NCBI RefSeq assembly: GCF_042453785.1
Contig: NC_091671.1
Coordinates: forward strand, 37,959,001-38,023,000
Length of the DNA: 64,000 nt
Direction of reading: 5' to 3'
Source of the DNA: Malus domestica
Lineage: Eukaryota; Streptophyta; Magnoliopsida; Rosales; Rosaceae
Under the pieces are notes generated by a model that saw only the letters and a program-made list of their open reading frames with translations, was not told the origin of the DNA and searched no databases. This document shows, in pieces, positions 1-64,000 of this stretch. Each line of letters begins with the position of its first letter. Position 1 is the stretch's first letter. A program made the position numbers and the translations under genes.

Positions 1-35
1 TGAAACATATCCCCGAAATCGAAGAATGCTTTAGT

Positions 36-338
36 TTGGTACGACGAGAATCCCAAAGAGAGGCCACTATGACGGGAACAAAAACTACAATGGTAGTACC
101 CCCTATGGCTACGGTAACCAAGGCATCCAGTTCTCATCCACAGTTTAATAGAAGTGCTCAACCATCCCGTACCCAGGAGGATATAGATAAAAACAAACTC
201 TATTGCAATCACTGTAATGGAACAAGACATACTGAGGAAACCTGTTTTAAAATTCATGGCTACCCAGATTGGTACTGGGAAAAGAAGAAGGAATTAAAGG
301 CACGGGGAATAAGAGGACGAGACAAGCTCGAGTGGTAG
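36..338 (+). pseudogene. copia gag remnant with zinc knuckle
   Basis: A 100-codon frame contains a CNHCNGTRHTEETC segment followed by FKIHGYPDWY. This is the CX2CX4HX4C nucleocapsid knuckle and the following HGYPDWY motif typical of plant copia gag. The frame starts inside gag and stops at 338, with no continuous link to the next domain, so this is a fragment of the element's gag. Its original role would be RNA packaging in the virus-like particle. Confidence 0.85.
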
Positions 339-696
339 CTATTAGACCTGGAGCAGCGTGCAGTGAACCAGGGGACCAAACTTGATAGGGGCCGAGGGAT
401 TGCTGCTGTTGCAGCAAGTCAGCCATGGCCCACTTCATTTAACCCAATCACAGCAGCCCAAGCTGCAAGGCCTACTTCAGAGGCAGCGTCCAAAGAAGGT
501 GAAACTGGTCTACTTCTATCCTTAATCAATCAAATCTCCATGGGTGACAACTCGAAAGATTCAGGTAAAATCGGTAAGGTTTTAATAACATCCACCAAAA
601 GAGATACTGGTTGGATCATCATTATTCTATCATATGACTTCACCATCTAAAGAATAGGTCATTACTGCCAACGGTGATGTTGCTCCTGTAACAGAA

Positions 697-1880
697 GTGA
701 GTTCTATTTCCCTTACTCTATCTTTGTTTATTCATAACGAACTACTTGTTCCATCATTATCCAATCATCTACTTTCTATTGGTCAAGTTACTGAGCAATT
801 AGATTGTGATGTGCTAATGTTTCCCACTTTTTGCCTACTTCAGGATATCCAGACTCCGGCGATAATTGGGCGTGGTACTAAGAGGATAGGGTTATATTAT
901 GTTGTTGATGTATCGGCAAGTCGAGTAAATCAAGTACGCATCAGTCATTCAAACAAGAATAAGATAGTCTGGTTATGGCATCGTCGATTAGGGCATGCAT
1001 CTTTTGGTTATTTAAAAAAATTGATTCCATCTTTATTTCATGGCGTTTCAAACTCTGATTTCCAGTGTAATGATTGCATTCTTGCAAAAATTAATCGTAT
1101 TTCTTATCTTTTGAGTTTCAATAAAAGAATAGTTCCTTTTGAGTTAGTGCATTCTGATGTGTGGGGGCGTTCTCCAGTAGCTACTAATCATGGGATTCGT
1201 TGGTTTGTTATTTTTGTGGATGACTGCACCAGAACATAGTGGCTTTATATTATGAAACATGAAAGTGATGTTGGACAAAATTTTCACCAGTTTGACTGCA
1301 TGGTTAAAAATCAATACTCTCTTCCCTTTAAGGTTCTCAGGTCCGATAATGGTGGAGAATATCTCAATACCAAAGTTTCTCAATATTTTTAGGAGCACGG
1401 CATTCTTCATGAGACTACCTGCCCATAAACCCCACAACAAAATGGTGTTGTCGAACGCAAAAATAGACACATTTTGGAAACCACTTAAGCACTCCTTATT
1501 GGTGCTCACGCTCCTCACTCCTCACTCCTATTAGGTGGATGCCGTCAAATACTCCGTTTATCTAATGAACTGAATGCCCTCTCGAGTGCATAATTTTCTC
1601 ACTCCTATGGAAGTTTTTGCTGATCATGTGACGTTACCATTTTCCCTTCATTTATCACCACGTATCTTTGGTTGTGTGGCCTATGTACACCTCCATAACA
1701 ATCAACGTAGTAAATTGGATCCATGTGCAGTTCGATGTATTTTTCTAGGATTTAATGGTCAACAAAAGGGGTGCTGGTGCTATCACCCTCCTACCAAGCA
1801 TATGTATGTCACTATAGATGTTACATTTTCCGAGCATAAGATGTTTTTTCTTACTGACCACACCTACTATAATCTTTAGG
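697..1880 (+). pseudogene. copia GAG-pre-integrase and integrase remnant
   Basis: The frame 697-1239 carries the GAG-pre-integrase signature (WLWHRRLGHASFGYL, then CNDCILAK), the HX3H-CX2C zinc-binding part that precedes integrase. It continues with HSDVWG and FVIFVDDCTRT, the start of the integrase core. The rest of the core appears in other frames (1259-1534), and the C-terminal integrase part with the LTPMEVF motif is at 1574-1880. At least two frameshifts and several stops separate these pieces, so no functional integrase could be made. Confidence 0.85.
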
Positions 1881-2449
1881 GGGAGATGAGCACATAAGAT
1901 TATAGTTGGATTGATCTTCCAACTCAATAGCAGTGAGAGCGTGACATCTGCGGTAATGGAATCTACCGTGACCCAACAGTGGGTTTGAGTGACTGTCATG
2001 ACCCAACAGTGGGTTTGAGTGACTACCGTGTGCCCAATAGCATACGTGAGCCCAATCTAAGATACTGCGCCCTTTGACTCACAGTTTGGACAGCCCAAGC
2101 ACTTCAAGAAATAACCCTTCTCTAGTTATACCCGTCCATATGCCCGAGGATATCCTTGAGGTAAGTTTGTCCCAATCTGATGTAGCTTATAATTTGACAA
2201 ACATTGAGAGTACTTATGTATTGCCTCCTAGATAAAACCGTGGGAAACCTCCTGACAGGTACTCTCCAGATGGAAAAGTGAGATATGCAATTGCAAAGTA
2301 TGTTTCTATGCATCGACTATCTTCCAAGTATCAAGCATTGGTGAATACAATGGATGGAATTAAAATTCCAACGAAAGTGGAAGAAGCTTTGCGTGATCCT
2401 TGATGGACAGAATCAATGGAGGTCGAAATGAAGGCTTTACAAAAAAAAA

Positions 2450-3860
2450 AAAATGGAACTTAGAGCGTGGAGCCACTACCCCAAGGAAAAAGATCAGTGG
2501 GATGCAAATGGGTGTTCACCATCAAACACAAAGCAGATGGAACCATTGACATATACAAGGCAAGGTTGGTTGCTAAGGGATACACATAGACTTTTGGAGT
2601 AGATTATTAGGAAACATTTGCTCCAGTAGCAAAGATGAACATTATACGGGTTCTTTTGTCTTTAGCTGCTAATTTTGATTGGCCGTTGAAACAATTTGAT
2701 GTAAAAAATGTTTTTCTTCACAGAGATCTGGAAGAAAAAGTATACATGGAGCTTCCACCTGGGTATGAAGTGCATAATAGAATAAGTAAGGTGTGTAGAC
2801 TGTGAAAGGCTCTTTATGGACTCAAACAATCGCCGAGAGCCTGGTTTGGAAGATTCACTGATGCAATGAAATGCAGATCAAACTTTGTTTATCAAACGCA
2901 TGGGAGAAAAGGTTACCTTATTGATAATATATGTGGATGATATGGTAGTCACAGGTAATGATACAGAAGAGATGGAGAGACTACATGTGTATCTTTCTAC
3001 GGAGTTTGAGATGAAAGATTTAGGAGGTTTGAAATACTTCTTGGGAATTGAAGTTGCTCGTTCCCGTGATAGTATTTATCTATCTCAACGAAAGTATGTT
3101 CTGGATCTTTTGTCTAAGACAGAGATGTTGGCATGTAAACCGGCAGAAACACCTATAGTTCAAAATCATCATTTGGCGATATACCCGGACCAAGTCCCAG
3201 CAAACAGGGAAAGATACCAGAAGTTAGTAGGAAGGTTGATTTACTTGTCTCTCACGAAACCATATATTGCATATGATGTTAGTGTAGTAAGTCAATTTAT
3301 GCACTCTCCTAGTAAGGACCACATGGCTGCAGTAATGCGAATATTGAGTTATTTGAAAGGAGCACTTGGAAAAGGATTGATTTTCATAAAATATGGGCAT
3401 TTGGAGGTCAAAGGGTACACTGATGCTGATTGGGCTGGGAATATTACTGATAGACGCTCTACATCAGGGTACTTTACATTTGTTGTAGGAAATCTTGTGA
3501 CTTGGAGGAGCAAGAAACAAAATGTGGTTGCTAGGTCAATAGTAGAGGCCGAATATCGTGGTATGGCACATGGGATTTGTGAGTTATTATGGTTGATGAT
3601 TCTTCTTACAGAGATTAGGTTCAAGCCACGTGGAGCTATGTTATTGTATTGTGATAATCAGGATACGCGAGAAATAGCTAATGATCCGGTTCAGCATGAT
3701 CGTACAAAACATGTTGAGGTGGATAGACATTTTATCAAAGAAAAGTTGGATGTCAACTTAGTTGAAATTCCATACGTAAGATCTGAGGACTAGTTGGCCG
3801 ACGTGTTAACTCATGCAGTGTCAGCAAAAGTGTTTCAGGACTCACTGGACAAGTTGGGTC
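2450..3860 (+). pseudogene. copia reverse transcriptase-RNase H remnant
   Basis: Short frames from 2450 give the copia RT start (GCKWVFTIKHKADG, then RLVAKGYT), each broken by stops. The 302-codon frame 2885-3793 holds the RT catalytic YVDDMV motif near residue 17, the KDLGGLKYFLGIEV motif, and RNase H with YTDADWAG and RRSTSGY. The RT and RNase H core is therefore recognisable, but upstream stops make it a pseudogene. It is followed by a short tail and the polypurine tract. Confidence 0.93.
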
Positions 3861-3893
3861 TAGGAGATATCTATGCACCAACTTGAGGGAGAG

Positions 3894-4085
3894 TGTTGCG
3901 TGAGTCAACATTGGGGAATAAGGAATGTAGAGATATTTTGGGTATATAATTATGTAATTGGTATCCTTGTATATTTGGGATACTTGTTTCCTAGTTTGTA
4001 GGAGATTGTATAAGTTTATATATTCCTCTATGAGAGAAGAATAATATCAGAACAATATTTTACCAAAACCTAGAATTCTATCTGG
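3894..4085 (+). repeat. copia 3' LTR (start, possibly truncated)
   Basis: A purine-rich tract (TTGAGGGAGAG) ends just before TGTTGCGTGAGTC, the expected polypurine tract/LTR junction after the RNase H frame. About 190 bases of LTR-like sequence follow, including tata-rich stretches, before the MITE at 4087. The matching 5' LTR is off the window, so the right boundary is not proven. Confidence 0.6.
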
Positions 4086-4086
4086 A

Positions 4087-4316
4087 TATATGTGTTAAAA
4101 AGTTAATAACTTAAAAATAAAATTTTCCACTAGTTACATAAAAATACGTGGTGTACCATCCATGTTCCCATCATAATGAAAATTTTCTCAAAACAAACAG
4201 TGAGTCTTGGGCATCATTTTTAGTTGTGACGAGAAGATGGATGGTACACCACATGTTTTTATGTAAGTGGTGGAAAATTTTGATTTTTAAGTTATAAATC
4301 TTTTAACACACATAAC
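4087..4316. mobile_element. MITE, about 230 bp, long terminal inverted repeats
   Basis: The left arm (about 4089-4165) and the right arm (about 4240-4314) are inverted copies of each other over roughly 75 bases with few mismatches. Both contain the GGTGTACCATCCAT block. The arms flank a 75-base spacer with no coding capacity. This is the shape of a non-autonomous DNA transposon or foldback MITE. Superfamily not assigned. Confidence 0.8.
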
Positions 4317-5021
4317 CCACCATTTATATAGGGACACATGATGTGACGGTCACACTGAAAAATCTCTCGAGTCTTGGGACATTGTTTTTTTTTTTTTCCG
4401 AAGCTCCAAGTCGCTAGCTAGATCTTTTGGCTTTTCTAATTAATTACTGCATTTGGGACCAGTTTTTTATTGGAATTTTTGAAGCCTTTGGCAGCTTATC
4501 AACTTATCTGAATTTCTGTCAAATTGTAAGAACTTATTCCACTCCACACACATCACAGATAATCCAAAAACATTATTAGTATAAAGATCCCTCCAAAATA
4601 CTAATACATTATTAGCTCGAAACAAAAAAAAAATAAAAGAGCTTCGTAAGCATGAGCACACCAATTTGATAAAACTCTGGAAACCATAATCATACTGCTA
4701 AGACGTTGAGCTTGAGCGTGAGTTTATGCCCTAATGAACTCCACATGATCAAGCTTTGCTGGAGAAATATCAGGATCACCAACAATGGCAACCAAATCCC
4801 TATCATCACCATTCAAATAAGCCTTCAAAAATGCCACAACAATCTCACCCACAGCCTTCCTCATTAGCTCCCTCGGTCCCTTCCCATTTTTACACATGCA
4901 CCCCAACAATGCCCCAACTATGCCCTGTGGATCGTCGTCCAACATGTCCATGTGCCCATAGTCCTTGACAACAAAATGTGCACATGGGGGTTTGCATTCA
5001 TAGAAGAACTCCTTGTGGTTC

Positions 5022-6126
5022 TGTTTGGGCCCAAAATATCAGTTTGGGCCGAGTATAGAATTATTCTCGGCCTAGAAGGCCTTACGACAGGGTTATCAGG
5101 GATCGTTTAGTTCTGGATCGGTTAGGTCGTGGGCTTCCAAACCTGGGTCGGTCAAGTCATGCTGCAAGACGAGTCGAATCCTGGTGCAATGAGGAGTCTC
5201 GGCAAGATTAATAACCCGGAAGTGAATCCGGCTCAATAAAGGACTAGGATCACAATTATAGTGAAAATAGGACTGGTCGAGTTGGTGTTTGATCAGGAGA
5301 AGAAGACCTAATCTGAGTAGGGTTTTAACTCGACCTTAAAGGTATCCAGTGCTATAAATAAAGGGGGATGTGCATCATTGAAAGCCCCTCCAATTCAACA
5401 CACAACTGCCATGCGCAAACTCTCTCAACAACTTTGAGATTTTTATTTTCTCTTTTCGCTGACAAATCTTCCGTTGGCATAAACAACACTGTGAAAGCAA
5501 CCGGTGATATCTTAAGTCAGCATAGATAGCTCTGTCGTCGTAGAATCAGCCGATCTCGCAGCATCTTCCGTTGGCATCAACAGCACTGCAACGAGGACGG
5601 TTGGTTACTTGTCCAAGTCTCAGTCAAGAAGGATTTCTAAATCTTTATTGATTGAGGTAATCTCATTAGCCTTCTCGGCGCATTGCACGCCGAGTTATTT
5701 TATGATTGGATACTCTCAAGTGGGATTTAGAGTTCGGCATTCAGACGGGCGAACCACGTTCACTATTAAGACTTATATTCGCTTTGAGTATTTGTGCCCT
5801 TACACTTCGGTGTCGATTCGGCGTGAGTTTACTCTGACGAATAACATCACTGTGACCGAATCCGACGACAACGATTCGTGAACTTCGTAAAAATAGTAGC
5901 ATTGTCTTCAGGTTCGAGAACCCAAGAGGCCGAGACGTGTTCCTTCCTCGGTCGCAATTGCAAGACACAGAAGTCAGCCGCGCACCCAACGCAACATCAA
6001 TAAATTTACTCCTCGGCTGAGCTCGGCCGACGAGTTGGCACGCCCCGCATTCACCAAATGACGTAGTTAGCTTATAGATTACTCGGCCTGCGCGCCACGT
6101 AGGCTTGGTAGTTTTTAGGGTCAATA
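5022..6126. mobile_element. LTR-like insertion in chlorophyllase exon 2, 5-bp target duplication
   Basis: The 1105-base block is flanked by GGTTC at 5017-5021 and again at 6127-6131, a perfect 5-bp target duplication as made by LTR-retroelement integrase. It starts with TGTTTGGGCCC and ends ...GTCAATA. It has a TATAAATA box at 5353-5360 on the plus strand and no RT or gag frame. GC content is higher than the flanks. It is best read as a solo LTR of about 1.1 kb, or a small TRIM/LARD-type element. The chlorophyllase frame resumes directly across the two target copies, which fixes the boundaries well. Confidence 0.75.
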
Positions 6127-6837
6127 GGTTCACGCCATCTGGGGCACATGGTTGTGCCATGCAAGCATTCTGGTTCCGGTCTCAGTCCGGTCCCGATCAC
6201 TACGACCGGAATCGAGAGGTTGAACGATTGAGGGGAGAATAGGTGAGAATATGGGGATATGTTCTGCAGTGTTGGTCAGCACCCGCCACAGGGTCAATGC
6301 CTATGAGGACTGATATTTTGAGGGAGAGTGAAGATTTGGCATGCCCAAGTGCTGTTGCAAATGCTGTTTTCCCACCTTTGCTGCGGCCTGCTAGAGCAAA
6401 TTTGGTGAAGTCTGCTACAACATTTTCTGGCAGCAGGGATTGGAGGCCTTTTGGTAACCAGTTTATGACTTTTGCCCCTAATTCGATTTCCTCAGGTCCA
6501 CTTGGAGGTACATACCCACATAACTAATCAAAATGACAAGCTCACAAATTAATTTTGTTGTCAGACGATGTATTAAAACTATGAAAATTGGCCAAAATAA
6601 TCCTAATTTATTTTTTCAAATCATGAAATGATCATTTTTTTTTTAAATATGGTCGATATTTGATGGATAGGTGTTTAATACATGATTGCTATGTAGTCAG
6701 TATTGCATCGCTATTATTTGATTTTTTTTTTTTTTATCTGTTTAGCAATTTGGATTTAATTTCTGATCATTTAATAAATTTTCCTTAAAACTAAAAGTTT
6801 GTTTGGAAGTTCATTTAAAATGGTGAAAAATATTTTT

Positions 6838-7014
6838 AGATAGGGTAAATTAGGGAAACTTAATTTGTAGACTAAATTTGCAAATTAAGTAATTTGTCAA
6901 CAATACGAAATAAACATGTTAATTAACACTTAAGTAATATCGAATCATCAACTTTCATGTCATTTAGGTTACAAAATTTGGTCAACAAATTTAGTCTCCC
7001 TCGCATATTATCCT
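6838..7014. mobile_element. MITE family C, copy 1 (in chlorophyllase pseudogene intron)
   Basis: A 175-base AT-rich element whose ends (AGGGTAAATTAGGGAAAC at left, TAGTCTCCCTCGCATATTATCC at right) are imperfect inverted copies. The interior, with ACTAAATTTGCAAATTAAG and ATCATCAACTTTCATGTCATTTAG, matches two further copies near 50.8-52.2 kb. Confidence 0.7.
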
Positions 7015-7046
7015 TTTAGGGTTTAGGGTTTACGGTTTAGGGTATA
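7015..7046 (+). repeat. Short telomere-like TTTAGGG tract
   Basis: Three to four units of the plant telomere heptamer TTTAGGG, one altered to TTTACGG, lie at the right end of the MITE inside the pseudogene intron. Confidence 0.7.
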
Positions 7047-8010
7047 GGTAATTAAAGCACACTAAACAAAAGTTCTTATAGGCATAAAAGCATTTTCAAA
7101 CACTCATGACCCTTTTGTTGTAGTAGATTAGAGCTCAAATATTAAGGACGATAATTGTTGAAGTAGGAAAAAAAATTACACTATATGGCCTTAATATAGA
7201 ATATTGTAAGACAATAGTACCTGAGGTGCTACAGCTACGAATCCATGAGAAGCTATGTGCTGGAGTAACTCTTTATAGAAATAGTTGCTGAGGTAGAAGC
7301 CGTGATGAAGCAAGATTACAGGGTAGGTGCCGGCAACTGTCGGTGTAACGATGAACAAGGGCTTTGGAGGTGCTGAAGAATCAAAGCAGGAAGACAGTGG
7401 CGTCTCCTCTGTGATGCATTTGAAGGTGCAATTTCCTTGATAAAAAAACAGATGTAGCAGCTGACTTAAATTTTTCCACAAGTGCCATGGGGCTCATTGT
7501 ATGTGAGTACTACGTAATGTGAGCCTACTAGTTCTTTCTTATAGTGAACCAATGGTTGGGCAGCAAATATGGGAAGATCAGTTTGAACTTGGCTGAAAAA
7601 CTTGAGAAACAAATTGCATGTGATGAAATAAAGAGGGAAGCGATTTTGTCACACCTTGCCTAATAAGAACAAGGCAATTGAAAGGGAAAGGCCTTGCCCT
7701 TGAGTAACACATGGAAAATGCAAAGCTGTTGTTAAGTCGTAGGTCTACTCGGAGAGGTCGTAATAAACAAGAATGGGGACTACTAGGCTTTTGTATCGTA
7801 GTAATAATTTGTGAGGTCCAAATCAAGTGGGGCTAACCCTGAAAGTACACTACCAGTATACCTGTCACCTTGTGTGAGAGGCTGAGGGCCAATTTCAGAA
7901 TTTTTGTCCCCTATGCCATGTACCCGGCCGGTGCTGATATTTTCTTTTTCATTTTCCTTTCTACTTTTAAATTGTACAAAGGATGCAATTGCTATTAGGT
8001 TGATATTATA

Positions 8011-8231
8011 GGAGGTGGATTGTCTCCTTCCCATTTCCATACTTTTTTCATCTTTTTCTGTTTATGTGGTAACGGTTAAGTCACGTCAATATTTTATATT
8101 AATTTTTTTATAAAAATAATAAAATAAAAAGTAATAAGAATATAAAATGTTAACGTGACTTAACGGTGACCACACAAAACAGAAGGAGATGGGAAGAGTA
8201 TGAAAATGGGAGGACAGACAATCCACCTCCT
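8011..8231. mobile_element. MITE family B, copy 1
   Basis: The arms are inverted copies of about 100 bases each: left GGAGGTGGATTGTC... and right ...GACAATCCACCTCC, with GGTTAAGTCACGT near the inner end of the left arm. The element is flanked by ATATTATA at 8003-8010 and 8232-8239, an 8-bp target duplication as for hAT-type elements. A second family member is at about 34790-34990. Confidence 0.85.
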
Positions 8232-8628
8232 ATATTATATGCATACTTGTACCTCATTCACCTATTATTTAGTCATGTTTTGTGCTAGATTGTTGGATGT
8301 AATGTGTTTTGTGAGAATTTTATAGAAAATATGGATTGAGAACAAAATGTAGATTTAAGTAAAAATACGAGAATACCTGAAGAATTACGAGTTTGGTTGC
8401 TATTATGTGCCGTTTGGACCTATGCAAGTAAATTTGGCTAATCAAGGAACAAAATCCAAAGAGGATTAGGAGTGGTGCCGTGTTCAAAGCGGAAAAGGAA
8501 AAAAGCTTTGATTTTGTTTGCCAACGAAGACTTGAATCCGAATCCAAATCCAAATTGGATTAGCTAGTTATTACCCTAATTCTAAAGGTTTGTGACATAT
8601 ATAGAGAGAGGGTGTGGGAATTCTTTCT

Positions 8629-8908
8629 CACCACCACCAATTCATATTTTCCACCAAAAATACAACAAGGAGTCGACGTTGCATTGCTTTGGAGCCGAGT
8701 TGGAGTTTCAATAATTCTTCTATGCCATTATTCAACCATGTCTATCCTTAGTCGGTCATAACAACTAGGCTACATCTTAGCCCCCAAAAAAAAATGTTCA
8801 TGATCGATCATTATACATGGTTGAATTTGATGGCATGGAAGAATTCTTGAAACTACAACTCGGCTCCTTGTATTTTTGGTGGAAGATATGAATTGGTGGT
8901 GGTGAAAA
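8629..8908. repeat. Long imperfect inverted repeat (hairpin)
   Basis: The left arm 8629-8735 and right arm 8822-8908 are inverted copies that share CACCACCACCAATTCATAT, CCACCAAAAATACAA and GGAGCCGAGTTG. The left arm has about 28 extra bases. The RNA would fold into an 80-bp-plus hairpin. No protein frame fits. It may be a MITE or foldback element, or a source of small RNA. Confidence 0.7.
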
Positions 8909-8952
8909 TGAATTGGTGATGAGTATGACAAGGTGACGGTAGAAGAAATGAT

Positions 8953-9598
8953 TGTTGTGTTTGGCTCATATATTTGTGAGTAATTATGAGTCATGTGTTG
9001 ACAACAATTGAAGACATGATGACTACCACAAGCAAAGTTATACTTTATAGACTAGGTATAGACTTTGGTGCATGCTAGGTAGGCTAGGTAATAATTATGT
9101 CATGTGAACTTAAGACTTTTTGGTCTTGGTTGTTGGCATAGTTGCTAGTGTATGCCTATAACTAGATGCAATATTTGTGCATTTAGTAATGCTTAGAAAG
9201 TGGGAAGGTAAGCATCATAAAAGCATCCAAGGGGGGAGCATCCGGCTCTCCCATGGGAAAGGTTGAACATGGGTTGAGAGAAAATCAAGAGAGCTAGAGT
9301 GAAAAGTATTCTAGTGAAAGAACTCTTGGGGTAGAGTGAGGCTCTTAAGAAAATTCTATGAGTGAGTGTGCAAGGGATTCGGGATTGAGTTATGTTGATT
9401 TAACTCATGTGTACTTGTACTGTTATTCTCATAGTGAAGAGCAATATCTCTCCGGGGACGTAGGCATGTTTTTGCCGAACCTCGTAAATTTCTCAGTGTC
9501 TTTATTTCTTGTATTTTATTATGTTCAACTGAGTGTGATTTGGTGAGGTTGTAATCTGAATCTCGTTTCCGCACTAACGAACGGGTCAAGGCACAACA
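8953..9598 (+). repeat. 5' LTR of compact copia element
   Basis: 646 bases with TGTTGTG/CACAACA ends. It is followed directly by the primer-binding site. It is nearly identical to 10529-11191. Confidence 0.95.
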
Positions 9599-9600
9599 AT

Positions 9601-9612
9601 TGGTATCAGAGC
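9601..9612 (+). other. Primer-binding site (tRNA-Met type)
   Basis: TGGTATCAGAGC begins two bases after the 5' LTR. It is complementary to the 3' end of plant initiator tRNA-Met, which primes minus-strand synthesis in most copia elements. Confidence 0.9.
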
Positions 9613-9671
9613 ATCGTTGGAGGCTTGGTTCGTTGGAGGTCCAGATTTGTTGTTCACCATAGAATTTTCAG

Positions 9672-10143
9672 TTGAGCAGTTTAATGGGAGAGGCGGTTTT
9701 ACTCTTGGTAAAGGAGAGTAATGGAAGCCTGAAGAAATGGAAGCCGTGTTCAAGGATACTTGGATCAACTGCGAAAGTTGATGTTGAGGAAGAAGAAAAA
9801 GGCCTCTTTCTTCTTACCTCACTTTCAGATTCGTACGAGAACCTTGTGAAACTTTACTGCATGGAAAGATACAATAAGTTTGGAGCAGGTGAAAGCTTCT
9901 TTGGTGTGGAATGATACACAAAGGAGACCATGGATGATGGTGGGCACAAGACTGCTTAAGCTATTCAAGGTTGGAATCATGGAAGAAAATTGGAAAGAGG
10001 ATTTGAGAGAGACACCAGGTTCAGATCCGGTTCCAGAGGCAAGGGTCCACAGTGCTTTGGTGCAAGGCCGGGTGGTAGCAAGTTTGTGGCATAAGGCTTC
10101 AAGTATGCCATCTAGGTACTCGAAGCAACACTTCTCCTGGTGA
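9672..10143 (+). pseudogene. copia gag remnant inside the compact element
   Basis: A frame from 9672 contains LFLLTSLSDSYENLV, the UBN2/gag motif of copia elements. The following frame (9880) reads MEQVKASLVWND, the usual next piece of gag, so a frameshift lies between. No protease, integrase or RT signature is present before the second LTR. Confidence 0.75.
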
Positions 10144-10528
10144 TGTTTAATCTCAAGTGTTGCAGGGGTTTTGCAACAGATGGAGCTATGGGATTCACAG
10201 GTGATGAGATGGTCCTGAGGTATGAGGAAGTGTGGAAATTTTGTCTGGCTCGATGGGTTGTTGCTGGAAACGGGCGCGCTGATGAGTTTCCAGGTTACAG
10301 ACAATGAAGATGAGGAAAACCTGTTAGAGGAGACGAGGGTGTGTCAAGATCCTGTCTGAAGCTAAATGGTGAATTTTAGCTTGCAGCAACTACATATGCA
10401 TTGGCAATGACTGAATCGGAACAGGACCAACGAGGTTGATTCGGGGTGTGTATGCTGGTACGTAAGGCCAATGAGCTTTGGTGATGGGTGCAAGGATTTT
10501 TGCATGGTGTATTCGCCAAGGTGGAGAT

Positions 10529-11191
10529 TGTTGTGTTTGGCTCATATATTTGTGAGTAATTATGAGTCATGTGTTGACAACAATTGAAGACATGATGACT
10601 ACCACAAGCAAAGTTATACTTTATAGACTAGGTATAGACTTTGGTGCATGCTAGGTAGGCTAGGTAATAATTATGTCATGTGAACTTAAGACTTTTTGGT
10701 CTTGGTTGTTGGCATAGTTGCTAGTGTATGCCTATAACTAGATGCAATATTTGTGCATTTAGTAATGCTTAGAAAGTGGGAAGGTAAGCATCATAGAAGC
10801 ATCCAAGGGGGGAGCATCCGGCTCTCCCATGGGAAAGGTTGAACATGGGTTGAGAGAAAATCAAGAGAGTTAGAGTGAAAAGTATTCTAGTGAAAGAACT
10901 CTTGGGGTAGAAAGAACTCTTGGGGTAGAGTGAGGCTCTTGAGAAAATTCTATGAGTGAGTGTGCAAGGGATTCGGGATTGGGTTATGTTGATTTAACTC
11001 ATGTGTACTTGTACTGTTATTCTCATAGTGAAGAGCAATATCTCTCCGGGGACGTAGGCATGTTTTTGCCGAACCTCGTAAATTTCTCAGTGTCTTATTT
11101 CTTGTATTTTATTATGTTCAACTGAGTGTGATTTGGTGAGGTTGTAATCTGAATCTCGTTTCCGCACTAACGAACGGGCCAAGGCACAACA
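10529..11191 (+). repeat. 3' LTR of compact copia element
   Basis: 663 bases. It differs from the 5' LTR mainly by a perfect tandem duplication of an 18-base unit (AAAGAACTCTTGGGGTAG, near 10892-10927), which accounts for nearly all the length difference. Confidence 0.95.
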
Positions 11192-11729
11192 ATGATAATG
11201 GTGGCATTAGTGGTGATGACAGAGACAACGATATTGGCAATGTCAGCAATAGGGTAGCGGAGATGGTCATGGTTAAATGGTGGTTACCACATGGTATGGT
11301 GAAAGTAGAAACAATGATCATCCTTGCATTATGTGGGTGGGGAAGTATATCATTAGAGAGAAATCCATCAAAATCCTTGGACAAGAGGTTGGATTTGCTA
11401 TGACAAATTGACAATAAACATACCATAAAAAGCCTCAAAGTCTATGAAGGTACATGACTTTTTTTTTAAACCCTTTAAAATCAATGAACCTTTGAATACA
11501 TCTAAATTTTAATCTGTAGAGTCATAAAAAGTCATAATTGAATGCCAAGAGATTTTTAGACCTTTTAGAACTCAAAAAAAGTCTTTATTCAATATAGGCT
11601 GACTTTTATTGACTCTACCTGAATTTGAGAGTCAAGCAAAAGTCCAACTGCATATACAATACATCTTTTTTATATTTGCATGAAAGGTGAATTATCACCA
11701 TCGAACCTAATCCTATCCTTGAGGTAGGG

Positions 11730-11912
11730 AAAAGGATCCTCGCTGGATCCTTTTCCTAAGGATCCTAGGAATCCTGTGATCTCATCCGTTCATCGTACAT
11801 CGTGCGGTCATAAATCATTTTAAAATTTAAAATTAAATATGAATAGTACATAACAAAAATTGATCGCATGATATACAATGAACGGTTGAGATCACGAGAT
11901 CCCTATGTACAT
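11730..11912. repeat. Inverted repeat, MITE-like
   Basis: GTGATCTCATCCGTTCATCGTA near 11776 is matched in inverted form by ATGAACGGTTGAGATCAC near 11877, around an AT-rich spacer. A second small palindrome around GGATCC (11730-11765) precedes it. Confidence 0.6.
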
Positions 11913-11964
11913 GTTGATTATTCAATGTAGTGTATCTTTGTGCAAGAAAGTCCGTAGCGAGTTT

Positions 11965-12156
11965 GATGCCCATTTTATGGTACTAGGTCTAATACCCATT
12001 TTATAGGTATTGTGGGTTTTGATACCGAATGTATAGGTGCCGAGGTGGGTATTGATACTGAATGTATAGGTACTGGGGTGGGTTTTGATACCGAATGTAT
12101 AGGTACTGTTTGTGGAATTTTGATACCAAATGTATAGGTACCGTAGGAGGGTTTTG
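11965..12156 (+). repeat. Tandem repeat, 33-35 bp unit, about 5 copies
   Basis: Units of the form GATACCGAATGTATAGGTAC followed by GGGTGGGTTTT repeat at 33-35 base spacing, with a degenerate first copy. The unit length is not a multiple of three throughout, so this is non-coding. Confidence 0.85.
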
Positions 12157-13355
12157 TCAAAAACATAATAATAATTCTATGATGAACTGCCAATTTAATT
12201 CCTAAATTATCACCTGAGTGAAAATTAGGTCCCTACACTATATATTTTTTCAAAAAAAAGCAATCATTGAATTAAAAAAATTTACCAATTACATCCCTAA
12301 TATTAGATTTGAAGCTACTATATTCAATTTTCCGTCAATTTAAGTCACATTACTTGCATATGATACACATTGGAGGGCAGCTTGGAAATTTTTCATAAAG
12401 AAATAGTGTATGGAGTTAACTTTGGAGGGTAAATTAGAAATTTGATTCACAACCTATATGAAATGGTAAGGGCTTAGAGGCGAGAAAATTACGATATTAC
12501 ACTCTAAAGTGTATCAAGTGACTCAAGTTGACGAAAAATTGGATAAATTAAATAGCTTAGAATATATTAGTAGGAATGAAATTAGCAAGTTTTGATGAAT
12601 TTAGGAACTTATTTTACCAAAATAAAATAATTCAGAGACCTAATTTTTACTAAGGTGATAGTTCAACTATCACCCATAATTCTATGTTTACAATCAACGG
12701 CAAAATAGTCATATAAATCAGAAATAAATGCAAAATTATGGTTAAAATCGAAACAACATAATTGTTGGGTTAAACCAAAAAGTAGCTATGTTGATTGAGC
12801 CTAAATAAAGATATCTTTTTATCTTTTTATACAATATATTTCTACTTAGAGAGAGGAAAGGTGAGAAGTATGACAGTTTACAGATGTAGGAGATCATCGA
12901 AGATATTGGCGGAAAAAATTGATCAATGAAGATTGTGCATGTTAATTTAATGAACAAACAATGAGTCGTATACATATGTAATTAAGTCACCGTTTTATTT
13001 GTCCGTATTTCTCAAATTTAAATCTGGAGTCAAGATTTTGTTGTACTGTTCAAGCTAACTTCCCCAATGAATGAGTTATGGGAAACCATGAATACTGTTT
13101 TTGGTTCTTTTACAAAAGCCAACAGTTCCTTGTAAAACAGGGAACTATTATTATTAATCGTCCATCTGGTAGCTCATCTTGGCAAGAATTATAGATTTAA
13201 ACTCTGTATTTTGCATCTATATAAAGCTCATACGGGAAACAATCGTGTAAGGTTGTCAACAAACCTGTGGAAAGCAATGAAATGAAGTATAGATACGCTG
13301 TTCAGAAGTTGAACTAACAACACCAATACCGTTTGACCTAACCTTCATATTTCTC

Positions 13356-13363
13356 TATAAATA
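13356..13363 (+). promoter_or_regulatory. TATA box of first PELPK gene
   Basis: TATAAATA 108 bases before the first base of the start codon. The same box lies at the same relative place in the second tandem copy, which supports its use. Confidence 0.7.
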
Positions 13364-13470
13364 ATGGTTTAAATTTTCATGAAAAAACACAACTTTTACC
13401 TTTGCATGCAACAACTGCAGACTTCATTCCTCCTATACATTCGTTACCATTAATTTAGCTAGCTCCAAAT

Positions 13471-14154
13471 ATGGTGGTCGATCATGGCTTCCGCCCGGCC
13501 TTCGTATTACCACTAGTTCTGGTCTTTACCTTCTCACCTATGAGCTCCAAAACAATGATTGCGGGGGCTCGCTGCCTTCTGGAGACTTCCTTGCCTCATG
13601 TGCCCGAGCTTCCGAAGCCTGAGCTGCCACCACTTCCCAATTTCCCAACGTTGCCAAAGCCTGAGCTGCCGCCGTTGCCTAAACCCGAATTGCCAAAGTT
13701 TCCAAATCCTGAGTTGCCACATGAGCTTCCAAAGCCTGAGCTGCCACAGTTGCCGAAACCTGAATTGCCAAAGTTTTCAAAGCCTGAGCTGCCGCATGAG
13801 CTTCCAAAGCCTGAGTTGCCGCCATTGCCTAAATCCGAATTGCCAAAGTTTCCGAAGCCTGAGTTGCCACCACTCTCTAAAGCCGAAAATGTACCAAAGC
13901 TTGAAGGCCTGAAATTGGCTGAAGTGCCCCATGTTCCAACCTTGCCTGCGGTGCCTCAACTTCCCAAGCCTGAATTGCCACCACTTCCCGAGTTCCCAAC
14001 GTTTCCAAAGCCTGAGCTGCCACCATTGCCTAAGCCTGAATTGCCAAAGTTGCCTGCAATACCAACTCTTCCCCATCTTCCAACTGAGCTACCAAAGCCC
14101 ACATTTCCCTCCATCCCTTCACTCACCCCACCTCACAAAACAACCCTTCCCTGA
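13471..14154 (+). CDS. PELPK1: PELPK-type secreted proline-rich protein, copy 1
   Basis: Single-exon frame of 227 residues. Residues 1-32 form a signal peptide (hydrophobic FVLPLVLVFTF, then AGA), so the product is secreted to the cell wall. From residue 45 the protein is built of PELPKLP/PELPPLP pentamer-like repeats rich in Pro, Glu, Leu and Lys. This is the composition of Arabidopsis PELPK1, a wall protein linked to germination and growth. A short non-repeat insert (KAENVPKLEGLKLAEVPHVP) splits the repeat region, and the same insert is in the second copy. The start is the first ATG after a TATA box. Tandem paralogue at 17469. The family match is strong; the exact role is inferred. Confidence 0.9.
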   Translation: MVVDHGFRPAFVLPLVLVFTFSPMSSKTMIAGARCLLETSLPHVPELPKPELPPLPNFPTLPKPELPPLPKPELPKFPNPELPHELPKPELPQLPKPELPKFSKPELPHELPKPELPPLPKSELPKFPKPELPPLSKAENVPKLEGLKLAEVPHVPTLPAVPQLPKPELPPLPEFPTFPKPELPPLPKPELPKLPAIPTLPHLPTELPKPTFPSIPSLTPPHKTTLP

Positions 14155-14229
14155 ATCATATATATGGGGGTTGATTAATTTATTTTCCTCACTACTCATC
14201 TATATATCTCAGCTGGTTTTATGACATCC

Positions 14230-17000
14230 ATCCTTACAGATGGATTATACTACTTATGTATCTTTGTAATCATTAAGTTCTCTTGAGTTTCTTTCTGATC
14301 ATGTACTTACTCATATCATTTGATGAGTATTATTTTATTGTTATTCTTATTTGAGTTTGTTATTCTTCAATATCATCTGGTAAAATCTAGATGCAGAAAA
14401 CTTAGCCTTATATTTATTTCAAAACAAAAATCTTGTTGTTAATTACAACTTAATTGGTACATATATATTCACCAAAGCATCACAAAACAGAAGCAGTACA
14501 AAACGAACTCACTATTTTGAAAGGGGCCTGGCCTTTTTGTTTTTATTTTTTACAAGTAAAACGAAATGAATCCAAGATTCAACCTTTCATAATGGTGACG
14601 AACATGACATCCTCATAGAACACACTATTTCAGCGAGCGCTATAAAACTATTCATCCCCTTTCATATAGGTTTTCTGTAATGGAAAATGCAAGCTAGGGA
14701 ACGGTAAGACTCGTAAATAATAAATACATAAATAAAATACTTATGTGACTCAATAAGCGGTAAGACCACTTCAAATTACTCATAGCAATTTTCTAAAAGA
14801 CCATGGAAAAGATTCCGTGAAAATTCAACGGTCACATTTTTTAAAAAAAAAATGTTAGCTAATGCTCACGGTTTTTATTTACTTTTTAGCCATCATAAAA
14901 CTTTTTTTTTTTGTAATTTTTGTTGCATTATATGCTTCTTCAAGTGTACGTAAGACTTGAATGAAACTTTTTTAATCTTTCAAAAAATAGGAACAATTGG
15001 TGATAAGCCACGCTACTTCTATTAGTTTTTCTATTTTCAGCTTCTATATGCCATAAAGGTACGTATGTGACTAAATAAATAGTAAAGCCACTTCTAATTT
15101 ATTAATTATAACATTTTCCTTAATGCTCACAATTTTTTGCGAAAAACCCAACACTGAAAATGTGAGCTAACATTTAGTACTACTGTTCAGTAGTATTCCT
15201 CTTTACTTGTAAGTGAGAGGTCTTAGGTTCGATTCTCGCCTAAGACGAATTTAAACCACTTTATTCGGAAAAAAAAAATGTGAGCCAGCACAATTAGTGT
15301 TGCGAATTTCTACAAAAGATCATCATAGACCTATTTTTGTGTCCTTTTCAAAACATGGTAAACTTCTTAATGTTCTGACGCAGCAGAAAAAATACAATAG
15401 AAGGATTGACAAGCGTCAAATCCAATTACATAAACTGAAGTTCATCAATGTTCCAGAGTTCACCAAAAAATAAAAAAAAATCTCTAAAGTTGAATTGATA
15501 ATAACGTGAGTAATTTGAATTACAACTTCAAGACAAGTCTTTATATAGACATCAAACCCTAATTCTAGTAGTTCATGGAAATCTAATGAATAAAGGAAAC
15601 ATAAAAGAAAATTGTAATTAACTAGAGAAAAGGAAACGTAATTCATGTGGGACAAGTAAAGATAAAATTACCCAAAACTTTTCCACTGATCTCTTTTCGC
15701 TAACTTTAGCCAATTTAATAGACCGCTATTTGGTCCTACACCATGTTCATGTAAAACTTTTTTTTCAAGGATCATGTAAAACATTTAGCAGAAGGGTGTT
15801 GCAACCTACAAAATAAATATTGCAACTTGCGAAAACTCAATATATATATATATAAAGGGAGTATCTATCGTACCGTATCAAAATTAAGGTCTCAATGTCA
15901 TTTAAGATATATCATGATGGTTCAAAATTACACTCTAAGGTCAATTACATAAATATGATAACGTTCAAGATAATAACAAAGAATTACATGATTATAGTAG
16001 GCTTACTTTTAGCTATGCCCCTTGGAATTCGATTCTAATCTCACTTTGCTCTTTGTAAATAAAAAATCGCCACCTTACTTCCTGAAACTCAAAATTCGCT
16101 CCACTTTACCCTCTGGTTTGCCACTTGAAACTCAAAATTCGTCTCTATAATAATTTTGCATAGGTCAATCAAGAAGAAGATGTCATTGGTGACGGTGAGG
16201 AGCACCATATCTCAATGACTATGACATCATGATTAACACTATTCCTTCTAGAGCCATCAACGACCTCCACGAGATCGTGACGCTGATGGTGGTGACAGGG
16301 TTCGAGAAGGAGTGGTCGCACATCAACTGTCGGAAACTTTCTAGAAGAAAGCTTTGTCGAGGTTAGGGTGCAGAAGTTGAACTTGAGCATCGATGAGGTT
16401 TAAAAGACACCATGAAAGGAGCTCGAAATGTTACAATGTACCTCAAAGTCTCATTAACCTATTTATAAGTTTGGTATTGCTGTGTTTTTTTAATAAGTTG
16501 CTTATGCTATACTTTAAGAATAATCAGCTGCAAAATAAAGTAGTTGAGTGTTTGATACTATTTTTTAAAGTGTTGGGGGTATGAAAAGTAGTGTCTAAAA
16601 AAATAAATAATGTCATTGTTTAAAATTAATGAACTTACTACAGGAATTAAAAATATTCTAAAGGTTCAACTTTGCTTTTTATTAAAACAGTTTTAAAAAA
16701 TAACCGACATGCTGCTTTTAAAAGTTGCTGTCTGGAGGTCATTGCTTTTAAAATAAACAGTATATTTTATTTTTACCAAACACTTTTTTACTGCTTAACT
16801 TTAAATAAAGCAGTTTTTGGTGAAAAAAAAAAAAGGTAATACCAAACTAGGCCTAAATTCAATTGCATATTGTTACCATCATTAATTTTTTATTAATTTT
16901 ATGAAAACTTACCCTTTTTATTACGTTACCCAAACATTCCAACCATCAACATTTTCTCGTTAACAAGTCTTGAATACTTGTTAAATCTAAAATAGTGAAT
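14230..17000. other. Spacer between PELPK copies; AT-rich, one SINE, no gene
   Basis: Only short frames without conserved motifs. It contains a tRNA-derived SINE fragment (15183-15278). I find no coding sequence with recognisable domains. Confidence 0.6.
15183..15278 (+). mobile_element. SINE fragment (tRNA-derived)
   Basis: It contains a pol III B box GGTTCGATTCT at 15226-15236, preceded by TACTTGTAAGTGAGAGGTCT, and ends in a short A run. The same segment appears in the fuller SINE at 54303-54474. Confidence 0.7.
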
Positions 17001-17345
17001 GTGCTATATTGTTCCCGTACGGAAGTTTTGAAGTCTTTTAACTTTCTTCTTCTTTTTATTGGTAAACAAGTCTTGAGTGCAACCAGTAGATTAACTAACA
17101 CAAAAGAGCCGGAATAGAAAACGTATGTCCTCTTCGCAAGATTAATAGATTTGCACTCAATATTTTATACATATAAAATGCTTGTATGGGAAACAATCTT
17201 ATACAGTTGTCAACATACTTGTGGAAAGCAAAGAAATGAAGCATAGTTATGCAGTTCAGAAGTTGAACTAACAACACCAACGTCCATTGACCTAACCTTT
17301 GAGAGCTCCATGTTTTTCAAGGCTACCCAACTCTTTATACATCTC

Positions 17346-17353
17346 TATAAATA
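17346..17353 (+). promoter_or_regulatory. TATA box of second PELPK gene
   Basis: TATAAATA 116 bases before the first base of the start codon. The surrounding 250 bases are clearly homologous to the region before the first copy. Confidence 0.7.
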
Positions 17354-17468
17354 CTGGCTTAGATTTTCATGCTAAAACACAACTTGTACCTTTGCAATTG
17401 CATGCAACAACTGCAAACTGCAATTCTCCTAGATAACTCGTTCCTTTTTAATTTAGCTAGTTTCAAAT

Positions 17469-18041
17469 ATGGTGGTCGATCATGGCCTCCGCCCGGCTTC
17501 CGTCTTACCACTGCTTCTGCTCTTTACTTTCTCACTTATGAGCTCCGAAAAAATGGTTGTGGGGGCTCGCTTTCTTCTGGAGACTTCCTTGCCTCAAGTG
17601 CCGGAGCTTCCGAAGCCTGAGCTGCCACCACTTCCCAATTTCCCGTCGCTGCCAAAGCCTGAGCTGCCGCCATTGCCTAAACCCGAATTGCCAAAGTTTC
17701 CAAAGGCTGAGCTGCCACATGAGCTTCCAAAGCCTGAGCTGCCTCGGCTACCTAAAGCCGAAAATGCCCCAAAGTCTGAAGGCTCCAAGTTGGCTGAAGT
17801 ACCCCATGTTCCAACCTTGCCCGAGGTGCCTCAGCTTCCAAAGCCTGAATTGTCACCACTTCCCAATTTCCCGACTTTTCCGAAGCCTGAGCTGCCACCA
17901 TTGCCTAAGCCTGAATTGCCAACTCTCCCCCATCTTCCAGCTGAGCTACCAATGCCTACACTGCCTTCCATCCCAACCCTCCCCAAGGGCACACCCATCC
18001 CTTCACTCGCCCCACCTGAACACAAATCCACCCTTCCCTGA
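17469..18041 (+). CDS. PELPK-type secreted proline-rich protein, copy 2
   Basis: Single-exon frame of 190 residues, closely similar to the gene at 13471: same start (MVVDHG.RPA), signal peptide, ARFLLETSLP and the KAENAPKSEG insert. It is 37 residues shorter because several PELPK units in the first repeat block are missing, which is the usual result of slippage or unequal exchange. The C-terminus (APPEHKSTLP) differs slightly. Promoter and 3' flank are also duplicated, so the duplicated unit is about 1.2 kb, offset by about 4.0 kb. Expected location is the cell wall; both copies have open frames and probably function. Confidence 0.9.
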   Translation: MVVDHGLRPASVLPLLLLFTFSLMSSEKMVVGARFLLETSLPQVPELPKPELPPLPNFPSLPKPELPPLPKPELPKFPKAELPHELPKPELPRLPKAENAPKSEGSKLAEVPHVPTLPEVPQLPKPELSPLPNFPTFPKPELPPLPKPELPTLPHLPAELPMPTLPSIPTLPKGTPIPSLAPPEHKSTLP

Positions 18042-18199
18042 ATCTTACATTGGGAGGTTAATTGACTTGTCTCGTAATTTATTTATCTATATCTCAGCTG
18101 GTTATATATTACGTCCATCCGTACAGATGGATTATACTTGTGTATCTTTCTAATCTTTATATATGGTATCTTGAGTTTCTTTCTGATAATGTACGTGAC

Positions 18200-21100
18200 T
18201 ACTGATATTATTTGAAGAGTATATGTATGTTAATGTTATTCTTATATGAGCTTCTTGTTCTTCTGTGATCTCCTGCATGCGTTTGGTGCTTGTGTGCCGA
18301 ACAGTACTCGAACCCAAAAATTTTTAAGAGAGCAAAAAGACATGTAAAACTTGTAAAAAAGATTGTAGCATACCTTTCGGGATTTCTCCAAACGACGTTT
18401 TGGTCGTTCATTCCTAAAACAAAAATGTATCAATGCAAATTTGTATCAATTCGTCAATAAACGGGAGGACGATTGAGCTGGATTTTTTGAAGGCTTGGAG
18501 GGAACGAGTGAGTCGTGACTGTTTGGACTGAAAATGAGCATCGGGCCTAGTCAGGATCCAATTCTTTGAAATACGGTTGCTTACTGGGTATTTAATGACT
18601 TTTGACGTGGCATATTTGGGTGGAAATGTGACCAATTAATCGGAAAGGGATCCTCTCCTAGTCCTAGGAATCTACAAATCCGGACTATTGAAATTTGATT
18701 CAAATGACAAAGTTATTATAATTTTTAAAGTTGGCTCTTGTTTGTAGCTGTTTGATCAAATTTTAAGAGCCCGGATTGATGAATCCCTAGGATTAACAGG
18801 AAGGGATCCGGAGAGGATCCCTTTCCCAAGTAATCAACCAACAAAACTACTTGTTACAAATAACATTTTGTTGTTGCATCGAAACATATAAATGTTCACT
18901 ATTCTAACTAACATTGAACTTGGTAAAATGAAATGGTTGAATAATTGAAAAATGAGATTATCACCGACGTTCACATTGAAGGACGGATTTTGCAGTCGAT
19001 TTTTATAGAAAAGATTTTCAATGGCAAAGTCATAGATACAAGAGGATTGAAACTCAAGTATCCAAGTGGGAAACTTATGTCCTTTGCCAAAGTCACACCA
19101 ACCACTTAGACCTGAACTGAGAACTTACTTTGGAAGAAATGAACAGTTTCTATAAAAGGCAGGAGACGCATTGAAGAAAATGTCGCTCAACTCAACATAC
19201 AAAAAGACTTCTAAGAGCTCTACAACCTCGTTGCTAATTTTCTCTTTGCAGTTCAAACATTCCTTTATAATTATAACTCTGCTACTTTCCCTTGTAGTAC
19301 TGGTTTCCTATATTAGAGTCTTTTCTCAGAACATTGCCAGTAATTGTAAAAACTTGCCTAGAAGGCATTTCAACTTGCCCGAATATATTTAAACTTTGCC
19401 TGATTGCTTGTATTTATTATTTACTTTCGACATATGGTCCTTTCATGTTATTTACTATCCTTTTAACTAACATTCCACCATAAGTATTTGCAAACATTTT
19501 TCTTGCAGTTCTCACTTTATTTTACTTTGCTTTGCTTTCTGTCTTTACTTTTCTTACAAGGATTGCAAATTGATTTGAATCATCAACGATCAGTTTGTGT
19601 TCATTGTTTTGGCATTCAATACAAGAGAAATATAAAGTCCTTGTCTTCAAAGCATATAAAAGAACTTAAATATGGACTTAACCCCTCCATAAGAAAATCC
19701 TTTGATAAGAAGGCTAGTTTACTTGTGTCACAAGCAAACGACATATAAGACATCTAAAATTAAACAATCTGTTGGTCTTAGCCAGCAGTGGCACACCTGA
19801 AAACAACTAATTTTGTAAGAGAGTCTAGGAGCCTACTCAAGGCTTTGCTAGGGCACCTTCAAATCGACAAGAGTTCATCACTCACGCAGGGGAGAGTTGT
19901 GTGCGGATCTCACATCCAACAGTGACTATCATGTGGAATGAACGAGAGCACAATAAGAAATAAAAATTTCATTATTGAGTGTCTAGAGATAAAAGTTGGG
20001 CGTAGAAGGTCCCCTAGTTATTTGGTCATATATGAAAACACATGTAATAGTTGAAATTTGAAAACACAAACATACCTAAAAAGGAAAAACAATGTGTAAT
20101 ACACAAAAAAGCAAAAATATTGCTCCCTACGAACAATGATCCTTTGTCTTCGTATAACAGTAGATCTATAGCCAATATGCCTTGTGGCAACAAACACAAG
20201 CAAATTAGTATTTTTTTGCCGTCCTCTTCACAACCAAGCATCCGAAACCAAACAGTCGAGCGTCGCTCAACTACCAAAGAAAAATGGTCATCATTTCAAA
20301 CTTCATCTAAAGCTTTTACATTAACGATACACTATGCAGGAATTCATTTATTCGCGAAAATATAATATATCTGTGGAACTACAAAAATTTAAGTTAAAAG
20401 GCTTAAGCTTACAGTAAGCATCGACATATATGTACACACATACGCGTAGTGTCTTGTTAAGAAAGAGATACGACAGTTATCACAAGCAGCTCGTACTTAT
20501 TTAACTGCATTGCCCTGCTTCATATGGAAAATGAGTCATTCGCCCAATCCACAACCCAAGTTTTTCGTTGACGTAAATGTGGACACGCAACCACTTGTGT
20601 TATTTTCAAGAGATAAATCCAACCAATTATCCAGTCCAAAAATCCAAAAAGGAAAATGATGAGGAGGGTTATAATGAATCGATATGAACATGACAGAAAG
20701 CACACTCCAGAACATTATGCACACAAGTCGGTCTAAGTACCATTTGCCCAGAACCACATAAGTAAGAACAAGAGATATATTTGAAACAAAAACGTAAAGG
20801 ATGTAATGTATCAACATTAAGCAACCGCAGATGTCAATAGAACTTGGAATACATTAGCACTTGTTGAAAAACTAATACCTTGTATCAATGAGCCCCCCTC
20901 GTATCAATGAGCCCCCCTCTTCATCATAATTTCTTACGAAAATTACTGGATAACCATTTCTTACCAAAATTTACAATCTTCCTCAAGAGAACAAGTAAAA
21001 GAAAATAGATGAAGACAGATGATTAACAACCCTGTACATTAATAAAATGTAATACTACTAGCCTAAAGATTAATGCCTACTGTGCCTATATAACAAAGCA

Positions 21101-21240
21101 AAACCATTTGACACCGTAGAGCCAACACCAAGGGGTAGAAAAACAGTATTTACTTTCTTTGAAACGCAAATTCATTAGAGTACAAAGACTGAATGTTATT
21201 ACGTAATATGCAAGTACGATACCTCCAGTAATTAGAAATC
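18200..21240. other. Intergenic, one MITE, no confident gene
   Basis: Frames here are short (the longest are about 100 codons) and show no family signature. One 73-codon frame at 19171-19392 has a hydrophobic stretch and could encode a small membrane peptide, but nothing else supports it. A 19-base direct repeat (GTATCAATGAGCCCCCCTC) is found twice near 20882-20920. Confidence 0.55.
18641..18828. mobile_element. MITE family A, copy 1
   Basis: The ends GGAAAGGGATCCTCTCC and GGAGAGGATCCCTTTCC are perfect inverted copies. The interior has GGACTATTGAAATTTGAT and, inverted, GATCAAATTTTAAGAGCCCGG. Two further copies of this family are at 29352 and about 46306. Confidence 0.85.
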
Positions 21241-21281
21241 ACCTCTTTCGAGTAGCCCAGAATTCTCCTCTGATGTCTGCC

Positions 21282-24200
21282 TCAATAAAGTCTGCCAGTG
21301 CACTCTGGAGAACCACAATAGCAACTCTTCTTCTTTATCTTGCCATTAGAATCACGAACCTGGTCTATCATATAATTGTAATGATAGGTCAACTCTTGCA
21401 AAGGAGGAATGTTCTCAGCAGCAAAGAACATGATGTGAGGAATTCTAGTGTCATCATGATCATAGAGGACATTTTGGGCATAAAGATTAGGAGAACAACT
21501 ATGGTTGATAAATCTTCCCACATTGCCGTACTCTACTGCATCAATGGTGAATCCACCTTCCCCCACAACTCCATGAGAACTTGATTGTGCATCGGGCATG
21601 AGGATTGAAAGTCCATCCCAAAGAGAATTGTCGCTGTAGTTATTCCCAATATCAAACAGATACTCATCATTCCCAGTTCTTTCTTCAGCTTCCTTCTCTT
21701 CCAGGAGCTCTCCTATATACTCACATATAAAACTTCCCGAAGGAATGGAATTTAGGGATCTCACTCCCCAACCCCTCGATTCAGTTTTGAAGATTTCAAG
21801 CTGAAATTTGATACCACGCTGACTAACTCTATTGTAACAAGAAGGAGGACACTTACAAGAAGGACCACACTCATACACAAGGGACTTTGCTTCAACAATA
21901 GCACCATTGAAGTTATATGGGATCTCACCTCCGTTCTCAACTGCACAAGAACATTTCTCAGAATCTGAGCATTCAACAATACAGGTACAACCCTTGGGAG
22001 GAACTGGGCGGCACCAATCTGGATATATCATGCTAGTTATGTATACAAATGTTGGAGGTTTCTCATCATCTATGGTATTCACAGCACAGACAGGAATGGA
22101 CTCTTTCCCTCCTGAAATATCATCAATGCATAGACCTTCCCGTACTTTATATTTTTTGGACTTCTTCACTTCTTTCCAAGCAAGCTCTGGTTGATCTCGG
22201 ACTCTGTCAAGTTGAAACTTGAAAACAAGCTTACCATGAGACCCCATATCCTGCCAACATTTCTCTACCAAATATAGTCCATCATAAACATATGTCTTAC
22301 TTCTTCCATCTTCAGAGCCACGGATCACTCTAACAGGATTTTTTTCATCCAGACTATTCTTTAAAGCAAGGTTTCCCCGTTCAAGCTTCTGATCTTCAGG
22401 TTCCTTATCAGTATTCATCACATTTCCTCCTTGGCCTGTATAAATCAAGGAACTTGAATTATCCAAATCATCTGCATAGCCACCAGATGCAACGATACTG
22501 GTTGCAAGGATCTTCCCACCATGCTTTACATAATCTATACCACCCTGAATCTGGCGATGAAGGCCAACAATAGTAAGTTCCACTCTGTAATGAAACTCAT
22601 CGCCAACTTCAACTCCCGGCACAGTTCCCAAGATTTGTTTGCCCGTATTTACATATTTTCCTTTATCCTTGAGGATCTTTGCAGCTGAATAATCAACCCT
22701 TTTGCGAGGAACTCCTCCTTCCTTTGACTTACCCTCTTCCTCCCGCAAGAGCTTCCTACAGAGAGCTTGGAACAGACGCAATGTCTCCCTCACCGTGTTT
22801 CGGGTATTATCACGAACTTTGCTAGTTGAACTACTAGTACCAAAAGGAGGAGGACATACATCAGAACAACCTGATCTTGGACTCACATAAAAGTCTTCTT
22901 TCTGGTCAAGCTCAAGAGAATACTCCTTCTTGTCCCAGACAACAAGCTGACGTGTACCTTCATAAGCACTCATTTGTGATATAGGAAGAATATTCTTTGG
23001 AGACTTTCCTCCAATGTCCGAGTCATCTTTTTTCCTGGAAATAGCCTTAGACCTTTCTATCTGACATTTCACATCAAGCTTCTTTCGTTTTCTTTCGCTA
23101 CTTCCACCTTCTAGTTTATGTAGGTCAACCACTTTTCCCATCCTCCATGGACAGTTTGACGCAGTCATCAAACCCATTACAACCGCTTTTTCCGACGTAA
23201 TTTCCGATCTTACAAAATCTTCTTCGTGCAATTGATTATGATAATAAGGTTTACCTAAGTCTGTCTCGCTTGGACTTTCCTTTCCATGGTATACCACCAT
23301 CTCCATCCCCACTTTCTCCTCTGAATGTTCAACACTCCCCGTGCCTTGGAATATATAGCGTCCTTGAGAAAGTTCATGGTAAATTTTTTTAGCATCTTCT
23401 GAAACCACGTTCATCTCATAATTTACATCATGGTGCCTTTCCAATTCTTGTACAGCATGTCCCTTGCTTTTTGGTTGAACCTTGTCCCCAATTAGTAGAG
23501 AAATATCCCCTCCATTTTCACTCTTGTGAAACTCTCTATCTTGAACATCCTCACCTGTTTGTCTCACAGTAGTCTTCGCTGTGTTCAATGATGATGGTTC
23601 GCCATCCATAGCGGACCTCTCTTGACCAAAATTCCTCGCCTCCAGGGCAGGGTTTCTTCCACAAAGAGGAGGGAAGTCCCGAATGGCTGATACTACTCTT
23701 CGAGGAGGATATTTTTTAACTGCAGTCTTCTCCAGACCATTTCCACTAGAAATGGAGATGGATCCATTGGGTGGTGAATCAGGCATAACAGAAGACATAT
23801 CTTCATTTGGTGTAGCCACACCAAGCTGAAGTGGGTCCTTCAACGAATCAGATATTTCATTCAGCAATGCATTTAAATCCACTGTCTCCACAGTACCAAA
23901 AGCCTTACCATTAGTCAATGCAGTCTCATTGATCGAACCAGCAGGTACCATTCGCACTTCAATCCCTTGTTCATCATCGTCGTTACCCCCGCTAATCAAA
24001 GCCTCAGCAGCAACAACAGAAGCTGCCTCTTCAACCGGTCTCCAATTGTTTAACCCATGTTGGTCATTTGGCAAATCAGAAATTTCATGCTCTAAGGTTG
24101 CCACTGATTCAATTCTCTCCACAGTACCCACATCCTTACCATTCATCAAGTCAGTCTCATCCACATGAACATTTGAGCGCCCGAGCTTGTCAACCCCACG

Positions 24201-24494
24201 TGCATCGCCATTTTCACCCCTACTAACCAAATTTTCTGTTGGTACACTGTCAAAATTTCCCCCAGAAGCAGCCCCTTCATGTCGTCTCAAATTTTCCCTT
24301 AACTGACCAAACCGTCCGCACCCCAGGGGAAAATCACGGACCGCAGAGACTGTACGCCTCTTTAAGTTAGGAGCACGGAAAGAGCACTCTCCATTTTCCA
24401 TGGATCGTCCCAATCTCCCCTCAGAATGACTACCATTAAGTGAAGCAATTCGCCTCGAAGATTCCGAATGTTGCATCGCTTCAACGACCCCCAT
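21282..24494 (-). CDS. SUVH5/6: SUVH5/6-type histone H3 lysine-9 methyltransferase
   Basis: A 1070-residue uninterrupted frame. The N-terminal half is long and acidic with two copies of a SAIRDFP.GCGR-type motif (near residues 50 and 270) seen in SUVH5/6 proteins. An SRA/YDG domain follows (about 610-760; GTVPGVEVGDEFHYRVEL, GIDYVKHGG), which reads methylated cytosine. Then a cysteine-rich pre-SET (about 835-890), SET (about 895-1035, with SRGWGVRS, FINHSCSPN and LTYHYNY) and post-SET CYCGSPECTGRLY at the C-terminus. The catalytic NHSC motif and the zinc cysteines are present. The role is nuclear: it couples CHG DNA methylation to H3K9 methylation. The coding part is intronless as in many SUVH genes; a 5' UTR intron is listed separately. 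Which of SUVH5 or SUVH6 is uncertain. Confidence 0.95.
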   Translation of the reverse strand: MGVVEAMQHSESSRRIASLNGSHSEGRLGRSMENGECSFRAPNLKRRTVSAVRDFPLGCGRFGQLRENLRRHEGAASGGNFDSVPTENLVSRGENGDARGVDKLGRSNVHVDETDLMNGKDVGTVERIESVATLEHEISDLPNDQHGLNNWRPVEEAASVVAAEALISGGNDDDEQGIEVRMVPAGSINETALTNGKAFGTVETVDLNALLNEISDSLKDPLQLGVATPNEDMSSVMPDSPPNGSISISSGNGLEKTAVKKYPPRRVVSAIRDFPPLCGRNPALEARNFGQERSAMDGEPSSLNTAKTTVRQTGEDVQDREFHKSENGGDISLLIGDKVQPKSKGHAVQELERHHDVNYEMNVVSEDAKKIYHELSQGRYIFQGTGSVEHSEEKVGMEMVVYHGKESPSETDLGKPYYHNQLHEEDFVRSEITSEKAVVMGLMTASNCPWRMGKVVDLHKLEGGSSERKRKKLDVKCQIERSKAISRKKDDSDIGGKSPKNILPISQMSAYEGTRQLVVWDKKEYSLELDQKEDFYVSPRSGCSDVCPPPFGTSSSTSKVRDNTRNTVRETLRLFQALCRKLLREEEGKSKEGGVPRKRVDYSAAKILKDKGKYVNTGKQILGTVPGVEVGDEFHYRVELTIVGLHRQIQGGIDYVKHGGKILATSIVASGGYADDLDNSSSLIYTGQGGNVMNTDKEPEDQKLERGNLALKNSLDEKNPVRVIRGSEDGRSKTYVYDGLYLVEKCWQDMGSHGKLVFKFQLDRVRDQPELAWKEVKKSKKYKVREGLCIDDISGGKESIPVCAVNTIDDEKPPTFVYITSMIYPDWCRPVPPKGCTCIVECSDSEKCSCAVENGGEIPYNFNGAIVEAKSLVYECGPSCKCPPSCYNRVSQRGIKFQLEIFKTESRGWGVRSLNSIPSGSFICEYIGELLEEKEAEERTGNDEYLFDIGNNYSDNSLWDGLSILMPDAQSSSHGVVGEGGFTIDAVEYGNVGRFINHSCSPNLYAQNVLYDHDDTRIPHIMFFAAENIPPLQELTYHYNYMIDQVRDSNGKIKKKSCYCGSPECTGRLY

Positions 24495-24511
24495 TCCAAT
24501 TCCAAATCAAA

Positions 24512-24744
24512 CTAAAATGTATCAATAATTGCTCAAAAACCTAAAATTCATAGTAAATTCATTACAACCACAATTATTCGCAACGGTCGAATCTAACAAT
24601 AAAACCAATTTAGGAACAGCTACAGATCTCAAAATCCACAGTAATTAAGAATAACAGCGATTAATTATATACTAATTAATCTCAAAGTCTAAACAAACAA
24701 CGATTTAAAGTAGAAACAGAGAAAATGAACGAAGAAAAACTTAC
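24512..24744 (-). other. Predicted 5' UTR intron of the SUVH gene
   Basis: On the minus strand, a GTAAGT donor at 24744 and a TTTTAG acceptor ending at 24512 lie 18 bases before the ATG. The segment is T-rich with no frame, as expected for a leader intron. Upstream, 24750-24900 is GC-richer and likely the 5' exon. Confidence 0.65.
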
Positions 24745-25099
24745 TAGTCAACGGATAATCCGGCTTAGCAGTCGGACGATTGCAGGACAAGTGCGATTTT
24801 GAGAGATTTGAGAAGAGAATTAGGGTTTCGGGGAAGTGATTTGGGGAGTGTTTGGCACACGCTGCAAGCTTAGCGCGCGCGTCAGCGGCGATCTCGCGAA
24901 ATGACGCGATGTGCGCAAGGAAGAACGACCCCAACGATTTATTTTCCTTTCGCGGAACGCGGCGTTTTGGCTCAAAGGTGTTTTAGGGGACGGTTCGTCT
25001 CTCAACAAGTGACATGGCGTTCATTCAATGGCGTGAGAGCACTATGTACTTTATTAGTACTTGACACACTAGAACAACAATAGAGTGTTACTGGCACAT

Positions 25100-27060
25100 C
25101 ATCACGTAACGTTATATAACGCATTCATAAAATTTCATAAAGGTTTAATACCTTGTGAAATAAGCCTTGATGAGTAATGAATGAACATATGAAAGGGATG
25201 TAGAACTCTAAAAATGACTTAGGGGTTTATATAGTGCTTGCATTGGGGTCTTTGGAGAAGTTGTGAGCATTAATTATAGGTGTAACTTGAGAATCAAGAA
25301 GAGAATCCACTAAAAGATTACGTTGATTCCATTTAAAATTTAAGCTTGATTTGGAGGCAGTTTAAGAATACGACTAAATCTCAATTGTATTCAGACGATA
25401 AATTCTTTTCTTAAGGGCTAAGTTTCATCTGCAGATATTACACCAAGGTGAGCATTTTGAAACCTAGAGGCAGTTTCCATTCGTAGCATAGATCAAAGTC
25501 AGGCACTCTAGTAGGACTCTTAGTATTAACCGCGATGATTCGTCAGAAAATGGGATGATAGCTACTTTTTCTGCATAACAGGATTATTAGTTACTCATTG
25601 GATGTATTTGAGGCATTTACCATAGATTGGTGTATTAGTCTGTGAATTTCTTCTTCAAAAGAAATATTTCCAGGGTAGAGTGGCGACGCTGCTGAGTAAA
25701 TGTGTATGAGTTCGACGCTCAGGCCATTCGGCTTCCCTGCAGCAATGCAAGTAAGCAAGAAGCTAATTGACAGGATGCAAATAACATGATGAACTGCTGT
25801 CCCTTCCATTTGACCAGTTCTTCTTCCTTTCTTCTTTCCGGTTAAATTTTGAACATGCCAAATTTTTATTTTTTTTTAAAAGAGGATAACTGGTGACAAG
25901 TTATGATTATCCACTATTTTCGGAGGCCGGAAAAACTCATAAAGACGTTTTAGCCTTCCCCTAATCACAAATTTGGCTATGCTAAATTGGTTCGTCAAAT
26001 TTCTATAAGAACTCATGTATTTGACATAATGCATGTCTTCTCATCTCATGTGCAGTGAGGGAAAAGACGAACCGTTTTACCATGCATGTATTGAGCCATT
26101 GAAAATCTTTCAATTGATGTTGAAAATTATTACTATACTAATTATTGATTAAAAATGAGAAACACACACCTTTTTTCTTTTCTTACACATTCCTGTTTAA
26201 TTTTGTCCATTGTTATCATTTGATTTTGTAGAAAAGCTTTGTACTGATCGTGAAAATTATTACTATCCTAATTATTGATTAAAAAATGATAAACGCAATC
26301 ATTTTTTCTTCTCTACAAAATCCTGTTTAATTTTGTCATTGGTTTTGATTAGATTGGCTGAAATAAAGCGGGTGTGTAATAAACTAAAGGGGAGCGTGAA
26401 AATTACTTTCCTTTAGAAATTCTCTATGCACAGCGCTTGTTTGTATTATTTAATATTGATAGTGTATCACTAACACGTCGATAGATTTATCATTTATGAT
26501 TATCTATACGACGTCGAATTAGGGAATTTAACAAAAATGGATGTCATGTTCAGAGAAGAACTTAATGAAGTACAATTTCATCTGCTATCTTCCGTTTTAA
26601 GTATTGTGAACTACACACATTAGACAAAAAATTATGTAAACTAATTTATGTACTCATTTTATTTCTACAACCTTGTGTTTATCAAGTGCAAAAAGTAGCG
26701 GAAAAATACTTCTCAAGATAAAACGAACATTTTTCGCTCTTTTTCTCTTCTGCACGCTCCTGTTTATGGAGTGAAAAAAGTTGGGGGAAAACACTTTCAC
26801 AAGGTAAAACAAACATTTTTATAGCATCAAATTACTAGAAAAAAAAAGAAAGAAAAAAAAAACAGTTTTAAAAAGAATTTAAGCTGGAAAGCAACCTAAT
26901 TAATAGAAAAGTAAACAATTTGGGAATTGCCAAAGAATATGCTGACCTAGATTTATCCGCATATACTCTCCAATTCATTCCCAAAACGATAACCTCCACA
27001 GCGCCCGTCACCAAACAGCAACTTTCCTTCGCCACAAAGGCACACCCGGGACACATCCAG
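25100..27060. other. Intergenic with a protease remnant and tandem duplication
   Basis: Apart from the aspartic protease remnant (25380-25809) this AT-rich region holds an imperfect tandem duplication of about 115-120 bases (26117-26345; shared TATTACTATNCTAATTATTG). No other gene is seen. Confidence 0.6.
25380..25809 (-). pseudogene. Aspartic protease (A1, CDR1/nepenthesin-like) remnant
   Basis: A 72-codon frame (25809 to 25591) begins with a signal peptide (HVICILSISFLLTCIAAG) and continues with GLSVELIH and SPLYPG, the usual start of the CDR1-like aspartic protease propeptide. It stops after SMVNASNTSNE. Further on, out of frame, a piece reads DFDLCYEWKLPL, which resembles the C-terminal lobe of the same family (FDLCY). 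Both catalytic DTG/DSG segments are missing, so most of the gene is deleted. The N-terminal match is good; the C-terminal match is weaker. Confidence 0.6.
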
Positions 27061-27074
27061 AACCTCCAAATCGC

Positions 27075-27116
27075 CACGTGTCACTTCCAAACCCAACAGC
27101 CAATCCCTCACACGTG
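27075..27116. promoter_or_regulatory. Two G-box (CACGTG) sites upstream of the LFG gene
   Basis: CACGTG occurs at 27075-27080 (inside CCACGTGTC, an ABRE-type context) and 27111-27116, 160-200 bases before the start codon. bZIP factors bind such sites in plants; use here is inferred from position. Confidence 0.5.
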
Positions 27117-27274
27117 TACGCGCGACCCGTCGCGAAAGTCTCTAACTGCACGGTGCGGGTTGTGTTCCTTATTAAACCTCCACGCCCCGAACTTTCCTTC
27201 ACGTTCCCGCAAAGAATCCCGGCAGCCAAACACTCGATAACGATCTTAATCTGAGCAAATCGGAGAAGACGAAG

Positions 27275-28692
27275 ATGTGGAATCAGGCGTTTCGGAAGAG
27301 TGATCCGGAGGCCGGAGCGAGGCTGCTCTACCCTGTGATGCTCGAGAGCCCCGAGCTCCGGTGGTCCTTCATCCGCAAAATCTACGCGATCGTTGCCATC
27401 CAATTACTCGCCACCATCGCTGTAGGCGCCGTCGTCGTTTCGGTCCGGCCGGTGGCTAACTTCTTTGTCAGCACCGGCGCCGGCCTGGCGCTCTACATCG
27501 TTCTCATCATCACGCCTTTCATCGGTACGCTTCAAATTTCTGTGAAATTTTGATTTTTTTGGGGGATTTCTGTGAGTTTGTTGTGAAATTTAGGGTTTTT
27601 TTATTTGTTTTTTGGTTTGCAGTGCTGTGCCCACTGTACTATTACCACCAGAAGCATCCGGTTAATTATCTTTTACTGGGAATTTTTACCATCTCACTGG
27701 CATTTGTCGTTGGTTTGACCTGTGCATTTACTAGCGGTGAGTGCTCATGAACTTTCCTCTATCATTTTTTTTTTGGGTATTTTTGTGATGTAAATAATTA
27801 ATTTTGATAATTTGATGTAATTAGGGAGTCTTAACCCTCTTGTTCTTGTGATTTATGGAGTTTTTTAAATCTAAAAAGGGAAAATGCTTGATGGAGTTAG
27901 ACTGCATTTTTGCTCACCATCTTAAATTAATGGCAACGCTCATCACCTTATTAATTACCGTTAGATAAGTTTAATTTTCGAAGTCCGTAGGGTTGATAGA
28001 AAATCAGACGGTAATCAATGGGCAGTGAGCATCACCTTCACTTAGGGCGGTAGGCCACAATATTTTCTCAAATTATATCCGTAAAATCATCAAATTAATC
28101 ATGTTAGTAGTCACTTTTTAGGTTTGTAAGTTATCTGTGTGGTCTCTATCCCTTTTTGTTGTCTCCTTTGATAACCAATTGGATGACATTGTGAAATCAT
28201 GTAACTTGTTGAACTGAAAACAGGGAAGGTGATTTTGGAGTCGGTTATTCTGACGGCAGTGGTCGTAATTGGTTTGACCTTGTACACATTTTGGGCTGCA
28301 AGGAGAGGCCAAGATTTCCACTTTCTTGGTCCTTTCTTGTCCGGAGCTCTACTGGTTCTGATCGTATTTGCTCTGATTCAGGTATGTGTTGCGTTATTTG
28401 ATTGAACGAACAAACTCCCTGTTGTGTCTGTGTTGTTGTTTTTGCGTTTTTAAGCTTTGGGTTTGTTCGTATATTCTTTTGATTGCAGGTTTTCTTCCCG
28501 CTTGGTAAGATCTCGGTGATGATATATGGTTGCTTGGCGTCGATTATATTTTGTGGGTACATTGTGTATGACACGGACAACTTGATCAAGCGATACTCTT
28601 ACGACGAGTACATTTGGGCTGCAGTTTCCTTGTATTTGGATATCATCAACCTCTTCCTAGCTCTTCTCACCGTTTTTAGGGCGTCCGACTGA
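27275..28692 (+). CDS. LFG: LIFEGUARD/BI-1-like membrane protein (BIL4 type)
   Basis: Four exons: 27275-27524, 27623-27736, 28224-28381 and 28489-28692, all with GT-AG introns and consistent phases, giving 241 residues. The protein begins MWNQAFRKSDPEAG, then LYPVMLESPELRW, CPLYYYHQKHPVNYLLLGIF, FVVGLTCAF, VILESVILTAVVVIGLTLY and YDTDNLIKRYSYDEYIWAAVSLYLDIINL. These are the conserved segments of the seven-helix LFG/TMBIM family. The closest well-known relatives are Arabidopsis BIL4 and LFG proteins, which sit in endomembranes and act in cell-death control and brassinosteroid signalling. All seven hydrophobic segments and the C-terminal charged motif are intact, so it should be functional. The exact LFG number is not assigned. 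Confidence 0.95.
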
Positions 28693-29351
28693 GAAGATAT
28701 TCTTGATTGGTTCGTCTCTTTTGTTCCCCCAAATGCGATTACATATTGTCGTCGTTATGGTTTAGGATTAATTGTGAATGTCATAAACAACTAAACTCTC
28801 TTATAATACACTGATTAATAGTTGATGCTCATGGAAGATTTTTGTGTATTGTAGCATGTAAATGTGTTTCGTTGGTTCATTATCCCATGGTAGGAGATTT
28901 CTGTTTGTCAATAGTTGCTTGGGGTTTCAACTCTCCAGATCTCGCAATCGGGAGCCGACGGATCCCGTAATTCGAACTATTCAAGAGAGGGGGAGAGACA
29001 TGAGGACCTTTGGTTTTTGTGAGGTGGTTTAGCAGGGTGGACAAATGAGGCTTGTAAGATTTGAAATGAGTGGTTTGGATTATTCTGTCCATTTTTCGGA
29101 CTCGTGATCTGAAGACTATCTTGATTCCAAAGTCCCATTGGACCTGGTTAGTGGAGCCCGAAGGGGCCTCACTTTGCTCCTTTTCTGCCTTTCTGTTCCA
29201 TCATCTCCTATTTTGGGGATCACAAGACAGTGCTACTTCTGAAAGTCCTCTAAGTGTAATGAAGTCAAAAGTGTAGAATGACCAGGAGGCGCACTAGTTT
29301 GGGGCGCCTAAATCTGAAACTTAGTGCAACTGTGTGTGATCACGTCATCAT

Positions 29352-29550
29352 CGAAAAGCGTTCTCTTCGGATCTTTTTCTCTTAATTCATCAAGTTTGAG
29401 GATCCAGGCCATTGAAATTTAATATAATGGTTAAAGTTATTATAACTTTTAAAGTAGATTTTTGTTTGTAGCCGTTTGATCAAGTTTCAATGGTCCGTAT
29501 CTCCAGACTTGGTGGATTAGGAGAAAAGGATCCTGAACGGATCCCTTTCC
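29352..29550. mobile_element. MITE family A, copy 2, 8-bp target duplication
   Basis: 199 bases. GTCATCAT flanks both sides (29344-29351 and 29551-29558), a perfect 8-bp target duplication that suggests hAT-type transposition. The interior shares GGCCATTGAAATTTAAT and GATCAAGTTTCAATGGTCCG with the other family members; the right end is AGGATCCTGAACGGATCC. Confidence 0.85.
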
Positions 29551-30044
29551 GTCATCATCCGGAGTCCCTACTTTGGTCCAGGAACACTTGTGTAGGTGTA
29601 TTTGACCAGATAATGCGCCTGATTTTGTTTGAAAATTAGAGAATTGCACTTGCATTGAATGACGTGGTTTACTGATGGGTTAATTTTTGACCGTCGGGTT
29701 TAATGTTTAGTATGAATAACTATTTAATCATCAGAGGTGATTTTAAATTGGTCCAATTTCTTAAAATATTTCAAATAGGTATGAAAAATATATATTTATT
29801 ATGTCACAGGTGTTAAGTGATGCCGTCGCTATCGTTAGTTGATGATATTTTCAATGTTAAGTGATTGGTATAGACAAAATTAAAAGCTAACTTTTATTAA
29901 AACATCATTTCGGAGTTTTGAATTCATTGATGTCTTTTAACCAAGTTAAACGTTAACTTTGTCCAGTTAAACTAGCCCGGTCTAGGGTTCCATTTAACAC
30001 TGGTGATTTAACGAATATTTTTTAAAATGTTAGGTAATTGAAAT

Positions 30045-30197
30045 AGGGATGTGATATCCACACATCCGTTTTTACTTCTTTCATACCTTTTTAGTTTTCG
30101 TCCGTCTGATAGGATGAAATGAAGAATATCAACAGACATAAATTAACAAGAGATGTGTGAGAAGTAAAAAGAGGTGTGTGGATAGTACACCCCTTGA
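30045..30197. mobile_element. MITE family E, copy 1
   Basis: About 150 bases with inverted ends (GATATCCACACATCC at left, GGTGTGTGGATAGTAC at right) and interior TTCGTCCGTCTGATAGGATG. Its reverse complement matches 34624-34760 over most of its length. Confidence 0.7.
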
Positions 30198-30385
30198 AAT
30201 ATTTTAAAAGATTGAGACAAGTTTATAATTACCTCTAAAAATTGAATAATTATATGAACTTAATAACCCTTAAGTACTCCAACCGTTTTACAGTTTTTCG
30301 GGTCAAATGGCCTTAGATCAACCCTTTACTCGATCCAATAGGATATGTATGTCCGATTTTATGTTTGATCTTTCATTCGATCCTA

Positions 30386-30555
30386 CAACTACAATTTTAA
30401 GAGAAAAGAAATAAGAAAGATTTAAAATTAAAGTGACGACATGCATTATCAACGCTACAAATTAGTGTAACAACTACAATTTTAAGAGAAAAGAAATAAG
30501 AAAGATTTAAAATTAAAGTGACGACATGCATTATCAACGCTACAAATTAGTGTAA
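30386..30555 (+). repeat. Tandem duplication, 85-bp unit, 2 copies
   Basis: 30386-30470 and 30471-30555 are identical by eye, starting CAACTACAATTTTAAGAG. Identity implies a recent event. Confidence 0.9.
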
Positions 30556-31577
30556 CTTACAGTGGCAAAGCCAGCATGGGAGTTGCCTTAACCTCAACAA
30601 CTTCAAAAATTCATGTATATTTGTTTGTATATTGTGTTTGATCCTTGTAAACAACTAAGCCAAATTAGATTACGACATCCTTCTCCTACTTCTTCTATTT
30701 TAGCTATCACATTTGTCTTACTTTTCTCTCTTTTTCTGTGCGACTCTATTGTGAGCATCATGTGCTCGATAAAATACGCTTGACAAGTCTTGATATTCTT
30801 CAATATTACTCCACAGTATCATGAATTCACTATCGACAAGCCTCTACAAATAATAATATTTGATATATGTTGGCATAAGTTTTCAATATATGTTGACAGG
30901 AATTGGCAGGTGCATACTACTCAACTAACTGACCCAATCAAACTTTTTTTGTTGATATTATGACCCTATTATTTAAAAATCCTGACTCCACAACAGGTGG
31001 CGTGTACCATCTTATACATGTTCCACACTTAACTCGACTCAAAGGTATTTGGGTCTTAATTTTTCACATGCCCAAAGTGAGACCATTGAGCGTGACGAGC
31101 TCGGACCAAAATAGTATGACTCGTTAATGCCAGTTGTTTTAGACATTTGCCCTTTAAAACCTACCACCGTTTTCAATTTTTGCTTTCTGGGGCAAGCTTG
31201 GTAAATTTTATCACAAAATTCTACGATACTCTGAAGTATCCTATGTTAAGAGTTTTTCAACTGTTAAATTTTGGTTTTTGTGATTTTTACTAAAGATTTA
31301 ACAATTCAAAAACCCTAAGAATCAAATGCTACAAAATACCATTGAAAATTCCATTGTGACAGTACATACTAAAACTAACTACTATATATATATTATTCCT
31401 AAAGCAGGTCATGTCCTTTGAAATTTCCGAATTCAAAAGTGAAGTGCTTTTGTTCAGGACCTCCCCTCTACACTACATGTGCCTAACACCTCCTTTTTTA
31501 ATACCAACAGTCTGCCAAAATCCAAAAACAACAGCATCTATGTCATGCGATTCGTTAGACATAATGCAGAGACCTAA

Positions 31578-34500
31578 TCAGTGCCTGTTCTTTCTCTCAG
31601 CGACAACGGAAAGCAGCCTTGAAACGCCGTGAGTCCAGACGTCATGTTCTCTCTGGTTCTTGCACTCGAACTCAACGATGCCTCGTGCTTCCGTCTTCAG
31701 CCCAAAGTAACGACGCTGCTCTCCGTCGTCGAACAAGTGTCTCCCGGGCCATGCCGGCATGTTCTTGCACACGTCCAACACAACATCTGCTCACCCAAAA
31801 CCAACGTTAAGTTAAAATCCTTGTACATTGTTTCACATTGAATACAAGTACAGAAGAGAACAGGGTTTACTCTTTTTCTTCTTGGTGAAAGTTCCTGCGA
31901 CGTGTTTGCTTTTCATTTTCAGCATCACCTATAAAATTTCACAGTACGATTAATGATAAGAAGTGACGTCTATAGGACAGATTTTGATTAGGTTAATTAC
32001 GGTCAAGTTTATAGACGACATATTGACAACCATTTGACAACATTAAGGACGTTTTATATCATTTGACCGATTGGATTGACTTTGATAACATGATGAAACT
32101 ACAACGATGAAAGTGAAAATCTAGGTAACGACTGTTAGTACGGTTCATCTCAATATCAAATATGATGGACGACGTATCTGCGTTTTAAAAAAATGCAGTT
32201 AACCGCGGAGACTCACCTGCCCGGTTCGGTGAATGTAAACAGACACTAGTTTCCAGTGGAGATCGCCTGCAAAATGCAAACCATATAGTTCAAATTAGAT
32301 CAAGTTTAGGTACTATACTCTTTGTTTTTTTATTTTGTTTTAATTGAAAATACCTTTTCGTGTGCGTTTGAGGAGTTCACTGCCCCTAGCAAGGAGGTCT
32401 TGGTTCGAGACCCCAAGAAAAGTAGGGTCAACAGGAACATGATCGTCACTAAAGCTGCTGCTGCTGCTGCGATCACCACCGTTGCTGTTGGTTTTACCAC
32501 CGCAGACTCCCATTCCCATTCCCTTTTCCACTGGAATCACTGCTGATATGTTCCACACCTCCTTCATTGCCCTTGCCTTTAGGGTCGCTGCCCCTCGTAA
32601 AGCTGCCATATCACAACATAGACACAGATTTTTTTAAAGTTAAAACATTATTATACTCTAATTTGTTATTTAGAGATTGTTTTAAATCTTAAAAAAGATG
32701 TTTGTACGACATTTACTGCCTAGCAAGGTAAGCAACTCAATTAGAGATTGCTACTTAGAAACACAAAACTGACCGCGTTGTTCTATTAAAGAATGCATCA
32801 GTAATGTGATCAAGTTTATATGTCCAAAAAGTTTAATTGCGTGGGATTTTCAATGTGAGAAAATATGTTATGTCACAGTGATATTGTGTCTACTTAATAA
32901 ACGTGACTAGATCACATGATTAGTCATGTAAACTTTAAGGGATTTATTTCTGATCATAAGATTGATTCTCTCCAACAATATAGTCAGTAACTATGAAACA
33001 AATAACAACACTCTAGAAAAGACGATATTTTTAAGGCCATCCCATATGAACGTTACATCAATTATTTATGTGCCACTTACTAATGAACGCATCAGTTGGT
33101 TGACCAATGTGATAAAATAAATGGAACATCTTTAGCAAAATTTGACAAGATTATTTTGTGGAGTAATTTATGAGCTAAGAAGCATCGGTACCTGTCGCAG
33201 CAGCTGCAGTGAGGGTGGTAATATCATCATGTGAATGAACATTAACGGCGGAGCTGACTACTGAAGTAAGATGGTCATGTTCAGCTCCCATAGCTTCCGC
33301 AGCCTCAGCACATTGAGCAGCTACCAACGTGGCGGCAGACGCCACTGCCATGTCAGTCTTCCCTGCTTGATCGTTCTTTCTCGACCCCGAAGAAGCCGCT
33401 GTGGCTGCAGCAATGGCGGCCACTGCAGCAGCCACCGCAGCAACTGAAACCGCCGCATGGACCTGCGCGTTGTGCACTCTCGTCTCTTCCTTTTTCTTCT
33501 CTTTTCTCTCTTTCAACCACCTCCCCACCGTCTTGGCTCCGCCGCTGGGGGCAGTGTTGCCATTTCCAGCGCTGCTCCGGCTGCCGTTGAATAGGTTTTG
33601 TATGCTGTTGTGGGTTCGAAAATACTGCGTGCCACAATACAAGTCCATCAAAAGAAAGAACAACAAAAAAGTCACCACAAAGACAGAAAGTCTAATTTTT
33701 CGACCAAAACACGAGTTTTATTCACCTTTTTTGTATTTTCAATTTCATAAAATTTGTGTCTCTTCTCACCATCTCCATTAATTAATTTAAAAACAACAAA
33801 AAAAATTGGGACCAATTTGTTTTTATATTAAATAGTATATAATATCAAAATTTATAGTGCATTCTCCACTATCATTTCTTTTTCGTGCAAAAAAAATATT
33901 GTGAAATAAGATATTTCACTCTTCAAATTGCCACGTAAATTAACAAACTTACATTTGAAATATCACATTTATAAAGACTGTCGGAGAAACTCTAAAACAA
34001 TTTTTTGGGACAATTATTTAATTTATTTTGGTGAAGGGTGCTAGGTTTGCTTACAAAGAGGTGAGAAACCAAAATAAGCAAAGTTGTAGAGAAGCATGAC
34101 ATGGCACGGGGCTGTGGTTACCATTTTAAGCATCTGACTTGCTCAATTTTACACTCCACCCATCTACTCTCTTAATCCTTGTGCCCAAGGAACAGCCTGG
34201 CCTAGTGCCCAATTTTGTTTATTCCCATTTTGGGCGGTATTATGTACACACTATTTCTTATTTTCGATCGTCAGATCGAATAAGTTAAAGAAGATTAAAG
34301 AATAAAAATTAACAAAGTGTATTGGAGATATAAAACGAGTGTGTAGACAGCACAATCCTTTTTGTTTTGATAAAATAAATTTTTATTGTGTGTATAGAAT
34401 CCATATATTACAGCAGCAAATTTAGATTAAATCACACAATAATTCAGTTACATAGCTATCGATCTTGTTAATTTGAATCGTAATTTAAAACCGTACACTT

Positions 34501-36163
34501 ACTAACGATCATATTCGACTATTCAACTCGTGAACTCGAGTCGAATTTAAAACGTTGCCCTTGCCGGTAGAGAAGAATAGTAAAGAACCCTAATGCTACT
34601 ATACTCTCTGTTATTTTTTGTTGGAGTGTACTATCCAAACACTTCTTTTTACTTCTCACACATCCTTGTTAATTTATGTTCGTTGATCTTCTTCAATTCA
34701 TCAATCCGACGGTCAAAAATTAAAAAAATGTGGGAGAAGCAAAAACTGATGTGTGATTTTTTGTTTTGACTTGAAGAAAATGAACAAGGATTGTCTGCCC
34801 TCCTTGTTCCCGTACTTTCCTGTTTTGTGTGGTCACGGTTAAGCCATGTTAACATTTTATATTATTTTTTATAGAGAATAAGACAAAAATAAATAATAAT
34901 ATAAAATATTAACGTGATTTAATCGTGACCACACAAACAGAAAAGCATAAAAGGGCACGCGAACAAGAAGGGTAGACAATCCTTGTCCGAAGAAAATAAG
35001 GCCTGGTTGATAAGACTCCATGGCCAGATTTTTAAGGAAATAAAAAAGGTTTCTTGTCTTGAAAGGGGAGAAAGGAGAAAAGGAGAAAAAGCATCTACTG
35101 TAGTTTTCTGCACTAATCAATATATTTTTAATAAAATAAAATAAATATAAAAACAAATGATTAATCAATTACTGAGTGGAAAGGACAAAGATATCATCAG
35201 ATGGTGTGTGTGTGACAGGAAAACAGAGAAAGCTGAGTGACATTGTCACATTTGGTCTCCTGGTTTGCCTTCTTGGACAAGAATTCTGGAATTTTGTTTA
35301 AATAAAATAAGAGTCTAAACAAACAGATGAGGGAGAAAGAATGACCTTAACGACGTCGTCGAACTCATCAGAGGGTGAGACTGGAGGGCTATCCATCTCT
35401 GTTAGAGAACCACCATTGTTCAGAGGTCCACTGCTGTGTGAGAGCCTCCCTGATGTCAATGGAGACACTTCCTGTAAAACCCCCAAAAAAAATTTAAGAC
35501 CAAAAGAGTAATTTGAAAACAAGAAAATTGAAGATTGTGAACAGAGAAAAACTCCTCGAAATTTCATTGTGACGATATTCCAAATTAGTTAATAACGTAA
35601 TATCAAGTGTCCAGCTTGAAATATCGCCAAAATTACATTCCTGTTGTAGGTTCGAGAAGCTACCGTGACAATGTTTCAAGCCAACAACGCAATGTTATGT
35701 GTCTGGCTTGGAATACCATCACAACTGCATTCCCGTTGTAGTTAGGTTTCTTTCGAGTGAATGAAACACGCACCTCTCTCATGGACTGTGACATAATGCG
35801 ATCAAGGACGAGCTGGGAGGTGACAGAGGAAGCAAAGTAAAATTGGTTTCCGGGGAGGGACGGCAGCTCCTCTGCTTCTCCTGCGATGTCTTCAGGAATG
35901 GAAGGAGTGGTGGTGGTTGCGGTGGTGGTGCAAGAGGAAGAGCTGTTTGAGGACTTGGAATTAGCCATGCATGAAGGAGGAGGAGGAGGCAGCGGAGGAG
36001 GGTGAGACTGAGACAGAGCTTTGGAGACTTCAAGAGCGGAGGCACTCCATGACCTTGAGAGAAACTCCATTGGAACTCTTGGGCTTTTGGGGAGGTGGTC
36101 TCGGTGGTTGACGGGGCTTTGGTCAGTCCGGCGAGTGGTTAACATTGGTAGTGTTTCTTCCAT
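31578..36163 (-). CDS. VAN3-binding / FORKED1-like protein (DUF828 + PH domain)
   Basis: Seven exons in transcript order: 36163-35774, 35471-35346, 33624-33192, 32602-32354, 32266-32217, 31928-31871, 31786-31578. Phases agree throughout and give 504 residues. The N-terminus has [20 protein letters not shown], the signature of the auxin canalisation (DUF828) family. The middle has [18 protein letters not shown] and the alanine-rich [20 protein letters not shown] with [20 protein letters not shown]. The C-terminal exons form a PH-like domain ([53 protein letters not shown]). Relatives FORKED1 and VAB bind VAN3 ARF-GAP and phosphoinositides at the trans-Golgi and guide PIN1 and leaf-vein patterning. 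Exon 2 ends at a weak GTCATT donor. Splice sites were chosen by eye. Confidence 0.92.
33700..34620. other. Part of intron 2 of the VAB-like gene: AT-rich, MITE-like segment
   Basis: The 1.7-kb intron between exons 2 and 3 holds a possible further family E relative (34234-34365, GTACACACTATTTCTTA at left, GAGTGTGTAGACAGCAC at right) and no coding sequence. Two clearer MITEs follow. Confidence 0.55.
34624..34762. mobile_element. MITE family E, copy 2 (in VAB-like intron)
   Basis: GTACTATCCAAACACTTC at left, inverted GATGTGTG at right, and interior CTTCTCACACATCC and TTAATTTATGTTCGTTGAT. It matches the reverse complement of 30045-30197. Confidence 0.7.
34790..34990. mobile_element. MITE family B, copy 2 (in VAB-like intron)
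   Basis: Inverted arms with GGATTGTCTGCCCTCCTTG at left and AAGGGTAGACAATCC at right. GTGTGGTCACGGTTAAG and, inverted, TTTAATCGTGACCACAC match copy 1 at 8011-8231. Confidence 0.8.
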
Positions 36164-36185
36164 GGAAGTGGAAATGTTGTGGAGG

Positions 36186-36226
36186 GAGAGAGAGAGAGAG
36201 AGTGAGAGTGAGAGTGAGAGAGAGAG
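36186..36226. repeat. GA-rich microsatellite in 5' UTR of VAB-like gene
   Basis: A run of GA with GTGAGA interruptions (CT on the coding strand), 25-65 bases before the start codon. CT-rich leaders are common in plant 5' UTRs. Confidence 0.8.
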
Positions 36227-36239
36227 GTGGGTTTGAATT

Positions 36240-39200
36240 TGTTAAAGGGGTTTGTGGGTTTTGGGATCAAGATATGGACACATATATATACACACACTTT
36301 TATGTCTATTTGGTCATTCATTAATGATCATTATATCGATGTGCTATTTGGTAAAGGGGTTTGTGGATTTTTGGGTTTTGGGATCAAGATGTGGACACAA
36401 TATAAATACAGTCATTTGGTATAATCGATTCACATGTTATAATGTTGTTATGTTTATCTATTTGTTGGATTTTTTGATACATCTTATAACAAAAGTATAG
36501 ATGAATTATTCATGTAAAATAAGTGAAAAATATGACAAATCAGTGAACATAGTAACTCTTGTTATAATATGAATAGACAACAATTTATCTTATAAAATAT
36601 AATAATAACAGCGAACAAGTTCATACTTTTTTAGTAAATTTTGTAAAGGATTAGGCAAGATTAATTATTTGTCAATGTGCTAGACATCAACCGTCCCTCG
36701 ATGAAAAAAGGACTGTTGCACGCAAAAACCCCCACATGTCCCTCCTATATTGGATTTTATTAACAATATAAAGAAAAAATAAAAATAAAACAAGCGGCGA
36801 ATCTAAGCTAATACCCGCTCAAAACAATTAACAAAAACAATATGTTCTAGTTCAAGAATTCTTATTCATTTTATAGCACAAATAAATTAATTATATCACG
36901 CATCCAAATAGTATACACTAAAACATCTTAGAAAAGAGATAATTTATTGGATATGGTCTTTGGTCAAATTGGATGCGGTAGAAGTACTTTTGAGGTGCCA
37001 CATGGAAAGATGAATATTGAAGTCTAGCTTTATTTGTAGCTTATGATGGTGTGAAAGATTAGTGGAATAAATAGCAATTTTGTAAGCAATAGATTTGTAC
37101 AAAAAGAGGTTTTAGGGATGCTTTTAGCCCCCCCCCTCTAGTGTGGTCCTACTTTGATCATGTGACTAATCATCTTTCTTCAAAGGAGCTTTTGATAAAG
37201 GAACAAAATGATAGGAAAGTTACTCGACCACTTCACTCTTGAGTCTTCACACACACCCCCAACAACACCAAAACAAAAGTGATCAACACCATTTTTCATA
37301 CTAATCTCTTTGTTTTTCTTCCCCTTTAGATTTTTTAGCCAAGTTTATTGAACATTGATCAACAATATAATTCAAAATAAACTGCGTGTTAGGATTAGTT
37401 GTGCAAGCATGTGCAGGCTAATCTTGACTATTTATACTTGTGAGACTTATAAAACACGATACATGTTCGCTTGCGTGCAAACTAACCAAATCACTCTCAT
37501 CTAACAATACTTACATGTGCTTGTGTGTGAATCATGATTGTTCATCTTTGTGAAACCCACAAAACAAAAACGGCCAGATTAGCTCATGCACGTCAGGACT
37601 AAGCATACCACTCCACTTATTTATAATGTTTAGGAGGAATTTGCAAGCTTTATGTGGTCATATAGGCACAGTTGTTGATGTATATTGAGACGAAGATAGT
37701 CCTAGGACCATTTGGAGTCCAAGAATTAGACATATGGGGATCACCGTTCTCTTCTATGTGGCCACCAAAGTGTGTGACAAAAAGCCTCTTGTCGGTTGTG
37801 TCGACAACACTTGACAAATTCTGTTAGCAGCACTTATCATATTGGTTTGGCATATGTCAATATATATTGATATGTGCGCAGCTTGGTTCAGCTAACAACA
37901 ACAAGCCATAAACTGATTTTTTTTTTTTTTTTTTTTACGTACTTTGTTATATGTTTCTATCTAAAAACTTGAACTTTTAACACTGAAATCTTCCAAATTT
38001 TAAATATTAAATTCGCCACTACATAGTCACATAATAAGAATCAGTAAGATGTCAGAATTGGCTAGAATACTTGACTGGTGGTGACCTAAGTGATTGTGTT
38101 CCTTAAGCCAAACGTCTTGGCAATGTCCGAGCCCGACATGTTTGGGGGTCAAGACAAATTCTCAATGGAACCATTTTTTTTTCTCTATACTGTTCCGAGA
38201 CACAAAGCTGTTCACTGGAGAGGGACCTATGCTAAAATGCGCGTGCCTGCACACGTCATCATCTATAACTTTGGCTTTTGTACATGAATAAATACACCCT
38301 TTTCATAAATAAAAAAATCTGACAAAAAAAAAAGGATCGAAAGGAAGAAGAGAAGCAGCCTTTTTGTTCAAACTGTAAGGCTTTTCTTTGTTTCTTAGCT
38401 CATGACTGTTGACTGGAGGGGACACCTTTTATTCCTTTTGCCTCATTTTCCCACGTAATTTCATGAATTCAAATAACTAATAATAGCACGTGAAAACGCA
38501 AGTTAGATCAGTTAGTTGAGATAATGTGTCTATTCTCTTACGCTCAAGTTTGAATCTCTTCTTCAAAGTTAGGTTACTTGATCAGAGCAATGTATCTGCT
38601 CACTTGCTTCTGAGTTCAAATGCGTCTGCACGTAAAATAGAGTAGTTTACTATGTCACATTGGTAAAAGGAAAAAAACAAACTCAATTTAGATGTGTGTT
38701 TCTCTATAGCTTTTGAACAAACACAGGGAGAACGGACCACAGTACCACCTTTGCCTAGTTGAAAGTTGCAACTATTCCATCAAGTTGTTTCTGTAGCCAG
38801 AGTCTGTAGAATAAGTAAACACAAGTTGATTAAGGCAAAACTAGAACAACCCCAAACTTATTACACGAAGCTAAGCATGTTATAACTTCAGTTAACCTCG
38901 AGTAGCCGGCTTAAAGTAGCTAAAGAGAAAGAGGCAATCAATCGCTCTCTTTCACTTGTAACAAATTCTCATGAGTTTAATAGTGTTCGGGCAAAGATTT
39001 CTCTGGAGGAGGATTCTCAGACCTCAGCATAGCTCCTCAAGGGATTGGCACTTTGGATATGTAGTCGGGCTCTTATTTCTTGATGTGCTACAAGAAAAGA
39101 ACAAAGTTAGTTCTGGAATGTGCCTTTGTGGAGCCTTAGGTGTAGGCCTTAAGGCTCACAATCAAAACTAAGTGCAAGGCGTGCCACTGCTATCTCAGTA

Positions 39201-40640
39201 TAGCAGATGTAGAATAAGTATGTTTTAAGTCGATTACTTGCACCCCAAGTTACTTAAACTTCTTGTTATCAAAGGATTGTTGTGGATGAGTTAAGTTTAC
39301 ATTAAGTTTTTTTTCTTACCTTTTAAACAAGGACTTTTAGTTCATAGTCTTGTATGTTCGAATAGAGGGAGTCCAGAGCCCCTTAAGTCATTTGTTTTAT
39401 TCCAAATCACATTTAATGAAAACATATCGATCAAGTTAACCAGATCCAGATGCAAATGGACTTCTTAAAATAGAAAAACAGATGGAAATAAATTGAATAC
39501 ATACTGGAGAATGCATTAAGTAATAGATCTACGGATTTAGAAAACAAACAAAGAGCTTTGGGCAAGATTTCACCTTGTCTGGCAAGGTTGAACTTCTTGC
39601 AGTCACTTCTCTTTGAATTTACAAAGGTTGTATGCTAAAAAGGGATGGATGATAAACAAACTTACACAAGGGAATCGATACTAGGCCACTAAGGGATGTA
39701 GCAGAGCTTTTAAACTAGACAAAAGATGTCTTTTGTAGGGAACTATCCTTAAAAGGACGGAATCTGGGCTAAGTTCAACTTTAAGATGCAAATCTGGCTT
39801 GAGAGCAAAGTTTGTATGTTTGTTTGTTTGATTGGTTGAGTGTCTTTGTCCTCATTGTCTCTTCTTTCTTTTATAGGCAATGTAGCCCAACTGCTGTAAC
39901 TTTTGCTCTTGCCTGAAAGCATTTGGAGGGTAGTAAGTCATCAACTTTCTTACTCGTAATATCACTGAAAAGTGTTCTTTGGCTGATGGTAGGTTAATCT
40001 CCATCACTTGTCACTTCGCTTATAGACACGTGGCTTGTGTCCCTTGGCTGAAAAGGTGTTAACTTGCTTATGGTCTCGATGCTAGGCTTCGGGCAAATCT
40101 CCTTTTAATTGGGCATCTTTGGGCTTTCCTTTACTTAAACTCAACGTTCAAATATTAACCCAAACAAATAGGTGGCAAGCATCGCATCTTTGCATATTCA
40201 ACGATGCAAACAGCGTTGAAAAATCGCATTCTTGTTATGCAATTTGCTTGGTGCAGTCTTACAGCTTCATAATTCACCGGTATTGCATGAAAATCCTGAA
40301 CTTGTTGAGTTTGCTGCAGCGAAAACAGCAGCTTGCTGCTAGTCTAAATCACAGGAAATAAAACACAAGTAAACATAAATTAAAAGTGAACAAAAGGACA
40401 CCGGAATTTTGTGGAAAAAAAACCCTCGGATGTGAAGAGAAAAACCACAGGACAAAATCCAAAATACTTCCACTATTGAAATGGGATTACAAGCACCAAT
40501 CTCTCTGAACTTTAGAGGCTGACTGAATCAAGAGCACTCACAAACTCTTGGATGAACTCGCTATTTTTCTGTTACTAACCCTCTGTAGAAGAGCTACAGG
40601 CTAACAACGTATAAATATTCATAATCAACTCCCTTCTAGA
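36240..40640. other. Intergenic, no gene recognised
   Basis: About 4.4 kb of AT-rich DNA with only short frames. A 110-bp-spaced direct repeat (AAGGGGTTTGTGG...GGGATCAAGAT) lies at 36245-36290 and 36354-36400. A degenerate SINE-like segment with a weak B box (GTTTGAATCTC) is near 38505-38640. The 39570-40120 part is less AT-rich and may be an old retroelement, but shows no domain. Confidence 0.5.
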
Positions 40641-40643
40641 AAA

Positions 40644-41420
40644 CTATGGAAGGAGATAGACAAAGCAATCAATATTAGACTGCAAACCAGATCCACCATA
40701 GTATTGCTTAGTGGTTTCGCGTGAGAAGTCTGCAAATATTATCCCATCTTTCAACCGCAATGCAAGAGGTGGTACAATTTTCTGTATTTCTTCGGTCATT
40801 TTATTTTGATCCGGATCATCAACCTGTTTGATCTCTGATGATGTCCCCATGTTCATGGGGTAGTCTGTTACCGAGAAAGTTTTGTTCCACGCCGGCTGCA
40901 AGAACACAACAAAAGTCTCTCTGCTCAAATTATCGAACTTGGAAGGCCTGCAAACAGACCGAAGGGTGGCGCGGAGCTTTCCTCTTGATATGATATCAGC
41001 CGACTCCACCACCTGAATTATAAAGCTCTCAGGAGAGGCCTTCACCATGAATGCATTATCCTTTCTGGGATCAAATATTTGCAAATAAGTATTCCATTCG
41101 GATAAGGACACTCTAGATCCCTTTCTCCTTTCGCTTGTCGATCATTCGACAAGCGAAAAATTGGAGCTGTCAAGACGGTGAAAATCCCATTATCATAATG
41201 CCATTGCTGCCACAGATTCTCAGAACAAATCCCCGAAACTTGTTTGCGTTTGTCACCAATCCAGTTCCTGCTAGAGTCGAAGGGTCTCTTCGATGTTCTT
41301 TTTGTGCTCATTGCTTCTTCAACAAGAATGGAACCATTAAACGGTGAATGATAATGAATGAGACTAGATTTCGCATACTCGAGCAAGTTTGAGGCCTAGC
41401 TCCATCATGAAAACCCCTAA
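40644..41420 (-). pseudogene. 2-oxoglutarate/Fe(II) oxygenase-like pseudogene
   Basis: Frames from 41420 give ELGLKLARVCE, then out of frame LIHYHSPFNGSILVEEAM, then NLWQQWHYDNGIFTVLTAP. The HYD is the H-x-D iron site of the isopenicillin-N-synthase-like fold. After a one-base deletion near 41093 the frame resumes with TYLQIFDPRKDNAFMVKASP, SADIISRGKLRATLRSVCRP, and ends after YYGGSGLQSN at 40644. At least two frameshifts break it. The expected distal histidine in the GKLRATLxSV segment is arginine here, which would also disable iron binding (inference from the family). The gene is short of a complete oxygenase. Confidence 0.65.
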
Positions 41421-42134
41421 CTCTCTAAACCCATGTCCGAGATTCTCACTCATTCGTCGATCCGTGTTCTGAATTCAATTGGGGTTCATCAAAATCATTT
41501 GAATGTTTGATTTGCGTTGTGAAAGACGGCACATTTCTCTCAGGGTTCTTCAAACTTGAGACACATCACTCCCCCAAGTCGTGATCCTAAACAAACACTT
41601 AAAACAAGGAGAGGGTTTATATGACACGGTGTATCGCCACGGTAAAGTTGCATGCCAATGAAATAAAGATATTTATAAGTTTTTGTTCAAATATTTTTGT
41701 TTTATTGGCATGTAAAACTACATAATAGTGTATCCGTGTCATGTAAGTTATTCTCTATATGTAAGAGCAATTTTTATGTGACAAACATCATGACGTTTCG
41801 TACTAATAGTATTATATGGAGATTGGAGAGACTTAAACATTATAACAAGACTACGAAAATTTTATTAAAATCCAAGTGCTTCTTGAAAAGCACTTAAAAG
41901 TGATTCTCCAAAACTCGCTCATATAGATAAAACTTGCAAAAATACGAAAAGAAGAAAAAAAACCAACACAAACTAAAATTAAAAACCATTCAAAATTACA
42001 GTTTCCACTCACGTTGATATCTTCCTATGGCAACCTTCAGCACGAAGATATTACACAGCTACTCTTTTCAAATTCCAGAAATTCAAGACGTACGTAATTT
42101 ACAAGATAAAGAAATCGCAACGCGAGAATGCGAA

Positions 42135-45577
<3,443 letters not shown>

Positions 45578-45603
45578 TCAGTGTCTATAAAATACATCTA
45601 CAC

Positions 45604-45947
45604 CTGAAAACAATGCCCAAACACAAACCACACATGAAGAAATTAGTGAACTTTCAACAATGTAATCACTACTCATGAAGCAAAAAATCAGTAAATAGTA
45701 AAATCATGAAGCACAATTTAACCCCATACACTAGTTTATCAGCTTAAACAAGGAAGTAAAATATGAATCGTACTATGACAAACACAAACCATCAACCCAT
45801 TAAGCAATATTCAATCCCTAATCAAGCTTAATTAGCAATTTAATCAATACCCAATACGAACACGTGCGTCAATTCATCAGAAAACAAACTATGAAAACAG
45901 CAGGAAAAAGTAAGAGCAACAGTAACAGCAAGTACAAAGAAAAGTAC
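45604..45947 (-). other. Predicted 5' UTR intron of the NEK gene
   Basis: Minus-strand acceptor TTTTCAG ending at 45604 and a candidate donor TTGG/GTACTT at 45947 enclose AT-rich sequence with no frame. The acceptor is clear; the donor is one of several possibilities. Confidence 0.5.
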
Positions 45948-46305
45948 CCAAGAATCCAGAACAGCAGAAATCACCAAGAAACTGGAAGAACAAGTGAATC
46001 TGCAGCTTCTTCTTCCTTAAAAACTTAAACTTTAAATTATTTTTTTTTTTAAAAACAAGGAGTTGGAGTAAGTAGTTTAATTAAATGGGGAAAAAAAATT
46101 AGGAAATTCAGATTAAAGCCCTCCACCTACTTCCCTCCTAATTATTTAATTTCCTAATTTTTCTCCATCAGATAATGCGAATGACAAGGTGGGCGCCAAA
46201 AGAAGTAAAACGAAAGCAAAACCGAAGAAAGAAGAATTCAAGTTCAAAATTTGCAGAGTGAGAGAGAGGGGTTTTGGCTTGGGTACGAAAAGATTCTTGA
46301 AAAGG

Positions 46306-46501
46306 GTAAGGATCCTCTCCTATCCCTTTCTCCTAATCCACTAAATTCGAGAATCTGGACCATTGAAATTTGATCAAACGGTTAAATTTATTATAATTTT
46401 TTAAATGAGCCCCTGTTTATGACCGTTAGATTAAATTTTAATGGTTCGGATCTCCGGACTTGATGGATTAGGAGGAAGGGATCTAGAGATGATCCCTTCC
46501 T
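46306..46501. mobile_element. MITE family A, copy 3 (upstream of NEK)
   Basis: Left GGGTAAGGATCCTCTCC and right AGAGATGATCCCTTCC are inverted. The interior GACCATTGAAATTTGATC and TTTAATGGTTCGGATCTCCGG matches copies 1 and 2. It sits in the NEK promoter/leader region. Confidence 0.8.
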
Positions 46502-47340
46502 GAAAAAGGACCGGGGGATTGGGGTGGGGCCCACTGCACGGGTGGTTGGAGAAGGAATTGGGAAGGTGCCAAAGGAGGCCCCCACGTACACGCCGTTCGA
46601 ACGGAGTTTTTCTTGGCGGATTTTGCGGGATTTTCAAATTTGTCGGAAGTCGGAGGCCTGCCATTGGTTACGAGTCCAGTTGGTGGGCTGAGGCCCAGAG
46701 TTAATGGTTTGGTGGGCTTTTTTTTTTTTTAAATTGGGACTTTGCGAGTTTGGGTGTTAAACTTAAAATTGAAATTTTGTTTGGTAATTATTTTCTGTTT
46801 TCATCAAAAAGTGAAAATTCAAGGCCAAATTCTGAAAAATCAAGAACGTAGTTTTTAGTTACCGAATAAGATTTCAGTTTTCAGATTTGAAAAAAAAAAA
46901 ACTAAAAGCTAAAAAAGAAATGGTTATCAAATAGCCCTTTAATTTTTAATACGAGCCATATGAGGAGGAGGGGCAAAGAATTAAAACTTGAGACATTTGC
47001 ATCTAAGTTTGATTTGATCTGTATAAACTAGCAAAAGGCACACAAACGAAGAAAATTTATCTTTAACTTTTGTTACGAATTACTATTAATGTGCATCCAA
47101 CAAATGAAACAACAAATATAGAGGATTATCAACATCTTGCATGGATGCTAGCCACTTGGGTGCATCAATGGGTGGACTTCAAATGGCTGAAACTACTAAA
47201 TAGAACTTACAAACCGAAACTTACAGAATAATTCGACTATATCGAAGAAATATCACCTGATTCTTTCACATAGCTAGGGTTTCAAGGCTTCATTGCTTTC
47301 AATTCGTCGTTTGTAACTGTAAAAGAAGGTAATGAGGCGC

Positions 47341-47415
47341 CAATGAGGGTTGGTTGAGTTGGTAAGATCGTTCTCTTCACCAGACCAAGGCCTAGGTTCG
47401 ACTCCTGCTGCCTGC
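47341..47415 (+). repeat. tRNA-like SINE head with A and B boxes
   Basis: TTGAGTTGGTAAGA fits a pol III A box and GGTTCGACTCC is a perfect B box, about 40 bases apart. I could not fold a full tRNA cloverleaf with a 7-bp acceptor stem, so a SINE head or decayed tRNA is more likely than a working tRNA gene. Confidence 0.5.
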
Positions 47416-49869
47416 AATCCTTTTTTATGGTCGATCTGTGAAAACTAAAAAAAAACTAAGACCCCCTCTGTAAGTCCTCAAAGAGTATGTCATGACCTTA
47501 AGATTGGTAACGAGGCCCATTTTTTTAGGGAATTTTAAATATGATGCTCGACAGGATGAATTGGAGGCTATTTGGTAGATAATATATATATGGAAAAGTT
47601 TATAGAGACGACATGAAGTTTGATTGGAGGCAGTAGGTTCTAGTTTCTCTCAACACTTGACCTCTCTAATTATCTGTGGCCGATGTTGTGCACGGTTTGT
47701 ATTGGCCTGAAGGGTCGTGTCATTTGTTCTAAGTCAATAACTTCTTGTCGCATCTTATATTTCGGATTTTCTAATAATATAATTGCTTAGTGTAAATATA
47801 GTCACTTTCGTGAATAACAAGTTCCATACTAATTATTATGGTTGGCTACTCGTGTATGTAAGAAGATTTTATTTTATTTTTTGTCCAAACGTAAAGAAGA
47901 TTTGGCCCGCTTCAATATGTAGTTATGTACGCAAACAAAGGAAATTCTGCCCTAAATACAGGCAGGTGGTAGGTTTCAGGGATCAGTGTTCAACAAAGCA
48001 ACACAAACAACATGCATGTTCTGTTTCCTCATAAAATTCTTAAAGAGTTCGGTCAGGGACCCCGTTGCTGCAATTTAGGGTGATGCGTACTTATGTAGTA
48101 GCCCAATTAAATATTCCAACTACTTCCACATGAATATTAGGCCACATACCTAAACACAAGCACAACACATGAATAAAATGGGCTAAATAAGCCTGGAATT
48201 ACAAGATGGTGGACGGGGTTTAACTTTAATTATTATTGAGAAAATTAGAACACGAGCTTGATTTTCTGCAAATCACTTCCAGTCGCATATAGTAAAAACT
48301 TAATGCATACATGACAAACTGTAACTTTTTAATTCTTACGAACAAGTATTTTAGTAAAATTATAAGAAACTAACCTTCTTATGTCCAGTGTAATTTGTTT
48401 TGTTGTTGTTTAGACCAGATGGAGAGTCCTCCATGTTCCAAGCTCACTTTATAGAAAACAATTTACATACACCGTCATGTTTTGTCTCGTACCAATAGAA
48501 TAAAGTCATGTGAAAAAGCACTATCTCATTGAAAGGTTCTATACATCCGCCCTTTTTTCTCTGTCATTGTATTTGTATGAGTCCTTCTCCACTTTACCAG
48601 GCCAACTTGCAAGTTGCAAGTTGCAACATAGACCACTATCGAACATGGGACGGAGACGCATTTGATTTTGGAGAGCCATCTCTGTCTAATCCATGCTAAT
48701 AAGTTTTAAGGTAGGGTCAATCTTGAAACGTTTCAAGATATGAAATGATCTAAAGTAGAGGTTAAGGGAGTGCTAATGGAACTGGAATGAGATCCTCCTC
48801 ACGAGATCCATTAGCATATCTCCGCATCTTGGACCACATTCATCTGCATATATCGTTTTTGTGCACACTATATGTCGCTTAGAATGCTCTTATGGTCACA
48901 GCTCAAGAAAAAATCAGTTTTCAAAAGCATGGAAAGAGGGTTTTGGAGAAGTACAAAGAGATAAGCACTGCTTCTATATCAAAGTAGTAGAAAAGCAGAA
49001 GAGTGGTAGTTTCTTTCACTTTATTCTGTATGATTCTTATGGATCCAATCTTTACACATTATCTTTTGTCTGCCTACGTGATACATCAAGGGGATTTTAA
49101 TATTGTGACATTAAGCTGATGTTCTTACTTATTCATATTTTATGAGATATTCTGGATTTATTTATTTATTTATTTTTTGGTCAATGGATTTATTCATATT
49201 TAGGGTTTATACTTATAACGCAATTCAATATTGCAACGAGTATATCTCCATATAAAAATATATGGCTTGTAATTAAATGAGTTATTTCTCTTTGTAAAAA
49301 AACCAAACATCACAGTTAGACATATAAATATTTTGTACGTGATTTTAACGAGTTGTTTTTAAATATATATGTCAGACATAATCGATCAATCCATACAAAG
49401 TGTCAAGCAGCTATCTATCGTTTTATCATCCAATTTGTTTTTTTATACACAAAAATAGGTAGGATGTGGCAATATGGGCACATATTTGCGGGGAATTTCA
49501 AGCAAACTTTTTTAGAAAGCAGCAGTAGATATGGCGATGGATTGATGGGCCTAATATTGCTGAAAAGAGAATCTCTGATAAGACCCTGGAGTTTTCCAAG
49601 GAAAATGACATGGTGGAGTATGTGAACAATAATATATCATAAAGCAAAGGAGAAATTAGGTTCTCATTTCTTTTTTTGTTACTCTATTAATTAAAATCTT
49701 TTTTTTTTAATTTTTTGTTAAGGTTTTTGGGTATTAATAACATCATTAATTATTTCAATAATAAAATATTTTTTATTTCTAAATATATTAATTTAATGTT
49801 AAAAATGTTACAATTAGTATATTTATATTTATGACTAAATTTTTTATCATATATTTTTAGTTTTAGTTT

Positions 49870-50360
49870 GTACCCATTTTTAATTTGTAATTCTTTTTTA
49901 ACTTGTACCAATTTTCTTTTCAGTTTTAATTTGTACTCATATATTAATTTATTTTTGTGCTCATATTTTTTTAAAGTTTATTTGTATTTGTACCCATATA
50001 TTTTTTTGTATTTGTACTTTTTATTTTGCTAAATGTACCCATGCTAATTATATGTACCCATTCATGTAAAACTTTTTAATCTTAAAATGTACTCATTCTT
50101 AAATATACCAATTTGTTATATGTAAAATGTACCTTTATATATATATATATAATCTATTCAATTTTTTTCTAATCCATTTTTAAAATTATATGGGTACATT
50201 CTTTTTTCTTTGATTTTAAAATGTATCAATGTCAAGTTTAATCGAAGAAATTTACTAATGTTATTAAGCCTAATATCTTTTTTTTTGTTGTGATTTTGAA
50301 GAATGTACCCATGTTTTGATACAATAAATTTTTTGGTTAATTGTGATGAATGTACCCATG
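49870..50360. repeat. AT-rich element with dispersed TGTACCCAT motifs
   Basis: TGTACCCAT and close variants (GTACCCATG, TGTACTCAT) occur about ten times in 500 bases of otherwise A/T sequence at irregular spacing. No coding capacity. Confidence 0.55.
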
Positions 50361-50774
50361 TTTATATATACACATACACACAATAGTATATTTATTTTTT
50401 AATATTTTTAATCCCATAAATTATGGTTTTTTTATTTAAAATCTCATTTATATAAACAACTAAAATTTCTAATTTTTAATTTAAAAAATATAGTAACATA
50501 CATAACTAAGGACCAAAAAATTAAAAAATATAGTAACGTACATAGAAATAAATTATCACATTAATTTCAGGGACCTAGATCAAAAATTAAAAACCAACAA
50601 GGTTCAAATCAAAGAATATTCATAACTAAGGACTGCATCCAAAGTCTCCCTAAATATATATTTGACGAGGTTCTAAAATGCGGTAGGCACTAGGCGGGGC
50701 TAGACGGGCCCCAGGTGGGAACCTAGGCTGTTTTTTATTTTATTTTATTTAAATTTATCATATAACATATAAAT

Positions 50775-52027
50775 AAAAGATAATACTAGGAAGACCAATT
50801 TTTTAAGGGTAATGACCTAGAATTCGTGTCGTGTTTCTCGTGTTCGTGTCATACCCGATAGCTTAACAGGTCATGTTGTGTAATACCCGTTAAAGTAAAT
50901 GGGTAATATGACCCGATCCGAAATCAACCCGTTAATATTATTAGGTAATATGACCCGACCCGTTACCCATTAAGAAAAAAATATTTTAGATCAATAAAAA
51001 TGAAAATGAAAAACATAATTTGACCCCAAAAAATGTAAAACATAATACTAAGTTAGTATATACATACTAAATTTTGGAGTTGACCCCTTCATGAAAGTTG
51101 TAAAGTTTTTCATTACAAGTGATTACATTTTTCACACTTCTACAATAATTATTATTAATTTTATTAATTTTGCACTCAAATAAAAAAATATTGTTCATGA
51201 GATTTGGAGGGTTTTAAAAATCTAAATGATCATATAACCATCGTCTAAGCGTTGAGGATGCAATTATGAACGTTTATTATGCTTTCACATCTTTCATACT
51301 TATACATTAATGATTATGAATTTTTTTTATTTTGAACTCTCTTAAAAATACTATTCATCAGAGTTTGTATGGTTTTAAAAATTCAAACGATCATATACCC
51401 ATCATCATAGTGTAGAGGATGCGACTACGAGCGTTTGCATATTTTTTTCATATTTTTCGCACAAGTAAATTAATTATTATAATTTTTTAATGTGTTTGGT
51501 ATTTTTAAATTACTTGATATTTTTTTAATGTGTTTTATGATTTTTAATCTCAATCTTTGCCTATAATATACTATAAAAATAAATAAATAAAGCTTAAATT
51601 TTCAAATTTACATAGAATAATAATTAATAAACAATATATACATATTCATTATATCTATTGTATTTTATAGTACGTTTTTTTAGTAGTTTAAAAAATTAAA
51701 ATCATCAAAATAACTTCTTTTTTTTTATCGTGTCGAAACAGGTTACCCCCGTGTCACTCTCGTGTAAACCTATTAAGGACCTGTTATTAACGGGTTATTA
51801 TCGTGTGACCCGATAATGACCCGATTAGTTATTGTGTTGACCCGATACCCGTTATTTTCATGTCATTTACGTGTCGTGTAAGAAATTGCCAGGTCACTAA
51901 ATTTGGAGACAAAATTTGTAAACTAAATGATGTGTCACCAATAGGAATGATCACGTTTATCAACGCGTAAGTAGTAAACCAATCATCAACTTCCATGTCT
52001 TTTAGTCTACAAATTTAGTCTTCTTAG
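50775..52027. mobile_element. MITE family C, copy 2, split by a nested insertion
   Basis: The left end is TAATACTAGGAAGACCAATTT at about 50780. The rest resumes near 51899 (CTAAATTTGGAGAC... to ...TTAGTCTTCTTAGCATTACC). Read together, the two parts match family C copies at 6838 and 52022, so a 1.1-kb block sits inside the MITE. Confidence 0.65.
50808..51899. mobile_element. About 1.1-kb non-autonomous DNA-transposon-like insertion
   Basis: The ends are inverted: TGACCTAGAATTCGTGTCGTG at left, and the reverse complement of the right end reads TGACCTGGCAATTTCTTAC then ACGACACG. Both subterminal regions are rich in ACCCGTTA/GACCCGA motifs. The centre is AT-rich with no protein frame. No exact target duplication was fixed by eye. 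Confidence 0.6.
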
Positions 52028-52195
52028 CATTACCCAATTTTTAAACTAAATTTGCAAATCAAATGAAGTGTCATGACTCACCAATAGGAAATAAACACGT
52101 TAATCAATAATTAAATAATAATTCAATCATCAACATCCACATCATTTGGTTCACAAAATTTGGTTTAGACATTTTGTCTCCCTAGCATTACCCAT
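52022..52195. mobile_element. MITE family C, copy 3
   Basis: It lies directly beside copy 2. AACTAAATTTGCAAATC, CCAATAGGAAATAAACACG and the right end TTTTGTCTCCCTAGCATTACCC match copies 1 and 2. Confidence 0.75.
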
Positions 52196-52473
52196 AAATA
52201 AATGTCTACTTATACTTAAAAAAATACATAATTGTACTGAGATACATAAATTGCAAATATAATAAAGTATTAGAACAAGCATATAGTGAGAGTCGCAACC
52301 TAAGCCTCGTGGCTAGGCAAGTCTAAGTGAGTGCGTAAGCAGGTGGGGTGTCTAGGCAAGTTTAGGCATCATTTCTTAATTTTCAAATGCTTAGGAATTA
52401 ATCGGGGAGTTAGCCAGCCCCTTAACTAGTGCATAGACGGAAATTTTCAGAACAATGATGTTTGATATTTTTC

Positions 52474-52747
52474 AGTGAGCCACGTATTCTTTGATCAATA
52501 ACTTCCATGAACCTTGAAGAAATTAAGACCAGCATTGGCACCATACATTCCTTCTCAACCTCTTTGCTCTTTGTTTCTGAAAGTTGAAGGAAATATTAAC
52601 GGCAGCATTCAGTGAGCCACATATTCTTCGATCAATAACTTCCATGAACCTTGAAGAAATTAAGAACAGCATTGGCACCATACATTCCTTCTCAACCTCT
52701 TTGCTCTTTGTTTCTGAAAGTTGAAGGAAATATTAACGGCAGCATTT
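52474..52747 (+). repeat. Tandem duplication, 137-bp unit, 2 copies
   Basis: Units start AGTGAGCCAC at 52474 and 52611, with few mismatches. Each contains GGCACCATACATTCCTTCTC. No frame runs through both units. Confidence 0.9.
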
Positions 52748-53027
52748 TGAGACCACAATTCTTCCACCCCAGACCCTAAATGGGGTCACGCCACCAACTG
52801 CCTATTCCTGTCGTGTTCAAGTATATATTGCTTTCGGGTTTCATTGCAGTGGTCATATATTCTGTTTGCGGAGGGCCTATCTTCCTTTACTGTACAGATA
52901 TACCTGGTGAAAAGCAAAACAAAGGTTCAATGTAAGGCACAGATACATTGCTTTCACAACATGAAGTAGCAATGATCGCAACAACCACATTGCATGAAAT
53001 CTTTAAACGCAATAAAAAAATGAAGTA

Positions 53028-53150
53028 TTATTGACACTCCAAAAATCTCATTCCATACTCCTCATAAGTGTATTTTTCTTTCCTAATATAAAAAGTTTGG
53101 AGTGTAGAATGAGATTTTTGGAGTGATAATAACAATTCCCTAAAAAAATT
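53028..53150. mobile_element. Small MITE family D, copy 1
   Basis: TTGACACTCCAAAAATCTCATT at left and AATGAGATTTTTGGAGTG at right are inverted, about 115 bases overall. A second copy is at 53662-53766. Confidence 0.75.
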
Positions 53151-53202
53151 GTGAATTATAACATTTGTGATGCAAAGAACAGTGTTCCCACATTTGATTT
53201 TT

Positions 53203-53222
53203 TTTTTTGGGGGGGGGGGGGG
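53203..53222 (+). repeat. Poly-T then poly-G tract
   Basis: A T run ends in about 15 consecutive G. A G15 run is rare in an AT-rich plant genome and is prone to slippage or assembly error. Confidence 0.8.
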
Positions 53223-53554
53223 GCATGTTTCACATGTCCTGTTACTCAATTATACAGCAGCATAATGGTTTGCGGACTGGAGCAGGAATTGTACCATAAT
53301 TCGGGTAGAAATATTTAGGCCATATTATCTATATACTAAAACCAAGTTGAGAATCACTGTTCACCAACAGGTTTTTGACGAAAAAGCCTTCAACAGGCGC
53401 CTATCGCTAGTGAGTTTCTAAGCATGCATGCTACTGGGTCCGATGTAGTAGATCATCTGTAGCCACCAATTCTGCGCTCCCCTTGAAGACATAATCATGC
53501 TTGCTTTTACTATTATTGGAAACTCATTCATGGTGTCCTAAAAAAATGCCGGAA

Positions 53555-53642
53555 GTTTGATATGAAGTCAACCAATAATGCAGATTTGATATGAAGTCAA
53601 CCAATAATGCAGATTTGATATCAATTCAACTAATAAAGCAGG
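53555..53642 (+). repeat. Tandem repeat, 29-bp unit, 3 copies
   Basis: TTTGATATGAAGTCAACC...AATGCAGA repeats twice identically and a third time with four changes. Confidence 0.85.
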
Positions 53643-53661
53643 TTAAGACAAGACAATTGTT

Positions 53662-53766
53662 ATTAGCATTTCAAAAATCTCATTTGACATTTCAAATTTT
53701 TTATAATTTAAAAATATATATTTATAAAGATATGTAGAATGAGATTTTTAGAGTGTTAATAATAGT
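53662..53766. mobile_element. Small MITE family D, copy 2
   Basis: CATTTCAAAAATCTCATTTGAC at left and AGAATGAGATTTTTAGAGTG at right. Same end sequences as copy 1, with an AT-rich core. Confidence 0.7.
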
Positions 53767-54303
53767 TTTCCAAGATAAAATTAGTCAAAGTAAGTCTTGC
53801 ATTCATCGATCAAATAAGGATGGATGTTGATAAAATAGAAGTCATACTCTTGTCATTGTACTTGAAACGTAATTACCATGTCATATCAATTGGTAAATAT
53901 AGTTCAACTATGTACTATCACATAGTTGATCCCAATGTAATACTATTTTGTACTCTTTTTTTGTAATAGATATGAATCTAATTCTAGCATGCAATCACAA
54001 GTATATCTCGTTTGTCCTGTATTTCTCACCACAGTTAAAAAACACATAACTAAGATTCAAAATATTGTTGTGTGAATTCAACATAATTTGACTAATCTAG
54101 GTAGTCAAAATTCATTACTAAATGTTATTATGTGGATATTCCTATAAGGTTAAATTAATCAAATTATCCACTGCTAGCTTTAGTTGGAACCTATAAGGTC
54201 ACACGCAATAAAATGTTATCGAAAGATAAAATTGGTGAAGACTAAATGTAATATAAACTGTTTATATTAAATGTTTTATTTAATATTTAATTAACTGGTT
54301 TGG

Positions 54304-54474
54304 CCACTCAGTACTACGGTCTGGTGGTATTCCTCTTCACTTGTGAGTGAGAGATCTTAGGTTCAAATCTTGTGAATGACGAATTCAATACCAAATTCGG
54401 TTGTTCATTGTGCGGTTTAGCCGAACTTTCCCTCTCTTTAGTGTAAAATATATCATTGTACTAAAAAAAAAAAA
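54304..54474 (+). mobile_element. SINE, tRNA-derived, with poly(A) and target duplication
   Basis: It contains TATTCCTCTTCACTTGTGAG and a B-box-like GGTTCAAATCTT, then a conserved tail (GAATTCAATACC, CTCTCTTTAGTGTA) and a 12-base A run. It is flanked by near-identical 12-mers TAACTGGTTTGG (54292-54303) and TAACTAATTTGG (54475-54486), the expected SINE target duplication. Similar to the fragment at 15183. Confidence 0.8.
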
Positions 54475-54489
54475 TAACTAATTTGGGTT

Positions 54490-56600
54490 GAGCCTTCTAT
54501 TTATTGGTGGTTATTTGAACTAAAATAAAATAAAGAAACCCATTCCAAAAAATAAATACCGAATTAATTGAAAAACAAAATAGGAACGAAACGTGATATT
54601 GCTCAATGACAATAAGGAGGTGAGGCAAGCCCTAGGGAGCTTCTGAAACTTGACAGACAAAATTTGTTGCTTGTTGAATTGGAGAAAATTTGCATGAACT
54701 TCGATGTTGCTAAGACGGCTGAATGAATTCAAGGAATAATGAAGGATTGAGAGAGATGAAGAATTAAAGAGAGAAACGTGAAAGCGCTTTGTATTATCAT
54801 CGATGATTAATTATACTACAGTTCTCCTTTTAGTTATATACAACTACGGATGTCAACGGGGTAGATCGGGTTTGGATGTGCCATATGCGAACCTGTTTAT
54901 TTTCTTTGAACCCGAAACCATAGAATCCCTGAACGGGTTTTCTCCATAACCGAATCCGTCAGGTAACGGATTTTTTATCTGACAACGGTTTTCCCCATCA
55001 TAATATTTATATATTTATATATTATTAATTAAATAGTAAATTTAAATAGACTACTGTTACAATGCCTATAATGCATATATTAAATAAGATAAAGTTTAAT
55101 CAAAACAGGAGAAAACGCGTGAGAATCTCTCTCTGGTTTCCCATCATGCAATCTCCTTTGTCGCCAACCCCAGCCTTTGACTGGGGTGCCGGTGGTTATC
55201 CTTGTCCAAGTTCCTTGTTCTCCTCTTTCCCTCTTTCTCCTAATCCTCTTATCTCTTTTTCAATTTTCCCCTGAGATTTGTCTCAGCTTCCTTGAGCTTT
55301 ATCTCAAATTTTCCAGTGAATTTATCTCATTTTTGGGCTTCATGTCCCTTCTCTCCACCCCTCCCTCTCCTCTAACCGTTCTTTTCCAAAGCCAAAACTC
55401 CATCTCTCCTCACTTTTCCCCTCTTCCACCCTTCCCATAAACCATCCCCACCCCCATCATTTGCTCTGATCTCCAGACTCCGGGCCGAATATGGTTGCCA
55501 GATTTATTTCCCTCCCTCACTGTCCCCTTTCCAAAAAAAAAAAAAAAAAAACTTGTCAAATTTCCCTCAAGGCCAAGTGTACTGCGGCTTTGGCCAAAGT
55601 AAGAGTATTTTACATACCCCCTTAGCCTCACATTTTATCCATGTGTTACTGTGTTTGTATATATTTGCAGGGATTAGTGAATGAGATTTGGATCTGGTGA
55701 CTATCTTTTGGTTCTACGTCTTTGGTGAAGAAATATGGATGTGGTGTGCTTCTTGTTGCGGTTTTGGCACTTTTGTGTTGCGATGTCTTGTTCGTTTTCA
55801 CCACTCGGTTGTTTTCTTTAGTGTTGCTGTTTCGGTAGTTGCTGGTAAGACTTTCGTGGCGGTGATGGTAGCAAACGCTGCTTTCTACGACCGAAAATTA
55901 GGGATTTGGGTTTCCGTTTTAGTTTTATTTAATTGGGATGGGCTTTTATGTATCTGTTTCTCCCAATGTATTTGAGTTATTTTGTCTTCCTTTGTGTTGG
56001 CATGTAACCTTATATTTGATTAATGAAATTATCTTTTCTTACCGAAAAAAAAAAGATTAAGTATTAAATATTAAATAGTGTTATTAATACAATTGATACA
56101 AACAAAGCATGTAATAAATTTATTAAAAACAAGATTCATACTATTAATAATTGATAAGCATATCATTTAATGCATATAATTACTAGTACGGACTTCCATA
56201 TTTAATAATGCATGATTATTGATAACTCTCTTCTCCATATAATAAATACTAGGAGAGAAACACCATGCACTGGATCACTCTATTGACATAATTCTTCTAT
56301 GTGTAATGGATCTTGCATGTTAAATTTTATAGAAAACTAACCAAAACACCCTCAAAAATTTCACTTTAGTCATCAGGACAAAACTTAGCAAAAATGCCAA
56401 TCATGCCCTTCACACATCCATACAAGATTGCTCAGCAATGAAGATGACATTTTCAGAAAAATTTTGCATGCCAAAGATAAGGTGGCAAACATTGCAGCAA
56501 CCAAGACAATATGGATTCACGTGGCCTTCAGCAGCTTTCAGAAACAGTGCTGACAGCTTTCAGAAACAATGTGTTGTCACCATCAAAAAGTTGTAAATAT
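54490..56600. other. Intergenic, possible old retroposon 3' end, no confident gene
   Basis: The 95-codon frame at 55688-55975 matches no family I know. The sequence after it, ending TTTGATTAATGAAATTATC and an A run at 56045-56055, resembles a plant retroposon or mRNA 3' end, so a truncated LINE or processed copy is possible. Confidence 0.4.
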
Positions 56601-56636
56601 TGAAAAGTTATTTTGTTGTTTAGGAATCAGCTTTTG

Positions 56637-57209
56637 TATATAAGGGAGCATTTTCTCCCATACAGAACACACCTGAATACCACACACCTCTCTCAACATC
56701 TAAAAACACCATACTCACTTCATACACTCAAGCATTCGTAGCCTTCATAGCATCCTTGTAAACACTTCTTTGTAATCACTTTCTTGTAAACAACTATCTC
56801 TGTAAACATTCCATATATCAATAAAAGTTCAAATGTACATATTTAAGCAATTTTCAAGTCTTAAATAAGTTTTCCTTTCATTCTTTAGTGCGTTTGTTTA
56901 ATTAGACTTCTAGTCCAAAACAGGGAAACACTATTGCGGTTATATTATTAACCTGCTAAACTGACGATCATACTTTGTTCGAGCACTCTGTTATAGTTGA
57001 ATGTTTGCCATACAAATAACTGGACATTAACCAGGGTACCTCTGAGTTCTTCGTACCTCTGAGTTCAGCCGTTAAGGCCTTATACTTGTACTGTGAGTGG
57101 CCGTCATGCTGAAACATGTCGAGTTCCATGTGCAAGGTTCTATGTCTAGTTGTTATAATGGTCATCCGATTATTTAACCGAGCATGCTTTGCGAATTTGG
57201 TATCAGAGC
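56637..57209 (+). promoter_or_regulatory. Pararetroviral promoter/leader: TATA box, poly(A) signal, primer-binding site
   Basis: A TATATAAGG box at 56637-56645 is followed by AATAAA at 56820-56825, 180 bases on. This is the close promoter-to-poly(A) spacing found in caulimovirids, where terminally redundant RNA passes the signal once. A long leader then leads to TGGTATCAGAGC (57198-57209), complementary to tRNA-Met, the minus-strand primer that marks position 1 of these genomes. The first viral ORF starts 87 bases after it. Boundaries with host DNA on the left are not defined. Confidence 0.75.
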
Positions 57210-57295
57210 CAAGTTTAACATTTTAATAGTATAATTATAATAGTAAAGTACCTGAGGATATAAGTCTTTGATACAACTGATATCATATTTGTTTA

Positions 57296-57556
57296 TTGTA
57301 TATGAACAACAGATATTACTGTCCCTGTAGACCCTGTCAACCACAATTACCAGGTATTTATTGTCTCAGACATCCAACTATAACTAGCATAAAGAGAAGA
57401 TTAACATATATATCCAAAAGAATTATTAGTACTTTGAAGAAGCAAAAGTTTTATCTTGGATATCTTGAACATCCTTCATTTATTCGTAAATATAATAACA
57501 CAAAAGTGCAGCATAAAGTTTTAGAAGCAAAAAGAACAACAAATCAAGTTTTATAG
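57296..57556 (+). pseudogene. Small viral ORF just after the primer site
   Basis: An 86-codon frame with a basic centre (SIKRRLTYISKRIISTLKKQ). It is in the same frame as the next ORF at 57629, separated only by two TAG stops (57554 and 57622), so both may be parts of one longer ORF1. No domain recognised. Confidence 0.55.
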
Positions 57557-57628
57557 ACCTTGAGAGAAGAAAGAGGGTTTTTAAGAAACCAGTTAGCCGT
57601 AACTCTAGAAAAAGGTAGATTGTAGTTT

Positions 57629-58132
57629 ATGATAGATTATCTTAATTTAGAAATTAGTGAACCTCAAAAAAGAAAAATAACTTTAGATCAAAATAGTTTA
57701 GTTTGTTATTTTCCATCAAGAAAGCATAATCATATTTTGCACAGTGAAGAAAATTCACAAGCCAATACTATTGTAGATCTTATTATTAGTCAAGCAGAAA
57801 ATATAAAATTAGAAAATAATAAGCATAATCATTTATTAAACCAGTTGTTAGAACATTTTCAGAAAAATTCTATAAAAATAATTAGACAAAATTTAGACTA
57901 TATTACATCTCAGTTAGAAGATAATAATAGAAATATTCAAAGGTTTCCTAGCAAAAGAGAGATAAAAGAGCTTGTTGATCTTATAGATAGTAAGCCGAAA
58001 CAAGTAGAACTTAGATCATTAGAAATAATTGAACAACTAAAATTAGAAGTTCAAAAAATTCAATTAGTACAAAAAGAGTTAAGTGAACAAGTAGATAAGT
58101 TACATAATAAAATAGATAAATTATTAGTTTAA
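57629..58132 (+). CDS. Pararetroviral ORF1-like protein
   Basis: 167 residues, rich in Asn, Gln, Lys and Leu. The C-terminal third (IEQLKLEVQKIQLVQKELSE and the following residues) has heptad spacing and should form a coiled coil. By position it corresponds to the badnavirus/tungrovirus ORF1 protein, whose role is poorly known. It ends in TAATG, so its stop overlaps the start of the next ORF. The frame is intact, but expression from this decayed copy is unproven. Confidence 0.6.
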   Translation: MIDYLNLEISEPQKRKITLDQNSLVCYFPSRKHNHILHSEENSQANTIVDLIISQAENIKLENNKHNHLLNQLLEHFQKNSIKIIRQNLDYITSQLEDNNRNIQRFPSKREIKELVDLIDSKPKQVELRSLEIIEQLKLEVQKIQLVQKELSEQVDKLHNKIDKLLV

Positions 58133-58491
58133 TGACAGATTCTAGAACTAGCAGAAAATATATTCAAGCTTTGAAAGAAATTAGTAAGTTAGATAAAGAA
58201 CCAGTAGGATTAACTTATTTTTCAACACAAGTATCCAGTAGTAATATTCTCATTAGGCAAAATAATTTGATTATCCAATTAGTTTTAAGTTTAGCTGAAA
58301 AATTAGATCAAGTTGAAGAACAACTAGCAGAAATAAACCAAGTTTTACATAACGTATCTTCATCACTTCCACCATCCTTGCTAGATAAATTAGAAAATTT
58401 AACTTTGAGTGCAAATAATAATAGAAGACCTAAGCTAAATCCTTTTGATAATAGAAAATGGAACTCTTTAGGAAAAAAGGAAAAGAAGTAG
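58132..58491 (+). CDS. Pararetroviral ORF2-like protein (virion-associated type)
   Basis: 119 residues. The ATG overlaps the ORF1 stop (TAATG), the coupled layout typical of badnaviruses and tungroviruses, where ribosomes leak through to ORF2 and ORF3. The middle (QLVLSLAEKLDQVEEQLAEI) forms a short coiled coil and the C-terminus is basic (KKEKK), both as in badnavirus ORF2, a nucleic-acid-binding virion-associated protein. The end overlaps the polyprotein frame by 34 bases. Confidence 0.65.
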   Translation: MTDSRTSRKYIQALKEISKLDKEPVGLTYFSTQVSSSNILIRQNNLIIQLVLSLAEKLDQVEEQLAEINQVLHNVSSSLPPSLLDKLENLTLSANNNRRPKLNPFDNRKWNSLGKKEKK

Positions 58492-59492
58492 TTAGAGCGA
58501 AAGATATTTATCCAAATGAAGAAGAAGCACAAGAATTTATTCAAAGAGGTTTTGAGAGAACACAGAAAAATAAATATAACTTTTATCAATTAGCTTTATT
58601 TGAAAACAGAAGTAGAATTGTAAGCAGCATCAGTCAACATGAAGTTAGCTGTATTGATAATGAAGTCACACTTAATCTAATTAGTAAAGAAGCAGTTACT
58701 CATTTGAGAAAATCACATTTTAGTCAAATTCATTTAGGAACAATATTAATTGGAATAGCAGGATTAACCAGAGCACAAGTAGGTACAAAAGTTTTAGTAT
58801 ACATATATGATGATAGATGGGATAATCACCAACAAGCAGAAATAGCAACAACTGAAGTAGACTTAAGTTCAAACTTAGCAGTCATAGGTTGTATTCCAAA
58901 TTATGTTATGACGATTAATGAATTTAGTAAATATATTAAAGTGAGCATAAGAACAAAAAATTATAATATGAAAGGAGAGTATAAAAATTTGTGTATTAAC
59001 TTAATATATATAGGTAAATTGTATGATAGATATAATCATAAGTTTAATTTAGAGTTTCAAAATTTAGTTCAAACATTTGGCAGTAAACATGTAAATATGA
59101 TAGAAGCAAAACCCGTAGATAATAGTTTTTTAGAAGGAACTCAGTGGACATTGCCTAATTTACAAATAGCACCAAATAGACAACCAGATAAAGTACAAAT
59201 ATATGAAACTAGTACAGGTCAAGCAACAATTAGGTTTAGTAATTATAAGCAACTAGAAAAAATAGAAAAGGATGAGAGTGAAATTGAAAATGAGAGTATA
59301 CATATGGCTTTTGATAATTTAGGTATTAATTTAGTTGAACAAAATTTTGATCATATTGTAGATAAACTTATAGAAGATATTGATCATTTAGATGAAGAAC
59401 AATATTTGGAAAAATATAAGACATATGATTTAGGATTACATAAAAATTCAGACGAAAAAATGAAAATTTTAATCTTAGAAATAGGAGTATAA
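58458..59492 (+). pseudogene. Pararetroviral polyprotein part 1: movement protein
   Basis: A 344-codon frame with the 30K-superfamily movement-protein core: LGTILIGIAGLTRAQVG, then VYIYDDRW with the conserved aspartate, and later NEFSKYIKVSIRTKNYNM. Such proteins form tubules or open plasmodesmata for cell-to-cell spread. The frame ends at a TAA at 59490-59492; the same frame continues open at 59493 into the coat-protein segment, so this is one interrupted polyprotein. The start codon is chosen only by position and could lie further upstream in the overlap. Confidence 0.75.
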
Positions 59493-59531
59493 CACATTTT
59501 AGGATCAAAAGAATATAATAATTTATTAAAA

Positions 59532-60622
59532 TTGAAAGCAGAATGTAATCCAGCAGAAGAAAGTAGTACATCAGGAGTAGAAAATCCAAGACACGCAAGC
59601 AGAACTGATCAACAATTTTTGAGACCAACAAATGATCAATATAATGAAAAAGCAAAAGTAGACTATATGGAAGAAAGTATGATAAAACCTAGAAAAAACA
59701 GGATTCCATATTTGAGAGGGTTAGAACAAATTAATATAGCTGGTAATATATTAAATTTAGATAATGTAGATCCACAAGATTGGGCAAGAACGATTGAGAG
59801 ATGGGGAAAAGGCTGCGTACATGCAGCATTAATGTTAGATTTTAGTAATTCACAAAATATGTTAGATTACTTTGAGCATACTTTGGATGATTTAGTTTTT
59901 TATTATTTCCAGTCATGGAAAGTTCAAAATCCAGAACAACATCAAGCAGCTAAAACACATTTTAATATTGATGGTTTTGTTACTTTGATTAAACAAGAGT
60001 TTTTAGATCATAATAGATTAGATGGCAGAAGTGAACAAGAACAAATAAGAGCAATAAGAAATTTAGAACAATTACAAATTTGCGATTTACAGTATATAGC
60101 TGAGTATACCACATATTTCTTTAAATATTTAGGAAGAACAGGTAGAATTAGTAATATTAATTTATTAGATATTTATATGACAAAAATAAAAGGACCAATA
60201 GGTGAAAAGATTTGGAATGAATGGCAAAAGCATCCGAAGAAAAATGATATTGCTATAGGACCTAGAATTCAACATGTATATGATATACTCAGACAAGAGT
60301 TTAGTCAAATAAAAGCTAAGAGACAAATTAGGAAACAATTCTACATGTGTTGTAAAAATATAGATTTACAACAACAATATGGTTACCATAAGAAAAAGCA
60401 TAAGAAAATATACAAAAGGAAATATAAGTTGTATAAACCCTACAAACAACATAAGAATTTCAGCATAGGACATTCAAGAACATATAGGAAAAGAAAATAT
60501 ATTCCAAAACAATTTAGAAAAAGAAGTGGCAGACCTTGGATTAGAAAATATAAAGCACCAAAAGATAAGAGTAATTCTAATTGTTATTCATGTGGATAAG
60601 TTGGACATATTAGATCTAAATG
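59532..60622 (+). pseudogene. Pararetroviral polyprotein part 2: coat protein with zinc knuckle
   Basis: Same frame as the movement-protein segment. The capsid part has DPQDWARTIERWGKG, LNLDNVD and FVTLIKQEFLDHNRLDG, as in caulimovirid coat proteins. A very basic Lys/Arg-rich stretch follows (about 60330-60560), then a CCHC knuckle whose second half is cut by a TAA at 60597-60599; the remaining VGHIRSKCP is still readable past the stop. The capsid packages the viral DNA. The stop makes it non-functional as read. Confidence 0.75.
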
Positions 60623-60659
60623 TCCAAAATTAGGTAAACAGTCGAAAGAAAAAGTACAT

Positions 60660-61115
60660 TTGATGGAGTTGTTAGAAGAAGATGAGGATATTCAGTCAAT
60701 ATACAGTTTAGATAATTTAAGTGATAATGAGAGCATTTATAGTATAGAGAGTATTAACATGATAGATTCAGACTCAGAAGATTCAAGTAAAACAAATAGT
60801 GATCTAGAAGAGTATATGTGTGCATTCATAAAAGAACAATATGAAGAAGAATATAAATACATCAATTTAGGTTGGCCAGAAAAATGTCATAAGTGTAGTA
60901 AATTAGTTGCAAATAAATACTATAATACATATTCAATATTATGTGAAAAATGTTATAATAATAGGTTATTAGAATTACAAGAAAATACTGAAATATTAGG
61001 AAATATTGTTTATAGTATAGAAAAACCAAAAAATAGTTCTTTAATTACCAAAAATTGTGAAATATAATTAGTAAAAGAACATAAGATACAAACGATAGCT
61101 ATGATAGATACAGGG
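60660..61115 (+). pseudogene. Pararetroviral polyprotein part 3: linker and start of protease
   Basis: Same frame again. An acidic linker (EDEDIQSIYSLDNLSDNES) is followed by a zinc-like pair (KCHKCSKL and later LCEKC), a TAA at 61065-61067, and then AMIDTG at 61101-61115, the aspartic protease catalytic D-T-G. The insertion at 61116 follows immediately. Confidence 0.7.
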
Positions 61116-61935
61116 TGTAACGCCCCTAGCATTGTTTGGGCTTTGTTCTAGACCTCAAGAGGAGTCTAGCAATGGTGATAATTAGAGGTAAACCTTTCAC
61201 AATTGTTTAAAATCGAGCAAGGTTGCCGCGGCACCCGTGAGGTGTTTTCCCCCATTCTAAGACCAATTTAATCCCCAATTTGTAGTGGAATAGGTAAAAG
61301 AGATGATTAGAGAAAATTTTCAGGTGATGGGGGACCTAAATTTCATCGGAATTTGGCCGGGAGACAACAAATCCCGCCGGTTATGCCCCACGGGTCAAAA
61401 GACCCGTTTTCCCCCCTTCTCCCTCTTGTTCTCTCCTTTCCCTCCTTTCTTTCTTTTCTGATTGGGATGTGCCCATTTCCGCCACTCACCAACCGCCACG
61501 TGGCTACACACCCATGCTCCAAAAGATCTAGAGCTCTCCAGAAAATGGTCGAATGACCATTTCATCGCTGACTTTGTTTGTTTATATCTTCTTCGTTATA
61601 ACTCCATTTCACAAACGGTTTGCGCCCACGTGTTCGTGGGGTCGAGCTCTATTCACACATATAAATTGTGACCCAAAAAAATTGACAGATTTTAAATAAT
61701 TAATTTCCAACTTCAAACTTCGTAACTATTTTAATTTAAAACTAGATTCAAATAAATTAATATAATTTCCCAATGAATAACATAAAATCTCAATAACACT
61801 TTACATAATTTATAAAAAATTTCAATAACAAAATTATAAAATTCCCCAATTCTATTTCTATAATCATAAATCGATTTATTTTCGATTTTTCTCCACATAT
61901 TATGAATATCTATCTCATATATTTAAATTTTTCAA
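61116..61935. mobile_element. Solo-LTR-like insertion inside the viral protease
   Basis: It begins TGTAACGCCCC, a start common in plant Ty3/gypsy (Tekay-type) LTRs. It is about 820 bases, GC-richer than the virus at its left and AT-rich at its right, with no RT. Viral protease coding resumes just after it (STKSVIREELV from 61942). No exact target duplication could be confirmed; the right boundary is good to a few bases. Confidence 0.65.
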
Positions 61936-61938
61936 GGT

Positions 61939-62156
61939 ATGAGTACAAAGAGTGTCATAAGAGAAGAGTTAGTATCAGAAAAATATAGACAAAAATTAGC
62001 AAAACCAGTAAGAATAACACAATTTGATGAGAGACCAATTTACTTAACACATTGTATAAATAATGAGTTTATTAAAGTAGAAAATAACAATTTAATTTAC
62101 CATTAACATTTGTTTCACCAGTAGGATCATATCCATTTATTTTAGGTTTAAACTTT
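61939..62156 (+). pseudogene. Pararetroviral protease, second part, with frameshift
   Basis: Open from 61939 (MSTKSVIREELV, then ITQFDERPIYLTH) to a stop near 62106. The next viral segment (SPVGSYPFILGLNFL) is in another frame, so a one-base frameshift lies near 62095-62100. The G-L-N-F-L end is the usual C-terminal motif of the retroviral-type protease. Confidence 0.65.
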
Positions 62157-62647
62157 TTGAAAAGTTTGCAAGGTTTTTTATTTATGAACCCTAACATAAC
62201 AATTTTCAAAAAAGGCATTACAATAACTGACCAAAGTAATACTGTAGAAGCATACAAAAACATAAGTATAGAAGAGCCTAGTGGCCAAGATAGTTATCAT
62301 TTAGAAAACTTAAAAGAAAATGATGAGCATAATAACGTAGAAGAGTTTGATGAAGACATTTTTGAACATGAATACCCGATTTTAGAAGAATTAACCTGTA
62401 TAGAAATATTACAGCTAGATAGACCAAAGAGTTTAGAAGAATTGTTACAATTAGCAGAACAAACTAGGATTATAGGAGAAGACCCACAGTTACATTGGAG
62501 TAAAAATAAAATACTAGCAAAATTAGATATAATTAACCCAGATTTAACCATTAAGACGGCTGATATGCCTTGTAGTCTAATAGATAAACAAGAGTTTGAG
62601 CAGCAAATAAAAGAGTTGTTAAATTTAAAAGTTGTTTGTACCATACT
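62157..62647 (+). pseudogene. Pararetroviral polyprotein: protease end and RT start, cut by a gypsy element
   Basis: The frame runs from the protease end (LKSLQGFLFMNPN) through an acidic linker to KQEFEQQIKELLNLKVV, the conserved lead-in to caulimovirid reverse transcriptase. At 62648 the viral reading ends at the LTR of a gypsy element. The catalytic YxDD of RT is not in the window. Confidence 0.7.
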
Positions 62648-63136
62648 TGACCAATCCCGAAACTACCGAGCACCGGCCAACGCTATACTGTCAAGGACCC
62701 AGAAGAGTTCCCCTCCGACCAGGAGGCCAATCACTACTAGAAGCCAATCAGAGCGCAGCACGTGTCGACATCAAGAACCAATCACAACATGACACATGTC
62801 AATGTGACAAAGCTACAAGTTTTTCTATAAATAGGGGTCATTCCCCCACAATATTGCCAAATGCCATTTTGTGTTAAATCATTCACAAGAACTCACTAAA
62901 TTGAGAGCTTGATCCTTTGTACTTGTGTAAGCCCTTCACTACTAATAAGAACTCCTCTACTCCGTGGACGTAGCCAATCTGGGTGAACCACGTACATCCT
63001 GTGTTTGCTTCTCTGTCTCTCTTCATTTACGTACTTATCCTCACTAGTGACTGAAGCAACCAAGCAACCAAGCGAAGGTCACAAAACCTGACACTTTCTG
63101 TTGTACCAAAGTCTTCGCTGATTTTGTGCATCAACA
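62648..63136 (+). repeat. 5' LTR of the gypsy element
   Basis: It starts TGACCAATCCC and ends ...GCATCAACA, directly before the primer-binding region. TATAAATA at 62826-62833 is the likely promoter. The partner LTR is outside the window. Confidence 0.75.
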
Positions 63137-63138
63137 TT

Positions 63139-63156
63139 TGGCGCCGTCTGTGGGAA
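63139..63156 (+). other. Primer-binding site of the gypsy element
   Basis: TGGCGCCGTCTGTGGGAA starts two bases after the LTR. TGG is complementary to the tRNA CCA end. The tRNA species is not assigned. Confidence 0.7.
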
Positions 63157-63243
63157 ACGACACTTATTCCTACTCTCTTCAGCTGTGTCAAGCTGGTTTC
63201 TATCATTCGTACACTTTCTTTTGACCAGGCATCCCTCTCCAAC

Positions 63244-64000
63244 ATGGGAAGCGAAGGAAGCCACAGCACACAGAATGACACCCCCCTTGCACATAGTGCG
63301 AAACAACGAAAGAAGGAAGGAAAACGAGTTCTTCTTCAAGCTAAAGTCGATGAGTTGGAAGCTCAGAACAACAAGATAGCAATGAAGAATGAGGTCCTCC
63401 AGGAGCAATATGAGAAGCTCTTCGAGACACTCCACGAAGCTAGGCAAGCTCAGACACGCGAGCTTGTTGCCCCCGTGGAAGTCAACCATCAACTGGGTGC
63501 CCTCCAACATGGAGGGTCACATGCATTCGACATAGATATCCCTGATAGGGAACAGATTACCCCTCGACTTGATAATCAACATGAGGCTTCTCTTAACCCA
63601 GTTGCTTCGACCCGAACCATGAGAAGTGGAGGGAGACACCTCTTTGCTGAAGGGGCAGAAGGATCGAAAGCCGTCTTTCGCGATTGTCGGGATTTCCTGA
63701 AGCAACGTCGAGAGAATTCCATCCATATAAGCTCAAAGATCAATGACCCAAGGATTTCTGAGAGACTCGGTCCCCTGCCACGGCCCGAGCCGGCCACCAA
63801 TTTGGGGAAGGGGCAACAAGTCCTAGAGAGACATGAGGGTACAGGGGACTCAGAGGTGTTCCGACAGACATACCCTGGAAGCCAGTACAACGAGTCCAGG
63901 GAAAAATCACATGCCCTTGATCAAACCTTCCTAATTCCAAGAGGAGATGGAGATTTACGAAAGAAAGCTCCAGTGGCACATAACTCCGCTCAGGACCCCC
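63244..64000 (+). CDS. Gypsy gag-like protein, N-terminal part, open to window end
   Basis: Open frame of 252 codons from ATG (MGSEGSHSTQNDTPLAHS) without a stop to the right edge. It has a coiled-coil segment (VDELEAQNNKIAMKNEVLQE, about residues 37-60) and is hydrophilic throughout, as in the N-terminal region of plant gypsy gag precursors. The position, 88 bases after the primer site, fits gag. The long open frame suggests a young element; the retrotrans_gag core would follow outside the window. Confidence 0.75.
   Translation, partial: MGSEGSHSTQNDTPLAHSAKQRKKEGKRVLLQAKVDELEAQNNKIAMKNEVLQEQYEKLFETLHEARQAQTRELVAPVEVNHQLGALQHGGSHAFDIDIPDREQITPRLDNQHEASLNPVASTRTMRSGGRHLFAEGAEGSKAVFRDCRDFLKQRRENSIHISSKINDPRISERLGPLPRPEPATNLGKGQQVLERHEGTGDSEVFRQTYPGSQYNESREKSHALDQTFLIPRGDGDLRKKAPVAHNSAQDP

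What the first reader, a model, noticed from the sequence alone, without database searches (positions are those of the whole stretch)
56600..62647. Endogenous pararetrovirus with badnavirus-like gene order in a plant nuclear genome
Seen: promoter, poly(A) signal, tRNA-Met primer site, two coupled small ORFs, and movement protein, coat, protease and RT-start segments in one frame. Movement protein plus zinc-knuckle coat in one polyprotein is a caulimovirid trait. Protein composition (A-rich codons) and the two extra ORFs set it apart from the florendovirus layout common in Rosaceae. It could be an undescribed lineage; that is inference.
Basis: partly seen in the sequence, partly recalled or inferred. 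Interest (0 to 1): 0.9.

Follow-up and report, generated by a model that had tools for sequence, protein, structure and literature searches.

The report
Plant virus inserted like a transposon
A broken copy of a plant DNA virus sits in this plant chromosome, and sampled sister copies share the same two ends and mostly a 9-base duplication of the target, as if a jumping-gene enzyme had inserted them, although such viruses are held to lack an integration enzyme.

Summary
Window 56,330-62,632 is the 5' part of a decayed endogenous caulimovirid: promoter, poly(A) signal, tRNA-Met site, ORF1, ORF2, movement protein (E=9.7e-16), coat protein (4.5e-21). A young Ty3/gypsy element interrupts the RT region; the RT resumes 12.8 kb further on and matches a caulimovirid-type RT chain better than Ty3 (132 against 71 bits).

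"Badnavirus-like" is only partly right: sister copies carry a fourth ORF, a leader splice donor and an acceptor at the ORF4 start, and the primer site is not placed as in badnaviruses, so the layout is Tungrovirus-like. The lineage may be known at RT level.

The surprise is integration. The genome holds at least 119 coat-gene matches on contigs C1-C17. Sampled copies share both ends, which form a weak ~53-bp inverted repeat; paired ends mostly span about 8.5 kb. Exact 9-bp target duplications flank 13 of 16 testable copies, this one included (9 of 9 where first noticed, 4 of 7 in a second set). That is a Mutator-type signature, but no transposase or integrase domain was seen in the viral ORFs. 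Changes shared by several copies are strongly purified, private ones less. I infer repeated integration by a host Mutator-like transposase; the enzyme is not shown.

The parts
56321..56329 (.). left copy of the 9-bp target-site duplication (right copy at G000:C11 38,037,450-38,037,458)
   Evidence: exact 9-bp match in fixed frame; 5' terminus at C11:38015330
56330..56382 (+). 5' terminus of the element, arm of an imperfect ~53-bp terminal inverted repeat
   Evidence: shared motif; 37 of 54 identical to the inverted 3' end, 0 of 1000 shuffles as good
56637..56644 (+). TATA box of the pregenomic promoter
   Evidence: also in 9 of 10 sister leader pieces
56820..56825 (+). poly(A) signal about 155 nt after the inferred transcript start
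   Evidence: same place relative to an anchor in 10 of 10 sister pieces
56865..56870 (+). leader splice-donor site, present in sister pieces and lost in this copy
   Evidence: donor present in 10 of 10 sister pieces, absent here
56930..57244 (+). large leader hairpin
   Evidence: z=-3.39, 0 of 100 shuffles as good; the whole leader is not exceptional (z=-1.09, 3 of 20 shuffles as good); 98.6% of cells paired in 10 copies, hardly any covariation
57198..57209 (+). tRNA-Met primer binding site, in the 3' arm of the hairpin
   Evidence: in 9 of 10 sister pieces
57629..58132 (+). ORF1, 167 aa, two long helices predicted
   Evidence: dN/dS 0.19
58132..58491 (+). ORF2, 119 aa, predicted helix 39-78 and basic C-terminus; virion-associated-protein-like
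   Evidence: mean pLDDT 63.5; dN/dS 0.27
58458..59492 (+). ORF3, movement-protein segment, ends in an in-frame stop
   Evidence: PF01107 E=9.7e-16
59532..60599 (+). ORF3, coat-protein segment, cut by a stop inside the zinc knuckle
   Evidence: PF22909 E=4.5e-21
60600..61115 (+). ORF3, acidic linker and start of the protease up to its DTG motif
61116..61945 (.). unrelated insert splitting the protease; ends approximate
   Evidence: a protease DTG stretch in an open frame in 6 of 8 sister pieces
61942..62504 (+). ORF3, rest of the protease and linker, with a frame change near 62,085-62,104
62505..62632 (+). ORF3, N-terminal RT region
   Evidence: 98% identity to residues 1-44 of a sister piece
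62628..64000 (+). nested Ty3/gypsy element: 5-bp duplication 62628-62632, 5' LTR 62633-63136, internal part to the window end

Best explanation
This is a dead proviral copy of a Tungrovirus-like caulimovirid that invaded this plant lineage many times. Shown in the copies sampled: insertions opened at one place between ORF4 and the promoter, with the same two ends, a weak terminal inverted repeat and, in 13 of 16, an exact 9-bp target duplication; uninterrupted ones mostly span about 8.5 kb. Shown: changes shared by three or more copies are strongly purified, private changes much less. Inferred: while the virus circulated, a host Mutator-like transposase recognised the two viral ends and pasted one genome unit into A/T-rich targets again and again. 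Inferred expression of the living virus: leaky scanning past weak ORF1 and ORF2 starts to a strong ORF3 start, and ORF4 from a spliced RNA. A lone provirus has no terminal redundancy, so it would need re-circularisation to replicate (inferred). This copy is broken: stops, a frame change, an insert, a nested retrotransposon, a lost splice donor and 14 stops in ORF4.
For: Movement and coat domains; own RT is caulimovirid-type and the nested RT Ty3-type. At least 119 coat matches on C1-C17 (114 of 472 candidates scored; some copies give two matches). Same 5' motif in 12 of 12 pieces and same 3' motif in 13 of 13 (similarity ends there). Exact 9-bp duplication in fixed frame in 13 of 16 copies with both ends located, 19 tried; 6 of 240 mismatched pairs reach 8 bp even with shifts allowed. 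Inverted ends 31-37 of 53-54 identical, 0 of 1000 shuffles in each of 8 copies. 98 places with the 5' motif, 0 with the reversed control. 10 of 12 pairs of ends that I picked lie 8,449-8,652 bp apart. dN/dS 0.15-0.35 in five gene pieces. Variants in three or more copies 0.06-0.28 of the neutral ratio, private ones 0.38-0.84. At least 149 MULE transposase domains in the same genome (150 of 482 candidates scored).
Against: No MULE with these ends was identified and no transposition was shown. The 9-bp rule was noticed by eye on 9 copies (9 of 9 exact); in the 7 later copies with both ends it is exact in 4, one has a single mismatch, one lies in a T-run and one is unlike. Two of the 13 lie in T-rich flanks. 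Beyond the outer ~53 bp the ends are no more alike than shuffles (fraction 0.63), so the inverted repeat is short and weak. Coat variants found in exactly two copies are not purified (1.21 of neutral, 4 stops), and those of ORF4 only weakly (0.76); shared counts outside CP are small, in ORF4 a single change. Copies were chosen from the best-scoring ones, so intactness is over-represented. The AUG before the hairpin expected for ribosome shunting is absent in the 8 sisters scanned.
Confidence: 0.65

Rival explanations
1. A Pack-MULE: one provirus was captured between Mutator-type ends once and then multiplied purely as a non-autonomous DNA transposon, without viral replication.
For: Same ends, 9-bp duplications and a weak inverted repeat; one 1,050-bp internally deleted derivative still has both ends and a 9-bp duplication; MULE transposases are present; coat variants in exactly two copies look neutral (1.21) with 4 stops.
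Against: Changes shared by three or more copies are strongly purified in CP, RT, ORF1 and ORF2 (0.16, 0.06, 0.15, 0.11 of neutral), with only 2 stops in that class, both in CP. Passive copying of a captured provirus should give near-neutral shared changes.
Confidence: 0.2
2. The unit is inserted by an enzyme of its own or by another integrase (a cryptic function of ORF4, or a retrotransposon integrase acting in trans) that happens to make 9-bp duplications.
For: ORF4 is conserved and of unknown function; [quoted passage not shown]
Against: ORF4 gives no integrase or transposase match in Pfam or the PDB by sequence; the RT-RNase H piece has no integrase domain and ORF3 ends just after it. LTR elements usually make 4-6 bp duplications (recalled); the nested one here makes 5.
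Confidence: 0.1
3. Ordinary accidental integration by end joining plus later segmental duplication.
For: This is the view in the passages read for caulimovirids (PMC4241990; PMC10377300).
Against: Flanks differ between copies while ends and duplication length are constant.
Confidence: 0.03
4. A member of genus Badnavirus.
For: ORF1-ORF2-ORF3 order; a TAATG junction also occurs in some badnaviruses (between ORF2 and ORF3, PMC4974523 passages). 3 of 13 ORF1 homologs match DUF1319 weakly, best E=0.001.
Against: Primer-site position, ORF4 and splice signals. This copy's ORF1 has no DUF1319 match at E<=1, nor has any of six homologs scanned singly at E<=0.1.
Confidence: 0.05

Closest known systems
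Tungrovirus (Rice tungro bacilliform virus; Agapanthus tungrovirus)
   Same: Three leading ORFs, one MP-CP-PR-RT-RH polyprotein, ORF4, leader splice donor, long leader before the primer site; the best BFVD match of the ORF1 model is Agapanthus tungrovirus p24 (E 0.035, 26% identity; weak: TM-score 0.28, rmsd 15.3).
   Different: ORF4 has its own AUG at the acceptor instead of being fused to a leader uORF; no AUG before the hairpin in the sisters scanned; fixed ends and 9-bp duplications. RT tree not made.
Endogenous 'Tungrovirus' RT clusters of de Tomas and Vicient 2022 (PMC9794742)
   Same: Tungrovirus-01 has 251 RTs in 29 species and Tungrovirus-04 is in Malus (Table 1 passage); probably the same lineage (inference, not tested).
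   Different: Known there from RT domains; I saw no genome layout or insertion ends for them in the passages read.
Badnavirus / Yendovirus / Orendovirus
   Same: Badnavirus: gene order P1-P2-P3 and leaky scanning.
   Different: Badnavirus primer site stands in front of the leader hairpin (PMC5902531). Yendovirus and Orendovirus could not be compared in sequence.
Florendovirus
   Same: High-copy endogenous caulimovirid.
   Different: Mostly a polyprotein ORF1 plus ORF2, no P1/P2; loci tied to TA repeats (PMC4241990 passages).
Mutator-like elements (MULEs) and Pack-MULEs
   Same: 9-bp duplications, inverted ends, A/T-rich targets (family features recalled).
   Different: No transposase inside; cargo is a whole virus genome under selection; inverted repeat short and weak.
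Teratorn (herpesvirus-piggyBac fusion)
   Same: Virus genome fused with a DNA transposon (search listing of PMC10175614).
   Different: Animal virus and another transposon superfamily; that it carries its own transposase is recalled.

Membership tests
Caulimoviridae | 30K movement protein and caulimovirid coat domain | tested here: met
Caulimoviridae | caulimovirid-type aspartic protease and RT-RNase H, no integrase | tested here: met
   protease and full RT-RH scanned in a sister copy
Caulimoviridae | tRNA-Met primer site and unit genome of 7.1-9.8 kb | tested here: met
   range from PMC7660458 (whole text)
Metaviridae (Ty3/gypsy) | RT closest to Ty3, integrase, LTRs | tested here: not met
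   met by the nested element instead
Badnavirus | primer site in front of the leader hairpin, near the transcript start | tested here: not met
   against PMC5902531 (passages)
Badnavirus | ORF1 of the DUF1319 family | tested here: inconclusive
   none for this copy or for six homologs at E<=0.1; 3 of 13 homologs weak, best E=0.001
Tungrovirus | four ORFs with ORF4 after the polyprotein | tested here: met
   intact 538 aa in 3 of 10 sister pieces, 14 stops in this copy
Tungrovirus | ORF4 made from RNA spliced from a leader donor | tested here: inconclusive
   donor in 10 of 10 sister pieces; acceptor CAG kept in 7 of 9 sister pieces where the site was found, 10 looked at, and in this copy; no RNA data
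Tungrovirus | leader uORF ending before the hairpin (shunt) | tested here: not met
   no AUG before the hairpin in 8 of 8 sisters scanned, 10 tried; this copy has one at 56833
Tungrovirus | RT clusters with RTBV | not tested
   no named reference RTs could be fetched
Tungrovirus | bacilliform virion | not testable with these tools
   -
Florendovirus | polyprotein as ORF1 with a single further ORF | tested here: not met
Mutator-like element | 9-bp target-site duplication | tested here: met
   13 of 16 (9 of 9 discovery, 4 of 7 later)
Mutator-like element | terminal inverted repeats | tested here: met
   short and imperfect; nothing further inside
Mutator-like element | own MULE transposase | tested here: not met
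   no such domain in the ORFs scanned; PF10551 elsewhere in the genome
Mutator-like element | ends shared with a MULE of the genome | not tested
   -

The most novel reading that the evidence does not exclude
A plant pararetrovirus lineage that alternates between a free virus and a true provirus stage by carrying Mutator-type ends that a host transposase uses: an integrating caulimovirid with coordinated, one-genome-unit insertion, and so a natural virus-transposon hybrid.
Probability: 0.48. Interest if true: 0.95.

Novelty: new variant of a known kind. Interest (0 to 1): 0.85.

Why it matters
Caulimovirids are held to lack integrase and to enter genomes by accident. [quoted passage not shown] Shared ends with exact 9-bp duplications in dispersed copies speak against that for this lineage. 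They make the open question of how pararetroviruses enter plant chromosomes directly testable. The case would also show how a virus can gain a heritable stage by borrowing a host transposase, and it supplies clean insertion ends for dating and marker work.

Tried and rejected
IMG/VR scans with the MP piece, the ORF1 and MP alignments, the protease piece and the RT piece found no relative; the one hit, L001, looks like a phage gene by eye and was rejected. PDB search with MP gave nothing, and ORF2 and ORF4 gave only weak unrelated chains. The ORF2 model gave no useful fold match. Weak Pfam hits of ORF1, ORF2 and ORF4 to unrelated families were set aside. Hairpin covariation: 1 of 129 pairs has a double change (271 of 500 shuffles reach that; 22 of 500 reach the covariation score). 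Sliding 300-nt folds gave at best z=-2.46 among 13 windows. Synonymous permutation did not support AUG avoidance at codon level. A terminal direct repeat (LTR) was looked for and not found. Whether deletion derivatives moved on their own is open: three of the six pieces fetched are internally joined, with three different junctions. On re-checking, the two-copy coat variants (1.21 of neutral) and the split of the 9-bp count into first and later copies were added, and the odds of the main reading lowered slightly for that.


Full report
What is in the window. Pfam finds a 30K movement protein at 58458-59489 (PF01107, E=9.7e-16) and the caulimovirus coat domain at 59532-60596 (PF22909, E=4.5e-21), in the same frame. 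Upstream lie TATATAAG at 56637, AATAAA at 56820 and the tRNA-Met primer site at 57198; the primer-site 12-mer occurs once more in the window, at 9601. ORF1 (167 aa) and ORF2 (119 aa) are coupled as TAATG. ORF1 has 13 and ORF2 17 homologs at E<=1e-3 in the large protein collection, with lengths kept in five and seven full-length relatives. ORF3 is broken by stops at 59490, 60597 and 61065, by an unrelated insert at about 61,116-61,945 and by a frame change near 62,085-62,104.

What interrupts the RT. The viral sequence stops at 62,632 because a Ty3/gypsy element begins at 62,633. Its LTRs (window 62,633-63,136 and L033:1378-1898) are identical at 504 of 504 aligned sites apart from a 17-bp length difference, and the same 5-bp sequence flanks both sides. 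Its polyprotein has gag, RT and integrase domains. The virus resumes at L033:1899 (G000:C11:38,034,399): RT-RNase H to L033:3117 at 86-93% identity to a sister copy, with one stop, then ORF4 with 14 stops.

RT identity. The 114 residues of this copy's own RT before its stop match PDB chain 8r0s 'Enzymatic polyprotein' with 132.5 bits and Ty3 with 71.3 bits; a longer sister piece gives 378 and 203. That 8r0s is the cauliflower mosaic virus enzyme is recalled. The nested element is the internal control: Ty3 149.9 bits, 8r0s 94.2.

Layout of the lineage. The genome (651,096,769 bases, 19 contigs) holds at least 119 coat matches on contigs C1 to C17 (114 of 472 candidates scored; a few copies give two matches), at least 150 PF22909 matches (150 of 386 scored; 0 of 14 control genomes) and at least 81 ORF4 matches (80 of 573 scored). 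In 10 sister leader pieces the TATA box is found in 9 and the primer site in 9, and the distance from primer site to ORF1 is 432 nt in 8 of 8 measurable (431 here). Between the ORF1 and ORF3 starts the only other ATG is that of ORF2, here and in 8 of 9 measurable sisters; one has two more. Internal methionines are absent in 12 of 12 full-length ORF1/ORF2 homologs, against 4-10 in six MP/CP fragments. The start contexts are weak, weak and strong (sequences). This is the leaky-scanning layout that PMC5902531 describes for RTBV and badnaviruses (passages).

Why Tungrovirus-like. The leader hairpin 56,930-57,244 sits in a stretch that folds better than all 100 shuffles (z=-3.39), although the whole leader does not stand out (z=-1.09, 3 of 20 shuffles as good) and the best 300-nt window reaches z=-2.46. 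It holds in 10 copies (98.6% of cells paired) with hardly any covariation. The primer site lies in its 3' arm, about 530 nt after the inferred transcript start. Badnaviruses have it near the start, in front of the hairpin; tungroviruses have it downstream (PMC5902531), so this is intermediate but not badnavirus-like. After ORF3 the sisters carry a 538-aa ORF4, intact in 3 of 10 pieces. A GTAAG donor follows the poly(A) signal in 10 of 10 sister leaders. An acceptor CAG stands 2 nt before the ORF4 AUG in 7 of the 9 sister pieces where the site was found (10 looked at) and in this copy. RTBV makes P4 from spliced RNA (PMC5902531). The ORF1 model's best viral fold match is p24 of Agapanthus tungrovirus, only suggestive (E=0.035, TM-score 0.28; model pLDDT 71, pTM 0.28). 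The predicted ORF2 helix 39-78 (pLDDT 63.5) covers the place of the P2 coiled coil (47-74 in SCBV P2, PMC10885806 passages). Against it: no AUG precedes the hairpin in 8 of 8 sisters scanned, so the usual shunt uORF is missing, and no RT tree could be made. I do not file it as a Tungrovirus.

Fixed ends. When upstream and downstream pieces of copies were compared, similarity stopped within about 20 bases of the same place: 12 of 12 five-prime pieces start at the same motif, and 13 of 13 three-prime pieces end at the same motif about 205 nt after ORF4. The 5' motif with at most one mismatch occurs 98 times genome-wide and its reversed control 0 times. I picked 12 pairs of neighbouring ends from the lists (98; 40): 10 lie 8,449-8,652 bp apart, one 8,842 and one 6,868; choosing neighbours favours regular lengths. 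There is no LTR.

Target-site duplications. I saw the 9-bp repeats by eye and then called them by script. Of 19 copies tried, 16 had both ends in the pieces fetched. In the frame set by the motifs, 13 of 16 show an exact 9-bp repeat, this copy included: 9 of 9 in the first set and 4 of 7 in the set fetched afterwards. Of the other three, one is in a T-run, one has a single mismatch and one does not match; two of the 13 lie in T-rich flanks. Mismatched left and right flanks reach 8 bp or more, with shifts allowed, in 6 of 240 pairs. The outer 52-53 bp of the two ends are inverted repeats with 31-37 identities of 53-54, better than 1000 single-base shuffles in each of 8 copies; random window pairs score 30 at the 99th percentile (one as high as 79) against 36-51 observed. 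Further inside, the ends are unrelated. Nine-base duplications with inverted ends are the mark of Mutator-type transposition (recalled). No transposase or integrase domain was seen in the viral ORFs scanned, while at least 149 MULE transposase domains exist in the genome (150 of 482 candidates scored).

Virus or passive cargo. dN/dS between copies is 0.22 for CP (30 of 30 copies used), 0.15 for RT-RH (6 of 8), 0.35 for ORF4 (7 of 10), 0.19 for ORF1 (10 of 11) and 0.27 for ORF2 (11 of 11). Split by sharing (order CP, RT-RH, ORF4, ORF1, ORF2), variants found in three or more copies have 0.16, 0.06, 0.28, 0.15 and 0.11 of the neutral N:S ratio, variants in two copies 1.21, 0.13, 0.76, 0.11 and 0.16, and private ones 0.84, 0.38, 0.46, 0.60 and 0.70. 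The shared class is large only in CP (84 changes, 2 stops) and holds a single change in ORF4. The two-copy coat class goes against the reading; copies that share a recent ancestor after insertion, or repeated mutation at the same site, could explain it (not tested). Overall, older divergence happened while the genes were used and decay came later. That favours repeated integration of a replicating virus over amplification of one captured provirus. The sample is biased to well-kept copies.

Literature. Whole text was read of PMC6256638 and PMC7660458; of the other papers cited only passages, or a listing where said. Searches for endogenous pararetrovirus with target site duplication (8 papers, listing only) and for Caulimoviridae, Mutator-like, transposase and integration (104 papers with at least three terms, 12 listed) showed no title or abstract start reporting fixed ends or 9-bp duplications for a caulimovirid. 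[quoted passage not shown] The library lacks most subscription papers.

Noticed in passing
window 62633-64000 and L032, L033:1-1898: Young Ty3/gypsy element of about 12.8 kb nested in the viral RT region; LTRs differ by no substitution in 504 sites and one 17-bp length difference.
   Followed up: yes
window 61116-61945: Insert of about 830 bp inside the protease, unrelated to the virus and not identified.
   Followed up: partly
window 57302-57556: An 84-codon ATG frame between primer site and ORF1, in the same frame as ORF1; not tested in relatives.
   Followed up: no
L099 (G000:C6:31544000-31545200): A 1,050-bp derivative with both viral ends and a 9-bp duplication but no MP, CP or RT match; L095 and L096 show other internal junctions.
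   Followed up: partly
window 21282-24494 (-): SUVH-type histone methyltransferase gene (SRA, pre-SET, SET domains), supporting a plant nuclear context.
   Followed up: no
window 697-3793: Copia-type gag-pre-integrase and RT fragments; a second TGGTATCAGAGC lies at 9601.
   Followed up: no
window 13471-14154 and 17469-18041: Two similar proline-rich (PELPKPELP) open frames, probably a duplicate; no Pfam match for the first.
   Followed up: no
P0012: One ORF1 homolog passes the DUF1947 cut-off (24.9 bits) over only 29 residues; 12 of 13 members match at E<=1. Meaning unclear.
   Followed up: no
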